From contig NZ_JH597761.1 in NCBI RefSeq assembly GCF_000243315.1, forward strand, positions 831,656 to 895,655: a stretch of DNA of 64,000 bases, in the 5' to 3' direction. The stretch comes from Metallosphaera yellowstonensis MK1. Lineage in GTDB: Archaea; Thermoproteota; Thermoprotei_A; Sulfolobales; Sulfolobaceae. The notes beneath the pieces are model-generated. The model had not been told where the DNA came from and searched no databases. It was given only the letters and a program-made list of their open reading frames with translations. Positions 1 to 64,000 of this stretch are shown piece after piece. The translations under genes were made by a program, and so were the position numbers. Numbering within the stretch: position 1 is the first letter of the stretch; each line of letters starts with the position of its first letter.

Positions 1-335
1 TCAGTTATGCTTACTCTCATCCTCGGTGAGCTGAATTAGGGTCTACGGTAATGGAGTGGGGGCAAACAACGTTAGGGATACATCCACAGTAAACGGTTCA
101 CAAACTTATGCACGTAATCCCTAACACGGTTCCTCTTACGACGAGAGTGTTTCCTCATCAGGCTGGTTTGACTCAGTTACGAGATGAAGCGGAGGAGATC
201 GGGCTCGAATTTTCCTCACAGCCCAAGGGAAGTTAATTTCCATTGAAGGTTTGGGAAGCTAGAAAGCGAGAGAGGGACCCTAAGGTACTGAGTATGAAAC
301 TCCCTAGGTGAAGAACAGACCCACTTAATGGTCTC
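1..335. other. No gene recognised (window edge)
   Basis: No convincing reading frame, tRNA or other RNA could be recognised in these 335 bases. The segment lies downstream of the minus-strand operon that ends at 336, so it may hold that operon's 3-prime end or part of a feature cut off by the window edge. Confidence 0.4.
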
Positions 336-1409
336 TCACTTAGTGTGAATCTCAACTATGTCCTTATCCTCGAGCACGTGATCCTCTCCGACTCTTTGGC
401 CGGGGAATTTGGCTGACTTGCCCCACACCCTAGCATATTTGAAGTTTTCAGAGAGGGCACTATGAAGTTTCTTGGCAACGTCGAGCACTGTAGAACCCCT
501 CTTCATGATCATGGGATCCTTGGTTGGTTCCTCGAGGGGCTCCTTAGTGTACACTCTTATGATGTCGAGGCTCACGAACAGCTCACGCCTGAGGTCGTCC
601 AACTTGTCAAGTTGAACTACAGGAACTTGAGGAAAAGAGAAGGAGTTTTGAGAGGCCACGACTGCAGGCTTGAAGGAGATTGCCTCAAAAAGAGATTTCT
701 CAACGTCATCAAGGGTAACTTCGCCCAAAATTTTAACTATTGCGGATTTTATCCCAAAACTCTCCAAATAATGTTTTACCTCGTTCTCATCTGTCCCCAC
801 CAACTTTCCCATCATCACGATCCTTATACCCTCTTTACTACTTCTGGAACGTTCCACTACTACCCTACCTTTGGGTCTTCCTAGTATTATGTTATTGTTC
901 TCCAGGAACTCCTTCATCTTAGTGAACTCGTCCCTGTCCTCTACGACGAACAGGATGGAATCCGCGTTCCTCACCAGGCCCAAGATCTTGCTCACTATCA
1001 ACCTGGAGTCAAGGATGAGCTGTGGCGGATTGACCAATTGAATGGCTACGTCTTCATAATACGTCATCGCCGGAACTGGCAGGTCTCTTGGCTCTGCCTT
1101 GACGTTCGTGAGGGATCTCATGAGGGAATTCTTGAGGTCTTGTCTCCCCAGAAGTAATACCTGACCTGCGCCTTCCTTCTCAAGGAAAAAGGAGATGCCT
1201 CCCCCCTTTGACTTCTTTCTCTGCTTCTCTGCCTCCTCCCTCAGCTCCGCTAACCTTCTCTTGGCCCAATAGACTAGGTTCTCGGTCCCCTTATGCTTAG
1301 GTACACTACTGAGGAAGTCCTGTATGGCACGGATCTTCTCCTCAGGTGTCTTGGCCTCCATAACTCGCAACCATTTGCTCCTAGCCTCTGCAGGTAAGTT
1401 AGTTACCAA
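336..1409 (-). CDS. TGS-domain protein with a degenerate GTPase core
   Basis: A 357-residue protein built like the DRG/OBG GTPases: a basic helical N-terminus (about 1-70), a nucleotide-binding-like core (about 80-270) and a C-terminal TGS domain (about 285-357). In the place of the P-loop GxxxxGK[S/T] the sequence reads G88-RQDL-K93-N94-S95, so both the glycine and the catalytic lysine are changed, and no clear NKxD motif is visible. It probably does not hydrolyse GTP in the usual way. TGS domains bind RNA or nucleotides in translation-linked proteins. It is the last gene of a tightly overlapping operon and overlaps rnhB by 11 bases. The family assignment is by domain order; its function is unknown. 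Confidence 0.7.
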   Translation of the reverse strand: MVTNLPAEARSKWLRVMEAKTPEEKIRAIQDFLSSVPKHKGTENLVYWAKRRLAELREEAEKQRKKSKGGGISFFLEKEGAGQVLLLGRQDLKNSLMRSLTNVKAEPRDLPVPAMTYYEDVAIQLVNPPQLILDSRLIVSKILGLVRNADSILFVVEDRDEFTKMKEFLENNNIILGRPKGRVVVERSRSSKEGIRIVMMGKLVGTDENEVKHYLESFGIKSAIVKILGEVTLDDVEKSLFEAISFKPAVVASQNSFSFPQVPVVQLDKLDDLRRELFVSLDIIRVYTKEPLEEPTKDPMIMKRGSTVLDVAKKLHSALSENFKYARVWGKSAKFPGQRVGEDHVLEDKDIVEIHTK

Positions 1410-2037
1410 GTGAAACCACCTTCTCTAGGTAATACTGGGGGGCACTCTTCTGTAATAGTTTCCAAGTCCTCCTTATAATGGTTGGTGGGGGTTTTCCTTC
1501 CTTTGCAAGCCTCTCCACCCACTTCCTTGTCTTGGGATCAGATGGATAACCACTCCCGAAATCGCCATATTGCTCCCTAAGCTCCAATACTATCCTGTCC
1601 CTGACGACTTTGGCCACAATGCTGGCCGCGCTGGCCTCCAGGAAATTCTCGTCAGCATGATACACTACATTTGGTCTAAGCCCTAACCTGTATATCTCCT
1701 CTATGACCTCAACTTCCTTCCCTACTCTGTCCACGGTCACAGTGTCTATGGGAAAGGCAGATAAGGCCCTCATGACCTCCAAGACCTTTCTGTAGGTTAA
1801 CTCGTTCAAGTTGTTGGTGTCTATTTCATCTGGAAGGGCCTTAGCTATTGCTACTGCTTCACTCTCCTCCAAAATGAGGTGAAAGAGCTCCTCCCTCCTT
1901 TTCCTAGTAAGCTTCTTGCTATCCTTTACTCCTACCGCCCTGAGCCTACCCATTCCCTTCTCGCTTAGCACAACTCCCGCTACCACCATGGGGCCTATGA
2001 GGCATCCTCTTCCTGCCTCGTCTATCCCCAACCTCAT
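1399..2037 (-). CDS. rnhB: Ribonuclease HII
   Basis: A 212-residue protein of normal length for archaeal RNase HII, the enzyme that cuts RNA in RNA-DNA hybrids and removes single ribonucleotides from DNA. The N-terminal GIDEAGRG motif supplies the first two acidic metal ligands (D6, E7). A DSKKLT motif follows at about 38-43, and further conserved acidic positions lie in the TVDRVG and HADE segments. It overlaps the NMD3 gene upstream by four bases (ATGA-type overlap) and the TGS gene downstream, so translation is probably coupled. Confidence 0.95.
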   Translation of the reverse strand: MRLGIDEAGRGCLIGPMVVAGVVLSEKGMGRLRAVGVKDSKKLTRKRREELFHLILEESEAVAIAKALPDEIDTNNLNELTYRKVLEVMRALSAFPIDTVTVDRVGKEVEVIEEIYRLGLRPNVVYHADENFLEASAASIVAKVVRDRIVLELREQYGDFGSGYPSDPKTRKWVERLAKEGKPPPTIIRRTWKLLQKSAPQYYLEKVVSLGN

Positions 2038-2744
2038 AGCCTCAGGGATATAACTAATTTGGCGTCCCTTTTACCCCTTTTGATCCTCTCGTTTTGATAG
2101 CTCTCCTTTACCTCAACTCTGACCTCACTCATCACCTTCGTCACGAGCCTCTTGGCAACCGTCTTGCTGATGAAGTAGTAGTCAACTCCTTCCTTTCCCT
2201 CCACTACGTCGGATAAGTTGGACATCTCGTCTTTTGAGAAGAACGACTCAAAGAACCTTCTCACGTCCCAGCTCATGACGCCATCCCTACCCCTCAGTTG
2301 GACTATGGCCTCGTAGTATTTTCCCCTTCTCTTGATACAGGAGTCACAGAGCACGTAGTCAACCTTGAGCGGTACCTCCTGATAAAGGTTGAACTTCTCT
2401 CCCAGGACAGTCCCCTCCACCCTCACAGGGAGACGCACCCCAAATTTATCAGAACGCTGGGTTCCTATCTCCACTCTATAATCGTTGATGTTGTGGTCAA
2501 GTTTTAAGGAGTTCATCAGGGCATCCTCAGCGGCCTCAGTCACTGGGTCTGAATCGGGACTAGGTGTAACCCACCTTCCGTATTCCTTCCTGGCACCGCA
2601 CACTCTGCACACTTCGACCCTCAGGAATTTCGGGAACATCACGACACTCCTGTTCTTAATGTAGCAGCTAGGGCACATCCTATCGATTAAGGGCACGTCC
2701 TCAGCTCCGCACATTACGCAAAACTTACCCGCCATTTCCATCAC
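2034..2744 (-). CDS. nmd3: NMD3-family ribosome biogenesis protein
   Basis: A 236-residue archaeal homologue of the N-terminal half of eukaryotic NMD3, the adaptor that binds the large ribosomal subunit late in maturation. Zinc-binding CxxC pairs are visible at C9/C12, C24/C27, C46/C49 and C133/C136, which is the family signature. The eukaryotic export-signal C-terminus is absent, as usual for archaea, which have no nucleus. It sits between DUF424 and rnhB with four-base overlaps on both sides and belongs to the translation operon headed by aIF2-beta. Confidence 0.85.
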   Translation of the reverse strand: MMEMAGKFCVMCGAEDVPLIDRMCPSCYIKNRSVVMFPKFLRVEVCRVCGARKEYGRWVTPSPDSDPVTEAAEDALMNSLKLDHNINDYRVEIGTQRSDKFGVRLPVRVEGTVLGEKFNLYQEVPLKVDYVLCDSCIKRRGKYYEAIVQLRGRDGVMSWDVRRFFESFFSKDEMSNLSDVVEGKEGVDYYFISKTVAKRLVTKVMSEVRVEVKESYQNERIKRGKRDAKLVISLRL

Positions 2745-3037
2745 AGATTGTATATCTGAGCAAATTTGATCCCCGACACTGATAGAACGGAATCCTTATG
2801 TACAAGTCCCCTCCTTATGGCCTCTTCAACCAACTGATTTCCCACTAGGCTTACCACAGTGGCTTCCTCTACCAGATCGAAGGCAAAGTTGACGTCTACC
2901 TCTTCTCCCCCATAGAACTCATGGTTCACATTTAGGATTGCCCTACCGTCCCTGAACACTTTTCCCAGCACTTCCCTTTCACAGATGTTTACGAAAACGT
3001 GACCTTCTCCCCTTATTACGTTAAGTACAACCCTCAT
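2741..3037 (-). CDS. DUF424 family protein
   Basis: A 98-residue small archaeal protein that I recognise as the DUF424 family, often found next to aIF2-beta and NMD3 genes. Visible features are an N-terminal beta-rich segment (MRVVLNVIRGEGHVFVNI), a central acidic stretch and a VSLVGNQLVEEAIRRG helix near residues 63-78. No catalytic motif is apparent. It is separated by four bases from the aIF2-beta stop and overlaps nmd3 by four bases. The biochemical role is unknown, but its context ties it to translation. Confidence 0.75.
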   Translation of the reverse strand: MRVVLNVIRGEGHVFVNICEREVLGKVFRDGRAILNVNHEFYGGEEVDVNFAFDLVEEATVVSLVGNQLVEEAIRRGLVHKDSVLSVSGIKFAQIYNL

Positions 3038-3041
3038 TGTC

Positions 3042-3464
3042 TCACAGTGGCTTCACTGGGGTCTTAGCACCACAAGCCAAGCACTGGATGTACCATATCT
3101 TCTTCTCCTTGACCAAGACTGTATCATAGCTCTTGCAAGTGCTACATTGTACGTAAGTCTTCAGGAATCTGTCCATGAAGGTGTTGACAATGGCAGAGGA
3201 GAACTTCCCTTGGATTATTAACTGGCCGTTCTCTCCTATAGAGCCTGCTGCAGCGAGTTCCTTAAGGAGGTATCTCATGCAGAGCTTATCCTCTCTCCGT
3301 ATCCTGTCGCAATATTCTCCGAAATTCCTTATAATGGTAGTATTCCCGACGTTAATGATGCTGAGGGTTGGAAGGGTTTGGGTCTCACTTGCCCCACCCT
3401 TCTTCGGCAATTTGACGTAAAGCCTCTCCAGCAGAGCCTGATACCTTTTTCTGTTCTCTGACAT
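3042..3464 (-). CDS. eif2b: Translation initiation factor aIF2 subunit beta
   Basis: The beta subunit of heterotrimeric aIF2, which brings initiator tRNA to the small ribosomal subunit. After a basic N-terminal helix comes the alpha/beta core and a C-terminal zinc ribbon with two Cys pairs (CSTCKS and CLACGA). The frame is open to a TTG at 3476, but I prefer ATG 3464 (MSENRKR) because the TATA sequence at 3480-3486 would start the RNA near that codon, giving a leaderless mRNA. It is the first gene of a five-gene operon (aIF2-beta, DUF424, NMD3, RNase HII, TGS protein). Confidence 0.93.
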   Translation of the reverse strand: MSENRKRYQALLERLYVKLPKKGGASETQTLPTLSIINVGNTTIIRNFGEYCDRIRREDKLCMRYLLKELAAAGSIGENGQLIIQGKFSSAIVNTFMDRFLKTYVQCSTCKSYDTVLVKEKKIWYIQCLACGAKTPVKPL

Positions 3465-3479
3465 GAAGTTCAACAACTC

Positions 3480-3486
3480 TATATAA
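3480..3486. promoter_or_regulatory. TATA box possibly shared by divergent genes
   Basis: The sequence TATATAA lies between aIF2-beta (minus, ATG 3464) and the methylthiotransferase (plus, ATG 3512). Its centre is about 20 nt from one start codon and about 28 nt from the other, and no equally good TATA sequence lies elsewhere in the 47-bp gap. A single near-symmetric box could serve both directions. Confidence 0.5.
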
Positions 3487-3511
3487 CTACACGATTAAAT
3501 GTGTAACGAGC

Positions 3512-4768
3512 ATGAAGGTATACTTCGAGACCTACGGTTGCACATTGAACAAAGGGGATACCCTGACCATGATGTCCCTACTTAGGGAGAGAAAGCATCA
3601 GCTTACCAACGACATAAGTTCAGCCGACGTGATAGTCATCAATACCTGTACTGTGAGGATGGAGACCGAGGAGAAAATGAAGAAGAGAATTAAGGAACTC
3701 GTATCCACCGGAAAGAAATTGGTAGTAGCAGGTTGTCTTGCTGGAGCGGAGCCTGCACTGGTCACCTCCCTGGCCCCATCGGCTTCACTGATAGGGCCGC
3801 AGAGCCTTGAGAGCGTAGTGAAGGCTGTTGAAGGGGACTCCAGAGTAGTAGAGATAGGAAGCAAACCTCCCACTTTGCTCCCCAAGGTTCATGAGGGTCT
3901 CATAGCCGTGATACCGATAGCTGACGGTTGCGCGGGCCACTGTAATTTTTGCATCACGAAACTCGCCAGGAGGATCCTGAGGAGCTACTCCATGAGGGCT
4001 ATAAAGGAAGCGGTGCAGGAGTCCGTTAGGAGGGGAGCTAAGGAGATAGAGTTGACGGGGCAGGATACTGCAGCGTACGGACTTGATCTAGGGGGGTTGG
4101 TGGGACTGCCAGACCTGGTGAGGGAGATCTCTTCGGTGGAAGGGGACTTCATGATAAGGGTGGGAATGATGACCCCTGATCTGGCCATGAGACGTTTAGA
4201 TGAGATCATAGAAGCCTGGTCTCATCCGAAGGTCTACAAGTTCTTCCACATCCCCGTTCAGAGCGGTAACGATAGGGTCCTCAGACTCATGGGCAGAAAA
4301 TACACAGTGGAAGAGTTCAAGGCTCTCGTAAAGGAGATAAGGTCCAGAATTCCTCAAAGTAACATTACAACAGACGTAATTGTGGGCCATCCCGGTGAAG
4401 ATGAGGATGCGTTCAAGGACACGCTAGACCTCATGAGGGAGCTCAAGTTTGAGAGGATACACATAGCCATGTACTCCCTGAGGCCCAACACGAGGAGTTC
4501 CATGATGCCACAGGTTCCAGGGGACGTCAAGAGGAGGAGACTAAAGGAGGCAGTGTCGCTCTACGAGGAACTCTCCCTTGAGGTTCACAAGAAGTACGTT
4601 GGAAGGGAAATGAGAGTTCTAGCCCTCGAGAGAGGGAAGGGAGAAAGCGTATTAGCCAGGACGGAGAATTATATACCGGTGGTCCTCGACATGGTGGAAT
4701 TGGGGAGGTGGTATGACGTGAAGATAATAGACTCCTCGTTCTTTGACTTGAGGGGGATGATTATTTAA
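3512..4768 (+). CDS. tRNA methylthiotransferase (radical SAM, CDKAL1/MtaB type)
   Basis: A 418-residue enzyme that adds a methylthio group to t6A37 of ANN-decoding tRNAs. The N-terminal UPF0004 domain carries three cluster cysteines (C10, C46, C75). The radical-SAM domain carries C140-x3-C144-x2-C147 (CAGHCNFC) for the second 4Fe-4S cluster. A TRAM-like RNA-binding tail follows from about residue 360. Length and order match the archaeal family. The gene stands alone on the plus strand, divergent from the aIF2-beta operon. Confidence 0.92.
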   Translation: MKVYFETYGCTLNKGDTLTMMSLLRERKHQLTNDISSADVIVINTCTVRMETEEKMKKRIKELVSTGKKLVVAGCLAGAEPALVTSLAPSASLIGPQSLESVVKAVEGDSRVVEIGSKPPTLLPKVHEGLIAVIPIADGCAGHCNFCITKLARRILRSYSMRAIKEAVQESVRRGAKEIELTGQDTAAYGLDLGGLVGLPDLVREISSVEGDFMIRVGMMTPDLAMRRLDEIIEAWSHPKVYKFFHIPVQSGNDRVLRLMGRKYTVEEFKALVKEIRSRIPQSNITTDVIVGHPGEDEDAFKDTLDLMRELKFERIHIAMYSLRPNTRSSMMPQVPGDVKRRRLKEAVSLYEELSLEVHKKYVGREMRVLALERGKGESVLARTENYIPVVLDMVELGRWYDVKIIDSSFFDLRGMII

Positions 4769-4772
4769 AAAG

Positions 4773-4779
4773 TTTAAAT
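4773..4779 (+). promoter_or_regulatory. TATA box of the thiolase gene
   Basis: TTTAAAT centred about 26 nt before ATG 4802, within an A/T-rich run that begins at 4761. The spacing suggests a leaderless or nearly leaderless thiolase mRNA. Confidence 0.5.
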
Positions 4780-4801
4780 TGTTCTATACAGGGATGTTGT
4801 T

Positions 4802-5992
4802 ATGCCTGAAGTTTATGTGGTTTCAGCTGTAAGGACACCAATAGGGAAGTTCGGAGGATCGCTGAGGGAGGTAAAACCACAGGAGTTGGGAGCACTTGTG
4901 ATTAAAGAGGCCCTAGAGAGGTCTGGTGTGAAACCTGAGGAAGTGGAGTTAGTAGTAATGGGGAACGTACTCAGGGCGGGACACGGGCAAGATCTGGCGA
5001 GACAAGCCTCTCTTAAGGCAGGTATCCCTTGGAATGTGGACGGTTACTGCGTTGACATGGTCTGCTCCTCGGGTATGATGAGTATTTCCAACGCTTATCA
5101 GATCATCAAGTCAGGTGACGCGGACTTGGTGGTGGCTGGCGGGATGGAGAGCATGAGCCAGGCCATGTTTGCCCTGAGGGCTGACCTAAGGTGGGGAATT
5201 AAATCACTGCAGGGGAGGAACGTGGAGTTTATAGATACCATGTTATTTGATGGGTTGACTGACCCTTTCAACCTCAAGCTCATGGGGCAAGAGGCAGACA
5301 TGGTGGCGAAGGAGAGAGACATATCTAGGAGAGAGCTGGATGAGGTGGCATATGAGAGCCACAGGAGAGCTGCCAGAGCCTGGGAGAAGGGTTTCTTCTC
5401 TCATGAAACGGTTCCCGTGAGCTTGCCTCAAGGGAGGCTCGAGAGGGATGAGGGTTTCAGGCCAGACACTAGCTTGGAAAAGTTGAGTTCCCTTAAACCA
5501 GCGTTTAGTGAAGGAGGTTTGCATACAGCGGGCAACTCTTCGCAGATCTCAGATGGGGCGACAGCACTGGTGCTCATGAGCGAGAAGGCAGTGAGGGAGA
5601 GGAGGATTGAACCTATAGCGAGGATAATGGGGCACTCGTGGGTGGGGATTGAGAGTTGGAGGTTTACCGAGGCTCCAATCCAGGCAGTGAGGAAGCTCCT
5701 GACTAAGCTGGGCATGGAACTGAAAGACTTCGATTACTTTGAGAACAACGAGGCCTTTGCGGTGAATAACGTGTTAATGCACAGATTCCTCGGAGTTCCC
5801 TATGAACGGCTAAACGTGTTTGGGGGAGCGATAGCTCTAGGTCATCCCATAGGGGCCAGCGGAGCTAGAATAGTTACCACTCTCATAAACGTGTTGAGCA
5901 GGATGAAAGGTGAGAGAGGCATAGCCAGCATATGCCACGGTACTGGAGGTTCTACTGCAATAGGGATAGAGCTGATTAAACCTCTCCCCTGA
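4802..5992 (+). CDS. Acetyl-CoA acetyltransferase (thiolase)
   Basis: A 396-residue full-length thiolase. The nucleophilic cysteine is C88 in the CVDMVCSSG segment, the GHPIGASGAR motif near 345 supplies the catalytic histidine, and the C-terminal ICHGTGG motif supplies the second cysteine. Having both cysteines and both glycine-rich loops indicates an active enzyme rather than an SCP2-like thiolase. In a 3-hydroxypropionate/4-hydroxybutyrate autotroph such an enzyme could split acetoacetyl-CoA into two acetyl-CoA, but Sulfolobales carry several paralogues, so the exact substrate is not settled. It is monocistronic with its own TATA box. Confidence 0.93.
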   Translation: MPEVYVVSAVRTPIGKFGGSLREVKPQELGALVIKEALERSGVKPEEVELVVMGNVLRAGHGQDLARQASLKAGIPWNVDGYCVDMVCSSGMMSISNAYQIIKSGDADLVVAGGMESMSQAMFALRADLRWGIKSLQGRNVEFIDTMLFDGLTDPFNLKLMGQEADMVAKERDISRRELDEVAYESHRRAARAWEKGFFSHETVPVSLPQGRLERDEGFRPDTSLEKLSSLKPAFSEGGLHTAGNSSQISDGATALVLMSEKAVRERRIEPIARIMGHSWVGIESWRFTEAPIQAVRKLLTKLGMELKDFDYFENNEAFAVNNVLMHRFLGVPYERLNVFGGAIALGHPIGASGARIVTTLINVLSRMKGERGIASICHGTGGSTAIGIELIKPLP

Positions 5993-6015
5993 ACCATCGA
6001 GAATTACTCCGTATG

Positions 6016-6102
6016 TAGCTCAGGTTTTTCGTGTCTGCTGTTCTTGACGCAGGAACGAGGAGCCGATCCCTCAGGGCTGGATGACTCACAAGACCTGAGC
6101 TA
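6016..6102 (+). ncRNA. Candidate structured RNA (closed by a 10-bp stem)
   Basis: An 87-nt segment between the thiolase stop and aIF1A is closed by a perfect 10-bp inverted repeat, TAGCTCAGGT at 6016-6025 and ACCTGAGCTA at 6093-6102. The pairing can be continued inward with interruptions (TTTTCGTG against CACAAG). The 67-nt interior holds further short G/C-rich complementarities. It has no reading frame and no tRNA T-loop. It could be a small RNA, a terminator of the thiolase transcript or a leader element of the aIF1A operon. Its strand is not established, since the outer stem is symmetric. Confidence 0.4.
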
Positions 6103-6154
6103 ATGTAAGCTTTAATACCTGACCTTCCCTTTAAACGCAAAGGTGTCGAAGTAG

Positions 6155-6478
6155 TTGCCTAAGAAGGACAAGAACGTTCAGTCCACCAGGGACGTCCCTA
6201 AACCGGGGGAAGGAGAGGTCATATGTGTAGTGAAGAAAATGTTAGGGGCAGAGCACATAATCGTGTCCTGTCTCGACGGTAAGGAAAGAACTGCAAGGAT
6301 ACCTGGGAGGATGAGAAAGAAGACTTGGATTAAGGAGGGAGATGTTGTTCTGGCAGCACCGTGGGATTTCCAGCCGAATAAGGCAGATATAGTGTACAGG
6401 TATATGAACGACGAAATCAAGAAACTAGTGGAGGAGAAAGTAATAAACAGGGAGATCATAGACCAATTGAGAGGCTGA
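6155..6478 (+). CDS. eif1a: Translation initiation factor aIF1A
   Basis: A 107-residue OB-fold protein homologous to bacterial IF1 and eukaryotic eIF1A, which acts in the A site of the small subunit during start-codon selection. Typical features are the basic/polar N-terminal tail (MPKKDK), the conserved [19 protein letters not shown] core and a C-terminal [12 protein letters not shown] helix. The start is TTG at 6155, chosen because MPKKDK is the usual archaeal N-terminus. It begins an operon with RIO1 and the KH protein. Confidence 0.95.
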
Positions 6479-6568
6479 AGACCCATAGAGAGAAGGAAGG
6501 AGGAGAAGAGGAGGAAAGATGAGGATCTTTTCAAGACGGTAGATTCGACAATAGACTCTACTACTTAT

Positions 6569-7231
6569 ATGGCAGTACTCCAGGTAAGCAGGAGACTGAG
6601 AATAGATGTAGTACTGGGTTCCTTAGCTTCAGGAAAGGAGGCCAAGATATATCCAGCGAGAACCCTTAAGGGCGAATACATAGCCTTGAAGATATACTAC
6701 ACGTCGACGGCTTCCCATAAGAGAGCTGTAGTCAAGTACACCACATCAGACGCTAGGTTCAAGAATCTGAAGAGCAAGGGTACCAAGGAACTCATATACA
6801 CTTGGGCGAGGAAAGAGTTCAGCAACCTCAAGAGAATGTACGAGAACGGAGTGAGAGTTCCGAAGCCACTCCTCTTATACAAGAACGTGCTGGCGATGGA
6901 GTTCTTGGGCGAGGACGGTATTAGAGCCCCACTACTAGTTGAACTGGAAGATGAGGAGGTAACCGAGGAGCTCTACAGGGAAATTTTGAACCAGGTGGAA
7001 CTCTCAGTGAAGAGATCTGGACTAGTCCACGGTGACCTGAGCGAATACAACGTAATGATAGTGAACAGATTGCCCTATCTCATAGACGTAGGCCAAGCTA
7101 TCCTGGTTGAGGACGAGACGGCGAGGGACTTACTGCGTAGGGATATTGAGAACGTCAATAGGTTCTTCTCTTCCAAGGGAGTAGATGTACTGGCCGTGGA
7201 AGAAATATTAGCCAGGCTTGGCTTTGAATAA
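6569..7231 (+). CDS. rio1: RIO1-type serine/threonine protein kinase
   Basis: An atypical kinase/ATPase that works in small-subunit ribosome maturation. The nucleotide loop ASGKEAKIYPA lies at 20-30, the catalytic loop HGDLSEYN has D156 and N161, and the metal-binding IDVGQ has D173. From ATG 6569 the protein has 220 residues, a little shorter than the usual archaeal RIO1 of about 250. The 90 bases upstream (6479-6568) are open in the same frame and read as a charged, RIO1-like N-terminus, but they contain no ATG, GTG or TTG and abut the aIF1A stop. The true start may therefore be non-standard. The gene overlaps the next one. Confidence 0.9.
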   Translation: MAVLQVSRRLRIDVVLGSLASGKEAKIYPARTLKGEYIALKIYYTSTASHKRAVVKYTTSDARFKNLKSKGTKELIYTWARKEFSNLKRMYENGVRVPKPLLLYKNVLAMEFLGEDGIRAPLLVELEDEEVTEELYREILNQVELSVKRSGLVHGDLSEYNVMIVNRLPYLIDVGQAILVEDETARDLLRRDIENVNRFFSSKGVDVLAVEEILARLGFE

Positions 7232-7784
7232 CTCGATGTTCGTTTCTGTTCCGGACGAGAAACTAGAGGACGTGAAGAGGTTGATCCCTAGGCTTAAAGA
7301 GATAAGTGGAGTTGATGTGGAGTATGAACCTAGGGGGAAAAACTTCATTGTGGACGCTAAGAACGTAAGCCCCTATGAGGCCATGAAAGTCGTGAGCGTT
7401 ATAAAGGCAGTGGGATATGGAGTGCCTTCAGAGGAGGCTTTAAAGCTCATGGGGGAGGACTACATACTTGAGGTAATAGACCTCAAGGAGAGCCTCGGGT
7501 CGAAGGAGTCCCTAATCAGGGTCAAGGGACGAATAATTGGAGAGGATGGCAAAACTAAGAGGATAATTCAGGAGTATACGGGGGTCAGAATACACGTGGG
7601 TGACCACTTCGTGGTCATGCTGGGCACGTACGAGCAGTTACCCATAGCCAGAAAGGCCATAGAGCTCCTGATAAAGGGCAGGGAACATTCCACGGTTTAT
7701 AAGTACCTCAACAAGGCCGAGGAGGAACTCATGAGGTACAGATTATCGAAAGTGAGGACAGGTAGGGAGAAACTCATCAAATGA
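7218..7784 (+). CDS. KH-domain rRNA-processing protein (Dim2/Pno1-like)
   Basis: An archaeal homologue of Dim2/Pno1, a 16S/18S rRNA 3-prime-end maturation factor. The first KH-like region covers roughly 1-75 and the second, with the GRIIGEDGKTKRIIQEYTG signature, roughly 95-165. The frame opens at TTG 7218, overlapping RIO1 by 14 bases; ATG 7236 (MFVSVPDEK) is an equally good start just after the RIO1 stop. The aIF1A-RIO1-KH order makes a small-subunit biogenesis operon. The stop codon at 7782 lies inside the 7-bp target duplication of the insertion sequence that follows, so the reading frame survived the insertion. Confidence 0.9.
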   Translation: MALNNSMFVSVPDEKLEDVKRLIPRLKEISGVDVEYEPRGKNFIVDAKNVSPYEAMKVVSVIKAVGYGVPSEEALKLMGEDYILEVIDLKESLGSKESLIRVKGRIIGEDGKTKRIIQEYTGVRIHVGDHFVVMLGTYEQLPIARKAIELLIKGREHSTVYKYLNKAEEELMRYRLSKVRTGREKLIK

Positions 7785-7844
7785 TCAGCAGCAGTTATGG
7801 GAATCTTAGGGAGGTAATACGGGAAAGTCGGTATTAGCGAGAAG

Positions 7845-7852
7845 TTTTTAAT
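7845..7852 (+). promoter_or_regulatory. TATA box of the IS transposase
   Basis: TTTTTAAT lies inside the left end of the IS, with its centre about 28 nt before ATG 7877. This is the usual archaeal spacing and implies a leaderless transposase mRNA. Confidence 0.45.
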
Positions 7853-7876
7853 TTTCGACGTCTTCCTGCTGAAAAG

Positions 7877-8986
7877 ATGGCAAACCGGAAGGGACAGGTC
7901 GAACTGGCTAAGGAGGATCTGATCAAGGCGGTCAACCAGGTCCTGGGCATAGTGAGGAGGAACGGGAGGAGCAGGAAGGTCGGGTTGGCACTCGTCTTGA
8001 TGGTCCTGCTAGGTGGGAGGGCCAGCGTGAGGAACGCTGTTGAGACGTTCGGGTTGGACTACGCAAACCTGCTGGAGGCGTTGGGAGAACTCGACGGCGC
8101 GTGGAGGGACTACCTGGAGGTCCTGTCGGGGCTGGTGAAGGGTCAGGTGGCCGTCATCATAGACGACACCGTGGACCACAAGGAGTACTCCAGGGGGAGG
8201 GACGTGAGCCCCCACGGGAACTACTGGATCTACTGCCACGCCCACGGGAGGTTCGAGAGGGGCGTGCAGCTCCTCACGGTCGCCATAGTGGACCTCTCCA
8301 CGGGCAGGACGTTCATGATGGGAGCTTTCCCCTACGCCGTGAGGAAGATGTTGGACTTGGGGATGGTCACCGAGTTCAAGACCAAGATCGAGATGGCCAG
8401 GGAGATGTTGGACGTGCTCAAGGGGTACTTCCGCGTGTCCAGGGTCGTCTTCGACTCGTGGTACTGGTCAGAGAAGCTCGTGAAGGAGAACGTGGTGTCT
8501 GAGCTCAAGTCCAACCGGAGGCTCCTCAGGGTCGAGTCGGCCCAGGGGACCCTCGAGGAGGTGGAGGGGCACCTCCGAGTGGGAGACCTACCCCCCGGAC
8601 TCTACTACGCCGACCTGACCCTGGGAGGCCGACCCATTACGGTAAAGTTGCTAGTCCGGGAATATAAACGTGACTCCGGGACACAGGCCAGGTGCCTCTA
8701 CACGACCGACCTCTCGCTCAGCGAGGAGGAGATCGAGGAGGCCTGGAGGATGAGGTGGGAGATCGAGGAGCTCCACAGGGACGTCAAGGCCTTGGGACTG
8801 GAGGACTCCTCGTTCTGGAGGAGGGAGAGGCTCCAGGGCTACCTCGCGATCTTTACCATCATGACCAACGTCGTCAGGGAGCTGATAGGGGCTCTTAACC
8901 TGAGGAGCGTGGAGGCGTTCCTCAGGTTCGTTGAACGTCATTTAGGCGGATCGCCGGGGCTGATGAAAATCTTTAAGTTACGTTAA
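7877..8986 (+). CDS. DDE transposase of the ISC1217-like element
   Basis: A 369-residue transposase with an IS4-like RNase-H fold. Likely catalytic residues are the D pair in VIIDDTVDH (about 95), D in VVFDSWYW (about 194) and E in RMRWEIEELHRDVK (about 295), the last resembling the YREK region of IS4-type enzymes. It fills almost the whole element and has no frameshift or internal stop, so it may be active and could mobilise shorter relatives with matching ends. Base composition is more G+C-rich than in flanking core genes. Confidence 0.85.
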   Translation: MANRKGQVELAKEDLIKAVNQVLGIVRRNGRSRKVGLALVLMVLLGGRASVRNAVETFGLDYANLLEALGELDGAWRDYLEVLSGLVKGQVAVIIDDTVDHKEYSRGRDVSPHGNYWIYCHAHGRFERGVQLLTVAIVDLSTGRTFMMGAFPYAVRKMLDLGMVTEFKTKIEMAREMLDVLKGYFRVSRVVFDSWYWSEKLVKENVVSELKSNRRLLRVESAQGTLEEVEGHLRVGDLPPGLYYADLTLGGRPITVKLLVREYKRDSGTQARCLYTTDLSLSEEEIEEAWRMRWEIEELHRDVKALGLEDSSFWRRERLQGYLAIFTIMTNVVRELIGALNLRSVEAFLRFVERHLGGSPGLMKIFKLR

Positions 8987-9059
8987 AGTCCCATAACTGC
9001 TGTGATCAGGAAAGACCATCATACCCCATTACTTGACAATAGATGAGTGTAAGATGTCT

Positions 9060-9584
9060 CTAGTAAAGAGATTCCGTTCTCAAAGGCGTGTCATGTAGGT
9101 ATGCTTGAACCACCTTATCATAAAACATTACTATCTTCTTATTCTTTTCGTCCTCCATGAACCTCCTGAGGTCTTCTAACTTGTTATTTAGGGCAAGTTT
9201 GAAAAAGTTCAATAAGATCCTTTTGGGCTCGCTCAGGATCTCCTCGGTCAGAAGCAAACTAGGCCTAGGAGTCATGAGAAGAGTAAGGTGTGTGCCGTTG
9301 AGTCTTGCTATCATGGCCAGCTTGTAGGCACTGTACTCTTTCGTAGGTGATCTCTTGCTGGCCTTAACCTCAACGAAGTACTTGTTCCCGTCCCTCTCAG
9401 CTTCGAGGTCGTGGGTGGGGAGATCCACTGACCTTATGTTCACGAAGTTCATCGACTCTAGGACCATTCTCGCCCTGTACTCCATGGCAAACCCCATGAT
9501 AATACCTCTGGCCCTGTTGATTGCGTACTCCAATTCCTCCTCAGTGAAACCGTACTGTTCCTTAAGGACCTGAAGGGTGTTCAC
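9060..9584 (-). CDS. Orphan PD-(D/E)XK nuclease-like protein
   Basis: A 174-residue protein with a restriction-endonuclease-like core: E35 in a helix, D59 in the PTHDLEAERDG segment, then E72-V-K74 in YFVEVKASKRS. This D-x12-E-x-K arrangement is the hallmark of the PD-(D/E)XK fold (Hjc, RecB-like and restriction nucleases). No methylase or helicase partner is next to it. It lies between the intact IS and the broken DUF1152 gene. GTG 9584 is the upstream start. A DNA repair or defence role is inference only. Confidence 0.6.
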   Translation of the reverse strand: MNTLQVLKEQYGFTEEELEYAINRARGIIMGFAMEYRARMVLESMNFVNIRSVDLPTHDLEAERDGNKYFVEVKASKRSPTKEYSAYKLAMIARLNGTHLTLLMTPRPSLLLTEEILSEPKRILLNFFKLALNNKLEDLRRFMEDEKNKKIVMFYDKVVQAYLHDTPLRTESLY

Positions 9585-9607
9585 AGTGAGTATGGTTCCT
9601 TCATTTG

Positions 9608-10874
9608 TTAAAAACGTTTCTGAACTCTCCTACTTCTCAACGATTTAACGACTTCAGGGGGTATTTCGGAGGCCTTCTCCCCGAACATGGCGTAGATGTC
9701 CCGCTCCAGGTCCAACTCGGTGTAGAGATTGAGCCTATTGAGGGAAGTGTCAGCTTCGTCAATCGAGTTGGACTCGTATACTGCCTTTGCCGTCATGGAG
9801 TCCCGTATGACAACTTCAGGATCTAGAGTAAAGGAAACGGCCTGCAGAGGAGATACGAACACCTTTGCCAATCCCTGCCTGATGGTGATCTCCCCGTATG
9901 TGCCCCTGAAAGCCAGAAGAGGGATCCTAGATGCCTCAGTATTAACGTTAGCGAGAACGTCTTCCAGTAGGAGTGCCATGTCCCTGTCCAGTCCTCCCAC
10001 CTCCAATAAACCTCCCATGGAGGCTATCTTGCTGATCCTGGAAAGCAAGTAAGCTGGATCTAGTTCGCCATCAGCTCCTAAGCCTACTACCTGTAGGGAG
10101 GTGTTCAGTCCTTCCCTCTTCAGTCTGACTAGGGAGGCCAACGAGATCGAATCGGCCAAAGGACTACTCAGACCTTCCTCATCTCCTATTGCAAGTACGT
10201 GTTTACCCATGGTGTAACTTTTCCTTTTACTTCTAATTCCACCACGGGCACCCCTCTTAAGGGATCATACACACTCACCCTTAACTCATTGGGGCTGGTC
10301 GAGGGAAACACCGCTACCCTCCCATCCACACTTTTATCACTCCCCAAACCTCGTGAGCAGTGCCCGTCATCAGTTAGGGGGATCATCAATAAAAACTACT
10401 TCGGTGATACTATATAAACACAACTTGTCAAAACGATATTTAGAAGTGATTAAAAATAACGAGTAGTTACGTAGAAGCGTTACAGTCTCCCCCAGCGTCG
10501 ACACCTATTATGGCGTCCAAACTGTGACTTTGGGAAATTTCCCTTAGTGCAGTGAAAAGACCTTTAGATCCACCCTCGAGACAAAGGGAGAAGAGCTTTG
10601 TCCCAAGAGCCTTGGCGACCCTAACTATTTGTGGTATTATAAGCCGACCTCCTCTTACCGCGTAACTCTTCTCATTCACTAAAGAGACCCACCTATTTAT
10701 AACCTCCACTTCCCTCCAGGAGTCGTTACATATGGGTCCTGGAATGGAGTCCTCAACTCTCCTCTCCCAAACTACGCTTCCCAGATAAACTACGTGACCT
10801 CTCCGGGCCAATTGTCGATAGGGGATCAACGCTGAGACTACATCTCCCCCTCCACCAAATATGAAGACATTCAT
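9608..10874 (-). pseudogene. DUF1152 family gene split by a 286-bp insertion
   Basis: Two halves of one DUF1152 protein lie on the minus strand. The N-terminal half (10874 down to about 10485) begins with a nucleotide-loop-like FGGGGDVVSA and runs to GVDAGGD. The C-terminal half (10198 down to 9608) resumes with VLAIGDEEGLSSPLAD, so the join GGD/VLAIGDEE restores the family motif. The 286 bp between (10199-10484) are the small repeat element found twice more in this window. A stop codon ends the first half within the element, so no full-length product can be made, although both halves remain open and the event looks recent. The family's biochemical role is unknown. Confidence 0.85.
10199..10484 (-). 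mobile_element. Small non-autonomous element C, copy 1 (inside the DUF1152 gene)
   Basis: A 286-bp repeat shared with 40429-40702 and 42630-42923. Read on the minus strand it starts TGTAACGCTTCTACG, carries a TATA box (TTTATATAG) about 28 nt before ATG 10386, encodes a small frame beginning MIPLTDDGH, and ends with an inverted repeat near CCACGGG followed by GTAAACAC. The 5-prime flank is GAGAC, which here belongs to the host gene (codons of GGD). No target duplication longer than 1-2 bp is seen. A fixed 5-nt target without duplication resembles IS200/IS605-type insertion. No transposase is encoded. Confidence 0.75.
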
Positions 10875-11011
10875 TAGTTTCCTTAAAATCGATTTTCCTC
10901 TTTATACCTTCCACTGAACTTCCTGGCTAAGCGATCTAAGTCAGTGGGTTCTGAACTAGGACGGGAGGTATTATACGTTCATCACTTTAAACGTGTGGAG
11001 TCTAGAACAAC

Positions 11012-11554
11012 ATGATTAAGTGGGTAGGATTGAGCATAGATATTGAGAACAGGAGTAACCTGACCTCAGAGTTTGAAGCCGGAGCAGGAGAAGCCGCAGC
11101 CCATATAATGGCCGCTGCTTCGATAATCAAGGGGCTGGGTGAGTGGTCCCTTCAAGTCTCAGAGACCGTCAGGAAATACGTGGATAATTGGATCTTGACG
11201 CTGGTTCCATTGACGTACGTGCCTGGGATGGCGGAGGCGGTAGGCTCGAGGCTGAAGAGGCCTATATTTGATATCTTTGACGAGGTGGGTGAAGAGGAAC
11301 TGGCAACCACCCTTGAACTGGTGACCGAAGTGAAGAGGAGTCTAGACGAGGGAAACGTACCCTATAACTTCCCCGAGATGGAGGTGAGGGTCGAGAGGGT
11401 TATGAGGGCTCTGGGTCTCGACGTTAATGAGTTCGGCGGTTTCCTGGAAGCCAGCGGAATAATCATTAAGATGCAACGCATGGTAACTCTCTTCGCAATT
11501 GTGGTGGGAATCTCCTCGGTATGGGATAGACAATGGATAGCGGAGTCTCAATAA
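11012..11554 (+). CDS. Conserved unknown protein, 180 residues
   Basis: I do not recognise this family; it looks like a Sulfolobales-specific core protein. It is mostly helical, with an Ala-rich segment at 26-46 and a hydrophobic stretch near the C-terminus (about 155-170) that is too broken for a clear membrane helix. A TATA-like CTTTAAACG lies about 25 nt before the ATG. The 3-prime end overlaps the next gene by 22 bases, so the two are probably co-expressed. They converge on the VWA/MoxR pair. Confidence 0.6.
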   Translation: MIKWVGLSIDIENRSNLTSEFEAGAGEAAAHIMAAASIIKGLGEWSLQVSETVRKYVDNWILTLVPLTYVPGMAEAVGSRLKRPIFDIFDEVGEEELATTLELVTEVKRSLDEGNVPYNFPEMEVRVERVMRALGLDVNEFGGFLEASGIIIKMQRMVTLFAIVVGISSVWDRQWIAESQ

Positions 11555-11847
11555 CCGCGGATAAGCTCGTGGAGTTGGCCGCGAAGAGGGCCTCGCGTAT
11601 TCAGGTTAAAGAGGATGAGTTTATCAGGGTCATGGGATTCTCAGGGAAGGATATGGGGAAAAGAGTAGTCGATAGAGTAAGTTTCTGGATTGTGACACAG
11701 GAGAACTCTCTCCTGTATTGCAGGCTCTGTGGAAAGGGCCCTTTCACGAAAAGGGGCACCTTCCTTCACCTCACAAGGATACATCGTTCCGAGATAAAGC
11801 TCATGCTCGAAGAGGAGCTCAGAAAAGAGATAAAATCCGTTCTCTAA
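11533..11847 (+). CDS. Small C2H2 zinc-finger protein
   Basis: A 104-residue protein with one classical C2H2 finger: C63-x2-C66-x12-H79-x4-H84, with the usual aromatic and Leu core positions between them. The N-terminal 50 residues are charged and helical and the C-terminus is a short amphipathic helix. Single C2H2 fingers are found in small archaeal and viral DNA- or RNA-binding proteins. The gene overlaps the preceding unknown gene by 22 bases and ends four bases into the VWA gene on the opposite strand (11844-11847). Its partner and target are unknown. Confidence 0.65.
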
Positions 11848-13199
11848 GACTCGACTACTCTCAGTAGATCGTTTTGGTCTAACTTGTAAACAACCAAGTA
11901 TGTGTCTGATACCCTCCTCAGATCGGAGTTGTCTCCCCTTATCATGACGCTGACCAATGTTGCGTTAGCCTCCCTTAGCGATCTCCTGACCGTGGTCTCA
12001 GCTATCTTGTCCTCACCGTCAGTTAGGATTATGACTTCACTTACACCCTTTACGTGCCCGTCCTTAATATCGTCACACGCAGACATCACAGACCTCGATA
12101 TGTCAGTACCTCCGCCTCCCCTTATCTTTCCTATGTATTCCACCATCTTAAGGACGTCCTTGCTTTTGGCGTTCTTTATGACCTTGATGAGGGGGTAGGG
12201 AATGTTGTCGAAGAACCTTAAGTAGAAGTCCCTGTTCTCTCTTCTCGCCCTGCTATAGAGGGCAAGTGCGACTGCCTTCGCCCAGAGGATCTTCTCACCG
12301 TCCATACTACCCGATTTGTCCAAGAGTAGATATATGGGTCCTAAAGTCTCCTTAATCTGCTTCTGGTATAAGAGAAGCTGGCTCTCAGCTAACTTCACAT
12401 AGAACAGCTCCTCAGGTAGAGCCAGCTCCGACGGAACGATACGCTCTAGATCAGAGCCCTCTTCATACCCGTAGAGCTCCCCCCTGGAATACCTGGCGGT
12501 CTTCTTCTTCGAGAAACTACCTAACCTAGGTATTCCACTCAGGAATTCTAAGATCTTCCTTACCTCGGTATTCCTCGCCAGCCTTAATACCTCATGAACG
12601 TCGCCCTCGAATGTCATCACGGATCCTGTGCCCGCACCGTTACCTCCCACTATCCTCTGCATACTCCTGACAGAGTTAGCGTCCTCCGTCGCCTTGGCCA
12701 TGGCCTTCTCGTGCACCTGTTTCATTAGTTTGTTCATAGCCTGATTCTCCTGTTGCTGGCTCTCGTTTCTCCTTCCCTCTCTTCCTGAGCTACCCCTCAT
12801 GATTCCGTTCAAGATTTGCTCCGCCGCCTCCCTTTCCTCCTGAGATTGAGATGTTCTCCTTATCCTCTCCAGCTCCTCAATCAGGTTCTGGACGTAGCTC
12901 ACCGAGAGTGCCATACTGACTGCCGAGTTGGCTACAGAGTAATTCCTATTCCTGTTCACTATCTCTGACGACATGGTCATGTCCACTAAGGAGTACTTTA
13001 TGTTATCGCTGGGATCTATCTCAGCTTTAGATTTTGGAATAGGAAGGGGAAGATAATGAACGTAATAAGTGTCAATGAGGAAGTTGGGATCTATATTGGT
13101 GTCTCTCCCAGATACCTTCTTCAGTGTATGAAGTATTCTCTCTCCCCTGTACTTCACGATCGGGCTATCATAATCCACCCCTCTGAGGAGCCCGCTCAT
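11844..13199 (-). CDS. VWA-domain protein (MoxR partner)
   Basis: A 451-residue protein with an intact C-terminal von Willebrand A domain. The MIDAS metal site is complete: D294-x-S296-x-S298, T365 (GGGGTDIS) and D394 (ILTDGED). The N-terminal 280 residues hold a helical, Gln/Glu/Arg-rich stretch (about 105-160). It overlaps the MoxR-type ATPase gene by four bases, the standard arrangement of MoxR/VWA chaperone pairs such as RavA-ViaA, in which the ATPase remodels or loads metal into a client. The client here is unknown. Confidence 0.85.
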
Positions 13200-14353
13200 G
13201 TGTAGATCCCCAGCTTCCTGCCCACCTTCTCCACTAGCTTATCGATCTCAGAACCTACCTCCCTAGAAAACTCTTCCACCTTCTCGTCCCCGCTCTCTTT
13301 GCCTAGGGAGATTACCCTATCCTTAGTGGCCCTCAGACTCCTAATAAGGTCGATGAGCCTCGGATCCGACTCTGAAGCTGCTTCCACATATTTGCCGGCC
13401 TCCCTTATGTTGTTGTAGATCTCGTTGAGTTCCCTCATGTACTTTATGGGCGTCTTCAGTTCCTCCGAAAGAAGAGCTGACACTTTCTCGAAGTCGTCTA
13501 TTTCCTTAGGGGCTATGTACTTTAGCACTATAAGGTCCTCCTCTGTCGCCTTAGTCCTAGCGTTAAGGAGGGCATGTGCAGAGACTATCTTTAGCACTTT
13601 CCCTTTCCTTCTATCCGTTAAGTGTACCCCCTTCTCCTCCAGCATGGCGTAAAGTTTCAGGAGCTTCCCCTTGATCTGACTCAAATCTACCTCGGGCAAC
13701 ATGGAGTATATCCTGTCCAAATCCTGAACTGACATTATGGGTTCTCTCACCTTCCACCTCTCCGTGAACTCGATCTCCCAAGAGGATTCTATCAGATCCT
13801 TCCACATGTCTTCTCCCACCGGCTTTGCGTAGTGCCTCAGGAGTAGCCTATCGTAAAGGGCCTCTAGTTCAGGCTCGTCTGGTACCCTGTTGCTCGCGGA
13901 TATGAGTGTCCTGAGGGGAACCTTTATTACGTTATAACCATCATAAAGCACTCTCTCGTTGAGTAGCGAGAGGAGCGCGTTGAGTATCGCTGAGTTGGCG
14001 TTGAATATCTCATCAAGGAAGGCAAGTTCACTCTCGGGCAATCTGTCCTTTGTTATCCTTTTATATATCCCCTGTTTCAAGGCGTTCACATCTAGAGCTC
14101 CGAAGAGCTCTGCAGGTTCAGTGTATTTCGTGAGGAGATACATGAAGAACTTTGCGTTCAAGAGCTCCGCTGCCCTACGTGCTAGGGCCGACTTTGCTGT
14201 ACCTGGCTCCCCTATGAGCACGACGTGTTCCTTAGTAAGGAGAGCCAAAGTGAGGACCTTTGCCTCTTCTTCCCTCCCCACGAAAGGTGCGTAAAGATCC
14301 TCGAGGAACTTTTTGGGGAGCTCAAGGAGCCTATTACTCACTATTTCTCCCAA
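13196..14353 (-). CDS. MoxR/RavA-type AAA+ ATPase
   Basis: A 385-residue AAA+ protein. Walker A is GEPGTAKS (48-55), Walker B ends in D114-E115 (LAFLDEIF), a sensor-1 Asn lies in LISASNRVP and an arginine-containing LLLRHYAKP follows. A C-terminal helical region (about 285-385) resembles the coiled end of RavA. The start is TTG 14353 or GTG 14341; a TATA-like GTTTATAAG at about 14371-14379 supports either as near-leaderless. The gene is the first of the pair with the VWA gene. Confidence 0.87.
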
Positions 14354-14610
14354 TTATGACTATACTCTGGTAGCTTATAAACAGAGGTTAAGAGTCGTTA
14401 ACCCACGATGATGGTAACGTGCCGACGTTCGCCGTCAAGGTCAAACTCCGAGTCCTCAGCTCGAATCGCTGGAGCTCGTAACGTATTAAGGAGATCGAAG
14501 CGTTATGTGTCATAGAAGACGTAACTTTTTCTGTCAAGGTGAACTACCCTTACGGATGGGGTCTTCTGCCCCCAAACCCTGATAACACAAAGTGATCTTT
14601 GTATAGCCGT

Positions 14611-14664
14611 CATATGCGATGATACTAGTACCTAACTAGGCTGTAATCAAGAGGGTCGCATATG
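14611..14664. promoter_or_regulatory. Inverted repeat upstream of the ssb promoter
   Basis: CATATGCGA at 14611-14619 is exactly complementary to TCGCATATG at 14656-14664, with a second small palindrome (ACTAGT and CTAG repeats) inside the 36-nt loop. It ends 12 bases before the ssb TATA box, where archaeal activators or repressors often bind. It could equally be a transcribed hairpin of an older element. Confidence 0.4.
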
Positions 14665-14675
14665 TTACCAACTAA

Positions 14676-14683
14676 TTTAAATA
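14676..14683 (+). promoter_or_regulatory. TATA box of ssb
   Basis: TTTAAATA lies 49 nt before ATG 14732, so the ssb mRNA probably has a leader of about 20 nt, unlike the leaderless neighbours. Confidence 0.5.
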
Positions 14684-14731
14684 CCAGTCCTTTCAAAATA
14701 AAACCTAACAAATACGTGTGAGTCGAGATAC

Positions 14732-15199
14732 ATGGAAGAGAAGATAGGTAATCTGAAGGGCGGTATGGAAAATATAGAAGTAACCGCCCGAGTTCTCGAG
14801 GTAGGAGAACAAAAGGTCGTTCAGACCAAGAATGGGCCTAGAACAATCAGAGAAGTCATGGTTGGGGACGATACCGGAAGAGTTAAGCTGACGTTGTGGG
14901 GAAGCCAAGGCGATACCGTAAAGGAGGGTCAAGTCATTAAAGTTGAGAACGCCTGGACCACGGTTTTTAAGGGCCAGGTACAACTGAACGCAGGAAGTAG
15001 ATCCAAGATCAGTGAGGCAAGCGAGGCCTCAGTCCCAGAGGCAGACCAAGTGCCGGAGACGAGTCCCACCGACGACTCTCCTCCACAAAGAAGGGGTTTC
15101 AGAGGAAGAGGCAGAAGGAACTACGGGGGAGGTGGATACGGTAACTTCGGCGGTGGTTATAGGAGAAGGCCCAGAGAAGAAGGAGAGGAAGAGGAGTGA
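14732..15199 (+). CDS. ssb: Single-stranded DNA-binding protein SSB
   Basis: A 155-residue crenarchaeal SSB of the Sulfolobus type with one OB fold (about 5-95) and a flexible tail. The OB fold has the conserved segments [21 protein letters not shown] and [11 protein letters not shown]. The tail is Pro/Ser-rich, then Arg/Gly-rich ([15 protein letters not shown]), and ends in glutamates, the acidic end used for partner docking. SSB coats single-stranded DNA in replication and repair. The stop codon overlaps the GTG start of the next gene. Confidence 0.95.
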
Positions 15200-15534
15200 A
15201 TGAAGAGGGAGATCAAGGAGGACAAGGCCCCGAACAAGGATTCGAGTCTACCATGTCATACGACGACATAAAGGATAGGAAGCCTAGAAGGGAAGGAGAA
15301 TACGTAGACAAGAGCGAAGATGGAGAGAAGTATATCATCAAGTTGTCTGACGACAAGATATATGAGGTCGCTGCTGTAGCCTACTATATCTGGGCAATGT
15401 GCGATGGAGATAGGACGGTGGGACAGATCATCCAAGAAATTAGCAAAGAGGCTCAGATAGAGGAGGAGCAAATCAGGGGGCCTATCGTAGCGGTCTTAGA
15501 ACAGTTGCAACAGGCTGCCCTAATATCCATTTAA
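15196..15534 (+). CDS. PqqD-like (RRE-fold) small protein coupled to SSB
   Basis: A 112-residue protein whose residues about 45-110 match the PqqD/RiPP-recognition fold: [20 protein letters not shown], then the [15 protein letters not shown] signature and a final helix. The first 40 residues are disordered and acidic. Start GTG 15196 overlaps the ssb stop (GTGA), so the two should be translated together. PqqD-like domains usually bind a leader peptide for a radical-SAM enzyme, but no such enzyme is near; here it sits between ssb and moeA. The role is unknown and a regulatory or peptide-binding use is inference. Confidence 0.7.
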
Positions 15535-15562
15535 AAGTTCGTTTTGCACTTTTTCCTTTGTA

Positions 15563-17209
15563 ATGAGGACTTTTGTACCTGAGGAGAACCTTCCCACTAT
15601 TGGGGATGCTCTAAGGAAGTTCATGGATCGTCTTCCTCCTAGGAAGGAAGAAGTAGAAGTGGGTTTACTGAGGGCCGTGGGAAAGGTAGCCTCTAGGCCA
15701 GTGAAGTCTCCTGTCGACAACCCCCCCTTTGCCAGATCCCTTGTTGACGGTTTCGCCTTGATGTCCTCGTCGACGCCCGGAAAGTTGAGGATCGTAGGCA
15801 AGATCTCCATAGGTGAATGGAAAGACCTGGTAGTGGGCGAGGGAGAAGCGGTTGAGGTCGACACTGGGTCACTACTGCCTCAAGGTGCTGACAGTGTAGT
15901 GAAGGTTGAACACGTGACTAGGGAGGAAGATCGAATAGTAGTGAATAGGGTAGTACGATTTGGATCCAACGTGGCGTGGCCTGGTAGCGACGTACCTAAG
16001 GGGACTGAGTTGTTGTCCCAAGGGCAGGTCATTTCACCTGAAGACGTAGGAGCGTTGGCGTCTGTGGGAATATCCAAGGTAAGGGTTTACGCTAAGCCCA
16101 AAGTTTACGTAATTGCTACTGGAGATGAGTTGGTAGAGCCGGGTTCAGAGTTACCGCCTGGGAAGATATATGAAAGTAACATCCAGTTCCTGAGGACCAG
16201 GCTCGAGGAACAGGGATATGAAGTGGTGGGAGCAGAGCTTCTGCCTGACGAGAAGGATAAGATCGAGGAGACACTTTTGGAGGCTACGAATAAAGCCGAC
16301 GTAATAATAACCACTGGAGGAACCAGTGCAGGAGAGAAGGATTACGTCCACCAAGTCCTGAGGGAGAAGGGGGAGTTAATAATTCATGGAGTGAACTTCA
16401 AGCCCGGAAAACCCACCATCTTGGCCGTCCTTAACGGAAAGCCCGTTTTCGGACTGTCGGGAAACGTTGTGGCTACCGTCATGATATTTGATTCAATAGT
16501 GATGAGTTACCTTAAGGCTATGGACGGCACCAGTGAGGCAATGAGAACTCCCACAAGAGGAAAGATACAGGCAACCACCATACTTCCACTCGTAGCTGAC
16601 AGACACAGGACTACTAGTCTGCCGGTCTATGTCTTAAAGAGGGGGGACGATTTTTATGTCATCCCAATTCCCTTCGAAAGTTATATGATAGGAACCTTCT
16701 CCCTCTCAGACGGATACGTGACGTTGCCTCCCAATACCAAGGTTAAGGAGGGTGAGAGGGTAGAAGTGACCATTAAGGCCCTGGATAGGAGACAAGTCAT
16801 AATAGGAGAGGACGATGCTCGATGGAGAGACGTCCCTGGAAGGAAGATACTGCTTGGAACAGTGCCTGCGTGTCAGGCCCTTAAGTACGGTGTCGGTGAC
16901 GTTCTCCTGGTCAGTACCCTGCTATGCGACAATGTGGAGGGGGAGGACGTGGAGAGATGGATCTTAGTTAATGGGAAAGGCCCCAAGATAGGTTACGAAG
17001 AGTGGGTTGGGCTCTCCTCACTGGTGAGGAACCCATCTGTAAGGCTGAAGTCTCCCTCCACTGCCTCGATTTTCGTAGGTAGGGCGGAAGTGGTTGCCCC
17101 AGAGGGATTCATACATGGGAGACGGCTCACAAAGGAGAGACTAAAACTGGTGATAAGGGACGAAAAAATGAAATTCTTGAAAGGAATATTTTCTGAAGGT
17201 CAAACCTAG
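15563..17209 (+). CDS. moeA: Molybdopterin molybdotransferase MoeA with C-terminal extension
   Basis: A 548-residue protein. Residues about 1-400 are a complete MoeA: N-terminal domain with the PVDNPPFARSLVDGFA motif, the molybdopterin-binding region with the GGTSAGEKDYVHQV motif and a C-terminal beta domain ending near 400. MoeA inserts molybdenum or tungsten into molybdopterin. About 140 further residues (from VIIGEDDARW) follow that typical MoeA lacks; many archaeal MoeA proteins carry a substrate-binding-protein-like domain there, but this one is short for that. It has no overlap with the PqqD-like gene upstream (28-bp gap). Confidence 0.9.
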   Translation: MRTFVPEENLPTIGDALRKFMDRLPPRKEEVEVGLLRAVGKVASRPVKSPVDNPPFARSLVDGFALMSSSTPGKLRIVGKISIGEWKDLVVGEGEAVEVDTGSLLPQGADSVVKVEHVTREEDRIVVNRVVRFGSNVAWPGSDVPKGTELLSQGQVISPEDVGALASVGISKVRVYAKPKVYVIATGDELVEPGSELPPGKIYESNIQFLRTRLEEQGYEVVGAELLPDEKDKIEETLLEATNKADVIITTGGTSAGEKDYVHQVLREKGELIIHGVNFKPGKPTILAVLNGKPVFGLSGNVVATVMIFDSIVMSYLKAMDGTSEAMRTPTRGKIQATTILPLVADRHRTTSLPVYVLKRGDDFYVIPIPFESYMIGTFSLSDGYVTLPPNTKVKEGERVEVTIKALDRRQVIIGEDDARWRDVPGRKILLGTVPACQALKYGVGDVLLVSTLLCDNVEGEDVERWILVNGKGPKIGYEEWVGLSSLVRNPSVRLKSPSTASIFVGRAEVVAPEGFIHGRRLTKERLKLVIRDEKMKFLKGIFSEGQT

Positions 17210-17243
17210 CAAAGCCTTTTACCTCACGCAGAAGTTTAACGCT

Positions 17244-18179
17244 ATGTCCTCAGTGGTTGCAAGGGCTTACTCCTCCTCCGCTAACCTAGGGGCAGGTTTC
17301 GATATTCTCTCTTTGGCACATAAAGCGTACCATGATGAAGTGGAGGCGGAGATAGTTAATAACGAGGGAAGGGGAGTCCTAATAGAGACGTCGGACGGTA
17401 TTCCAAAAGAAACCCATAGGAACTCTGCAGGGGCAGCAGTACTGTCTATGCTCGAGGACCTGGGCCTCAAAGTCACTGTCAGACTTAAGGTTAAGAAAGG
17501 AGTTCCCTTCGGGTTAGGGTTGGGGAGTAGTGGGGCCTCGGCCTCAGCAGCAGTCAGTGCAGTCAATGAATTGCTAGGGTTGGGTTTGAGAAGGGAAGAC
17601 CTAGTCAAATACGCCATGCTAGGAGAGGGAGCAGTGAGCGGTTCCCCTCATCCCGATAACGTAGCTGCCAGCCTTTTTGGTGGAGTGGTAGCCGTGGTCT
17701 CAACGTCTCCCATTAGGGTGGCTCAGATCCCAGTTAGGGTTGCCTTCAATCTTCTCCTAATAATTCCGAGGGTGAAGCCCATGGAAGGAAAGACCAGGAA
17801 GGCCAGAGAGCTCGTTCCCAATAGGGTGAACCTCAGCGATGCCGTGCAAAATGCTAGATTCATATCATCTCTGATCCTAGGCCTTGAAAGTGGAAACCGA
17901 GAACTCATAAGGTTAGGGCTTAACGACGAGATAGTGGAGAAGGCAAGGACCCCCATGTATCCCCACTATCCTGAGGTCAAGAAAGTGGCACTGGAGAGCG
18001 ACGCCATAGGAGTCTGTGTGAGTGGAGCCGGTCCCTCCGTTCTGGTCTTCTATGATAAATATACTGACATCATGGGATTGAAGGACAGGGCAGACAATGT
18101 ATGCAAGAAGAACGGTTTCGCTTGTGACTTCATCGAGACTGAGCTTGCAGGAGGTGTTCAGATTGAGAGAATCAACTAA
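17244..18179 (+). CDS. thrB: Homoserine kinase
   Basis: A 311-residue GHMP-family kinase that phosphorylates L-homoserine on the way to threonine. The N-terminus has the SSANLGAGFD motif, the ATP loop reads GLGLGSSGASASAA (about 92-105), and the third GHMP motif VCVSGAGPSVLVF is near 255-267. Length and motifs match ThrB better than mevalonate kinase. It is followed by, and overlaps, a sulfur-amino-acid enzyme that uses activated homoserine, so the two form a small homoserine-branch operon. Confidence 0.92.
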   Translation: MSSVVARAYSSSANLGAGFDILSLAHKAYHDEVEAEIVNNEGRGVLIETSDGIPKETHRNSAGAAVLSMLEDLGLKVTVRLKVKKGVPFGLGLGSSGASASAAVSAVNELLGLGLRREDLVKYAMLGEGAVSGSPHPDNVAASLFGGVVAVVSTSPIRVAQIPVRVAFNLLLIIPRVKPMEGKTRKARELVPNRVNLSDAVQNARFISSLILGLESGNRELIRLGLNDEIVEKARTPMYPHYPEVKKVALESDAIGVCVSGAGPSVLVFYDKYTDIMGLKDRADNVCKKNGFACDFIETELAGGVQIERIN

Positions 18180-19287
18180 GTCCGTCAGAGAGTCCATAGA
18201 TCCAACGACTGGAGCAATAACAACTCCAATATATCAGACTACCGCCTTCTTATACCCAGAGGGAGAGAGATATAGATATTCCAGAGAGATCAATCCGACT
18301 GTCCTAGAACTGGCCAAGAAGATAGCTGAACTGGAGGGAGCAGAAGCAGGATTAGCGTTTTCCTCGGGGATGGGAGCCATATCTACGTCTCTTCTCACCC
18401 TGTCAAGGCCAGGGAGCAAGATCCTCGTTCATGTAGATATGTTCGGTAGGAGCGTCAGATTCGTTAAGGATTATTTGTCCAGTTGGGGAGTGAAGGTGAG
18501 CGTTGCCCCTGCAGACAATGAATCCATGATCGAGATGGCGAAGGACAAGCACGACATAGTTTTTGTGGAAAGCATAACTAACCCTCTAGTGAGGGTGGTG
18601 GACTTGGAGGAGCTTGGCAAGACGTGTAAGGACTTGGGATCTACCCTCATAGTAGACTCGACTTTCGCTACGCCGATCAATCAAAAGCCGCTGGAGTTCG
18701 GGGCCAAACTAGTGATCCACAGTGCCTCCAAGTTCATCGCAGGACACAACGACGTGATAACAGGTCTCTTGGCAGGTGATGGAAACTTAGTTAAGGCTAT
18801 AGATCAGATGAGGAGGACCTTAGGAACCTCCCTGGACCCTCACCCGGCCTTTCTCGTGATTAGGGGCATGAAGACGCTGAAGATCAGAATGGACGTGATA
18901 AACAGGAACGCCATGGCCATAGCTGAGTTTCTCGAGTCTCACCCTAAGGTTCAGAGGGTCTACTATCCTGGGCTAAAGAGCCACGAGACGCATGAGGTTG
19001 CCACCAGGGTTCTGAAGGGTTATGGGGGTGTAGTCAGCTTTGAGGTCAGAGGGGGTACAGAGGCCGCGGTAAAGGTTATGAAGTCCACTTCGGTAATAAT
19101 TCCGGCTCAGAGCCTAGGTGGAGTTAACTCGTTGATATCCCACCCACCCACCATGAGCCATAGGACTCTATCGCCTGAGGAGAGGAAGGCCTCTGGTATA
19201 ACAGATGGTCTCCTTAGACTGTCAGTTGGTATTGAGGACGTAGAGGACCTAGTGGAGGACTTGGACAGGGCACTCTCCAAGATCTAA
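18154..19287 (+). CDS. Cystathionine gamma-synthase / O-acylhomoserine sulfhydrylase family enzyme
   Basis: A PLP enzyme of the Cys/Met metabolism family. The lysine that binds PLP is in HSASKFIAGH, the substrate-side YSREINPT segment is near the N-terminus, and the phosphate-binding SSGMGAIST and the SLGGVNSLISHP motif are present. The frame is open to an ATG at 18097, but GTG 18154 or TTG 18163 fits the family N-terminus (FRLRESTKSVRESID) and leaves only a short overlap with thrB. Whether it transfers cysteine or sulfide to acylhomoserine, or acts as a lyase, cannot be told from sequence alone. Confidence 0.85.
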   Translation: MFRLRESTKSVRESIDPTTGAITTPIYQTTAFLYPEGERYRYSREINPTVLELAKKIAELEGAEAGLAFSSGMGAISTSLLTLSRPGSKILVHVDMFGRSVRFVKDYLSSWGVKVSVAPADNESMIEMAKDKHDIVFVESITNPLVRVVDLEELGKTCKDLGSTLIVDSTFATPINQKPLEFGAKLVIHSASKFIAGHNDVITGLLAGDGNLVKAIDQMRRTLGTSLDPHPAFLVIRGMKTLKIRMDVINRNAMAIAEFLESHPKVQRVYYPGLKSHETHEVATRVLKGYGGVVSFEVRGGTEAAVKVMKSTSVIIPAQSLGGVNSLISHPPTMSHRTLSPEERKASGITDGLLRLSVGIEDVEDLVEDLDRALSKI

Positions 19288-19325
19288 AAATTTTTAAGTT
19301 GACGGAAACAGGAAAGTCAGCCATA

Positions 19326-19366
19326 CCTAGCCTACAGCCATGGAACCATGGCAGAGTGAAGCTAGG
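19326..19366. terminator. Hairpin between convergent genes
   Basis: GCCATGG (19337-19343) and CCATGGC (19346-19352) are separated by only AA, and are themselves enclosed by CCTAGC (19326-19331) and GCTAGG (19361-19366). This nested inverted repeat lies in the 89-bp gap between a plus-strand gene and the minus-strand sdhD, just after a T-rich run at 19289-19298. It could act as a transcription end or processing signal for either side. Confidence 0.45.
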
Positions 19367-19376
19367 GCCTCCTCTC

Positions 19377-19721
19377 CTATTTCCTTTCACCCTTGACTTT
19401 CTCGAGGTAGTCCCTAAGGGTCTTGAAGTCTTGCTCTAACCACTCCTCTTCCTCCTTGATCCACATCACTCCACCGGCTGCATCTACTACCTCCCCCTTA
19501 AGCTTCATATCCTTTAGCCTCTCTTTCCAGTTAAAGGGTATCTTAGAGATGACCAATACGTAAAGGTCGCCATCATTTCTCAGGTGGAACTTTCCCCAGA
19601 AGACGTCTGAGACCCTATACTCTGCTTCCTTGGCGAACGGATCCCTTCCAGGTCGTTCGTAAACCTCTCTCCACTCCTTGACCTCAATTCCGAGTTCCCT
19701 AAGCTTCTCCAGAGAGATCAA
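19377..19721 (-). CDS. sdhD: Succinate dehydrogenase small subunit SdhD (Sulfolobales type)
   Basis: A 114-residue acidic/basic mixed protein without a clear membrane helix. It is the last gene of the sdhABCD operon and overlaps sdhC by four bases. In Acidianus and Sulfolobus this position encodes the small soluble-looking SdhD, which is thought to help attach the complex to the membrane. The identification rests mainly on operon position and size, since the family is poorly conserved. Confidence 0.75.
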
Positions 19722-20599
19722 GTTATCCCCCTCTCCTCCAGGGCCTTCAATGCTATCCTGCTCAACCCAAGTTCCTTAGGACTTATCCCGAAGGCTATGG
19801 CCAACAGTTGAGTGACATAGATGGTAGGCATAGTCCATCCAGTCTTGAACTCCTCCATGACCTTAAACTGCGTTACGTCCATCTGAAGATGGCAAAGACT
19901 GCAGGGATGAACCACCAAGTCCGCTCCAGCCGATCTAGCTGAGGATAAGACGTTGTATGCCAGCTTCAGCCCTCCCTTAGGGTTACTACCCATTAGAGGA
20001 AAACCGCAACAGGAGGTGGACATGGGAAACCTCACCGGAGTTGCTCCAGTGGCTGATATCAGGTCCTCGAGGCTGTGAGGATTATAAGCTGGCTCGAAGC
20101 CCATTATCTGCTCTGGCCTCAGCATTTGACAACCATAGTACGCTCCTACCTTGAGGTTGGTCAGAGGTCTCTTGACCATGGACTTTATCCTCTCGACTCC
20201 TACGTCTCTCACCAATACCCAGACTATGTGCTCAGCGTCCACTGTACCGTTATACTGAAGTGAAGCTGATTGAAGTCTCTGGGTTACCTCCTTCCTGATC
20301 TCCTTATCTTCGCTGAATTTTGCAGTTGCTAACCTGTGACTGTTAAGACAGACACTACAAGGGGTTGCCATCTTCTTCAGTCCCATCTTCTCGACCTTAG
20401 AGAGGTTCCTCAGGTTGAGTGCTACGTGGGCCCTCTCATCATACTCGTCCAGAAACCCACCGCCGCAGCAGTTCCAATCTTCTACCTCCACCAACTCCAG
20501 TCCCAACAGTTCTGCCACCTTCTTGGTCGCTATATCAACGTCCTTGGAGAGGCCGTGAGTTGCACATCCTGGATAGTAAGCTACTTTCATCTCAATCAC
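19718..20599 (-). CDS. sdhC: Succinate dehydrogenase subunit SdhC with two CCG domains
   Basis: A 293-residue protein with two cysteine-rich CCG motifs as in heterodisulfide reductase HdrB: NCCGGG (C44-C45) with PCSVC (C81, C84), then SCCGFP with PCSLC about 35 residues later. It replaces the heme-b membrane anchor of classical complex II. In the Sulfolobales enzyme it is proposed to carry an unusual iron-sulfur centre and to pass electrons to caldariella quinone. It overlaps sdhB by eight bases and sdhD by four. Confidence 0.92.
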
Positions 20600-21560
20600 C
20601 CAGGAGCTTCCTTATCTGTTCTATCTCATTTACCTTCTTCTCCCTTATTAGCGCGTACTTCATCTTCCCATTTCTCATGGTGTGAAGCATGTCTGTAATG
20701 GCTGTGGCAAGACCATACGTGGATATGTATACCTTGGCCTCCTGTAGTATCCCGGTCTCCTTGATGCTCTCATATATTGCTTTAACGTGTCTCTCTCCTG
20801 TACTCATCACATCTGTCTTCTCCTTGGAGAACTTCGTGTGAGCCCTGGTCTTCTTTATTGTGGTCACGGGCTCTACGTCCCTTGGGCAGACGTGGAAGCA
20901 TTGATAGCAGTAAGTACATCTCCAGGAGCTGTCCAGAAGGATCTTTAGTCTCTCCTCATACAATGTGTCCCTTGGGTCCGCCAAGAACCTGTAACCTTTA
21001 GCGTGAGCTGCTGGTCCTAAGAATCTCTCATCCTCCTTCACAGCCGGACAGGCCGAAACGCATAGACCACACCATATACACTGGGCGAACTTCCATAACT
21101 CCCTTTGATCCTCTGGCTTCAGCCTCTGCTCTGCAACTCCTTTGACGACCTCCTCTGCTGGATATAGCCTGGGCTTGACCTTGAACATGCGTGTGTAGAA
21201 ATCCCCCATGTCCACAATGAGGTCCTTCAAGGGTTTGAAGTAGTCCATGGGCTCTAGGGTTATGACGTCGGTGTTGAATTTCTTTACAACGTCTAGGGCT
21301 AAGGTCTTACACGCAAGCCTGGGCTCTCCGTTAATCTTCATGGAACAACTACCACACACAGCCATATGACACGATGCCCTGTAGGCTAACGTTGGATCCT
21401 GCTCCGTCTTTATCCGTCTAAGTACTTCGGTGATCTGAGTGAACCTATCCACGGAGAGCTTATACTCGCTCCAGAACTCTCCCTTGTCCTCGTTAAACCT
21501 TTTGACCCTTACCGTTATTTCCCTCTGCTCCAGGTTCGTAGCCAAGGTTTGAGCCTCCAT
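20592..21560 (-). CDS. sdhB: Succinate dehydrogenase iron-sulfur subunit SdhB
   Basis: A 322-residue three-cluster subunit. The 2Fe-2S site is C64/C69/C72/C84. The first cubane is C161-x2-C164-x2-C167-x3-C171-P. The second is C215-x2-C218-x2-C221-x3-C225-P. In typical complex II the residue equivalent to C218 is not cysteine and the cluster is 3Fe-4S; the extra cysteine here predicts a second 4Fe-4S cluster, as reported for the Sulfolobales enzyme. A C-terminal extension of about 90 residues follows. It lies one base after sdhA. Confidence 0.95.
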
Positions 21561-21561
21561 C

Positions 21562-23262
21562 TTAATACACCCTTGCCTCCGGCTTCCATTTGGTCATCCT
21601 TACCGGTTTGAAACCTATTTCCACTTGATTACCTTTCAGGTAAGCTAAGGTATGCTTCAACCAGTTCTTGTCGTCTCTCTCAGGAAAATCTGTTCTGAAG
21701 TGAGCCCCCCTAGATTCCGTCCTCATGAGGGCTGACTTAGCTATGACTACGGCTAAATCCAGCATGTTCCTGAGTTCCAGGGCGTTATAGAACTCAGTGT
21801 TGTATGTCTTGCCCTTATCGGTCACGTACATCTCCCTAACTTGTCCCCTTAGTTTCTCTATTTCTGTCAATGCACTCTTCAACATATCCTCATCCCTGAA
21901 TATTCCCACCTTGTCCCACATGACTCCTCTCAGTTTGTTCAGGACTTCCCCGAAGTGAACTCCACTCTCGCTCTTGACAAAGGAATAAGCCTCACTGAGT
22001 AACCTCTCTGCCTCCTTGTCCAAGGAGGGAGAGGAGACCTCTTCATGTTTTCTGAGGTACTCCACTACGGTTTTACCGGTCTCCCTGCCGAACACCAGAG
22101 TCTCTAGCAGGGAGTTTGAGCCCAGTCTGTTAGCCCCGTGTACGGAAACACAAGCTGCCTCTCCTGCTGCAAAGAGGCCCTGAAGGTCGGTATTGATCCC
22201 ATTGGTATCCACGTCTATACCCCCCATGTAATAGTGTTGTGCTGGCCTCACCGGTATAGGCTCCTTGGTTGCATCCACTCCAGCAAAGTTCATTGCTGCC
22301 TCGTAGGCTAGGGCCAGCCTCTCCTTTATGTAGGACTCCCCCAGATGTGTCAGATCCAATCCGACATAACCACCGGGAAATCCTCTCCCTTCCCTTATCT
22401 CAATCATGATGGATCTGGAGGCAATGTCTCTGGGTGCAAGATCCAACTTCTTGGGAGCGTATTTTGCCATAAATCTCTCTCCCTTGTTGTTCCTCAATAT
22501 TCCTCCCTCACCCCTGGCAGCCTCACTTATTAGGATGTCCGACGGGTAGAGGGCCGTAGGGTGGAACTGAACGAACTCAGGATCCTTTATTGCGGCACCT
22601 GCCCTCAAGGCCATACCATATCCGTCACCCGTGTTTATGTAGGCGTTAGTGGTATGAGCGTAAAGCATTCCCATCCCACCGGTAGCTGCTACTACCGCCC
22701 TAGCCTTGAAGAAGGCTGGATCCATGTTTTTCATGTCTAAGGCCAGCACTCCAGTTACCCTTCTCTCATCTGTCACCAGATCCACTGCGAACCACTCATT
22801 GTAGAAGTCCACATCTAAGCCTGAGACCCTTTCGAAGAGCGTGTGAAGGAGTGCCATCCCAGTCTTATCCCCAACAAACCTCGTTCTGGGGTAGGTTTGG
22901 CCTCCGAAGTACCTCAGGGCAACCCTGCCGTCTGGTTGCCTATTAAATAATGTCCCCCACCTCTCCATCAAATCCACTATCTCCCCAGATTTGACTGAAA
23001 GCAGCTCCGCCGCGTCCTGATCTACCAGATAATCTCCGCCCTTAACTGTGTCGTAGGTCATGTAATCTGGGTCATCGTTGGGATCGGAGTTGCCAGGCAC
23101 GTAAGCAGCTATCCCTCCCTCGGCGGAGCTAGAGTGCGACCTCGTTGGGAATACCTTAGAGACCACCGCGACCTTAAAACCTGCAGTGGCGATCTCGTGC
23201 GCAGCCATGAGTCCCGCGAGTCCTCCCCCGAGCACTACTGCGTCATAATGGAGTTTATCCAT
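21562..23262 (-). CDS. sdhA: Succinate dehydrogenase flavoprotein subunit SdhA
   Basis: A 566-residue flavoprotein that oxidises succinate to fumarate. The FAD loop is [11 protein letters not shown] (11-21), the histidine for covalent FAD attachment is H43 in [10 protein letters not shown], and the catalytic region contains the [11 protein letters not shown] and [12 protein letters not shown] motifs plus the [13 protein letters not shown] motif near 380. It is the first gene of sdhABCD. In this lineage the complex serves both respiration and the 3HP/4HB carbon cycle region where succinate is handled. Confidence 0.97.
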
Positions 23263-23280
23263 ACAAAAAACGTAACTGGT

Positions 23281-23297
23281 GCAATTATAAGAATTGC
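23281..23297 (-). promoter_or_regulatory. sdh operon promoter with palindromic TATA region
   Basis: The TATA sequence CTTATAAT, read on the minus strand, is centred about 27 nt before the sdhA ATG (23262), implying a leaderless mRNA. It is embedded in a perfect inverted repeat, GCAATT-CTTAT-AATTGC, so a dimeric regulator bound here would block TATA access. Confidence 0.5.
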
Positions 23298-23310
23298 TTA
23301 ACTTCCCTCT

Positions 23311-24099
23311 TCACAGGATCTCAGATAGCGTTCTCACGGCGTATTTAGGCCTTATCCCTGTAGCTTCTATGTCTTGAAGCGAGGAGATCCCTGTTAGAAC
23401 TAAGACAGTGTCTGCACCCATTTCGTTCCCCATCTTCACGTCCGTCTCCAGCTGATCCCCTATCACGACTACTTTGTTTAGATCCTTTAGCTCAGCCATC
23501 TCCATGGCCACCTGGATGATCCACTTATTAGGTTTACCTGCAACGAAGTCCGGCTCTCGCCTTAGGGAGTAGATGATAGCCATGGCTAACGCCCCAGCTC
23601 CCAGTCTCAACCCGTCACGGGAAGGCCAGAGTCTATCCATGTTAGTCACCACAAATTTGGAACCCTTCGATATACATCTCATACCAACGGAGAGTTTGTC
23701 GTAGGTGGCCAGCCTGTCTAGTCCAAGTACTACTGCACCTGGTACCTCCCTCTCCGCCTCAGAACTTGTTAATACCTCGAATCCTTGGGATTTCAACTCC
23801 TCGACTAGCCCTTCCTCTCCTATGACGAAGACCCTCCGAAAGTCCCACGTCCTCCTCATGTAGAGGGCGGCGGCGAGGCCACTGGTGATTATTCTTCCAG
23901 GGCTCACTGGCAACCCGAGGTAGCTGAGTTGCCTGGATAGGAGGATTCTACTGAACCCAGAGTTATTGCTCACCAGGATAACGGTCTTCCCCTCGACCAT
24001 CAACTGTCTGAGGGCGAATATGTTCTCCCAAATTGGTTCTCCTTCCCTTATTATTACTCCATCAACGTCGCTTATTATCAGTTCATAATCCCTCAGCAA
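23311..24099 (-). CDS. HAD-superfamily sugar phosphatase (NagD-like)
   Basis: A 262-residue HAD hydrolase. Motif I is ISDVDGVI (D12, D14) near the N-terminus, motif II is LVSNNSGFS, the lysine of motif III is in AGKPNKWI and motif IV is [11 protein letters not shown]. The cap insertion between motifs II and III places it in the NagD/4-nitrophenylphosphatase group. The physiological substrate is unknown. It overlaps the following small upstream gene by 17 bases. Confidence 0.85.
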
Positions 24100-24373
24100 C
24101 TCCTATCGCCTCCATTTTCTTACGAATTACCTCCAGGAAGGGCCCTCTTCCCAGATCGTAGGCAAACAGTCCCGAGGGATTATAGAGAGCGTTGAGACAG
24201 TCCCATTTTCCAGGGAACGGCCTCATCACTTTAACGTAATCCACTCTCCCTCGGAAGTGAAATATCAGGAAATCTCCTAACCCGCTTAAGCTTACGTAAA
24301 ACATAGAACACTCGCCCAGATCGTTTCTGACCACCTTCTCGGGCTTGAGAGATGACCAATCTAGTTCGGTCAT
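24083..24373 (-). CDS. Small conserved unknown protein, 96 residues
   Basis: Not recognised. The sequence has no cysteine cluster or membrane helix of note; a [20 protein letters not shown] beta-rich core suggests a small globular domain. It is translated just upstream of, and overlapping, the HAD phosphatase gene, so the two probably form an operon. Its start overlaps the first upstream start of the divergent DUF2070 gene; ATG 24373 is the only clear start. Confidence 0.55.
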
Positions 24374-24402
24374 TTTTTTATCCGCCCCACCTGTTTTACC
24401 CT

Positions 24403-26001
24403 GTGGATTCAGAAAAATTAACCCGGAGTTACTATTCCAAGCTTATAAGACTGCCATCGACGCAGAACCTAGTCCTTTGGGTAAGTGGCGAGTCTTTCCT
24501 TGCTATCCTTAGGTCTTTTTCAGACGGTCTGAGCTACATCCTAGGATTCGTCATCTACGCTGGACTATCCCTTTTAGCCTTTAGGAAGAGGATTAGGACC
24601 TCCCTATTCCTGACCGGTTTATTTGGAATACTCTACCTGTTGCTCTCATTCTTCCCGGCTACCCTCCCTTACTCCTTCGGTCTCTTCTCCCCCCTGGTTG
24701 CCTACACTCTGGTAATAGATTATGGGGAGAAGGCCTCTACAGTCATCTCGGTGTTCACAGGGCTAATTCCTGGATATACCCTCGTTGGCCTCAGCCTGGA
24801 TATACCACTCCTAGTCTTCTACTTGTTGGTGGGAGCTTTCTCGTTTGTTTACTTTGACTTCATCAATAGACAGGGAACGAAGATAACTGGATTCCCTTCA
24901 CTGAACATAGTGAGACCGTTCCTCAAGGCCTTCAGCTACAGAAGGGAGGACGAACTTGAGGCGTTCCTCGAGAGGATCTCCACCGGCTTCCAGACTTCAG
25001 TTCTCTCCTTAAAGCTGGGAGAGGTAGTGCTCCTGGTACCCAGGATCCATTACGGGATGTACGGAAGGGTAGGTAGTTCTGGGTTCATATATCAGCTTGA
25101 GGATCTCCTCAAGGACAAGATCTTGGTATTTCACGGACCGGGAAGTCACGAGCTGGACATCCCCTCAAGTAGGGAGTCCATGAAGGTCGCTCAAGCTATA
25201 GCCTCCGGGCTGAACGATGGCTGGACGCCGTTGAAGTTTCAGGGCCTGAGAATCTTCAATGAATCTCAGTTCGTCTTCACATCGCTGATCTTCGACAAGA
25301 TATCCCTTTCGTTTGCGGAGAGGCCCGGTAAGGGGATAGACGACCTCCCTGGAAACCTTTGGGACGAGTCCCTAATAACTGGAAACTTCATCGTTGATTG
25401 TCATAACGAATCGCTTAAGGAAGAGATAGGACACAAGGACGAGATTGTACTCAAGTCTTTCCTGTCTAAGAAACTTATCCTGGACGAAAAGGAGCTACAG
25501 GTTGGATACGGAGAAACTAGGATCGGTGCAAATTGCGAAGGCGTGTGCGACAACAGGGTGAAGGCACTTGTAATAGGGGACGGGGCGAAGAGGATCTTAG
25601 TCCTCTACGTTTACGCCAACAACGCGGATGAAGAGACTAGCAGAAAAGCGCGGGAGTTGTTTAAGGACAAGTTTGACAGGGTCATCCTAGTCACCCCAGA
25701 TGACCACTCCTGTACTGCCAGCGTTTGGGGGAACCTGTATAGTCCGGCTCGCCCCTGTAACGCCATGCTGGAGGCGTTTAAGGAAGCTACAGAGATGGCT
25801 CTCTCCAACATCAAAAAGGTCGAAGCGAGTTATAAAATAATAACTATAAAAACCAAAATAATTGGGAAGTTCGTCTCAGTGATGGTTCAAGGATTGGAAC
25901 AGGTAGGGAACACCGCAATGAAGACCTTTTGGATACCCATCATCTTTCCGTATTTCCTCTTATTCCTGATATTACTTGGACATGGCCTTTTCAAAATCTG
26001 A
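24403..26001 (+). CDS. DUF2070 family membrane protein
   Basis: A large archaeal protein of the DUF2070 family. After a short N-terminus ([14 protein letters not shown]) come about five to six membrane helices (roughly residues 30-160), then a long soluble domain with [13 protein letters not shown] and [11 protein letters not shown] motifs typical of the family, and a final membrane helix at the extreme C-terminus. The frame is open to ATG 24352, but GTG 24403 is preferred because it matches the family start and avoids overlap with the divergent gene. The function is unknown. Confidence 0.75.
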
Positions 26002-27348
26002 TATCAGGCCCTTAACCTGAGCGTTCCACCTCTTCAGACCCTCCGGCGATTCGGGATAGTTCTTGTACAGCTCCTTTATCTCCTTCATGTATTGGGATAC
26101 GTTCTTGAGCTTGTAAAGAAGAGATGGTCTTCCTATCCCAGCTATAACCCTCATGGCCTTCTCAGCAACTGACAGGTGGAGATCACCAGTCGTGCTTGCC
26201 TCCAGCAGGTCCTCCTCCTTGATTACCTTCTTTCTCATGCCGTAGTTTATGTCCTCGTCTGTGAGCCTTTGAAGGAATCTCCTGAAGAGCTCCAGGCTAG
26301 CCTGTTTCGCCCCATATCTCTGGTTGTAACATATGTTGGTCTCCCATAAACTGGCTGAGGAGAAGTCTCCCCTCTCGAAGGCATCAAGCACAGTCCTGGC
26401 GGCACAAAATCCCGATATCATGGCTGATCCTTTTCCTCCACCGTGAACCGGATTAGCTGTATAGCCGGAGTCGCCCACTACTATGATCCCGTTCCACACC
26501 AAGGTATCTAAGGGTCTCCTGGTGGGAACTAGGGCCCCTCCCTTGACTATCATCTTGTTCCTATCTACGTCAGGTCCGTATTGACTCCAGTACTTTTCGT
26601 AGAATGTGTATATGCTCGGATAGCCCATCCCTCCCTGGATGCCCAATCCTATATTTACCTTATCCCTCCCCTTGGGGAAATACCACCAATAGCCTCCTGG
26701 GGAGGTGGTCTGATTGATGAATATCTTGAGGTACCCAGGCTCCTCTATGTCCTCCTTAGTGTAAGCCACTTCCCTGTAGGCTATGTCTGCATCCCTTTCG
26801 TCAAGGTCCTCCGTGACTGGAAACTCTTGAGGGAGCTTACTCCTGAAGCTCTTGGAGTACCCTGTGGCCTCTATAACTACCTTAGCTCTCACCTCCGACT
26901 GTTCGTTTGACCTCCTGTCGAATATCACTGCGCCCCGTACATGCCCGTCCTCGAATATGGGCCTCATGGCTGTCGTGAGGTCCATGACGTCGACCCCTCT
27001 ATCCCTGGCCTCCTTCAGGATCCTCTGGGTGTACAGAGGGGCATTGATCTCAAATCCCTCACCCCTGACTGTCCATTCTGTGGACATGTCGGGGCTGTAA
27101 AGCTTTATCCCCTCTATCTTCTGCTCCAACTGCTCTCCCTCGGGATAGGGCATTCCGAGATTGTCAAAGTGTTCCTTGCTCACTGCGTCTCCACAAGGTT
27201 TATCACCGATTCTATTCCAAGGTTTGCTATCGATGAGGAGAATCCTCAGACCCTTTCGCGATAAGTGCCACGCCGCCGTGGAACCTGCGAACCCTCCGCC
27301 TATTATCAGGATATCATAGCTAAGTTGTTTCAAAAATATCACTTGCAT
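25972..27348 (-). CDS. ggr: Geranylgeranyl reductase (archaeal lipid saturation)
   Basis: A 458-residue flavoprotein that reduces the double bonds of the geranylgeranyl chains of archaeal ether lipids. It has the FAD loop [16 protein letters not shown], the DKPCGD substrate motif (about 51-56) and the second FAD motif [20 protein letters not shown] near 305. Length and motifs match the crystallised Sulfolobus enzyme. Its 3-prime end overlaps the convergent DUF2070 gene by 30 bases. A second, shorter paralogue lies at 30005. Confidence 0.9.
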
Positions 27349-27374
27349 GGATACTCTTGGCCCAAAATAAAAAA

Positions 27375-27752
27375 CTACTTACAGGAATTCTTCACGATAT
27401 TGACCTTAACGCTGTCAGGAAGAGTACCTATTATCTTGTTGAGCTGATATTTATGGCCTTCATCACAGTACAGGGAAAGTCCGTCAGCCTCATAATACTT
27501 CTTCCTTTCCAAGAATGAGGCGACCTCCTCCGGGTTTACCGTATATATCTCTAGTCCCAGCTCTATATTATCGAGTATGGCCTCCCTACTGTTGGCTAGA
27601 ACTTGCCAGTGAGGTAGTTGAGAGAGGACGTTCACGATCACCTTTCTGAACCCAGACGTTCTAGCATCCCTGAGGACTCTCCTCAAGGTCTCAGTTAGTT
27701 CCTCTTCGTTAACGTACACGAGGACGAGCAGTCTCTTTGCAAGATGATCCAT
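27375..27752 (-). CDS. Conserved unknown protein, 125 residues
   Basis: Not recognised. It appears as an alpha/beta protein ([20 protein letters not shown], then VIVNVLSQL) with two cysteines near the C-terminus (C107 and C124). It lies 26 bases upstream of the geranylgeranyl reductase gene on the same strand and may be co-transcribed. No motif allows a functional guess. Confidence 0.55.
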
Positions 27753-27859
27753 GGGGAACCCTATGAGGAGGAAATAATATTAGTAATGGAAGTTAGTACG
27801 AGATCATACCTCCCACGTTCTTCCCTGACCTTTTAGGCTGTCCACGCCAAGAGTATATT

Positions 27860-28093
27860 GTGATAGTTCAGGTATTTTATAATAAATTTACGCCAGAACT
27901 CGCTAAGGCTGTCATGAAGGTCAGGAAGACACCCTTCGTTCAAGAAGTTCTCTTCTGCAAGGGGGAAAGGAACATGATGGTAGCAGACAACTACGTGGTC
28001 TGGAGGGAAGGAGACGGGGACCCTCTGGACGGTCTCTACGACGCTAAGATCATTGAAAGAGTCAGAGCTTCGACTTATCCCTTCAGTGGCTGA
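27860..28093 (+). CDS. Small unknown protein, 77 residues
   Basis: Not recognised. Start GTG 27860 ([16 protein letters not shown]). It is a compact protein with alternating charged and hydrophobic residues and one cysteine. A TATA-like stretch lies just inside or before the gene (TTTTATAATAAATTT at about 27874), so the start is uncertain. It runs convergently into the metallophosphoesterase gene with an 11-base overlap. Coding status is likely but not certain. Confidence 0.45.
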
Positions 28094-28640
28094 GGCTCCT
28101 GGTATAATGAGAGGAGTCCGTTATGACGACATATCCACGGGCCTCAGGGGGATAATCCCTAGTTATGCCGCCCGCATATATGACTCTAGCCAACTTGTCC
28201 ACCTCTAGCCTTTTATGCTGGCCTATGACTAACCAGTCCCATGGGCCGGCACCCACACTTTTTCTCAGCTGATCTATGTCGCCCTGATGCCCGTGAATTA
28301 TGTAATACTTCGCCGAAGAGACGTCTGCAATATACATGGTGGTGCCTATTATCTCCTCCCTGTACCTGGGTTCAGCCATGATACACTTTATGGCGTGCGG
28401 GTCCATGTCCCCCTGAATGTAAACCAACTGGGCCCACGGGGCTATACTCCTTATCACGTAAAGCACATCTATCACCCTCGGACACTCGTAGTCCCAATAG
28501 CATTGCGTAGTATCTCCATTGAGAACTATGGTCTCTGGTTCCTCCTTCTTTATAACGTTTGAGAGAACGCTCTCGATGTGTGGTTCGGGGAACCTTATGT
28601 TGCTTATGACCAGGATCTTCAAGGCTAGCTTCCCTCCCAA
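28083..28640 (-). CDS. Degenerate metallophosphoesterase
   Basis: A 185-residue calcineurin-like phosphoesterase fold. The expected first metal motif D-x-H is replaced by S-N-I-R in [11 protein letters not shown]; the second motif NGDTT keeps the Asp, the GNHD motif is GDMDPH and the late GHxH-type motif is HGHQGD. Loss of the first Asp and His suggests altered metal binding or a non-catalytic role. It overlaps the isoaspartyl-peptidase gene by 16 bases, and therefore sits in its operon. Confidence 0.7.
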
Positions 28641-29443
28641 AACATGACTCTCTTACCCTGGTTCCACCTTACCCCTCTGGGCATAGCCTCGGTGTTGAAA
28701 CCCCACGAAGAGTTACCCTGATAGTCTAAGGCGATGATACCGAAGTTACCACTCCCGAAAGTCGAGGTCATCTTGCCAACCACTGCTCTAACTGCCTCTT
28801 CAAGCGGAAAGTCCATCCCCCTCAGCATGTCGACTTCCTTTGAAGGAAGGATCTTCAGGATCAGTTCCCCTACACCTGTACACGAAACAGCTACCCTTGA
28901 AGTCGCGTAGAACCCAGCTCCAGGGATGGGAGAGTCCCCCACTCTACCTGGGAGTTTTCCCCTTATTCCCCCAGTGCTCGTGGCAGCACTTAAACCACCT
29001 TCAGCGTCAAGAGCCACTGCTCCCACAGTATCGGAACCGTGCTCTACCCCTTCAATTCTCAGATCCTCCCATACTGTCCTCACCATGAGGGCGTGCTTCC
29101 CATCCCTCAGTACCTTCAGGGCCTCCCTCACTGGGTTCTTAGCTCTCACCGATGCTACAGCTCCCACTGACATGTCCCTCCCGTACATGACCCCGGCGTC
29201 CATTTCCACTTGACCTTCAGAGTTCTTTACGCTACCAATCCCAGCGTTAAAAATTCCAACGTCCTCCATGTACGACACAGCCTCCACGACAGCCTCCAGC
29301 GAGCTCCCCGTTCTGAATTCGGCATAACCTCTGTCCAGAGCTTCCCCTATCTCTCGTCTCACTCTGTCCTCTGCCGAGTTCCTCCAAGACCCTGCTCCCC
29401 CGTGGATCACGAGCACTGGAACAGTGAACTTCACAACAAGCAT
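28625..29443 (-). CDS. Isoaspartyl peptidase / L-asparaginase (Ntn hydrolase)
   Basis: A plant-type asparaginase that self-cleaves to expose a catalytic threonine. The threonine is in [11 protein letters not shown] (T150 counted from the upstream start at 29476), followed by the conserved SAATSTGG and [12 protein letters not shown] motifs. The N-terminal HGGAGSW is also typical. ATG 29443 is preferred over 29476 because a TATA-like run at 29464-29470 lies about 25 nt before it. The enzyme removes isoaspartyl residues from damaged peptides, useful in hot acid. Confidence 0.9.
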
Positions 29444-29492
29444 GTTAGCATTAGATATTTTATTTTTTAACAACACCTATTAGGCGGTTAGC

Positions 29493-29993
29493 ATGAAGGA
29501 CTGGGAAGTGGCTGGAATCTCGCTTCTGCTCATACTCCTACCTGTCATCCCTGCACTGGTTGAGAGTTTCCTAGCTTTCGCTGTGGCGTCTACGGTGGGG
29601 TTTGTCATAGTCTCATATCTCCTCATGAGTTATAAGCCGTGGGAGAGCAGGACAAACAGCATAATATCGCTTTATTTCTCTGGCGTCTTCTCCTTCGGCC
29701 TAGCGTTCGGTGTCTTCTTAGCACTACCCCTACACTCGAGGCTTTACGGTCTCGTGGCGCTGATCGAGTCGATCCCGTTCTTAGTTTCGTTCTACTTCGC
29801 CACTAGGGGCGTGTGGAAGACAGTACTGAGCAAGGAGGTCCTCAGCTTGGGTGACGGTTACCTAGCTCTGGTTCTCGTGGTCCTTATAGGGGCGATAGTG
29901 GGAAGGTTCCTTCACAATTTCTATGAACTAGTTATACTCTATTCAGGTTTTCTCACAATGGGTTTCCTGGCCTTGCTCTACTTCAGGAAGTAG
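29493..29993 (+). CDS. Integral membrane protein of unknown function, 166 residues
   Basis: About five hydrophobic helices (roughly 6-24, 28-46, 58-80, 87-105, 120-165 as one or two) and few charged residues. No family was recognised. It lies 11 bases before the GGR-like flavoprotein and on the same strand, so it is the first gene of a three-gene unit ending with an Lrp-type regulator. A role in the membrane lipid or quinone pool would fit its partner but is inference. Confidence 0.6.
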
Positions 29994-30004
29994 GTGCCTT
30001 TCTT

Positions 30005-30997
30005 ATGAGGTTGGGGATAGTAGGGGGAGGTCCTGCAGGGATATCCCTAGCCTGGTTCCTTAAGGGGACTAAGATACAGGCTACCGTCTACGAGGGATTG
30101 GAGGACGTGGGGAAGAAACCTTGCGCCTGGGGCGTACTGAAGGGAATAGAGAGCTACCTGGAGTTGCCGAAGGAGGCTATATACAGCGAGATAAGAGGAT
30201 TCAGGATATTTTTGGACAACAAGCTGGTCTCCGAGGTGAGGGGAAGGGAAAGATTGGGATACATAGTGAATAAACCCCTCCTTCTCAAGAGGCTCGGGGA
30301 GAAGGTAGAGCTAAGATTGAACTCCAAGGTAGTTTTTGATAGAGAAGGGAAACTCAAGGTGAACGGGAAGGTGGAGGAGGTGGACAGGGTAGTTGTGGCG
30401 ACGGGACACTATAGCCTCGACAAGGGGGCTACGATCCCAGCAATTCAGTACATAACGGACCTTCCTTTCGACCCTGAGATCGTAGACATGTACTTCTATT
30501 CCGACCTCCTGGGCTACGGCTGGATATTTCCTGACCCAAATGGAGCTAAGATAGGAGTTGGAGGATACGCTGAGATCCCCTTCCTCATGGAGAAACTGAA
30601 AGGACTGACCAGAGGGAAGATAATGTCCTTCCACGGAGCTAGAGTTGCGGACAACGGGATCATAGAGGATAGGTTGAACGGTAGGTACGTTGGAGAAGCC
30701 CTTGGAGCCGTGTACGCCGTGACTGGAGAGGGGATAAGACCTTCAATAATTACGTCCAAGATAATGGCGGACTCTCTCCTGGAGGGGAAGGACTTCGGAA
30801 AGGAGATGAGGAGGAGTAAGATCTACTGGACACTCAAGGTTCACGCAGACGTCATCAGGAGAGCCAAGGCGAGTAACTCGGTGAAAGGACTAGAAAGAGT
30901 ATTACTCAAGGCAGATCCCAAGTTGGTGATCAAGTTCGCTATGGGCGATTTTGGGAAGCTAGATCTTATTAAACTGTTCGGAAGTGCTATAATATGA
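30005..30997 (+). CDS. GGR-like FAD-dependent oxidoreductase
   Basis: A 330-residue relative of geranylgeranyl reductase: FAD loop [16 protein letters not shown] at the N-terminus, the KKPCAWG motif (about 40-46) in place of the KPCGD of true GGR, and [10 protein letters not shown] as the second FAD site. It is 120 residues shorter than the GGR at 25972. The changed C-x-W-G site suggests a different isoprenoid substrate, for example a quinone side chain. Its stop overlaps the start of the Lrp gene (ATGA). Confidence 0.75.
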
Positions 30998-31461
30998 ACG
31001 AGCATTACTATTTAGACGACGTAGACAGGAAGATAATAAAAATATTACAGAGGGACTCTAGGACTCCCTTCTCCAGGCTAGCCAAGATGCTCAACCTCAG
31101 CGAATCAACTATCCACATGAGGGTAAAGAGGTTAGTTAACGAGGGAGTGATCAGGAACTTCGGGATTGACGTTGATCTGGACAGGATCGGGTTAAACGTG
31201 CTCGCCTTCGTCCTCATAAAGGCTGAGCCCAAGAAGTACGAGGAGATACTGAAGAAGCTGTCAGAGAGTAAAGAGATTTTTGATATTTACGACGTCACAG
31301 GAGAGTTCTATGCTCTACTTAAGGTTAGAGTGAAATCCAGGGAGGAACTCGCCAAGGTATTGGATTTCGTCGGTAAGTTAGATGGTGTAACATCTACGTA
31401 TACCATGGTTGTCCTGAGGACCATTAAGGAGAAGAAATTCTTGGACGACGATCCCACGTAG
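30994..31461 (+). CDS. Lrp/AsnC-family transcription regulator
   Basis: A 155-residue regulator with an N-terminal winged helix ([20 protein letters not shown], then a recognition helix around [15 protein letters not shown]) and a C-terminal RAM ligand-binding domain (from about 65). Archaeal Lrp proteins sense amino acids or other small molecules. Translation is coupled to the GGR-like gene by a four-base overlap, so it may regulate that operon. Confidence 0.9.
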
Positions 31462-31509
31462 GATCAGGGCGAGAGCTCCACATCACAGCTCAGACGGTTT
31501 AGCTTGTCC

Positions 31510-32406
31510 TCATTTCCTGATCCTCTCTACGAGGAGGTCAACTATGTGCTTTGCTGGGTTTATGGATGTGGCTGCCTGGAAACCCTTCCATAGAGGGGCT
31601 GCGTTGACTTCCAAGACTTTGTAACCTCCCTCCAGGTCTTCCACGATGTCTACTCCCGCGTACTCCAGGCCTAGGATCTTCGTCGCCTTTACGCTTATTT
31701 CCTCCACCTCACTTAACTCTGGGGGACTCATGGCCTGCACGAGAGCGCCCTGTGCAACGTTCGTCTTCCAGTTATCCTGAGACATCCTGTATATACTCCC
31801 CAACATTCTCTCCCCGACCACGAATGCCCTTATGTCCCTGTTGGGCTTCTTCACGTATTTCTGGACGTAAACCGGTTGATTCACAGATAGAATGGACCTG
31901 GCTATCCTGAAGGCCACATCTGGGTCGCTCACCTTAACCGAGCCCAACCCCAAACTCCCGATGAGGGGTTTTATGACTACCTCACCCCACTCCTGCACTA
32001 GCCTCATTATCTCCATGGGCTCCTCGACAATGGCCGTAGGAGGGACGTCTACACCGTGCTTTGCCAACGTGGATATGCTAGCGAACTTGTCCCTGGCCAG
32101 TAACATGGAAGAAACCGAGTTCATCATCTTCACCCCAGAATTCTCAACTTCCCTGAGCATATCGATCCTCCTGACCATCTGCTCGATGGTCGTGAGGAAA
32201 CCGAGGTTCCTCAGGAGAGCCCCATCCAGTTCCAATTTCCTCCCAGAGTAACTAGTCTTGACTCCTCCCTGCACATAGGCGTTGATTCTGGAAACTCTAA
32301 TGTAGTAGGCAGTATGACCCCGGGACTTTATCTCCATAAGAAGTTGCTTGGAGGCCTCCGTGATCTTCTGAGACTCATGTATTACTGCTATTTTAAGCAA
32401 TTGCAC
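31510..32406 (-). CDS. RimK-like ATP-grasp ligase
   Basis: A 298-residue ATP-grasp enzyme. The domain order is an N-terminal Rossmann-like part (1-100), the ATP-binding lysine region [15 protein letters not shown] (near 143-157) and the metal-binding [13 protein letters not shown] and [12 protein letters not shown] motifs near 245-275. The family adds amino acids, often glutamate, to a protein or cofactor; archaeal relatives include the MptN and LysX types. Which substrate it uses is unknown. It is followed by the polyprenyl synthase on the same strand with a 16-base gap. Confidence 0.8.
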
Positions 32407-32422
32407 TCATGTGGAAGGGCTT

Positions 32423-33271
32423 CTAAAACATTTTATACTTTATTCCGGCCTCTCCCAACAGACCGAACGCCAAAAAGTCCGGAAGAGCTACAAGCCAGTC
32501 CCCATATTCTCCAGTTAAAGGAAGGGATTTGATTATGCCAAGGTAATGGTTCTTTAACCTCTCGTAATTCTGTCTCACGAAAGGCTCCACTTTACCAGAT
32601 GTGAGGTTGAACAGCTGTCTCGCACTTCCCACCAACTTTTCCGTATCCTGGGTCACGCAATCCACGTAGTCATCCACGATCTGATATATTATTCCCAGAT
32701 CCTTGCCTGCGTCCAGTAGTCTCTCTAGAAGATCCACCCTATTTGAGGAGAACGAAGAGAGCATAGCAGGCAACTTGAAGAGGGAGGCCGTCTTCAGCTC
32801 CACAGTCTCAAGATAGTCGCTGTCCTTTCCGTACATATCCTTAAGGGCGCCTATCGCTGTATCCTTCCAGAGCTCTATGCTGATCTTCAGGGCCTTATCT
32901 CCATAGGTTGATATAATGTTTAGGGCCGTAGGGATCAAGTAATTGGACACGAATATGACCTTCCTGTTTGTGTAAACTGCCCAAGCAGCCTTTGCCCCCC
33001 TCCTCACCTCATCGTAATCGACTATGTCGTCCAAGGCAAGTGAGGCCGAGTGTAGGATCTCCGTGGCGAGAGCTCCGGCGTAGGCCTCGCTCTCCTGTCC
33101 TCCTAAGGCACCGTTAAAGAGGAACATTAAGGTACCCCTGAACCTCTTCCCGTCCCTCATGATATACTTTGACATCTCCATGACTTCCCAATCCTTGGAG
33201 TCCTTTACGAACTTGTCAACCAACTCATCTATGATCGTCCTACTCCTGAACCAATATTCCAGAAGATCCAA
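32423..33271 (-). CDS. Polyprenyl diphosphate synthase (probably medium-chain)
   Basis: A 282-residue trans-prenyltransferase. The first Asp-rich motif is D81-D-I-V-D85, and the second is VDDYVD near 198-203; chain-length residues before the first motif (HSASLAL) are small. Size and motif spacing match the Sulfolobus hexaprenyl diphosphate synthase used for the caldariella-quinone side chain, rather than the longer GGPP synthase. This assignment to product length is inference. It lies between the RimK-like gene and an unknown gene, close to mtnP. Confidence 0.85.
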
Positions 33272-33277
33272 GACCCA

Positions 33278-34027
33278 TCAGCTTCCTGAACTGTTTTTTA
33301 AAATGTAAAACATTATACTTAAATATATAGGAGCAGTGAGAGGATCAGTATTCAGCTGTAGCTCCCTCACGTTCTTTCCTTCGCTTCTCAGTTTAAAGAT
33401 CAGTCTTCTAGCAGTCATAGAGTCCACACCAGTATAAATTACGATAGGGTCAGAAAAGTACTTATCGTAAAATGTCTTTACTGGGAAACCTAGCTCTGAT
33501 TGTATTACTGACCTCGCTGGCTGGAGAACCGGAGAGAGCACGTATTCTCCTCCTCTCAGGGCCGTGATCTTGTCTGAGAACCAGTCCCAGGAGTCTGAGA
33601 GGTTCAATTCCTCTCTAAGTCTTCTCGCCCTCGGGGTCTCACTCGTGGAGGAGACCCAGGAGAGGAGGGAGAGGGCCATGTTCACCTGGCAAGCCTCTCC
33701 GTGGAGAGTCGTGACCTTGAAGTCCCCTCTAACCTTCACCTCCTTTAGGCAGGTTAGCAAGTAACCCTTAACGCCCAGGACGTGATAGTTGTCCACTACC
33801 TCCCTCACTTCGGCCTCGTCACTGACCATGAACACAACGTCTTCCTGATCAACGTAAGGGGAGTCCAGGAAGGCGAAATCGTAGAGGCTCATGGTCTTGA
33901 CCGTCCTTCCCAGAAGTGCCACAACAGCTCGAGATAGAGTATAGGCTGGGAGATCCATGCCCACCCCGTAAACCACCACACCAAAGTTCCCAAGGGAGAG
34001 CTTAGATGAGGAGAACTTCCTAATCAC
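33278..34027 (-). CDS. Unknown protein with a possible SIS-like N-terminal fold
   Basis: About 250 residues, no recognised family. The start region [21 protein letters not shown] and the glycine-rich [19 protein letters not shown] segment recall a sugar-isomerase (SIS) or nucleotide-binding fold, but key motifs are missing. The frame is open to 34063; GTG 34027 is preferred because it overlaps the mtnP stop (GTGA) and suggests coupled translation. It lies between mtnP and the polyprenyl synthase gene. Confidence 0.55.
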
Positions 34028-34830
34028 ATCAGGGCCGTCTTCAGGGAATTGCAACAGGAACACTCTCCCTCGTCTGGGTTCTCGGGCAGGGAACCTATCA
34101 CCTCTCTCAGTAACGACTTAGCCTTAGCCGTGTTCTCTGCCATTACCTTCGATACTTCCTCTGCCGTCACAGGTCTGTCGGCAAACACGTCGTAGTCTGT
34201 AACCATGGCCAAGGTGGAGTAACACATCTGTGCCTCACAGGCCAGGTTGACCTCAGGGACTAACGTCATTCCTATGATGTCTGCCTTAAACACGTCTTTC
34301 CATAGGATACTTTCAGCCCTAGTGGAGAACCTTGGGCCTTCAATACAAACGTACGTTCCCCTCTCGTGAACAGTGATTCCTTGCTTCCTTGCAGACTCTA
34401 TCACTAACTTTCTAAGATGATTGCAGAAGGGGTTGGCCATGGAGACGTGAGCCACCACTGGACCGTCGTAGAAGGTGTAATCTCTACCCTTTGTCATGTC
34501 AATGAACTGATCCGGGACCACGAAGTCACCCGGTTTATAGTCCATTCTTAAACTTCCCACGGCAGAGACCGAGATTACCCACTTAACGCCGAGTTCCTTC
34601 AAGGCCCACATATTAGCCCTGTAATTTATCCTGTGAGGGGGAATCCTATGTCTCCTGCCGTGCCTGGGAAGGAAAGCGACCCTCCTGCCTTCAAGTTCAC
34701 CTACGGTGACGAAATCGCTTGGCTCACCGTAAGGCGTGTAAATCTTCAATTCCTTCACATTGGAAAATATCCCGGGGTCGTAAAGCCCTGACCCGCCTAT
34801 CACCCCTATTAGTACCTTACCCTCTGACAT
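34024..34830 (-). CDS. mtnP: S-methyl-5-prime-thioadenosine phosphorylase II
   Basis: A 268-residue nucleoside phosphorylase of the MTAPII type. The phosphate loop GGSGLYDPG is at 11-19, RHGRRH at about 55-60, and the catalytic region reads [22 protein letters not shown]. The C-terminal [10 protein letters not shown] contains the CxC disulfide motif that stabilises the Sulfolobus enzyme. It splits methylthioadenosine, a by-product of polyamine synthesis, to adenine and a sugar phosphate that feeds methionine salvage. Confidence 0.95.
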
Positions 34831-34875
34831 CCTGATAGAGCAGTAGTGTGCGGTTAAAAACCAAATCCCTCGTGC

Positions 34876-35427
34876 TCACCCTTTCTTGCTTAGGAGATAG
34901 AAGAGGGCATTTTCCTCTTGGTAGCTCACCTGCTGGAACCCCACCAGTTCTCTCCTCTCCCTTCTCACTATGACTGGATCTACCAGTAAAAACAGGCCTT
35001 TGTCGCTCAAGACCCTACTAACTTCTGAGAACAGATTCTGTCTCTCCTCTTTCCTGAGGTTGTAGACGAACATGACGGAGTACACGAAGGAAAAACTCCC
35101 ATTAGGGAAGGGGAGCCTCAGGGTAGGTCTCTCGATCTTCCCCACCTCGATTGAAGCCCCCTCCTCCCTAGCGTTTTGGAGGGCCAGCTGCATGGGGAAC
35201 TCGTCCCACAGATCAACAGCCACTATCTTCTTTCCCCAAGTCTTCGACAGCCTGTTAGTTATGAGGCAGTTACCACAGCCCAGGTCAAGTATACCATCCT
35301 CCGTTCTGTATTGGGCGAGCTTCCTGGCTATGAACTCCTCCTCATCTAGGGTTATCCCCATCCTCCTTACTGGGAAATACGTGGGCATCGAACAATATAA
35401 CTGATAGCAACACTTATTAGATTTCAC
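34876..35427 (-). CDS. Class I SAM-dependent methyltransferase
   Basis: A 183-residue protein with the SAM-binding loop ILDLGCGNCLITNRLS (about 46-61), acidic ribose-binding VAVDLWDE and post-III SFSFVYSVMFVYNLRKE region. The shape is that of small-molecule or tRNA methyltransferases of the class I type. The start ATG 35427 may be too early; an internal M (about residue 14) is possible. It lies downstream of a transposon scar and upstream of mtnP. Confidence 0.75.
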   Translation of the reverse strand: MKSNKCCYQLYCSMPTYFPVRRMGITLDEEEFIARKLAQYRTEDGILDLGCGNCLITNRLSKTWGKKIVAVDLWDEFPMQLALQNAREEGASIEVGKIERPTLRLPFPNGSFSFVYSVMFVYNLRKEERQNLFSEVSRVLSDKGLFLLVDPVIVRRERRELVGFQQVSYQEENALFYLLSKKG

Positions 35428-35438
35428 CCTTACTTATA

Positions 35439-35597
35439 TGGGGTTCAGGCTTCATAGGATTTCATAATATTTAATGTCAATTCTCAGCCCTTGGGCTTCA
35501 CCGGAGTCACGGGGAAACCAGTTACCCCCCCCCCAGCTGGGTAACTCCAACCCACCTACTCCCAGTGAGAGTGAGAGAGGTGGGGAGACCCGCACAT
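35439..35597 (-). mobile_element. TnpB-element right-end scar
   Basis: Read on the minus strand, this segment runs from GTGCGGGTCTCCCC through GAAGCCCAAGGGCTGAG to ATGAAATCCTATGAAGCC followed by TGAACCCC. The same string, with changes, ends the regions at 42420-42570 and 52790-52862. These ends belong to IS200/IS605- or IS607-type elements, whose right end is the part that gives rise to the guide (omega) RNA of TnpB. No TnpB gene remains here, so it is a scar. It directly precedes the decayed IS at 35607. Confidence 0.6.
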
Positions 35598-35606
35598 TTT
35601 AAGGTA

Positions 35607-36755
35607 CAGCAGTTATGGGACTTTAACGTAACTTAAAGATTTTTATCAGCCCCGGCGGTCCGCCTAAATGACGTTCGAGAGCCTGAGGAACGCCTCCACG
35701 CTCCTCAGGTTCAGCTCCCCCACCAGCTCCCTGACGACGTTGTTGACGGTGAAGATCGCGAGGTAGCCCTGAAGCCTCCTCCAGAAGGACGAGTCCCAGG
35801 GCCTTGACGTCCCTGTGGAGCTCCTCGATCTCCCACCTCATCCTCCAGGCCTCCTCGATCTCCTCCTCGCTGAGCGAGAGGTCGGTCGTGTAGACGGTCG
35901 TGTAGAGGTACCTCCTTGCGTGTGTCCTGGAGGAGTCACGTTTATGTTCCCGGACTAGCAACTTCACCGTAATCGCTCGGTCTCCCAGGGTCAGGGAGAC
36001 GAAGTAGACTCCGGGGGATATCCCACTGGGAGGTGTCCCTCCACCTCCTCGAGGGTCCCCTGAGCCGACCCTGAGCTCGGTTGGACCTGAGCTCCGACAC
36101 CACGTTGTCCGTCACGAGCTTCTCGGACAGTACTGGGGTCGAAGACGACCCTGGCTACCGGAAGCGCCCCTTGAGCACGTCCAACATCCGGCCACCTCGA
36201 TCTTGGTCTTAAACTCGGTGACCCTCACAAATCCAACATCTTCCTCACGGCGTAGGGGAAACCGTGAACGTCCTGCCCGTGGAGAGGTCCACTATCACGA
36301 CCGTGAGGAGCTTGACCCGCTCAAACCTCCCGTGGGTGTGGCAGTAGATCCAGTAGTTCTCGGGGGCTCACGTCCCTCCCCCTGGAGCGTCGTGGTCCAC
36401 GGTGTCGTCTATGATGACGGCCACCTGACCCTTCACCAGTCTGACAGGACCTCCAGTCCCTCCGCGCGTCGTCGAGTTCTCCCAACGCCCCCAGCAGGTT
36501 TGAGTAGTCCAACCCGAACGTCTCGGCCGCGTTCCTCACGCTGGCCCTCCCACCTACCGGGATCATGAGGACTAGCGCTAATTAACCTTCCTGCTCCTCC
36601 CCTGACCACGCCCAGCCTGTTGACCTCCCTGACCGGCCTCTCCCTAGCGAACTCGATCGATCCCTTTCCGCACCTTCTCAGCAGGACGACGTCAAAAAAC
36701 TTCTCGCTAATACCGACTTTCCTGTATTACCTCCTTAAGATTCCCACAATTGCTG
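35607..36755 (-). mobile_element. Decayed ISC1217-like element, copy 2
   Basis: A minus-strand relative of the intact IS at 7789, about 1149 bp. The 14-bp end CAGCAGTTATGGGA is perfect at 35607-35620, and the other end is TCCCACAATTGCTG (36742-36755) with two changes. The transposase frame is broken by several frameshifts and small deletions; the best remaining pieces cover the C-terminal third (35623-35967) and an N-terminal piece near 36321-36566. No target duplication is evident. It cannot make a transposase, but its ends may still be recognisable. Confidence 0.85.
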
Positions 36756-36929
36756 ACCAGAGAAAATTGAGGGTCACATCACTTTTTAGATTTTGTCTTG
36801 GTTTCAAGGCCGTTAACGAAAAGCCCCGTACTGCTGGATCACAAACCCCCGTCCATTGCATTCTCAGGTCCAGGACGCGAAGGATGGACAGACGTGTAAG
36901 TCACCCTTCCCCACTAGATAGTATCGCTC
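36756..36929. other. Gap between decayed IS and sedolisin gene
   Basis: These 174 bases have no convincing gene. They contain a T-rich stretch near 36780-36800, which could end transcription of the sedolisin gene coming from the right. Confidence 0.35.
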
Positions 36930-39900
36930 TCAACCTTTCCTCCTCTCACTTACCCAGATGTACAAAGCCACCATTAGTCCCACAATTAGTATTGCGATAC
37001 TCACGTACACGTTACTCTGGTTACTTTGAACTTGTGAAGTTGGGGAGGGCGTGTGTTGAACTTCATTGGATGTCGTCAGGATCTGTGATGGCGTTATTGC
37101 CGTGTTGTTTAGAATCGATCCGTTTACAATTGAATAGTGGAACACTTGGGTATTGACCAGGCTGACTGTGGCGTTTATCACAGTGAGATTATAGACCATG
37201 GAATTGACAAGCGTGGCATTATGCCCTATGATTCTGGCGTTAACTACGTAGAGATTGTAGCCAGAGGTTCCGTTGAAAAACGGTGTATAGACGTAGGGCA
37301 TGAGGGTAAACGAGGCTAGGGGTCGAGGAACCACATTTAATGTCACGTAGTCCAAGACAGATGACGTGTTCGTGGGAATGCCATCATAAGAGACGCCATC
37401 CAAGTAGATTTGCCACTCGCCAGATAGGGCATAAGGGGAGAGTCCCAAACTATTGGCAGTAGTACCCGAGGGCAGGGTAAAGTTGCCCACCCAGGTTCCG
37501 TTCACATACTCCATTGGTACAGAGAAGCCTATGCTGAGGGTGTCGAATGAGTCCTGAAGGTAGGAGGGTATCAGAAAGGCTGTTAGAGTGCCATACTTGA
37601 CTGGGGTTCCGTTGGAATACGTAATCTCGGCATTGACGGTATAGGTGGAGTTCTGAAGTGCGGTTTCCTGAAGTCCAAGGAGAGACACCCTAAGTGAGGA
37701 GGGAGCCACGTAGATCTGGGCTACACCTACTCCCGTCGCAGTATAATTCGTGAAGTTATAACTGGCTCTGGCTACCAGGTAATAGTATCCAGGTGGAACA
37801 CTGCTGGGCAAGGACATCTCCAACACGTAAAATTGGCCGAAGTTAGTCTCAACGGAGTTCACTGTGGTATTGAAAACGCTCCTGTTATTGCTCACGAACT
37901 CTACCGTGACGTTCGGAGATCCCAAGGTCTCCGCGAAAACTACCAACGTGAAATTCTGTCCCGGCGTCACGACTACCGGTTCGGTTGCAACCCCAGGAAC
38001 TACGTAGGGGACGACGTATATACCACCTACGAACTCGTCGAACCCGAACACCCCTGGGACCCTCACCACGTAAATGCCTCCCACCATTGAGGAGTTGAAA
38101 TTAAAGGAGCCAAAGACGTAATTTGAAGCGTTAGAAATTTGCACTCCATATCTCGTGAAATTCAAGGTCAAAGGATGGCTGAGTACGACGCTACTTACCT
38201 CCTTCTGGGAATTTGTGACCGGATCATAGGAGTAGAGTACTGCCCTGAACTGTGCACTCGAGGTGGCTACGGACCCGTTAGGATAGGTCAACTGAACCAA
38301 CACGGGGAGATTGCCAGGTTCTGGGTATATTGCAACCTGAGGAAGGAGGAAGAGGCCCTGCAAACCTACGGTGAAATAGGCACCTGCTTCCTGGGTTCCC
38401 TGCTGTACTACAACCTCTTGGACTCCAGAACCCGAGGCCTTGAACTCCCCGATCCAGTAGGTGCCGTTAAACACTAAGTTGATCTGTTCCCCCTTAGTAC
38501 CGTTGAAGATGAAGGCAGTTAGGGGACCTTGACCAGTGGCGTTAACTATAACCCTAACCGTTTGACCGTCTAGGTAAGTCGTGTTATCTACAGCGACGGA
38601 GAGTCCTCCACTCCTCGTTATCATTTTCACAAAGTATCCTGCGTTTATGTAGCCCAGTCCAGTCACGGGGTTAGGTACTCCCTCGGCCACATATGGGGTA
38701 TTGTAACCATAGGTTACCGGTACCAGGGCCTTAGTCCCGTTGAGCTTATATATCAAGGGGTTTACGAACCCTAACCTTCCATGTATTTGATCGGCCAAAG
38801 CTATTATGCTAGAGACTAGAGGTGAGGACAGCGAGGTTCCGCCAACAAGATACGTGTTGTTGTAATAGTAAAGGACGGGGACACCGGTGAATGGATTACC
38901 GTCAGCCACCACGTCTGGAACCATCCTTTGACCCTCCAGTCCTTGATACCAAGGTGAAGGGAAAATCACGCTGAATCCCCCAGTGGTGGCTCCGTACACG
39001 CTCTCTCCGCTCCACGCGGATTGAACAGATCCCTGGTCTGTGTAATACACAGACGTTCCTCCCACGGATAGAACGTAGGGATCTGAAGCTGGAAGGATCA
39101 GGTCTCCCAGAGGAGAGAGGTAAAAGTTATACCCGTTTCCTCCGGCGTCTCCGCTGGAGGCAACGAACGTTATTCCCTCAACTTCCCCTAGCCAATATTC
39201 GTATGTGAGGGACTGAATCATGGACAGTGGTACGAGGCCTAAAGCTACGTATATCTCAGGTATACCGAAGCTCTGAGACAGCACTGAAACCCTATCCTGT
39301 TTATCCACGTAGGCTATGGCTGCAGGGAGGGAGACGTTGGGGTTGGCGACGTACAATATTATACCTGCACCTGGGGCTAAAACGTGGGCGTACTCCACGT
39401 CCAGGGAGATCTCCAGGGCCCATCCCGTAGTTATCCCGTCATTGGGGTTGTAAGCCCCTATGCTCTGCACCTGGAAGAATGGAGGGTTGCTCAGGTTATA
39501 GATGGAGTCGAAGTCCTTCAGTTGCTGTTGGATGTAGGGATCTCCGTAGAAGTCCAGTATCCCTATGGTAACGTTAGTTCCATTCACCCCCCTTGACAGG
39601 AGCGGAGTAACGTTATAGACTTTCTGCAGTTGCTTAGGTGTGACCTGAGAGAAGGCTACGGCCTGAGTTATATTATACAGGGTCACAGGTCTCTCCAGTA
39701 ACGCCTGTGTAACGTTAGACGAGAACACCAACGAGTTTGATACTAAGGGAGACGTGACTCCTTGATACTCGTAGAAGGTCTTATCGTGAAACTTGATCAC
39801 CACGAACTCTCCACCCAATGCCCTCTCAAACTGTCCCACAGTGCCCGTCGCCTCTATGACGTTGAGGTAAGAAGTTGTGTATATTCCGAACTTAGAAAGA

Positions 39901-40139
39901 TACGATGTGACAGACGAGATCTTGTCCCTGGGAATAAAGAGCTGTTCCATTTGCGATTCGTTCAGAACCTTATGTTCCTGAACGTACATTTGCAGAAGAG
40001 CTAAGTTGTTAGGCCTCTCCACTATGGTCACGCTAACCAATTGGTTATGGGGAAGAACGGAGACGTAATCAGAGTGAGGACTGAAGAGTGGCATCGCCTG
40101 TGAGAGAAGTAGGGTAATTACCAAAATCTCCTTTAGCAT
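36930..40139 (-). CDS. Secreted sedolisin (S53) peptidase with C-terminal anchor
   Basis: A 1069-residue acid serine-carboxyl peptidase. An N-terminal signal peptide (about 1-20) leads into a propeptide (to about 165). In the catalytic domain E243 and D247 (ALEISLD) form the Glu-x3-Asp pair, D331 (SSGDAGG) makes the oxyanion hole, and S436 (GGTSLSSP) is the nucleophile, so all four family residues are present. From about 510 to 1030 a Thr/Asn/Val-rich beta domain with many N-glycosylation sites follows, then a Ser/Thr-rich stretch and one membrane helix (about 1045-1063). It is probably active on the acid outer surface. Confidence 0.92.
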   Translation of the reverse strand: MLKEILVITLLLSQAMPLFSPHSDYVSVLPHNQLVSVTIVERPNNLALLQMYVQEHKVLNESQMEQLFIPRDKISSVTSYLSKFGIYTTSYLNVIEATGTVGQFERALGGEFVVIKFHDKTFYEYQGVTSPLVSNSLVFSSNVTQALLERPVTLYNITQAVAFSQVTPKQLQKVYNVTPLLSRGVNGTNVTIGILDFYGDPYIQQQLKDFDSIYNLSNPPFFQVQSIGAYNPNDGITTGWALEISLDVEYAHVLAPGAGIILYVANPNVSLPAAIAYVDKQDRVSVLSQSFGIPEIYVALGLVPLSMIQSLTYEYWLGEVEGITFVASSGDAGGNGYNFYLSPLGDLILPASDPYVLSVGGTSVYYTDQGSVQSAWSGESVYGATTGGFSVIFPSPWYQGLEGQRMVPDVVADGNPFTGVPVLYYYNNTYLVGGTSLSSPLVSSIIALADQIHGRLGFVNPLIYKLNGTKALVPVTYGYNTPYVAEGVPNPVTGLGYINAGYFVKMITRSGGLSVAVDNTTYLDGQTVRVIVNATGQGPLTAFIFNGTKGEQINLVFNGTYWIGEFKASGSGVQEVVVQQGTQEAGAYFTVGLQGLFLLPQVAIYPEPGNLPVLVQLTYPNGSVATSSAQFRAVLYSYDPVTNSQKEVSSVVLSHPLTLNFTRYGVQISNASNYVFGSFNFNSSMVGGIYVVRVPGVFGFDEFVGGIYVVPYVVPGVATEPVVVTPGQNFTLVVFAETLGSPNVTVEFVSNNRSVFNTTVNSVETNFGQFYVLEMSLPSSVPPGYYYLVARASYNFTNYTATGVGVAQIYVAPSSLRVSLLGLQETALQNSTYTVNAEITYSNGTPVKYGTLTAFLIPSYLQDSFDTLSIGFSVPMEYVNGTWVGNFTLPSGTTANSLGLSPYALSGEWQIYLDGVSYDGIPTNTSSVLDYVTLNVVPRPLASFTLMPYVYTPFFNGTSGYNLYVVNARIIGHNATLVNSMVYNLTVINATVSLVNTQVFHYSIVNGSILNNTAITPSQILTTSNEVQHTPSPTSQVQSNQSNVYVSIAILIVGLMVALYIWVSERRKG

Positions 40140-40239
40140 ATCCGTCTAGCGGTATATGGATAAGAAAAACTTTTTCCAAGTTGATGGAGCAATCGGGAAC
40201 CCACGTGGAGATTTTCCTGATACCTCTATCCTCATCTCT

Positions 40240-40251
40240 AGACAATTGTCT
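40240..40251. promoter_or_regulatory. 12-bp palindrome upstream of the sedolisin gene
   Basis: AGACAATTGTCT is a perfect palindrome about 100 bp upstream of the sedolisin start (40139, minus strand). It could be a regulator site, but its distance from the promoter is large. The surrounding 40140-40428 has no supported gene; a 21-codon frame beginning near 40317 is too short to call. Confidence 0.3.
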
Positions 40252-40428
40252 ATTAAGTACCCTTGCAAGTCCTTTTAAAGTTAAGACACTATAGACAGCT
40301 TAAGGTGAAAGAGAAATGATAGTAAAAATGGGATACGAGATGGACCTGGAGATGTATCTGGTAATTTCAGCCATGGGTTAAGGAGCTAGAGTGACAAGTT
40401 ATTTTGTAGATTGGTTCAGGGTGGCGGA

Positions 40429-40702
40429 GTGTTTACCCGTGGCGTAACTTATCCTTTAGTCACTTCTAATTCTGCCACGGGCACCCCTCCTAAGGGATCA
40501 TACACGGTCACCCTCAAGTGCTTGGGGCTAGTCGAGGGAAACTTCAATACCCATCCAACTTCTCCCATCCTCGTGAGCAGTGCCCGTCATCGGTTGGGAG
40601 ATCATCAATAAAAACTATTTGTAATACTACATGAACATTACTTAATCAAAACGATATTTAGAAGTGATTAAAAATAACTAGTAGTTACGTAGAAGCGTTA
40701 CA
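40429..40702 (-). mobile_element. Small non-autonomous element C, copy 2
   Basis: A 274-bp copy of the repeat also at 10199-10484 and 42630-42923, with the same ends (minus strand TGTAACGCTTCTACG start, GTAAACAC end) and the same 5-prime flank GAGAC. The internal small frame is broken here by a 1-2 base change after its start, and the TATA box has lost several bases, so this copy is the most decayed. The GAGAC flank joins it to the truncated frame at 40703-40917. Confidence 0.7.
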
Positions 40703-40917
40703 GTCTCTATAACGTAGGGAATTTGACTGACTCCCATTGTGGTTAATATTAAGTCCCAGAGTTCGTATACCCCTTTCGTTCTTCTCTCAGCTCCCAGATA
40801 CTTAGTCAGTTTTATGCTGAATTCATGAAAAACTGTTTCGTTTATCGACCAAACTACCCAGCGATCATTCCCCATGATTATGCCAGGAGACGCATAAGTT
40901 GGCAGAATTGGGTACAC
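40703..40917 (-). pseudogene. Truncated frame cut by element C
   Basis: About 72 residues from GTG 40917 (VYPILPTYASPGIIMGNDRW) run into element C at 40702 and stop within it. The sequence contains NETVFHEFSIKL, which resembles a damaged HExxH metalloprotease site, but I do not recognise a family. A stop codon lies 18 bases before the start, so the fragment may be only the middle of a dead gene. Confidence 0.4.
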
Positions 40918-41049
40918 AGACCCATTTCTGGTTCACTGAGCCTTATAGATCCTTGGTGCCAGTGCTAGTCTTAAATCAGCTGAGCAGACATGCTATATGG
41001 GGCATCAACCCATAGCAAAGGTTAAAACTTAGGTAACTTCCTTAAGCCC

Positions 41050-42282
41050 ATGAAGACTCCTGAAGACGGGAAGAAGATCACATTTGAGGGAGGTAAATGG
41101 AAGGTTCCTGATAAGCCAATAATCCTCTACGTTGAGGGAGACGGAATAGGGCCTGAGATAGTCTCGTCTGCCATCAAGGTCATAAACGCTGCAGTGGAGA
41201 AGGCGTACAAATCCAAAAGGGAGATAAAGTGGATGGAAGTGTTGGCAGGAGAGAAGGGGGAGAAAGTGAAAGGTGACCGATTTCCCAAGGAGACACAGGA
41301 GGCTCTCCTCGAGTACCGAGTGGTCCTCAAGGGTCCCCTAGAGACCCCAATAGGAAAGGGATGGAAATCGGTCAATGTGGCCATAAGGATGATGTTGGAC
41401 CTCTACGCAAACATAAGGCCGGTGAAGTATATAGAGGGGATAGAGAGTCCTCTCAAGGAGCCCCAGAAGGTGGACATGGTAATATTTAGGGAAAATACGG
41501 ACGACCTCTATAGGGGGATAGAGTACCCTTATGACACCCAGGAGGCCAAGAAGATAAGGGACTTTATGAGGAGGGAACTGAAGGTTGAAGTGGAAGACGA
41601 CACCGGAATAGGTATCAAGCTGATAAGTCGTTTCAAGACGGAGAGGATAACCAGGATGGCCATGAATTACGCCATAGCCCACGGAAGGAAGAAGGTGACC
41701 ATCATGCACAAAGGGAACGTCATGAAGTATACGGAGGGTGCCTTCAGGGATTGGGCCTACGATCTCATTAAGAGGGAGTACAGGGATAAGGTGGTGACCG
41801 AAGAGGAGATATCTAAGCAGTATAACGGTCAGGTTCCGCCTGGGAAGATCCTGGTAAACGACAGGATAGCAGACAATATGTTCCAACAGATAATAACCAG
41901 ACCGGACGAATACGACATAATCCTAGCCCCGAACGTCAATGGAGATTACATATCCGATGCTGCAGGTGCATTGGTAGGGAACATAGGATTGTTGGGTGGT
42001 GCAAACGTCGGTGACTCAGGTGGGATGTTCGAGGCCATACACGGCACCGCCCCCAAGTACGCAGGGAAGAACGTGGCGAACCCCACAGGTATAATAAAGA
42101 GTGGGGAGCTAATGCTCAGGTTTATGGGGTGGACTGAAGCTGCAGACCTTGTGGAGAGGTCAATACTCACTGCCATTTCCTCCAGAAAAGTCACCCAGGA
42201 TATAGCGAGGTTCATGGGAGTGAAGCCATTAACTACCAGCGAGTATACCAACGAGCTTATAAACATAATACACACCCTCTGA
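41050..42282 (+). CDS. icd: NADP-dependent isocitrate dehydrogenase
   Basis: A 410-residue decarboxylating dehydrogenase of the IDH/IPMDH family. Signature pieces include VEGDGIGPEIV near the N-terminus, FRENTDDLYRGIEYPYDT with the substrate Arg and Tyr region, MHKGNVMKYTEGAFRDW, and the C-terminal NANGDY-like APNVNGDYISD and DSGGMFEAIHGTAPKYAGKNVANPTG region, with no internal break. It makes 2-oxoglutarate for the TCA cycle. A weak TATA sequence lies about 25 nt before the ATG. It is monocistronic, between two element C copies. Confidence 0.95.
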   Translation: MKTPEDGKKITFEGGKWKVPDKPIILYVEGDGIGPEIVSSAIKVINAAVEKAYKSKREIKWMEVLAGEKGEKVKGDRFPKETQEALLEYRVVLKGPLETPIGKGWKSVNVAIRMMLDLYANIRPVKYIEGIESPLKEPQKVDMVIFRENTDDLYRGIEYPYDTQEAKKIRDFMRRELKVEVEDDTGIGIKLISRFKTERITRMAMNYAIAHGRKKVTIMHKGNVMKYTEGAFRDWAYDLIKREYRDKVVTEEEISKQYNGQVPPGKILVNDRIADNMFQQIITRPDEYDIILAPNVNGDYISDAAGALVGNIGLLGGANVGDSGGMFEAIHGTAPKYAGKNVANPTGIIKSGELMLRFMGWTEAADLVERSILTAISSRKVTQDIARFMGVKPLTTSEYTNELINIIHTL

Positions 42283-42629
42283 GACGCGTCCTTTTTCCGT
42301 TTTACAATTACCGCCATAGTTTCTAATATATCATGAAGTTTATATTATTAATTTAATGAGAAATAAATATACGATCACACCAGATGAAGTGGAAGTACCC
42401 TGATTGGGTGTGACAGTAACCCAAAGTGTGCGGGTTTCCCCAACGAAGTACACGTTGAGTGGGGTCATCCCGCTAAGGGAGGTGTGAACGGGCCAGCCGC
42501 GACTCAGGTGAAGCCTAAGGGCTGAGGATTGACACGAAATACTATGAAATCCTATGAAGCCTAAAACCCCTTTAATCAAGTTCTGAGGAGTCTGGACGTC
42601 GTCCCAAAACGATCGTTATTATAGAGCCT
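42283..42629. mobile_element. TnpB-element right-end scar and A/T-rich left part
   Basis: After an A/T-rich stretch (42283-42400) the segment 42420-42570 reads AAGTGTGCGGGTTTCCCC, then GGTGAAGCCTAAGGGCTGAG and ATGAAATCCTATGAAGCC with AAACCCC. These are the strings found in the scars at 35439 and 52790. No TnpB or TnpA gene is present between the ends, so it is either a non-autonomous derivative or a solo right end. Element C copy 3 begins about 60 bases later. Confidence 0.6.
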
Positions 42630-42923
42630 GTGTTTACCCGTGGCGTAACTTATCCTTACTTTTAATTGCTTCTAATTCCGCCACGGGCGCCCCTCTTAAG
42701 GGATCATACACAGTCACCCTTAACTCATTGGGGCTAGTCGAGGGAAACACCGCTACCCTCCCATCCACACCTTTATCACTCCCCAAACCTCGTGAGCAGT
42801 GCCCGTCATCAGTTAGGGGGATCATCAATAAAAACTGCTTCGGTAATACTATATAAACACAACTTGTCAAAACGATATTTAGAAGTGATTAAAAATAACG
42901 AGTAGTTACGTAGAAGCGTTACA
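42630..42923 (-). mobile_element. Small non-autonomous element C, copy 3
   Basis: A 294-bp copy with the best-preserved features. On the minus strand the TATA box TTTATATA (42850-42857) lies 28 nt before ATG 42825, which starts a 63-residue frame (MIPLTDDGHCSRG to LRHG, stop 42634). The sequence CCCGTGGCG is followed about 40 bases later by CGCCACGGG, giving a 9-bp stem at the 3-prime end. The 5-prime flank is GAGAC again. The small protein matches nothing I can name. Confidence 0.75.
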
Positions 42924-42985
42924 GTCTCCCTCGACCTCGAGATCCCTCTTCAACTTTTTTATGAACCTCTGCTATTAGCGAATAT

Positions 42986-42993
42986 TTTTTAAT
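42986..42993 (+). promoter_or_regulatory. TATA box of the stomatin gene
   Basis: TTTTTAAT centred about 25 nt before ATG 43014, consistent with leaderless transcription. It lies only some 60 bp from element C copy 3. Confidence 0.45.
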
Positions 42994-43013
42994 TCTAGGA
43001 CGACAGATAAAGT

Positions 43014-43823
43014 ATGTCTCTAATATCTGACGTCGTCGGTTTGGTATTCCTTTTAGTGATAATACTGATTTTCGTGGCACTCTCCTTCAGGATAGTCAGA
43101 GAATGGGAGAGAGCAGTAGTGCTCAGATTAGGTAGGATACTGGCGCTGAAGGGCCCTGGTATAATCTTCCTCATACCTTTTGTAGATAAACCACTAGTGG
43201 TAGACCTGAGAGTTAGGACCGTAGACATACCCCCTCAGACTACCATAACGAGGGACAATGTCACCGTTTCCATAGACGCCGTAGTTTACTACAAAGTGGT
43301 TGATCCTCTGAAGGCCGTGTCAATGGTCTCCAATTACAATCAAGCCGTTCTGAACATATCCCAGACCTCCCTAAGGGACATAATAGGTCAAATGGAGCTG
43401 GACGAGGTCCTCAGCAAGAGGGAGGAAATAAACAAAAGACTACAGGAGATCCTGGACTCCTACACGGAGGCCTGGGGAGTCAAGGTCACTGCAGTGACAG
43501 TGAGGGACATAAGGTTGTCACCAGACCTCCTGACAGCCATAGCGAAACAAGCTGAGGCGGAGAGACTGAGGAGGGCAAAGGTCATACTGAGCGAGGGCGA
43601 GAGACAAGCCTCTACGATTCTCGCCGATGCCTCTAAGTCTTATCAGGCCAATCCAGTTGCCCTCCAACTTAGATTTCTGGAGACCCTCTCTGATATCTCA
43701 CAAAAGGGAGGTCTGATAGTGGTTGTACCTGCGGAGAGGGAGATATATCCCACCCTGTCCACGGCCTTAGCCTTGATGAACAGTGCTAAGAAGGTTGAAG
43801 GAGGAGGTCAACCCAAGACCTAG
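43014..43823 (+). CDS. Stomatin/SPFH membrane protein (slipin)
   Basis: A 269-residue SPFH protein. One N-terminal membrane helix (about 5-25), then the SPFH core with the RIVREWERAVVLRLGR and DLRVRTVDIPPQTTITRDNV motifs and a helical tail rich in Glu/Arg/Ala (about 175-215), which drives oligomerisation. Stomatins organise membrane microdomains and often pair with NfeD. An NfeD-like gene is 4.5 kb away at 48292, not adjacent. Confidence 0.88.
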   Translation: MSLISDVVGLVFLLVIILIFVALSFRIVREWERAVVLRLGRILALKGPGIIFLIPFVDKPLVVDLRVRTVDIPPQTTITRDNVTVSIDAVVYYKVVDPLKAVSMVSNYNQAVLNISQTSLRDIIGQMELDEVLSKREEINKRLQEILDSYTEAWGVKVTAVTVRDIRLSPDLLTAIAKQAEAERLRRAKVILSEGERQASTILADASKSYQANPVALQLRFLETLSDISQKGGLIVVVPAEREIYPTLSTALALMNSAKKVEGGGQPKT

Positions 43824-43839
43824 GAACCCCATTCAATAT

Positions 43840-44097
43840 CGTTTGTCCCTACGCTTTGATTTCAATCATTTTGTCTTCATTCATGATGGAGTGTAGGGGC
43901 TTAGCCCTCAAGCCACCTACCCGATTTCAAGGTAGGCGGGTCACGGGACTCCTTAGAGCCCAACGGCAAGGGATTCACATCCCGGATCACTCCCACCCTT
44001 TTGGGCAGAGCCCACATTAAGTGAGAGGCCATCCTTTGTCAACAAAAAAATTATAAACAATACAAAAAGATTTCTATTAATGTGAAAAAGGATTCAG
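43840..44097. mobile_element. Element B, copy 1 (258-bp repeat with conserved hairpins)
   Basis: A 258-bp repeat whose other copy is at 59332-59588. Both begin CGTTTGTCCCTACGCT and end AAAGGATTCAG. Three hairpins are kept in both copies with compensating changes: GTCCCTA against TAGGGRC, a CCACCTAC/GTAGGTGG-type stem, and GCCCAA against TTGGGC. No reading frame is shared. Its left end starts 17 bases after the stomatin stop. The retention of pairing suggests either a transcribed structured RNA or an element processed as single-stranded DNA. Confidence 0.6.
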
Positions 44098-44146
44098 TCC
44101 ATAAAAATGGAAACGCCAAAACTGCTGATCAAGGATAAGAGCTCAA

Positions 44147-44162
44147 TTAACCCCCCGGTTAA
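44147..44162. repeat. 16-bp motif TTAACCGGGGGGTTAA (copy 1 of 4)
   Basis: Read on the minus strand this is TTAACCGGGGGGTTAA, a palindrome-like TTAAC/GTTAA pair around a G-rich centre. It lies 8 bases after the stop of the small gene downstream of orc1-3. Three more copies with one base change lie at 46406, 46547 and 49482. Confidence 0.6.
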
Positions 44163-44170
44163 TCGGCCTT

Positions 44171-44515
44171 TCACTTTGACTCCTCTACTCCCAGAGCGTC
44201 CAGTATCCTCTCGAGAACCTTCTCAAGACGCTTCTCCTCCTCCCTTAACACAGATATCTCTCTCCTCATTGAGTTAGTTTTCTCTAACATTGCCAAATGC
44301 TCCTTAGCATCTTTGCCCAGGTACTTACTCTTCAGCTTACCTTCCTCCCAATACCTGAGGTAGTAGTACGTCCTCCCGTTAACCAGTTTACTCTCTACGT
44401 GACCTGATGGGAGGCCCTTAAGCTCCTTTTCCAACGTCTCTCTCCTCTTCCTTACCTCTTCCAATCTCTCCTCAACCTTCCTTACCATCATCCAAACTGG
44501 CGTCCTCGTAGCCAT
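44171..44515 (-). CDS. Coiled-coil protein co-encoded with orc1-3
   Basis: A 114-residue basic/acidic helical protein. Two predicted coils (about 10-40 and 80-108) flank a [19 protein letters not shown] segment that resembles a small DNA-binding beta-hairpin. The frame begins at ATG 44515 or, more probably, ATG 44491 ([12 protein letters not shown]), and overlaps the orc1-3 stop by 17-44 bases. Its conserved partnership with the initiator suggests a role in replication, but this is inference. Confidence 0.55.
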
Positions 44516-45662
44516 ATCCCATCTCCTCGTTCAGATTCTCGTCCAACACCTTGATCACCTTATCCCTGTCCTGCACCTCCACATACTTCTTTATCCCGCC
44601 CGCCCTCCCCCTATTCATTATCTTGATCTTTATGATCCCGAACATGTCCAGTTCAGAAACTATGTCGGAGAACCTCCTGTAGGACAGGGGCTTCTGCCTG
44701 AGCTTGTCGCAGAGCTTGGTGTAGATCTTGTGGGCTGTCACCACGTCGTCGGACACGACTATGGCCCTGAGGGCCAACTTATAATGGAAGGGAAGCGACT
44801 TGATGGCTTCCAATAGCCTTTCCTGCTCATATTCCACTATGGCCTTATCCACATGTTCCTTCCTGATGAACCCTATCCCTGAAGCGAGCTGTGCAGCCCT
44901 GAAGAGGAGATTGACCGCCTTCCTGGCATCCCCGTGCTCCCTCGCCGATATTGCCGCGATGTAGGAGAGTATCTCATCGTCGTAGGTTCCCCCTATTAGC
45001 CCGTACTCAGCGTACTTGGCCAATATCTCCTTGAGCTGGATCGCGTCGTAGGGTTTGAAGATAACCGAAGGACCCAGAGACGAAAGGACCCTCGGCTCCA
45101 TGTAGTCCCTGACGTTAATGTCGTTGCTGATCATGATCACGGATATGTCTGCGTCGGCCCTGAGGAGTTGATATAGCACTATGTCACCCCCTCTCCTCTT
45201 TACGAGGGTGTCTACCTCATCCAGGTAGATTATGGCCTTCTTTCCCCTCATGACTCCCTTGATCTTCTCCACGTATTCCCCCAAGTTCACGCCGTGTCTA
45301 GGGACGATACTGTTGGTGAGCTTCTCAGCTATGACCGAGAGGACCGCCTGCGGAGTTCCCCCAACCTCCCTGGAGTTCAGGTAAACTTGCCTAACCTTGC
45401 TGTACTCCTCGTCCTCCTTCTTGACCTCCTCTATTTCGTTGTAGATGTACTTTACCACGAAAGTCTTCCCCGTACCGGTTAGCCCCAGGAAGAGGTTGGA
45501 GAACTTGACCTCGTTTTTTACGAAATACCTCACCGCTATTGCAGTCTCCCTTATGACGTCCTCACGAAAGGGGATCTCGGTGAACACGGAAAGGGGATCT
45601 ATGAACACTTTGGGGTTCTTTATAACCTCACCCTTCCCTCCCTTCAGAGCCTCTCTGATCAC
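44472..45662 (-). CDS. orc1-3: Orc1/Cdc6 replication initiator (Orc1-3 type)
   Basis: A 396-residue AAA+ initiator. Walker A is GLTGTGKT (60-67) and Walker B is [12 protein letters not shown] (about 145), and sensor and winged-helix regions follow, ending in the [22 protein letters not shown] wing. I recognise it as the Orc1-3 (Cdc6-3) paralogue by its [15 protein letters not shown] opening and [17 protein letters not shown] core. In Sulfolobus this protein binds at oriC2 beside its own gene. Start is GTG 45662. Its 3-prime end overlaps the coiled-coil gene. Confidence 0.93.
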
Positions 45663-46105
45663 GCCGTTTCATACGTTTACCTAGTTAAATGTAGTTTCCT
45701 CTATTTCTCAGTAATATCCCCTTTAAGTCTCAATGCGTTATTACCAAATCAATCTATTACAGTATAACTGCAGTGTTTCCACTGCCATTTATACTCCAAT
45801 ATCCAGAGAGAGACCGTGAATTTCCGTCGTTTCCTCTGATGACGTGAAGTGAGGTTCTGGACGGACGTGACATTGATATACAAACTAGTAAAGTGAGAGC
45901 ATATGATTAGGGGAGTGAGAAACGCTGCTTGAATACAGGGACAGGATCACAGGACGTTAATACCATCGAAACCGGTCATACTTATTCTTTATTTATGAAC
46001 ATTTGTTCATTTAAAATTTCAGGTCACTCATATTAGGGTTCGTAATACGCTAGAAACACTGCATATATACTGTATCTAGGAAACCCTAATAAGTTACTAC
46101 GTCTA
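45663..46105. other. Candidate replication origin (oriC2-like) beside orc1-3
   Basis: A 443-bp A/T-rich gap upstream of orc1-3. It contains GTTTCCACTG (45775-45784), which matches the core of the archaeal origin recognition box, and three GAAAC[AG]CTGC-type sites: GCAGTGTTTC at 45770-45779, GAAACGCTGC at 45919-45928 and GAAACACTGC at 46053-46062. The 11-mer TGCAGTGTTTC at 45769 recurs inverted at 46053. A 7-bp inverted pair, ATGAACA-TT-TGTTCAT, lies at about 45996-46011, and ATTAGGGTT/AACCCTAAT form a wide repeat at about 46032-46090. It is the expected place for oriC2. Confidence 0.6.
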
Positions 46106-46402
46106 ATGCTCTACATGGTAAAACTTTCTGAGGAGAATATAAGGGAGTGGTTGAAGTTACTCCAGGGCTGGAAATACGAGAACAGCTCTTTGGTAAAGGA
46201 GTTCAAGTTCAGGGATTTCTCGGCGTCGGTCAAGTTCGTAGACCTCGTCAGGCCCGTGGCGGACTCCATGGATCATCACCCCGACATCTGCATCTCCTAT
46301 AACAAAGTTGTGGTTACTCTCACCACCCATGACGAGGGAGGAGTCACTGAACTAGACGTGAAGCTAGCTGAGAAGATTGAGGAGCTCCAACGTTACGTCT
46401 AA
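46106..46402 (+). CDS. Pterin-4a-carbinolamine dehydratase-like protein
   Basis: A 98-residue single-domain PCD/DCoH protein. It has the DHHPDICISYNKV motif (about 55-67) with the two adjacent histidines, and LTTHDEGGVTELD for the third, matching the active site that dehydrates 4a-hydroxytetrahydrobiopterin. In archaea the substrate pterin is uncertain. ATG 46115 (MVKLSEE) may be the real start. It lies just right of the putative origin. Confidence 0.85.
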   Translation: MLYMVKLSEENIREWLKLLQGWKYENSSLVKEFKFRDFSASVKFVDLVRPVADSMDHHPDICISYNKVVVTLTTHDEGGVTELDVKLAEKIEELQRYV

Positions 46403-46405
46403 AAA

Positions 46406-46421
46406 TTAACCGGGGAGTTAA
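46406..46421. repeat. 16-bp motif TTAACCGGGGAGTTAA (copy 2 of 4)
   Basis: Starts 3 bases after the stop codon of the pterin dehydratase gene. The next copy is 141 bases away at 46547. Confidence 0.6.
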
Positions 46422-46546
46422 ACAAAGTCACGTACAAACTGAAGGGGTAAAGTACTTTGGTTCATCTGAACTTGACGTAGTAGGGTATAAGCGATCAGTC
46501 ACGTAGAGAAACGATATCCCGAGGACTAGGTAGCTAACTCAGTCAA

Positions 46547-46562
46547 TTAACCGGGGAGTTAA
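46547..46562. repeat. 16-bp motif TTAACCGGGGAGTTAA (copy 3 of 4)
   Basis: Identical to copy 2 over 16 bases and the surrounding ATTAA/AAC bases. It lies in gene-free sequence right of the candidate origin. Confidence 0.6.
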
Positions 46563-47221
46563 ACATTCGCTTTTCAGATCTCCCGGTGGAGCTACTTGAG
46601 CTCATAGGCAAGGAACCTAATGGGGCTGGGCCTCATTGAAATTTCATGAATTCCCGTTTAACCCTCGGCCCTGGGCCACCTGGATCCGGGAAGACCCATT
46701 CCTCCTCTGCCCCTTTATCGGGACAACCCCCGTCCATTAGGTGAACCTGATGAGGAAACCCGAACATCTTGAGGTTATCGCCACACCGTTTAGGAAAACC
46801 CATCCACATCCGGTCTGGTAGACTTTGTTTAATTTCAAGGACATAAACTTCACAGTTTATCGAAACTGTTAGCAACGCCTTGCTCGTGAAAGGAGGCAGA
46901 ACTCCACAGGCTCTACGGGCAGTTTCAGAAATGAAGACCAGGATGTAAGTCTCCTTGAGCGTCCTTCATAAGATTTACAAAGAGTCTGAGGGCTGGGAGG
47001 CCCCAGGTTGCGAAGGGATAGGCTAAGACCTACGGGTAATTTTACTCTTGCCTCATCCCTGATCCTGAGAAGACACCCTTGATCTGGGGAAGATATGCGT
47101 ATGTCCAATGCCTGAGTGTCGACAGGACAGTGACCCCGACTTAACTCTTGACAGCCCTAGCCTTTCAACGCTGTGCTCAGAACTTAAAGGACTCCTCACG
47201 GTTCCGGCTGGGGAGTAATCA

Positions 47222-48028
47222 TCACAGGCCAGTGCTTAGGCACTCCCCCTTCCATCTCCTATTGAGGCCCCTTATTATTATTTCCTTATATTGAGGGGAC
47301 GGGGGGCCCGAGTTTTCCTTAAAGTCGGAGAGGTAGGCTACAGCGAAGTACGTTTTTCCCTCCTGGTCCTGGACTTTGACCACTCTCCTTAGGTACTTTA
47401 TTATGTGCTCCTCTGCCTTGTCCAAGGAGTTGAGGGAGTCCTCGGTCAGCATGTAAATATAACCGCAGACCTTTCCCTCAGGATCCTCCTTCAGGTTGGC
47501 ACAAAGCCCGTACTTGCAGGGTATGTTAAAAATCAGCCTATATCCAGGGAGGATCGCATTGACTTCCCTCAGGACCTCTCTTACTCCCCTCTCCTCTAAC
47601 ACCTCATAATTAGTGTTCTCAGCATAGGCAAAATAGTTCGTTATCACCGGCATCCTTATCCATCGAGAATAATCTCCTCCGACTATGGGCTCCTTATCGC
47701 CAACATCTTGGTTATACCTGTAGAGAAAGACGTTGTCCAAGTAAAAACTCCGCTTCTCGTCGAAGTAAACCCTAGTTTGTTCCCTGACATAAAGATCGTC
47801 AGGCTCACCCTTGAAGTCCTCTATTTGATCCAGGATGGAGATCGTCCTCTCGTCGACCTCGTATACTTCTCCCCACACTCGGCCCTCTCCCTTAACTACA
47901 CCTGGATATCCTCCCAGGTTGAACATGTCGTACCCCTCTGCAAAGGCGAGCCCGACGAATCTGGCCCTCCTAAGGTAGTGGTGCAGCTCAAAGCCGTACC
48001 TTAAGCTCCCATAAACGAAGATGTACAT
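47222..48028 (-). CDS. Tandem gamma-glutamylcyclotransferase-like protein
   Basis: A 268-residue protein with two AIG2/GGCT-like domains in a row. The first begins MYIFVYGSLRYGFELHHYL with the YGSL substrate loop; the second begins NYFAYAENTNYEVLEERG and has an equivalent loop with YAEN instead of YGSL. GGCT proteins cleave gamma-glutamyl or modify lysine amines. The frame is open upstream to 48091, but ATG 48028 follows the neighbouring stop by five bases and gives the standard N-terminus. Fusion of two copies is unusual. Confidence 0.75.
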   Translation of the reverse strand: MYIFVYGSLRYGFELHHYLRRARFVGLAFAEGYDMFNLGGYPGVVKGEGRVWGEVYEVDERTISILDQIEDFKGEPDDLYVREQTRVYFDEKRSFYLDNVFLYRYNQDVGDKEPIVGGDYSRWIRMPVITNYFAYAENTNYEVLEERGVREVLREVNAILPGYRLIFNIPCKYGLCANLKEDPEGKVCGYIYMLTEDSLNSLDKAEEHIIKYLRRVVKVQDQEGKTYFAVAYLSDFKENSGPPSPQYKEIIIRGLNRRWKGECLSTGL

Positions 48029-48032
48029 GTTT

Positions 48033-48308
48033 TCAACCCTCGACAAATTGGAGCCAGAGCTCGAGTTCTTGAGGAGTAACGTCCTTAACAACCCGTCCGT
48101 TCTCCTTCACCTGAGCCCCCAGTACTTCGTATTCAGACTGTCCTCTCTTAAGCCTGATCTCCAGAGTTCTCAGTGTCTCAGAAGGAAGACCAGATGCCTC
48201 CTCAGCGGTAGGCGGATAGTAAATTAGGACCACACTGTCCTCATTCTCTACTAGACTGTATCTGCCTGATCCAGTCAGTCTCTCCACTGCCTCATACGAG
48301 AGCTTCAT
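48033..48308 (-). CDS. Small conserved unknown protein
   Basis: About 91 residues from ATG 48308 (MKLSYEAVERLTGSG); the frame extends to 48326 but this start avoids overlap into the NfeD-like gene. It is an alpha/beta protein rich in Glu, Leu and Arg with no metal or membrane motif. It lies between the GGCT-like gene and the NfeD-like gene in a tight three-gene cluster. Function unknown. Confidence 0.5.
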   Translation of the reverse strand: MKLSYEAVERLTGSGRYSLVENEDSVVLIYYPPTAEEASGLPSETLRTLEIRLKRGQSEYEVLGAQVKENGRVVKDVTPQELELWLQFVEG

Positions 48309-48693
48309 TAGCTTTCTTTTTAACAAAGAGCTTTAAATCTCTCATCTCCTCGACTACCACTTCTTCTCCGCTCTTTATATCCTCCAGACCCACTGCAACC
48401 CAATACTCCCCTTCAACTACTACGTAGCCAGTCTTGCCTTTGGGTATGTCATCCACTGCTCTCCCAACTTTTCCGCGATAGGTGAACAGATTCCTCTTCC
48501 TGGTCTTTGCGATTACGTATATCATCCTGTACGTTAGGAATCCTATTAGGGCCGCTGAGGGAACGTCAACTATGGGATCGTATATATAGCCGGTGGCAAT
48601 TAAGACTATAAGTACCACGATTATGATTATTACTGGAATGACGTAAGCATGTGCCACGAAAAAGTTTATTGTGCGGGACAATAAAAACATGTT
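48292..48693 (-). CDS. NfeD-like membrane protein
   Basis: About 134 residues from ATG 48693 (MFLLSRTINFF), with two N-terminal membrane helices (roughly 15-35 and 43-60) and a C-terminal OB-fold domain (GKVGRAVDDIPKGKTGYVVV to VEEMRDLKLFVKKK) of the NfeD type. NfeD proteins partner stomatins, but the stomatin gene is at 43014, 4.5 kb away. The frame is open to 48750; that start would overlap the divergent thermopsin-like gene more deeply. Confidence 0.65.
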   Translation of the reverse strand, partial: NMFLLSRTINFFVAHAYVIPVIIIIVVLIVLIATGYIYDPIVDVPSAALIGFLTYRMIYVIAKTRKRNLFTYRGKVGRAVDDIPKGKTGYVVVEGEYWVAVGLEDIKSGEEVVVEEMRDLKLFVKKKANEALV

Positions 48694-49984
48694 CATGAGA
48701 CTGGCGGGCATAGCCTTTTTACTCTTAATAGTCTTACCCTTGACCTCCACGGCACAGACTCTACCTCTCTCTCAGCCTGCCCTCTCTTTCCCCACAGGAG
48801 TGACCTTCTTCCCCCTCACCGGCACAATTTCAACCACCTTCGTCGAGGGACAGACCAACCTAACTTACCTCCACATTGGTGAGTCCTACATCTCCGGCCA
48901 ACCCTTCACTTACGGGAACGCATCGCTTCAGCTCAACGCCATGCTGAACGGATCTTTCTGGGCCCAGGACGTCATGTTGTTTCACCAAACCTCCAACGAT
49001 ACCTTCACTGTCACTTTGGTTATCAACTTCTGGAACTTGACTGGGCCTTTCACGGCACTACACTCCAATACCACTACGTTTAGGAACTTGGGCGTGTACT
49101 GTTATCAAGGCCCCACCTTCAACGTTACCTTACCGGTCTCGCTGGCGCTCTTCATGAACTCTTCTGGCGGATTAAGCTTCGGTTACTCCCTGAACGGGGA
49201 TAGGAAAGTATTCCTAACCCTGCCCTTTTCAGGTCAGTTCAGGTTAGGGGGCCTTTCAATTGCTGGCCTTCCCAACGATTTGGAGCTGGTTTGGGGAGGA
49301 CCTGGGGGAGGTAGTGTCGTGGACATGAGTGCAGTGGGTTTCGCTGAGCTCTACTTCCTCAATGCCACCAAGTTGAACATTGTCCCATCGGCCCTCTCAG
49401 TGGGTCTGGACACTGCAGAGTCGGCCTACGGCGTGGTCGTCACTCCAGACCTACAAGACATTAAGCTTCCCTTTGCATTGATTAACCGGGGAGTTAACTC
49501 ACCTTCTGTGCTCTGGCCCGTCCCTCCAACGATATCCACTGTGCAGAGGAACACGACCGTAAAGGTTACCCTGCAATACGGCAATTATACCTTCTCGAAT
49601 CAAGAGGTGGAGATCCTGGTTCCGCACGGACTGGGACTCAAGGAGGAGTACGTAGGTTTAACTAATTCCAGCGGCGAGGTAACGTTCTTTAACGTCACCC
49701 AACCCTTATATGTGGTCTATTTCCCCGGCAACTATTCGCTCTCCGAGTCTTATGCTGTCTCATCTCCACAATTGAACAAGCTCATCTCCTCTGTGTCCTC
49801 GGAGTTCAGGTCGTTAGTCGACTTTCTGAAAAGCTACAACTTCAGTAAGGCATTAAGTTCCGACTTCCAACACGTCAAGTATAAGCAACCTAAAACCGAG
49901 ACGAACTACCTCCTCCTGGAGGTCATAGCAGGGTTCTCCATTGGACTGATAGCCTCAGCAGTGTTCATAAGGAGAAGTTCATGA
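48671..49984 (+). CDS. Thermopsin-like secreted protein
   Basis: A 437-residue secreted and anchored protein. The signal peptide is FMRLAGIAFLLLIVLPL (about 8-24). The body shows the thermopsin (A5) family pieces ASLQLNAMLNGSFWAQDVM and ELVWGGPGGGSVVDMSA, with many N-glycosylation sites. A C-terminal helix (YLLLEVIAGFSIGLIASAVF) precedes basic residues and is probably a membrane anchor. Thermopsin proteins are acid proteases of the cell surface, but whether this one is active is unclear. One copy of the 16-bp motif lies inside it at 49482. Confidence 0.75.
   Translation: MRDNKNMFMRLAGIAFLLLIVLPLTSTAQTLPLSQPALSFPTGVTFFPLTGTISTTFVEGQTNLTYLHIGESYISGQPFTYGNASLQLNAMLNGSFWAQDVMLFHQTSNDTFTVTLVINFWNLTGPFTALHSNTTTFRNLGVYCYQGPTFNVTLPVSLALFMNSSGGLSFGYSLNGDRKVFLTLPFSGQFRLGGLSIAGLPNDLELVWGGPGGGSVVDMSAVGFAELYFLNATKLNIVPSALSVGLDTAESAYGVVVTPDLQDIKLPFALINRGVNSPSVLWPVPPTISTVQRNTTVKVTLQYGNYTFSNQEVEILVPHGLGLKEEYVGLTNSSGEVTFFNVTQPLYVVYFPGNYSLSESYAVSSPQLNKLISSVSSEFRSLVDFLKSYNFSKALSSDFQHVKYKQPKTETNYLLLEVIAGFSIGLIASAVFIRRSS
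49482..49497. repeat. 16-bp motif TTAACCGGGGAGTTAA (copy 4 of 4), inside a gene
   Basis: The same 16 bases occur inside the thermopsin-like gene, where they encode part of LINRGVN. Its presence in coding sequence argues against a simple terminator role for the motif. Confidence 0.6.
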
Positions 49985-50422
49985 GAGCGTCACGTGAACG
50001 TGTCGAAGACGTGATGCTATGGGGTTTGGGCTACATAGGATTTCATTCTTACCATTTGCTGGAGTTTAATTCTTAACTAAACTCGCGTAATCTGTCCCAA
50101 ACTCTTCCAAATCCCTCTTCAACTCTTCATCTATCCTGTTCAGAGATTATCGTGAAGTCCGTGTTGTTTACTTTCGTGTGCTCTGTGGGACCGTTCAATT
50201 TTCTTAGACGTTTAGTCCAGTGAATCTTCTTAAATTCAAAATCCAGTGTCTAATTAAAAGTAAGTTTCACGTCTTTTCCGTTAAAATTGAAGTATCCCAC
50301 AAATCAACTTCAACGTAAACAATTAAGGTTTATGCCACGTTTAAAAAGCCTCAGGGGCCTGATAAAGGCGGGCCTCATCCGGGCTGAGGATAACTCAAGG
50401 GTAGACCGTGGTTAATAAACCA
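49985..50422. mobile_element. Gene-free region with transposon scar
   Basis: Near 50019-50060, minus strand, the sequence GAAATCCTATGTAGCCCAAACCCC matches the TnpB-element right-end pattern with changes, and just beyond lies a frame reading LNRIDEELKRDLEEFGTDYASLVKN, similar in LKRDLE to a fragment left of the stomatin gene. The rest, 50150-50422, is A/T-rich and has no supported gene. It abuts the third, decayed IS copy. Confidence 0.4.
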
Positions 50423-51423
50423 CAGCAGTTATGGAACGGGAGGAGCAGGAAGGTTAACTGGCACTGATCCTCATGGTCCTGGTAGGTGGGAGGGCCAGCG
50501 TGAGGAACGCGGCCGAGACGTTCGGGTTGGACTACTCAAACCTGCTGGGGGCGTTGGGAGAACTCGACGACGCGCGGAGGGACTGGAGGTCCTGTCAGGC
50601 TCGTGAAGGGTCAGGTAGCCGTCATCATAGACGACACCGTGGACCACAAGGAGTACTCCAGGGGAAGGACGTGAGCCCCTGAGAACCACTGGATCTACTG
50701 CCACACCCACGGGAGGTTCGAGAGGGCCAGGCTCCTCACGGTCGCCATAGTGGACCTCTCCACGGGCAGGACGTTCATGGTGAGAGCTTTCCCCTACGCC
50801 GTGAGGAAGATGTTGGATTTGTGAGGGTCGCCGAGTTTAAGACCAAGATCGAGGTGGCCGGATGTTGGACGTGCTCAAGGGGCGCTTCCGGTAGCCAGGG
50901 TCGTCTTCGACTCCAGTACTGTCCGAGAAGCTCGTGACGGACAACGTGGTGTCGGAGCTCAGGTCCAACCGAGCTCAGGGTCGAGTCGGCCCAGGGGACC
51001 CTCGAGGAGGTGGAGGGACACCTCCCAGTGGGATATCCCCCGGAGTCTACTTCGCCGACCTGACCCTGGGAGACCGAGCGATTACGGTGAAGTTGCTAGT
51101 CCGGGAACGTAAACGTGACTCCATGACACACGCCAGGTACCTCTACACGACCGACCCCTCGCTCAGCGAGGAGGAGATCGAGGAGGCCTGTCGTGTGGGA
51201 GATCGAGGAGCTCCACAGGGACGTCAAGGCCCTGGGACTCCTCATTCTGGAGGAGGCTTCAGGGCCACCTCACGATCTTCACCGTCAACAACGTCGTCAG
51301 GGAGCTGGTGGGGGAGCCGAACCTGAGGAGCGTGGAGGCGTTCCTCAGGTTCTCGAACGTCATTTAGGCTGACCACCCAGGCTGATGAAAATCTTTAAGT
51401 TACGTTAAAGTCCATAACTGATG
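50423..51423 (+). mobile_element. Decayed ISC1217-like element, copy 3
   Basis: A plus-strand relative of the intact IS at 7789, about 1.0 kb. The left end CAGCAGTTATGGA (from 50423) is joined directly to sequence that in the intact copy starts near transposase residue 30, so about 150-200 bases near the left are missing. The right end TCCATAACTG (51411-51420) keeps 10 of 14 bases. The transposase is broken by many frameshifts and a stop after about 70 residues. It cannot be functional. Both decayed copies share some changes against the intact one. Confidence 0.85.
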
Positions 51424-51446
51424 TCGTTTAGATGAATGTAGACCTT

Positions 51447-51806
51447 TCACTCGACTTCCGTTATCATTCCTACCCAACCTTCTTGGTCATACATGATGTA
51501 CTGCACTCTCATGGTGAGTCTCTTTGTACCCGATTTAGTCTTTACTTTCAACTGGTAGTCAAAGTAGTAGATGTTGCCGTCGGTCTCTACCTCAGCCTTC
51601 TTGGGAAACTCGATGTCGTAGTCGTATTTCTCTGAGATCTCCTGAATCTTTGCCGTAAGTCTCGTAATAATATCCTTAACCGAGTCTCCGTAGATCGGTT
51701 CAAAGGTTATTGCCCTCAGTTCTTCCTTGAACGCAGATATACTTTCACTTATCTTTATTCTTCTCGCCTTTCCTTTGGTCTTAGCATCCACGGATAACAC
51801 TTCCAC
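51447..51806 (-). CDS. Unknown conserved protein, 119 residues
   Basis: Not recognised. It reads as a small alpha/beta protein with a basic N-terminus (AKTKGKARRIKI), a central helix (ISAFKEELRAI) and a C-terminal beta-rich half with two Tyr-rich strands (GNIYYFDYQLKVKTKS). No metal, nucleotide or membrane motif. It is flanked by two transposon relics and may be a survivor of an accessory region. Confidence 0.5.
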   Translation of the reverse strand: MEVLSVDAKTKGKARRIKISESISAFKEELRAITFEPIYGDSVKDIITRLTAKIQEISEKYDYDIEFPKKAEVETDGNIYYFDYQLKVKTKSGTKRLTMRVQYIMYDQEGWVGMITEVE

Positions 51807-51906
51807 ATACTGGATTATAAAGTATGGGAGTCCAATGGAAAGCCGTTGACAACAGTCTCAGACAAACCGTGAAGTTTATACTCTTTATATGTAAGTTTAA
51901 TTGTAA

Positions 51907-52464
51907 TGCTGAAACCTAAGGAAGTGTGCCAAAACTGGGAATATCCTACCGCACGTTGCAGAGCTACGTTAAGAAAGGTTGCATTAAACCTGTACTAGAG
52001 ACCGGGAAGTGGAGGTTCGGGGAGGACGTGGAAAAGTTGATGGGGATAGTGAGGAAGAGGAAAGTGGTATTATACGCTGGAGTGTCATCGCGAAAGGACG
52101 AGTTGGCAAAGCAAGTTAAGTACCTCGAGGAGAACGTTAAGGACCACGAGCAGGTCATCACGGACGTGGGACCTTCATTGAACGTGAAGAGGAGGGGGTT
52201 CCTCAACTGAGGATGATAGTAAACAACGAAGTGTCGAAAGCCGTAGCCTACCCGGACAAACTGGTGAGGTTCGGTTTCGAGATGGTAGAGGAGGTATGCA
52301 GAGCGCACAGTTGTGAAATAGTAGTGTTGAACAAGGAGGACAGGACAACAGGACAAGAGTTGATAGACTTAATTTCCATCTTGGTCTCATTCGGGAAACT
52401 GTACGGTATGGGGAGTCGTGAGTACGAGAAGGTGAGGAAGTGTGCCGAGGAAATTAAGGCGTAG
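51907..52464 (+). pseudogene. IS607 TnpA-like serine recombinase, frameshifted
   Basis: Reconstructed reading: MLKPKEVC (51907), then a one-base deletion in an A-run near 51932, KLGISYRTLQSYVKKGCIKP, the catalytic RKVVLYAGVSSRKDELAKQVKYLEE with the serine-recombinase nucleophile in YAGVSS, then a break near 52207 and the C-terminal MIVNNEVSKAVAYPDKLVRFGF and LIDLISILVSFGKLYG parts. The two frame breaks and small in-frame gaps make it non-functional. Confidence 0.8.
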
Positions 52465-52750
52465 GAGCTTTACACCAAAGGAAGAGTACGTTTACCTTAC
52501 ACACTCCATAAAGAACGACAAGGAGGAGGAGAGCAGGGTACTGCTGGAGAACTACAAAGTCCTTTTGCAGGATGCATTAGACCGGTTGTGGGATGGAGTG
52601 CAAGTTAAAAGAAAGGAGGGTTAAGAGGGGTAAGAAAGTCATCACGAAGGTCAAGATAACCCTCCCCGAGAAGAAGGGAGTGTACAAGGTGTTGAGGGAC
52701 GAGCTGGAGGAGGTCAACGTTCTTGCCTCACACTACGTTGACAAGGCCAT
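52442..52750 (+). pseudogene. TnpB N-terminal fragment
   Basis: A frame reading MPRKLRRRSFTPKEEYVYLTHSIKN, then after a frame break KVITKVKITLPEKKGVYKVLRDELEEVNVLASHYVDKAINDA. This is the N-terminal, guide-RNA-binding side of a TnpB-like RNA-guided nuclease; the RuvC-like catalytic part is missing. It overlaps the TnpA pseudogene by 23 bases, as in intact IS607 elements. Confidence 0.6.
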
Positions 52751-52863
52751 AAACGACGCTCAATGTTGAGGAGTTGGAGGAGGGCTGAAAAAGGACGAGT
52801 GTCGTTGAGGAAACCTAGGGCTGAGGGTAGATATCATATGAAAACCTATGGAACTTGAACCCC

Positions 52864-54219
52864 TCAGGAGATGTAATATTCTTCAACGATTCTTCGGACC
52901 TTCCATCCCTCGCTCTCTAGCCATTCGAGTCCCTTCTCTAGATCACCTCTCACGATTCTAACGTTATCTGGAAAGTTCACTACGCTAAGTCTTGCTTCCA
53001 TGTCAGATATGTCCTCATGTATAGACACTGAGATATTTTCCAGCTTAGTTCCAAAACCAAATAGCGATCTCGCCCTACCTGAATACCTCTGCGGGGATAG
53101 AACTTGGGTCATACCATACTCGTCCTTGACGACTAAGAAGGGAATTATAACCTCAAGTTTCTCGTCGGCGAATATTGTTCTCCTCCCAAGAGAGGCCAAC
53201 TGATCGAGCTCGGCCTCTTTACTTTGCTTTAGCGAGAGGAGTTCCGTCCTTATCCTCTCAACCCCGTCCCTTAAGGCCTGTATCCTTTCGTCCACTTTTT
53301 CCAGTTCTCTCTTTTCAGCCTCTTCGAGCCTTCTGATCCTTTCCATGTAACTCCTCACTTCGGCTCTATAACTTTCTAACAGGGAATTTATCTGGGTGTC
53401 GATCTCCCTAATTACCCTGTTCTTACTCTCCACGAAGGCCCTAATTTGTTTCTCTGACACCAGACCTGCCTCCGCGTCTAGTTGTGTCTTGCTCAGTATC
53501 CCGTAAATCTCAGCTAGCTTAGGGGCGTATTCCATGAGTTTCTTCTTGACTTCCTCATAGGCTTGCGGTTTTTTAGCCTTGAGGAGATCCTCCAACTTCT
53601 GCCTTTCTCCGTCTATTTCATACCTATACTTGGCCTCTATCCTCTGCCTCTCCTCCGCCAATTTCCCTATGAACATCTCAGAGATAGTAACCAAACGTCT
53701 AACGTACTCGTCGATCCTCGCTATTTCAGCGGATACTGTCTGTTGGATCTTTTTCCATTCCTCCATTTCAAGTGAGGCCCTCTCCTCTGTGAACCGTCTA
53801 TCCAGGGGGATTAAGTTGAGGGATAGAGAGACGTTTTTAATTAAGGGCGTTAAATCCTTCTCCACTAGTCCCTTGAGCCTAAAGTTCTCTTTTCCCCTGA
53901 GTTCTCCCCAACTTATTGAGGTCATGGAGCCCAGGAATTCCTCTGGGGATCCGAGTTGCGATAGTTTGTCCAGAAACAGAGAATAGTTTTGTAGTATACC
54001 TCTATTTATTGAGGTTTCGATGGTACCACTCTCGTCAAATATCAAGTACGCCCCGGTCTCCTCTACTCTGAGGAGGAGTAGAGGCCACCCAACTAGACTC
54101 ATTGAGGTTACCCTAACCTTCTTGGATAAGGCCTTGGCCACAACTACGGCTAATTGTCTCTCAGGGGAAAGGGCTGAGTTGTTGGAATCCACAGCCAACG
54201 CTGAGTATACCGTTTTCAT
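52864..54219 (-). CDS. Long coiled-coil protein of unknown function
   Basis: A 451-residue protein with a globular N-terminus (1-130), a long coiled-coil region (about 150-345) of Glu/Lys/Arg/Leu heptads and a C-terminal globular part (about 355-451). No ATPase motif is present, so it is not an SMC or Rad50 protein. A weak TATA region lies before ATG 54219. The neighbour at 54304 is on the same strand and also unknown. I do not recognise the family; it looks Sulfolobales-specific. Confidence 0.6.
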   Translation of the reverse strand: MKTVYSALAVDSNNSALSPERQLAVVVAKALSKKVRVTSMSLVGWPLLLLRVEETGAYLIFDESGTIETSINRGILQNYSLFLDKLSQLGSPEEFLGSMTSISWGELRGKENFRLKGLVEKDLTPLIKNVSLSLNLIPLDRRFTEERASLEMEEWKKIQQTVSAEIARIDEYVRRLVTISEMFIGKLAEERQRIEAKYRYEIDGERQKLEDLLKAKKPQAYEEVKKKLMEYAPKLAEIYGILSKTQLDAEAGLVSEKQIRAFVESKNRVIREIDTQINSLLESYRAEVRSYMERIRRLEEAEKRELEKVDERIQALRDGVERIRTELLSLKQSKEAELDQLASLGRRTIFADEKLEVIIPFLVVKDEYGMTQVLSPQRYSGRARSLFGFGTKLENISVSIHEDISDMEARLSVVNFPDNVRIVRGDLEKGLEWLESEGWKVRRIVEEYYIS

Positions 54220-54303
54220 GAGTGTTGATAATGTATACCTGGAAGGTAATTAATTAATCTCCAGTAAACAGGGAGCAGATAACGTGAATGGAGGGCCACA
54301 GTT

Positions 54304-55101
54304 TCACTTGAGGTAATTGGAGACCTCCCTCACAGCCTCTATTATCCTCAGGAGTTCCCTACCGAACTGGTCGGTCTCCCCCTTAAGCGCCCTCTCTCCC
54401 TCCTCCACTAACTTCGCTATTCCTCCCCTTATTCCGTAATCCAATATGGCCCGGTCTATATATCCGGTCCTTTGGCCCACTATGTAGAAGATTTCTACTC
54501 TCTTGGAGTTAATAAACTCCTCCAATTTCTCTGAGAGCATGAGGGCCCTCAGGGAGTCCTTCCTTGAGATCGTCCTAGCCCATGGCCGCTCCTTCCTGAG
54601 GTTTTCCATCACGTCGCTCTCATAGGCCATATCGGTGAGGTACGTGAGTGGATCTGCGCTGTCTTCTTCTCTTCTCTTCTTAACTAAGTCGTTTATGAAC
54701 GAAAAGAAGTCTTGAGTGATCCTGACCTCGCCCATCTCTGGAAATGGATAAAGGGATTTAACTTCAGCTTCCCTCTTGATCAGGCTAAAGGTTTCCCTCA
54801 CGTGATCCCTGATCTTCTGTTCCTGGAGAGGTTTGTTTTCCAGTACAGATGAGGTTCCGAGGATCGACACTACGTCTAAGGTAATCAGTACCTGGACGGC
54901 CTCGTTGTACCCCTTGTCTCCAAGCTTTGGAAAATGTTTAGAAGCTTTGAGATAATAACTAGGCCAGTCGTGTAGTTTATACATAGTGGGCGGCTTAGCG
55001 TAGTACAGCCTCATGAAGTAGCCCCCATTTAACCTCCTATATGCATATATCGCCTTCTCCCTATCCACTCCCATCCTTTCAGCCAGTGCTATGTAGTCCA
55101 C
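54304..55101 (-). CDS. Unknown helical protein, 265 residues
   Basis: Not recognised. It is predicted mostly helical, with a YKLHDWPSYYLKASKHFP segment early and a basic RKERPWARTISRKDSLRALML stretch near the middle. No cysteine cluster, nucleotide loop or membrane helix is evident. An 84-base gap to the coiled-coil gene on the same strand suggests they may be expressed together, a link that is inference only. Confidence 0.5.
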   Translation of the reverse strand: MDYIALAERMGVDREKAIYAYRRLNGGYFMRLYYAKPPTMYKLHDWPSYYLKASKHFPKLGDKGYNEAVQVLITLDVVSILGTSSVLENKPLQEQKIRDHVRETFSLIKREAEVKSLYPFPEMGEVRITQDFFSFINDLVKKRREEDSADPLTYLTDMAYESDVMENLRKERPWARTISRKDSLRALMLSEKLEEFINSKRVEIFYIVGQRTGYIDRAILDYGIRGGIAKLVEEGERALKGETDQFGRELLRIIEAVREVSNYLK

Positions 55102-55168
55102 TGGAGTACACCTTGTGATCTGTCCAGAATTAGAGTTTGGTTTAAAAAAAGAGTGGTGTTTTCACGAT

Positions 55169-56257
<1,089 letters not shown>

Positions 56258-56306
56258 TTAGCACTTGTAGAATATAAACTTACTTTTACCGTTTAAGTTC
56301 TACAGT

Positions 56307-56828
56307 TTAGACTCCTAAAGAAATAAAAGATGATTCTATAAACCCACTTATTGTAAGTATTATCGCAACTACACCTACAACTATCAGGTAGGTGTTGAGT
56401 TCCCTCCTCCATGAACCGTCCAGAATAGCCTTAGTCATGAAGAAACTCTCGGTCATCATGGCCGTATAGGATATGAACTCCAACCAAAAGAAGGGTAGAA
56501 AGGCCTCAATTCCAGGCAAGACTACACCTGGCACTCCCCTGTAGGAACCTATGGCCGAGAAGGCGTAACCGGTATCTGCCAATATGAAGAGCCCCACAGG
56601 GATCCCGATGAAGGGGAATGACATGAATAGGGACAGGAAGAAGTTGTGCCCAGCGATGGAGGTGCCCATGCCCACTATTCCTTGGTTACTTGAGACTGTG
56701 GAGTTCAAAGAGTTCAGTATCTGCTGCCCCATTTGGGGATTGGTCGGTATAGCTGACACAGCAAAGAGGACTGTTACATTGACCACCAGCAGAATGAAAT
56801 ATAACTTGACTCTCTCCTGAGATACCAT
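56307..56828 (-). CDS. SpoIIM-like integral membrane protein
   Basis: A 173-residue protein with about four membrane helices (roughly 9-26, 62-85, 100-122 and 145-168), a short N-terminal loop and a final GFIESSFISLGV. The overall pattern recalls the stage II sporulation protein M (DUF95) family, widespread in archaea with no known function. It lies 64 bases upstream of mcr on the same strand. Identification is tentative. Confidence 0.5.
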   Translation of the reverse strand: MVSQERVKLYFILLVVNVTVLFAVSAIPTNPQMGQQILNSLNSTVSSNQGIVGMGTSIAGHNFFLSLFMSFPFIGIPVGLFILADTGYAFSAIGSYRGVPGVVLPGIEAFLPFFWLEFISYTAMMTESFFMTKAILDGSWRRELNTYLIVVGVVAIILTISGFIESSFISLGV

Positions 56829-56868
56829 AACTTCTCTATGGTCAACTGGGGAAAAAAGGATTATCGAA

Positions 56869-58542
56869 TCAAAGTAGCACGGCTCCCTTAGCGGAGGAGG
56901 TCACAAGTTTGGAGTACTGCGCCAGGAGGCCTGTCTTGTACCTAGGTTCTGGAGGACTCCAGTCCTTGGCTCTCCTCTTAAGTTCACTTTCGCTCACCTC
57001 AACGTCCAATCTACCGGTTCCGCCGTCAATGATTACGACGTCTCCGTCCTGTAGCAATGCTATGGGGCCGCCTGTTGCTGCCTCTGGTGCTACATGTCCT
57101 ACCATTAACCCTCTCGTAGCTCCAGAGAACCTCCCGTCTGTAACTAACGCCACTTCCTCGCCCAAACCCTTACCGACGATGGCACTGGTCACTGCCAGCA
57201 TCTCCCTCATGCCGGGTCCTCCTCTAGGCCCCTCATACCTTATTACCACCACATCCTTGCTCTTCACCTTGTCCTCGAGGACGGCCCTAAAGGCCTCCTC
57301 CTCTGAATTGAAGACCACGGCCGGTCCCCTATGATACTTTATCTTACTGGCAGAGACTTTGACCACTGCTCCCTCAGGTGCGAGGTTTCCCTTAAGGACT
57401 CTTATCCCACCAGTTGGCATGAACGGAGAAGTGACGTCTCTGACCACATGGTCGTGCCTCACGCTGGGGAGCTTATATTCAGACAGGGCTTGGGCTAGGG
57501 TCTTCCCGGTTACCGTCAGTGCCTCTCCGTGAAGCAAGTTGGCGTCAAGGAGTTTCTTCAGGATTAGGGGGGCACCGCCAACCTGGTGTAGGTCAGCCAT
57601 CACGAATTCCCCTCCAGGCTTCATGTTGACTATCTCAGGTACTTTCCTCCCGATCCTATCAAAGTCGTCAAGTGATAGGTTCACTCCAGCCTCGTGGGCT
57701 ATGGCCAGTAGGTGAAGCACTCCGTTGGTGGATCCTCCGCTCGCCATGAGGACCGCGATGGCGTTCTCGAAGGCCTCAAACGTGAGTATGTCCCTAGGTT
57801 TGAGCCCCGTCTCCATGGCCCTCATTAATGCCAACCCAGTCTCCTTGGCGTATCTAACCCTCTCACTGTCCACTGCAGGCGGGGAGGCGCTCCCAAGTAG
57901 GGACAGCCCCAAGGCTTCAGAGAGAATTGCCATGGTGTTGGCTGTGTACAGTCCTCCACACGCTCCCGGCCCGGGAATTGCCTTATCCTCCATGAGTCTT
58001 AGATCTTCCGCAGTCAACTTACCTGCCGTGTAGGCCCCCACGGCCTCATACACGTCCCCTATGGCTATGGGCTTTCCCTTGAAGTTCCCGGGGAGTGTGG
58101 TACCTCCGTACATGTAAACTGAGGGGATGTTTAGTCTGGCCATAGCCATCATGAGCCCTGGCTGAGTCTTGTCGCATCCTCCTAACGCTACGAAACCGTC
58201 GTATCCGTGGGCGTTCACGGAAAGTTCAACGGTGTTAGCTATCACCTCCCTGCTCACAAGGGAGTACTTCATCCCTTCGCTTCCCATGGCTATACCGTCT
58301 ATCACGACTGGGGCTACGAAGGTCCTCGGAGTACCTCCCAGCTCCCTCACACCTTCCTTTACGACCTGGGATAGACCTAGGAGATGTATATTACAAGGTC
58401 CTGCCTCGCTCCACGCCACGGCTATTCCCACTAGTGGCTTGGACAAATCCTCATCGTTGAGGCCCATGGCCTTAAGGAAGGCCCTATTGGGTGCCTTCTC
58501 GTAACCTCCGTAAACCTTCTGGGATCTAGATCTTTCCACCAT
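56869..58542 (-). CDS. ilvD: Dihydroxy-acid dehydratase
   Basis: A 557-residue iron-sulfur dehydratase of branched-chain amino-acid synthesis. Cluster cysteines are in GGCDKTQPG (about 120-128) and [15 protein letters not shown] (about 190-204), and the C-terminal [17 protein letters not shown] motif is present. Length is normal. In Sulfolobales the enzyme can also dehydrate gluconate, so a role in the branched Entner-Doudoroff pathway is possible. It is monocistronic. Confidence 0.95.
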
Positions 58543-58894
58543 CGAGGTTCTTAGTGACCTTTAGTATTTAAACCTCAAGCACCATCCCGTAACGTCGACG
58601 CTGTAGGGTGACCTGTTAATTGGAGATTACGGAGAGAGGGTCAAGGGTGACACCTGAGGATCATCAACTCGAAATTATTTAGTCTCACCCTTTTTAACTC
58701 CTCTAAGGAATACCCTAGCGTGTAAAGGATGATTAGATTGGTCTTTGCTGAAGGATGATGAATGCACGTCAGGATGATTCATGCTTTAATTATTAATGAT
58801 TGTTTTCGTTCTATTTCTATATTTTTCGAGGTAATTTTAATTATCAGGGTTACAGTTAATTAACTCCTCGTCGTAGAGATCCTGATGCCTGTAG
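58543..58894. other. A/T-rich gap between ilvD and the PadR gene
   Basis: These 352 bases have no recognised gene. An ATGAAT/ATTCAT inverted pair near 58757-58781 and several ATGA repeats (58735-58765) recall box C of archaeal C/D sRNAs, but no matching D box is found. The right part (58790-58870) is strongly A/T-rich and holds the probable PadR promoter. Confidence 0.4.
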
Positions 58895-59245
58895 GTGGGT
58901 CACATGAGCTATAGGGAATTTCCGAGGATGATGATAATCAGGGGACTATTGCAAGTTATAATCATTTACATCCTTTGCAAACATGGTGACATGTACGGAT
59001 ACCAACTGAAAAGGAAGGTGGACGAACTACACAGGAGGAACGTCCCTCAGGGCCTCATATACACGACCCTGAAGAGGATGGTGAAGAACGGACTACTTAA
59101 CTCCTACCTTAGGGAGGGCAGGACATACTATACCCCTACCGACGGTGGAAGGCAATTCCTGAGGAATCATCTCAACGTGTTGTCCAACGTTCTAGCAATA
59201 ATCCACGAGATTTTGGACTACTGCGAGAGGACGAGTTTAAGTTGA
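58895..59245 (+). CDS. PadR-family transcription regulator
   Basis: A 116-residue winged-helix regulator. The RGLLQVIIIYILCKHGDMYGYQLKRKVDEL segment forms the first helices and the GLIYTTLKRMVKNGLL helix is the recognition helix, then the wing REGRTYYTPTDGGRQFL. PadR proteins usually repress a neighbouring gene in response to a small molecule. The nearest downstream gene, nadE, lies beyond the nested elements, so its target is unclear. Confidence 0.85.
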   Translation: MGHMSYREFPRMMIIRGLLQVIIIYILCKHGDMYGYQLKRKVDELHRRNVPQGLIYTTLKRMVKNGLLNSYLREGRTYYTPTDGGRQFLRNHLNVLSNVLAIIHEILDYCERTSLS

Positions 59246-59331
59246 GGACTGATGGGGCCTCATTGAAATTTGAACTCCTGTCCAACCCTCAGTCCTTGGG
59301 CTTCACCTGAGTCTGGGAAAACCCATGCAAC
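59246..59331 (-). mobile_element. Element A, left part (TnpB right end)
   Basis: Minus-strand right end of a TnpB-type element (GGTGAAGCCCAAGGACTGAG, ending CAATGAGGCCCCATC), matching 46629-46700. It is cut at 59331 by element B and resumes at 59589. Confidence 0.6.
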
Positions 59332-59588
59332 CGTTTGTCCCTACGCTCTCATTTCACTCATTTTATGTTCAATCATGATCGAGTATAGGGACTTAGCCCT
59401 CAACCACCTACTTACTGTAGGTGGGTCATGGGACTCCTTCGAGCCCAACGGCACGGGGCTCACATCTCTGCAATCACTCCCACCCTTTTGGGCATAGCCC
59501 ACATCGGTGTGAGAGATCATTATTTATCAACAAAAATTTGTTATAAACAGATATAAAAAGATTTCTATTAACGTGAGAAAGGATTCAG
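59332..59588. mobile_element. Element B, copy 2, inserted into element A
   Basis: A 257-bp copy of the repeat at 43840-44097. It is inserted inside the TnpB remnant A: the A copy at 46629 runs without interruption from GGGAAGACCCAT to CCCCTTTATCGGG, whereas here B sits between. The hairpins GTCCCTA/TAGGGAC and CCACCTAC-TTACT-GTAGGTGG are perfect in this copy. A TATA-like GATATAAAAAG near its right end points toward nadE. No target duplication of more than about 2 bp is clear. Confidence 0.65.
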
Positions 59589-59766
59589 CCCTTTATCGGG
59601 ACAACTCCGCCCAACGGAGTTTCACTATCCGTTGGGGGAACCCTCCATCTTGAGGTCATAGCCACACAGTTCGGGAAACCCGTTCGCATCCTGTGCGACC
59701 ACACTTTAACAGCTTATCGGAAACTGTTGACAACGGCTTTAATTTTTGACAAAAAGATTATAACAC
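59589..59766 (-). mobile_element. Element A, right part, up to nadE
   Basis: Continues element A: CCCTTTATCGGGACAACTCC, CATCTTGAGGTCATAGCCACAC and, at the end, GGAAACTGTTGACAACGGCTT, all matching 46690-46890. A TATA-like AAAGATTATAAC lies just before nadE ATG 59767, so this region also carries the nadE promoter. Confidence 0.5.
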
Positions 59767-60609
59767 ATGGACCTACAACAAAAACTCTCCCATTTATTTA
59801 ATCTGAACTACGATATCGTAGCTGAATATCTAGTTAAGCGTCTGAGGGAGTATATTGCAGAGAGCGGGAAGAAGGGTGGAATAGTGGGAGTGAGCGGAGG
59901 AATAGATTCTGCAGTAGTTGCAACGCTCCTGAGTAGGGCCACCCACAATTACTTCTTCCTCCTCTTACCCTCATCGTCGACCCCTGCTAGAGACGTTCAG
60001 GACGCCTTGGAGCTGACTGAGATGTTGGGGGGGAGAGATAAGAGGGAGGTTGTAGAGATAGACGGCATAGTGAGGGAAGTAGGGTCGAGGGTTAAGAGTG
60101 AGGATCCATTGGTTTTGGGGAACGCGAAGGCGAGGATAAGGATGACCTTACTGTACGCCTTCGCCCAGAAGCTGGATTATCTGGTGATAGGTACTGGGGA
60201 CAAGTCTGAGATTCTTCTAGGTTACTTCACCAAGTACGGTGACGGTGGAGTGGACGTTCTTCCAATAGGAGATCTCTACAAGACCCAGGTTAGGCTACTT
60301 GGAAGACATCTGGGCGTCCCTGAAAAGATAGTCACTAAGCCCAGTTCCCCTGCATTATGGGAGGGACAAACAGCTGAGGGTGAGCTCGGGCTGAGCTACG
60401 AGGTGGCAGACGCAATCCTCTACTCCAGGTTTGAGGAGATGAAGGGGCCTGAGGAGGTAGCTAAGGAATTAGGAGTAGACATCTCCCTGGTCAGGAGGGT
60501 AGACGAGCTCGTGATGAGATCTCAGCATAAGAGGTTGCCACCAGAGATATTCAGGCTCTCAGGGAGAGCCATCAACTCCGACTGGAGGTATCCTAGGGCA
60601 TGGGCGTGA
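59767..60609 (+). CDS. nadE: NAD synthetase, ammonia-type NadE domain
   Basis: A 280-residue synthetase that forms NAD from deamido-NAD and ATP. The ATP-binding motif SGGIDS lies at 43-48, and the later motifs LVIGTGDKSEILLGYFTKYGDGG and GDLYKTQVRLLGR are present. It lacks the glutaminase domain of the larger glutamine-dependent enzymes. The next gene, overlapping by 10 bases, encodes a nitrilase-like amidase, so ammonia is probably supplied by a separate subunit. Confidence 0.95.
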   Translation: MDLQQKLSHLFNLNYDIVAEYLVKRLREYIAESGKKGGIVGVSGGIDSAVVATLLSRATHNYFFLLLPSSSTPARDVQDALELTEMLGGRDKREVVEIDGIVREVGSRVKSEDPLVLGNAKARIRMTLLYAFAQKLDYLVIGTGDKSEILLGYFTKYGDGGVDVLPIGDLYKTQVRLLGRHLGVPEKIVTKPSSPALWEGQTAEGELGLSYEVADAILYSRFEEMKGPEEVAKELGVDISLVRRVDELVMRSQHKRLPPEIFRLSGRAINSDWRYPRAWA

Positions 60610-61409
60610 AGGTGGAGATAGTACAAATTAAGTCAAGGCTGGGAAAAATCCGAGATAATTACGAACTTCATGCATCGGAGCTCAGGAGCTCCACGGCAGA
60701 CTGCGTAGTCTTTCCAGAGCTCTCCCTGACTGGTTACGTCCTCCGGGACCTGGTGTATGAACTAGTTGCTGAGGCTCAACGTTACTCGGAGAAACTCTCA
60801 GAGGAGGGGAGATGCGCCATCTTTGGCACTCTCGCTGAGGTGAGACCGGGAATAATCTGGAACGCGGCAGGGGTAGTCGTGGACGGCAAACTAACCTATG
60901 TTCCCAAGTTTTTCCTTCCCACCTACGGGCTGTTTGAGGAGAGGAGGTACTTTCAGCCTGGGGATCCTAAGAGGGATTTGGTCACCTTCAGGATCAGGGA
61001 CGTTAACTTCGGGGTGGTAATCTGTGAGGATGCTTGGCACCCAGAACCCATAGAGGCTCTCGCGAGGATGGGGGCCGATTTAGTATTTGTACCTTCAGCC
61101 TCTCCAGTTAGGAGGCTATCTCAGCCTTTGGACATTCAAGTTAGTTGGCAATCCCTCCTTAGAGCACACTCCCTCATGAATGGGGTGTGGACGGTATTCT
61201 CCAACATGGTGGGAGCCCAGGAGGAAGAATTCTTTTGGGGCGGATCATTCTTCATGTCCCCGCGTGGTAAAGTCACAGCAGAGGCCCCAATCATGGAGGA
61301 GTCCAGACTGTTGGGGGACATAACCCTTGATGAGGTGAGGCTTTCGAGGCGGTTCAGTAGCTTTAGGGACCACATTAGGGAATTTCATGAGGTCTTGAGG
61401 AATCTCTAA
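60600..61409 (+). CDS. Nitrilase-family amidase, likely glutaminase partner of NadE
   Basis: A 269-residue carbon-nitrogen hydrolase with the complete catalytic triad: E40 in VVFPELSLTGY, K103 in VPKFFLPTYG and C142 in VVICEDAWHPEP. These motifs, in particular KFFLPTYGLFEERRYF, are like the amidase domain of bacterial glutamine-dependent NAD synthetase. The gene overlaps nadE by 10 bases. I infer that the two proteins together form a split glutamine-dependent NAD synthetase. Confidence 0.85.
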   Translation: MGVKVEIVQIKSRLGKIRDNYELHASELRSSTADCVVFPELSLTGYVLRDLVYELVAEAQRYSEKLSEEGRCAIFGTLAEVRPGIIWNAAGVVVDGKLTYVPKFFLPTYGLFEERRYFQPGDPKRDLVTFRIRDVNFGVVICEDAWHPEPIEALARMGADLVFVPSASPVRRLSQPLDIQVSWQSLLRAHSLMNGVWTVFSNMVGAQEEEFFWGGSFFMSPRGKVTAEAPIMEESRLLGDITLDEVRLSRRFSSFRDHIREFHEVLRNL

Positions 61410-61440
61410 TGTTTAAATTCTACCGTATTGAACATTTGTT

Positions 61441-61713
61441 GTGATTACACAGAAAATTCAGTATTGGCCGATACTCTTCATTCTCATTATTTTACTACTC
61501 ATTCTCTCCATCTTTATTCCAGTAGCTATTCTTGGAGCCATCGCCCTCTCCATAGTCGGTCTCTCTGCAAACAAGAGTTTCATACCATTAGCTTTGTTTA
61601 TCTCCCTCCTCCTAATCTTACATGGTAATTTTTATTTCATAGTATTGGCTGTAATTGTAGCGTATCTTTTATTTAATCTAGTTAAATGGATATATAGGGC
61701 CATGCCATTTTAG
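61441..61713 (+). CDS. Small membrane protein, 90 residues
   Basis: Start GTG 61441 (MITQKIQYWPILFILI). Three membrane helices fill nearly the whole sequence (roughly 10-30, 32-48 and 55-82), ending in a short basic tail. No family recognised. It lies 31 bases after the amidase gene and may be the last gene of the nadE operon, although its A/T-rich composition is unlike the neighbours. Confidence 0.45.
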   Translation: MITQKIQYWPILFILIILLLILSIFIPVAILGAIALSIVGLSANKSFIPLALFISLLLILHGNFYFIVLAVIVAYLLFNLVKWIYRAMPF

Positions 61714-61841
61714 TTGAGGGATCATATTTTTACAAATTAATGTAGTTTCACGGGCGTTCCATTGAATAAATCTGACTTTCAACTAGTTTTAATTTCCATT
61801 CAATAGCGTAGGGTTAAGATATACAGGGAGCAGTTTAGCAT

Positions 61842-62087
61842 ATGATGGCTAAAATAGATGACGTGGTGAACGGGAGGGGTTGGGAGACCCGAAAAAAGAT
61901 TCTGGAAATACTAGGCAACGGACCTACCACGGCTTACGAGATATCGAAGCGGTTGGGTTTGAACTACTCCACGGTCAGGTATCACCTGGACCTCCTAGAA
62001 AGGTCTGGACTAGTGATAAACATGAGACAGGGTTCAAGGCAACTCTACTCCATATCTAGGAACCTGGTTTCAATGAAAATAATATAA
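61842..62087 (+). CDS. Small winged-helix regulator (ArsR-like)
   Basis: An 81-residue DNA-binding protein with a single winged helix-turn-helix: WETRKKILEILGNGPTTAYEI, recognition helix YSTVRYHLDLLERSG and wing LVINMRQGSRQLYSIS. Size is at the minimum for the ArsR/MarR fold. It lies 22 bases before the LysO-type exporter gene, which it may regulate. Confidence 0.75.
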   Translation: MMAKIDDVVNGRGWETRKKILEILGNGPTTAYEISKRLGLNYSTVRYHLDLLERSGLVINMRQGSRQLYSISRNLVSMKII

Positions 62088-62109
62088 ACCGGTTAAAGTC
62101 TCCAATATT

Positions 62110-62988
62110 GTGGACTTTTCTTTAGCTTTCATCTCACTTTACCTGGTCTCCCTCCTGATAGGAAAGGTCACAGGGCTACGTCCTGGGAGGGTCGTGGATG
62201 CAACAGTAGTTGGACTGATTTTCTCCATATCGCTGTGGGGAGGAACTACAATAATTTCGGCCACGACCCTGATTAACGTGGTAGGAATATCGCTCTTGCT
62301 AGCCCTTGTAGTTGTACTCGTTACTTACGTGGTGGGACTGGCCATCCCTGGAAAAGTTCACCCCAGGGGTCACGGAAGGATTCTAGACGCCCAGCTGAAG
62401 TACGGCCTGCCTCTCCTCTTGGGCCTGCTCGTGGGCTATCTGATGAGACCTCAAATTCCTTTCGATAGCCTTGTCAACTACGAACTTTACTTCCTGGCAG
62501 TAGTTGTCGGGATAAACATGGGGTCCGACCTCAAGCTGAGAATGCTCGTAACTCTATCTAAGGGTGCTCTCTTCTCTATCCTGGTCGTGATTGGTGGAGG
62601 AGTGATATCTGCTCTCATCTCCTCTGCACTGGGTCTACTCCCGTCACTGAGACTATCCTTAGTAGTCATGCTAGGATCTGGTTGGTATAGCTACACGGGT
62701 CCTTTGGTAAGTAGTTACTACGGCCCAATTTACGGTCTTGTGGGGTTCCTGGCCAACTTCTTTAGGGAACAACTCACCTTTCTAATGATACCACCTCTCT
62801 TCAAGGCTAAGCCTAATCCTTACTCAGCCATAGCAGTAGGTGGGGCAACCTCAATGGACACGACGCTGGGTCTTTATTCCACTTTTCTAGGTGCGGAATA
62901 CTCAGTGAGTGCCATGATGAGCGGAGTCGTTCTAACCCTCCTCGTACCAGTGTTGCTCCCGTTGATATTGGTGGGTCCAGGCCTCTGA
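62110..62988 (+). CDS. lysO: LysO-family (DUF340) lysine exporter
   Basis: A 292-residue membrane transporter with about eight to nine helices. The N-terminal half (1-75) and the larger C-terminal half, with GWYSYTGPLVSSYYGPIYGLVGFLANFFREQ and AVGGATSMDTTLG, resemble the LysO/YbjE lysine exporter family. Start is GTG 62110. With the preceding small regulator it may form a lysine-homeostasis pair. Substrate is inferred from the family. Confidence 0.8.
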   Translation: MDFSLAFISLYLVSLLIGKVTGLRPGRVVDATVVGLIFSISLWGGTTIISATTLINVVGISLLLALVVVLVTYVVGLAIPGKVHPRGHGRILDAQLKYGLPLLLGLLVGYLMRPQIPFDSLVNYELYFLAVVVGINMGSDLKLRMLVTLSKGALFSILVVIGGGVISALISSALGLLPSLRLSLVVMLGSGWYSYTGPLVSSYYGPIYGLVGFLANFFREQLTFLMIPPLFKAKPNPYSAIAVGGATSMDTTLGLYSTFLGAEYSVSAMMSGVVLTLLVPVLLPLILVGPGL

Positions 62989-63056
62989 TCGGAACGACTG
63001 TTCGCATTCCCCTACTTTTTTATTATGTGTAGGCCAAAAATCACATGTGATAAACT

Positions 63057-63791
63057 TTGGGGGAGGAGACCCTCAAGATATTTGAGAGCGACTTTTACAT
63101 TTCCGAGATGGTTAAGGTCTGGGAGGAGGGGAGGAAGTGGGCGGAATGGGTATATCAACTGGCGAAGAGGTTGGGCGTGGGCAACAGAGTTTTGGACGTG
63201 CCCTGTGGTATTGGGAGGGTGGCCAACTTCCTGGTGAACATGGGTTTCAGCGTCGTGGGGATAGACATTTCCGAGAGGATGATCCAGTTGGCCAGGAAAA
63301 ACGTGGGCGGTGCTACGTTTATAAAGGGGGACATGAGAAGACTTCCCGAGGTTCTGAAAGGAGATAGGTTCGATGTAGTCATAAACATCTTCAATAGCCT
63401 GGGTTACTACGGGGAGGAAGACGACCTGGAGATAATGAAGTCCATAAGGCAAGTCACTGGAGGAGTTGCCGTGATCAACTTGGACAACAGGGACTACGTT
63501 ATCTTCAACTGGCCGGAGGTATACTATTCCTACGTCCCACCGTACATGGTCATAGACACCTCCAAGTTCGAACCCACGACCTCCAGGCTTCAGGTTCACA
63601 GGAAGTACATAGATCAGAGGGGGAGGGAAGTGGGACAACTAAAGTACACCCAGAGGTATTACAGTCTCCATGAGGTCTTCAGCATGGTCAGGAGGGCCGG
63701 TTTCAGGGTCGTGGGAGTTTACTCTGGTTATTCGTGGAAGGAGTTTGAGATAGGGGACCCACAGATGACCCTAGTCCTCGTACCCTCCTGA
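63057..63791 (+). CDS. Class I SAM-dependent methyltransferase
   Basis: A 244-residue methyltransferase starting at TTG 63057 (the only usable start upstream of the conserved part). It has the SAM loop VLDVPCGIGRVANFLVNMG (about 45-63), VVGIDISERMI with the acidic residue, DMRRLPE, and FDVVINIFNSLGY. The C-terminus (YYSLHEVFSMVRRAGFRVVGVYSGYS) is typical of small-molecule methyltransferases. Substrate unknown. Confidence 0.85.
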   Translation: MGEETLKIFESDFYISEMVKVWEEGRKWAEWVYQLAKRLGVGNRVLDVPCGIGRVANFLVNMGFSVVGIDISERMIQLARKNVGGATFIKGDMRRLPEVLKGDRFDVVINIFNSLGYYGEEDDLEIMKSIRQVTGGVAVINLDNRDYVIFNWPEVYYSYVPPYMVIDTSKFEPTTSRLQVHRKYIDQRGREVGQLKYTQRYYSLHEVFSMVRRAGFRVVGVYSGYSWKEFEIGDPQMTLVLVPS

Positions 63792-64000
63792 GGCCAACTT
63801 CCAAGCATGTCTCAGTATCTCGATCCATTGGTTCCAGGACAACCTCCCAGTTCTGGTGTTCAGTGGGCTGGGGTGATAGCTGGACATAAGGATAAGTTCC
63901 CCTGCATGGATCAGGGTACCGTGAGCAAACTTGGAGTCGATTCCTAACACCTCTGCAACGGCGTTGAAGGCCACCGAGCCAAGGGTTAACACTACCCTGA
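63771..64000 (-). CDS. Uracil-DNA glycosylase (family 4/5), truncated by window edge
   Basis: The 3-prime part of a minus-strand gene that runs off the right edge; the frame is open through 64000. The visible part reads RVVLTLGSVAFNAVAE and SSYHPSPLNTRTGRLSW, the motif of archaeal UDG-like glycosylases that remove uracil from DNA, a frequent deamination product at high temperature. The apparent start at 63992 (GTG) is an artefact of the cut. Confidence 0.8.
   Translation of the reverse strand, partial: RVVLTLGSVAFNAVAEVLGIDSKFAHGTLIHAGELILMSSYHPSPLNTRTGRLSWNQWIEILRHAWKLASGGYED

Follow-up and report, generated by a model that had tools for sequence, protein, structure and literature searches.

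Anatomy of the predicted replication origin oriC2 beside orc1-3 in Metallosphaera yellowstonensis MK1

Our analysis indicated that the gap immediately upstream of the orc1-3 gene in the heat-loving archaeon M. yellowstonensis MK1 very probably holds the Metallosphaera oriC2, a chromosomal replication origin that would be specified by the Orc1-3 protein from the adjacent gene. The gap (45663-46105, 443 bp) lies between divergently transcribed genes; all such coordinates refer to the window, that is, the whole stretch of 64,000 nucleotides analysed here (C10:831656-895655, on a 1.26-Mb contig of a 2.8-Mb draft genome). The origin reading is well supported because the same parts occur here in the same order as in the mapped oriC2 of Sulfolobus relatives. 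The original prediction had also placed oriC2 beside orc1-3, and this was upheld by a Cdc6-3 ortholog, a site arrangement like that of the relatives' oriC2, a ucm element, and conserved sites. The existence of oriC2 in this genus is not new, since three oriC have been marked on plotted chromosomes including that of M. sedula (PMC12284271). Our literature search found no detailed published description of a Metallosphaera oriC2, and the additions made here are its detailed anatomy, a site form specific to Metallosphaera, and an origin-flanking 16-mer, which together provide a sequence-level map.

The orc1-3 (cdc6-3) initiator gene occupies 44472-45662 on the minus strand and encodes 396 aa from a GTG start. 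Its product matched TIGR02928 with 242.7 bits, above the cut-off, and contained the Cdc6_C and Cdc6_lid domains. The Walker A (GLTGTGKT) and Walker B (YLDEVD) motifs were legible in the ORF, and the nearest solved relative was PDB 2qby_B, the S. solfataricus Cdc6-3/Orc1-3 (E 1e-197). These matches clearly mark the gene as orthologous to S. solfataricus Cdc6-3/Orc1-3, and it is both intact and strongly conserved. The gap thus lies directly upstream of a Cdc6-3 ortholog, as is typical of Sulfolobales oriC2. Two more orc1 genes were found in the genome (C17:446500 and C19:562670), and the ORB/ucm origin adjoining the former was taken as oriC1.

The putative oriC2 module consists of four initiator-type sites and a central ucm. 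The outer site A (TACAGTATAACTGCAGTGTTTC; 45758-45779, plus strand) forms an inverted repeat with the outer site A′ (GAAACACTGCATATATACTGTA; 46053-46074, minus strand). Between them lie the inner site B (GACCGTGAATTTCCGTCGTTTC; 45812-45833, plus strand), which has the ancestral ATTTC form and can be aligned with a site in congeners and in other genera, and the inner site B′ (GAAACGCTGCTTGAATACAGGGACAG; 45919-45944, minus strand), which has an aligned site in most congeners. The four sites therefore make two nested inverted pairs (A-B and B′-A′) with a span of 317 bp, the kind of inverted arrangement about a centre expected of Sulfolobales oriC2. The ucm element (GATATACAAAC; 45875-45885, minus strand) is at this centre. 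It agrees with the published ucm ATTATACAAAC, which we took from the affinity oligos in PMC12141716, at nine of 11 positions. Across the 2.8-Mb genome there are exactly two copies of the 11-mer, this one and another between the inverted ORBs of oriC1 upstream of orc1-1, so that the ucm of the organism's own oriC1 is identical. Site B and the ucm had been overlooked in the original prediction. A TTAGGG box (46033-46038) on the inner side of A′ is invariant in six Metallosphaera and present across genera, while its left partner, CCCTAA, is present in congeners and degenerate here.

All sequence features checked from the original prediction were recovered at the positions given there. These were GTTTCCACTG at 45775-45784, the three GAAAC[AG]CTGC sites at 45919 (+), 46053 (+) and 45770-45779 (−), and the 11-mer TGCAGTGTTTC at 45769-45779, which recurs in reverse complement at 46053-46063. 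The 11-mer proved to be part of a longer inverted repeat of 22 nt (45758-45779 and 46053-46074), whose arms are complementary at 20 of 22 positions (91%). The gap had been called A/T-rich, which applies to a moderate degree only (62.1% A+T, against 51% for the contig). Its A/T-richest stretch (45978-46021; 85% A+T over 40 bp) is possibly a DNA unwinding region, and the gap thereby contains the A/T-rich region usual for Sulfolobales oriC2. As to the other inverted repeats proposed, ATGAACA-TT-TGTTCAT (about 45996-46011) could be seen by eye, but our repeat search of the gap gave no long inverted repeat beyond the 22-nt pair, and the gap alignment showed that ATGAACA-TT-TGTTCAT is not conserved in congeners.

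The outer sites follow a conserved motif, TACAGTATA-N3-GCA-N2-GTTTC. A search of the genome with this outer-site pattern returned exactly two exact matches, the arms A and A′. We then scanned the 1.26-Mb contig with a weight matrix trained on the five congeners, own genome left out; among about 2.5 million contig positions, A′ ranked 1, A ranked 2, B′ ranked 5, and B ranked 22. One lone sequence at C10:159587-159608, close to an Hsp20-like gene, was identical to arm A at 21 of 22 positions. This copy and another site-like copy at C10:100866 were rejected as further origin sites, since each was solitary and the pattern search gave it no partner. The same type of search revealed no third site of this kind in the congeners.

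Alignment of the gap from six Metallosphaera revealed several invariant blocks: the GTTTC repeats with a TATA-like element by orc1-3, TACAGTATA-N3-GCA-N2-GTTTC, TTAGGG, and GAAAC-N3-GC-N4-TATACTGTA. With feature boundaries set after viewing the alignment, 43 of the 151 columns inside the listed features were invariant, versus 9 of the 292 outside them (p 2e-14). The outer-site pattern was exact twice per genome in all six species, and always at this arm pair only. Lack of conservation in close relatives had been named at the outset as a result that would speak against an origin; instead, the sites were conserved in 5/5 congeners and across the family. The ucm match does not extend to the whole genus, because three congeners (G007, G008, and G009) read ATTAGCCAAAC at this position in place of the TATACAAAC form.

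The A-B-ucm-B′-A′ order also recurs in other Sulfolobaceae genera, beside orc1-3 or icd, with a spelling specific to each genus. There the module has outer sites of the form TACAGTAAATTTC-N4-GTTTC, a pair of inner sites that end in GTGAATTTC-N4-GTTTC, CCCTAA/TTAGGG boxes, and a centre reading GTTTGTATAAT. Both order and spacing are alike in most genera with orc1-3, which indicates that the gap module is orthologous to theirs. The oriC2 of Saccharolobus and Sulfolobus (S. solfataricus, S. islandicus, and S. acidocaldarius), which depends on Orc1-3, is likewise beside or near orc1-3, with inverted pairs of GTTTC-ended sites flanking a central ucm. For S. islandicus LAL14/1, oriC2 has been reported next to cdc6-3, near position 800 bp, where ORBs surround a UCM at its centre (PMC3718332). 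The two groups differ in their outer sites, TACAGTATA-N3-GCA-N2-GTTTC in Metallosphaera versus TACAGTAAATTTC-N4-GTTTC in Saccharolobus/Sulfolobus oriC2.

They also differ in the second neighbour of the origin. In Metallosphaera this is a gene for pterin-4a-carbinolamine dehydratase (46106-46402, plus strand; PF01329, E 1.7e-30), a genus-specific neighbour outside the origin, whereas in most other genera it is icd; the neighbour gene varies by genus. Here icd was found at 41050-42282, on the far side of orc1-3, and since it borders the origin in other genera, this position suggests a local rearrangement or inversion of the origin-orc1-3 unit in Metallosphaera.

At the orc1-3 end of the gap we identified a promoter-proximal array (45666-45698), in which GTTTC-type repeats, spaced at roughly 10 bp, surround a TATA-like ATTTAAC (45684-45690, minus strand). 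This array is conserved across the family. An alternative is that the repeats of the gap form an operator, through which Orc1-3 or another regulator controls orc1-3 and the pterin dehydratase gene, with no start of replication. The position of the gap between divergently transcribed genes would agree with this, as would the GTTTC repeats surrounding the predicted TATA element of orc1-3. However, the sites do not always stay with the orc1-3 promoter. In the relative G015 an intact module adjoins icd at C1:1865568, 41 kb from orc1-3 at 1906993, and in several members of the genus designated g6 a distance of 540-850 bp, with a small ORF in between, separates it from orc1-3. Further, the neighbouring gene differs among genera, and the module has a ucm at its centre. 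We therefore consider an operator quite improbable as the whole explanation. Since the module is intact beside icd in G015, it is a free-standing element and not merely an orc1-3 operator: the four sites and the ucm move as a unit, able to part from the initiator gene. The GTTTC array remains at orc1-3 even where, as in G015, the module sits elsewhere, so the two are distinct elements. We infer that the array is the promoter/operator of orc1-3, separate from the origin module, and it possibly serves in orc1-3 autoregulation.

Alternatively, the module could be a decayed or dormant oriC2, an inherited sequence that no longer fires in this species. Its left CCCTAA box is degenerate, site B′ is weak, and the ucm departs from the published form at 2/11 positions; moreover, archaeal origins can be dormant (PMC4595724). 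Yet the outer arms are the two top-scoring sites on the contig, the oriC1 of the same genome carries this very form of the ucm, and orc1-3 itself remains intact and highly conserved, so that loss of function seems just as improbable as the operator. Chance repeats, though short inverted repeats are common in A/T-rich gaps, are refuted with near certainty by the exact conservation in five other species and by the score of 20/22 for the best 22-nt inverted repeat, which none of 500 dinucleotide shuffles of the gap attained (maximum 17) and which was reached by 3 of the 2,840 equal-size tiles of the 1.26-Mb contig.

If the module is an active oriC2, a mechanism can be proposed on the model of PMC12141716 and PMC5333045. 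Orc1-3, which defines oriC2 (PMC12141716), would bind the four sites with a defined polarity, from both sides and facing inward, and would recruit MCM between them. A ucm-binding protein (UBP) on the central ucm would then assist the departure of MCM, and replication forks would leave in both directions. All three Sulfolobus origins have the ucm as a common motif, and firing of oriC1 is no longer detectable when this motif is mutated (PMC12141716). The anatomy given here was derived from sequence, and binding and firing are extrapolated from the Sulfolobus relatives; neither UBP nor whiP was located in the genome. Cumulative GC, AT, RY, and MK skews over the 1.26-Mb contig were noisy, and their strongest turn (308 kb) coincided with a hydrogenase-maturation gene cluster. 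The MK curve alone turned within 3.3 kb of the site, a weak signal in noisy skews.

Comparison with the other origins bears on which type of site is present. The Sulfolobales oriC1, with Orc1-1 and ORB1-3, resembles the module in having inverted initiator sites around a ucm. oriC3, which depends on WhiP, likewise has a ucm (PMC3718332, PMC12141716), and its initiator gene differs. The original prediction had described the sites as ORB-like on the basis of GTTTCCACTG, and this part did not hold. A canonical ORB combines a GTTTCCACTGGA core with a CCCCTC string, and such ORBs (CCCCTC-GTTTCCACTGGA) are present at the organism's own oriC1. In contrast, the gap contains the 10-bp core only once, as GTTTCCACTG in site A, and no CCCCTC. 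None of the five congeners has this match, which is exact here, and for this reason we regard the sites as of the Orc1-3 type and not as canonical ORBs. GTTTCCACTG may be a species-specific weak contact for Orc1-1.

We also identified a 16-mer outside the module, TTAACCGGGGAGTTAA at 46404-46421, with further copies at 46547-46562 and 49482-49497. It is a near-palindrome, TTAACTCCCCGGTTAA, dispersed in Sulfolobaceae genomes. In the six Metallosphaera, 14 copies were found within 4 kb of oriC2, against 0.24 expected, and in other genera the 16-mer abuts the outer origin sites. When TTAACTCCCCRGTTAA was searched as WAACTCCCCRGTTWA against eleven genomes, nine had 6-20 copies each and the other two had one, while the reversed control of the pattern gave no match. 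SegB centromere-like sites are likewise dispersed and palindromic, with a few near origins (PMC12284271), but the SegB motif TCTAGASTCTAGA differs from TTAACTCCCCGGTTAA, and the 16-mer was rejected as a SegB site. The TTAACTCCCC of the 16-mer was not found in the Sulfolobus literature searched.

Two further readings are put forward tentatively, as rather unlikely. One is that the outer Orc1-3 sites of Metallosphaera, joined by the inner sites in some species, changed together from the ATTTC to the GCA type; the other is that TTAACTCCCCRGTTAA is an undescribed parS-like or chromatin origin element of Sulfolobales. The change of site type, if true, would be a naturally occurring example of co-evolution between an initiator and its origin towards a new specificity. 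Both a joint change of specificity in an Orc1 initiator and its sites and a possible role of the flanking 16-mer at origins can now be tested.

A 2.5-kb inverted pair of 16-mers was considered as a possible oriC3 and rejected; the copies checked fell within coding genes that belong to a conserved cluster, no origin features were identified, and Rfam gave no match at the pair. Another copy of the 16-mer was observed near orc1-1 (C17:446389). Some copies were located inside genes, where they encode LTGEL, and others in plasmid-like clusters.
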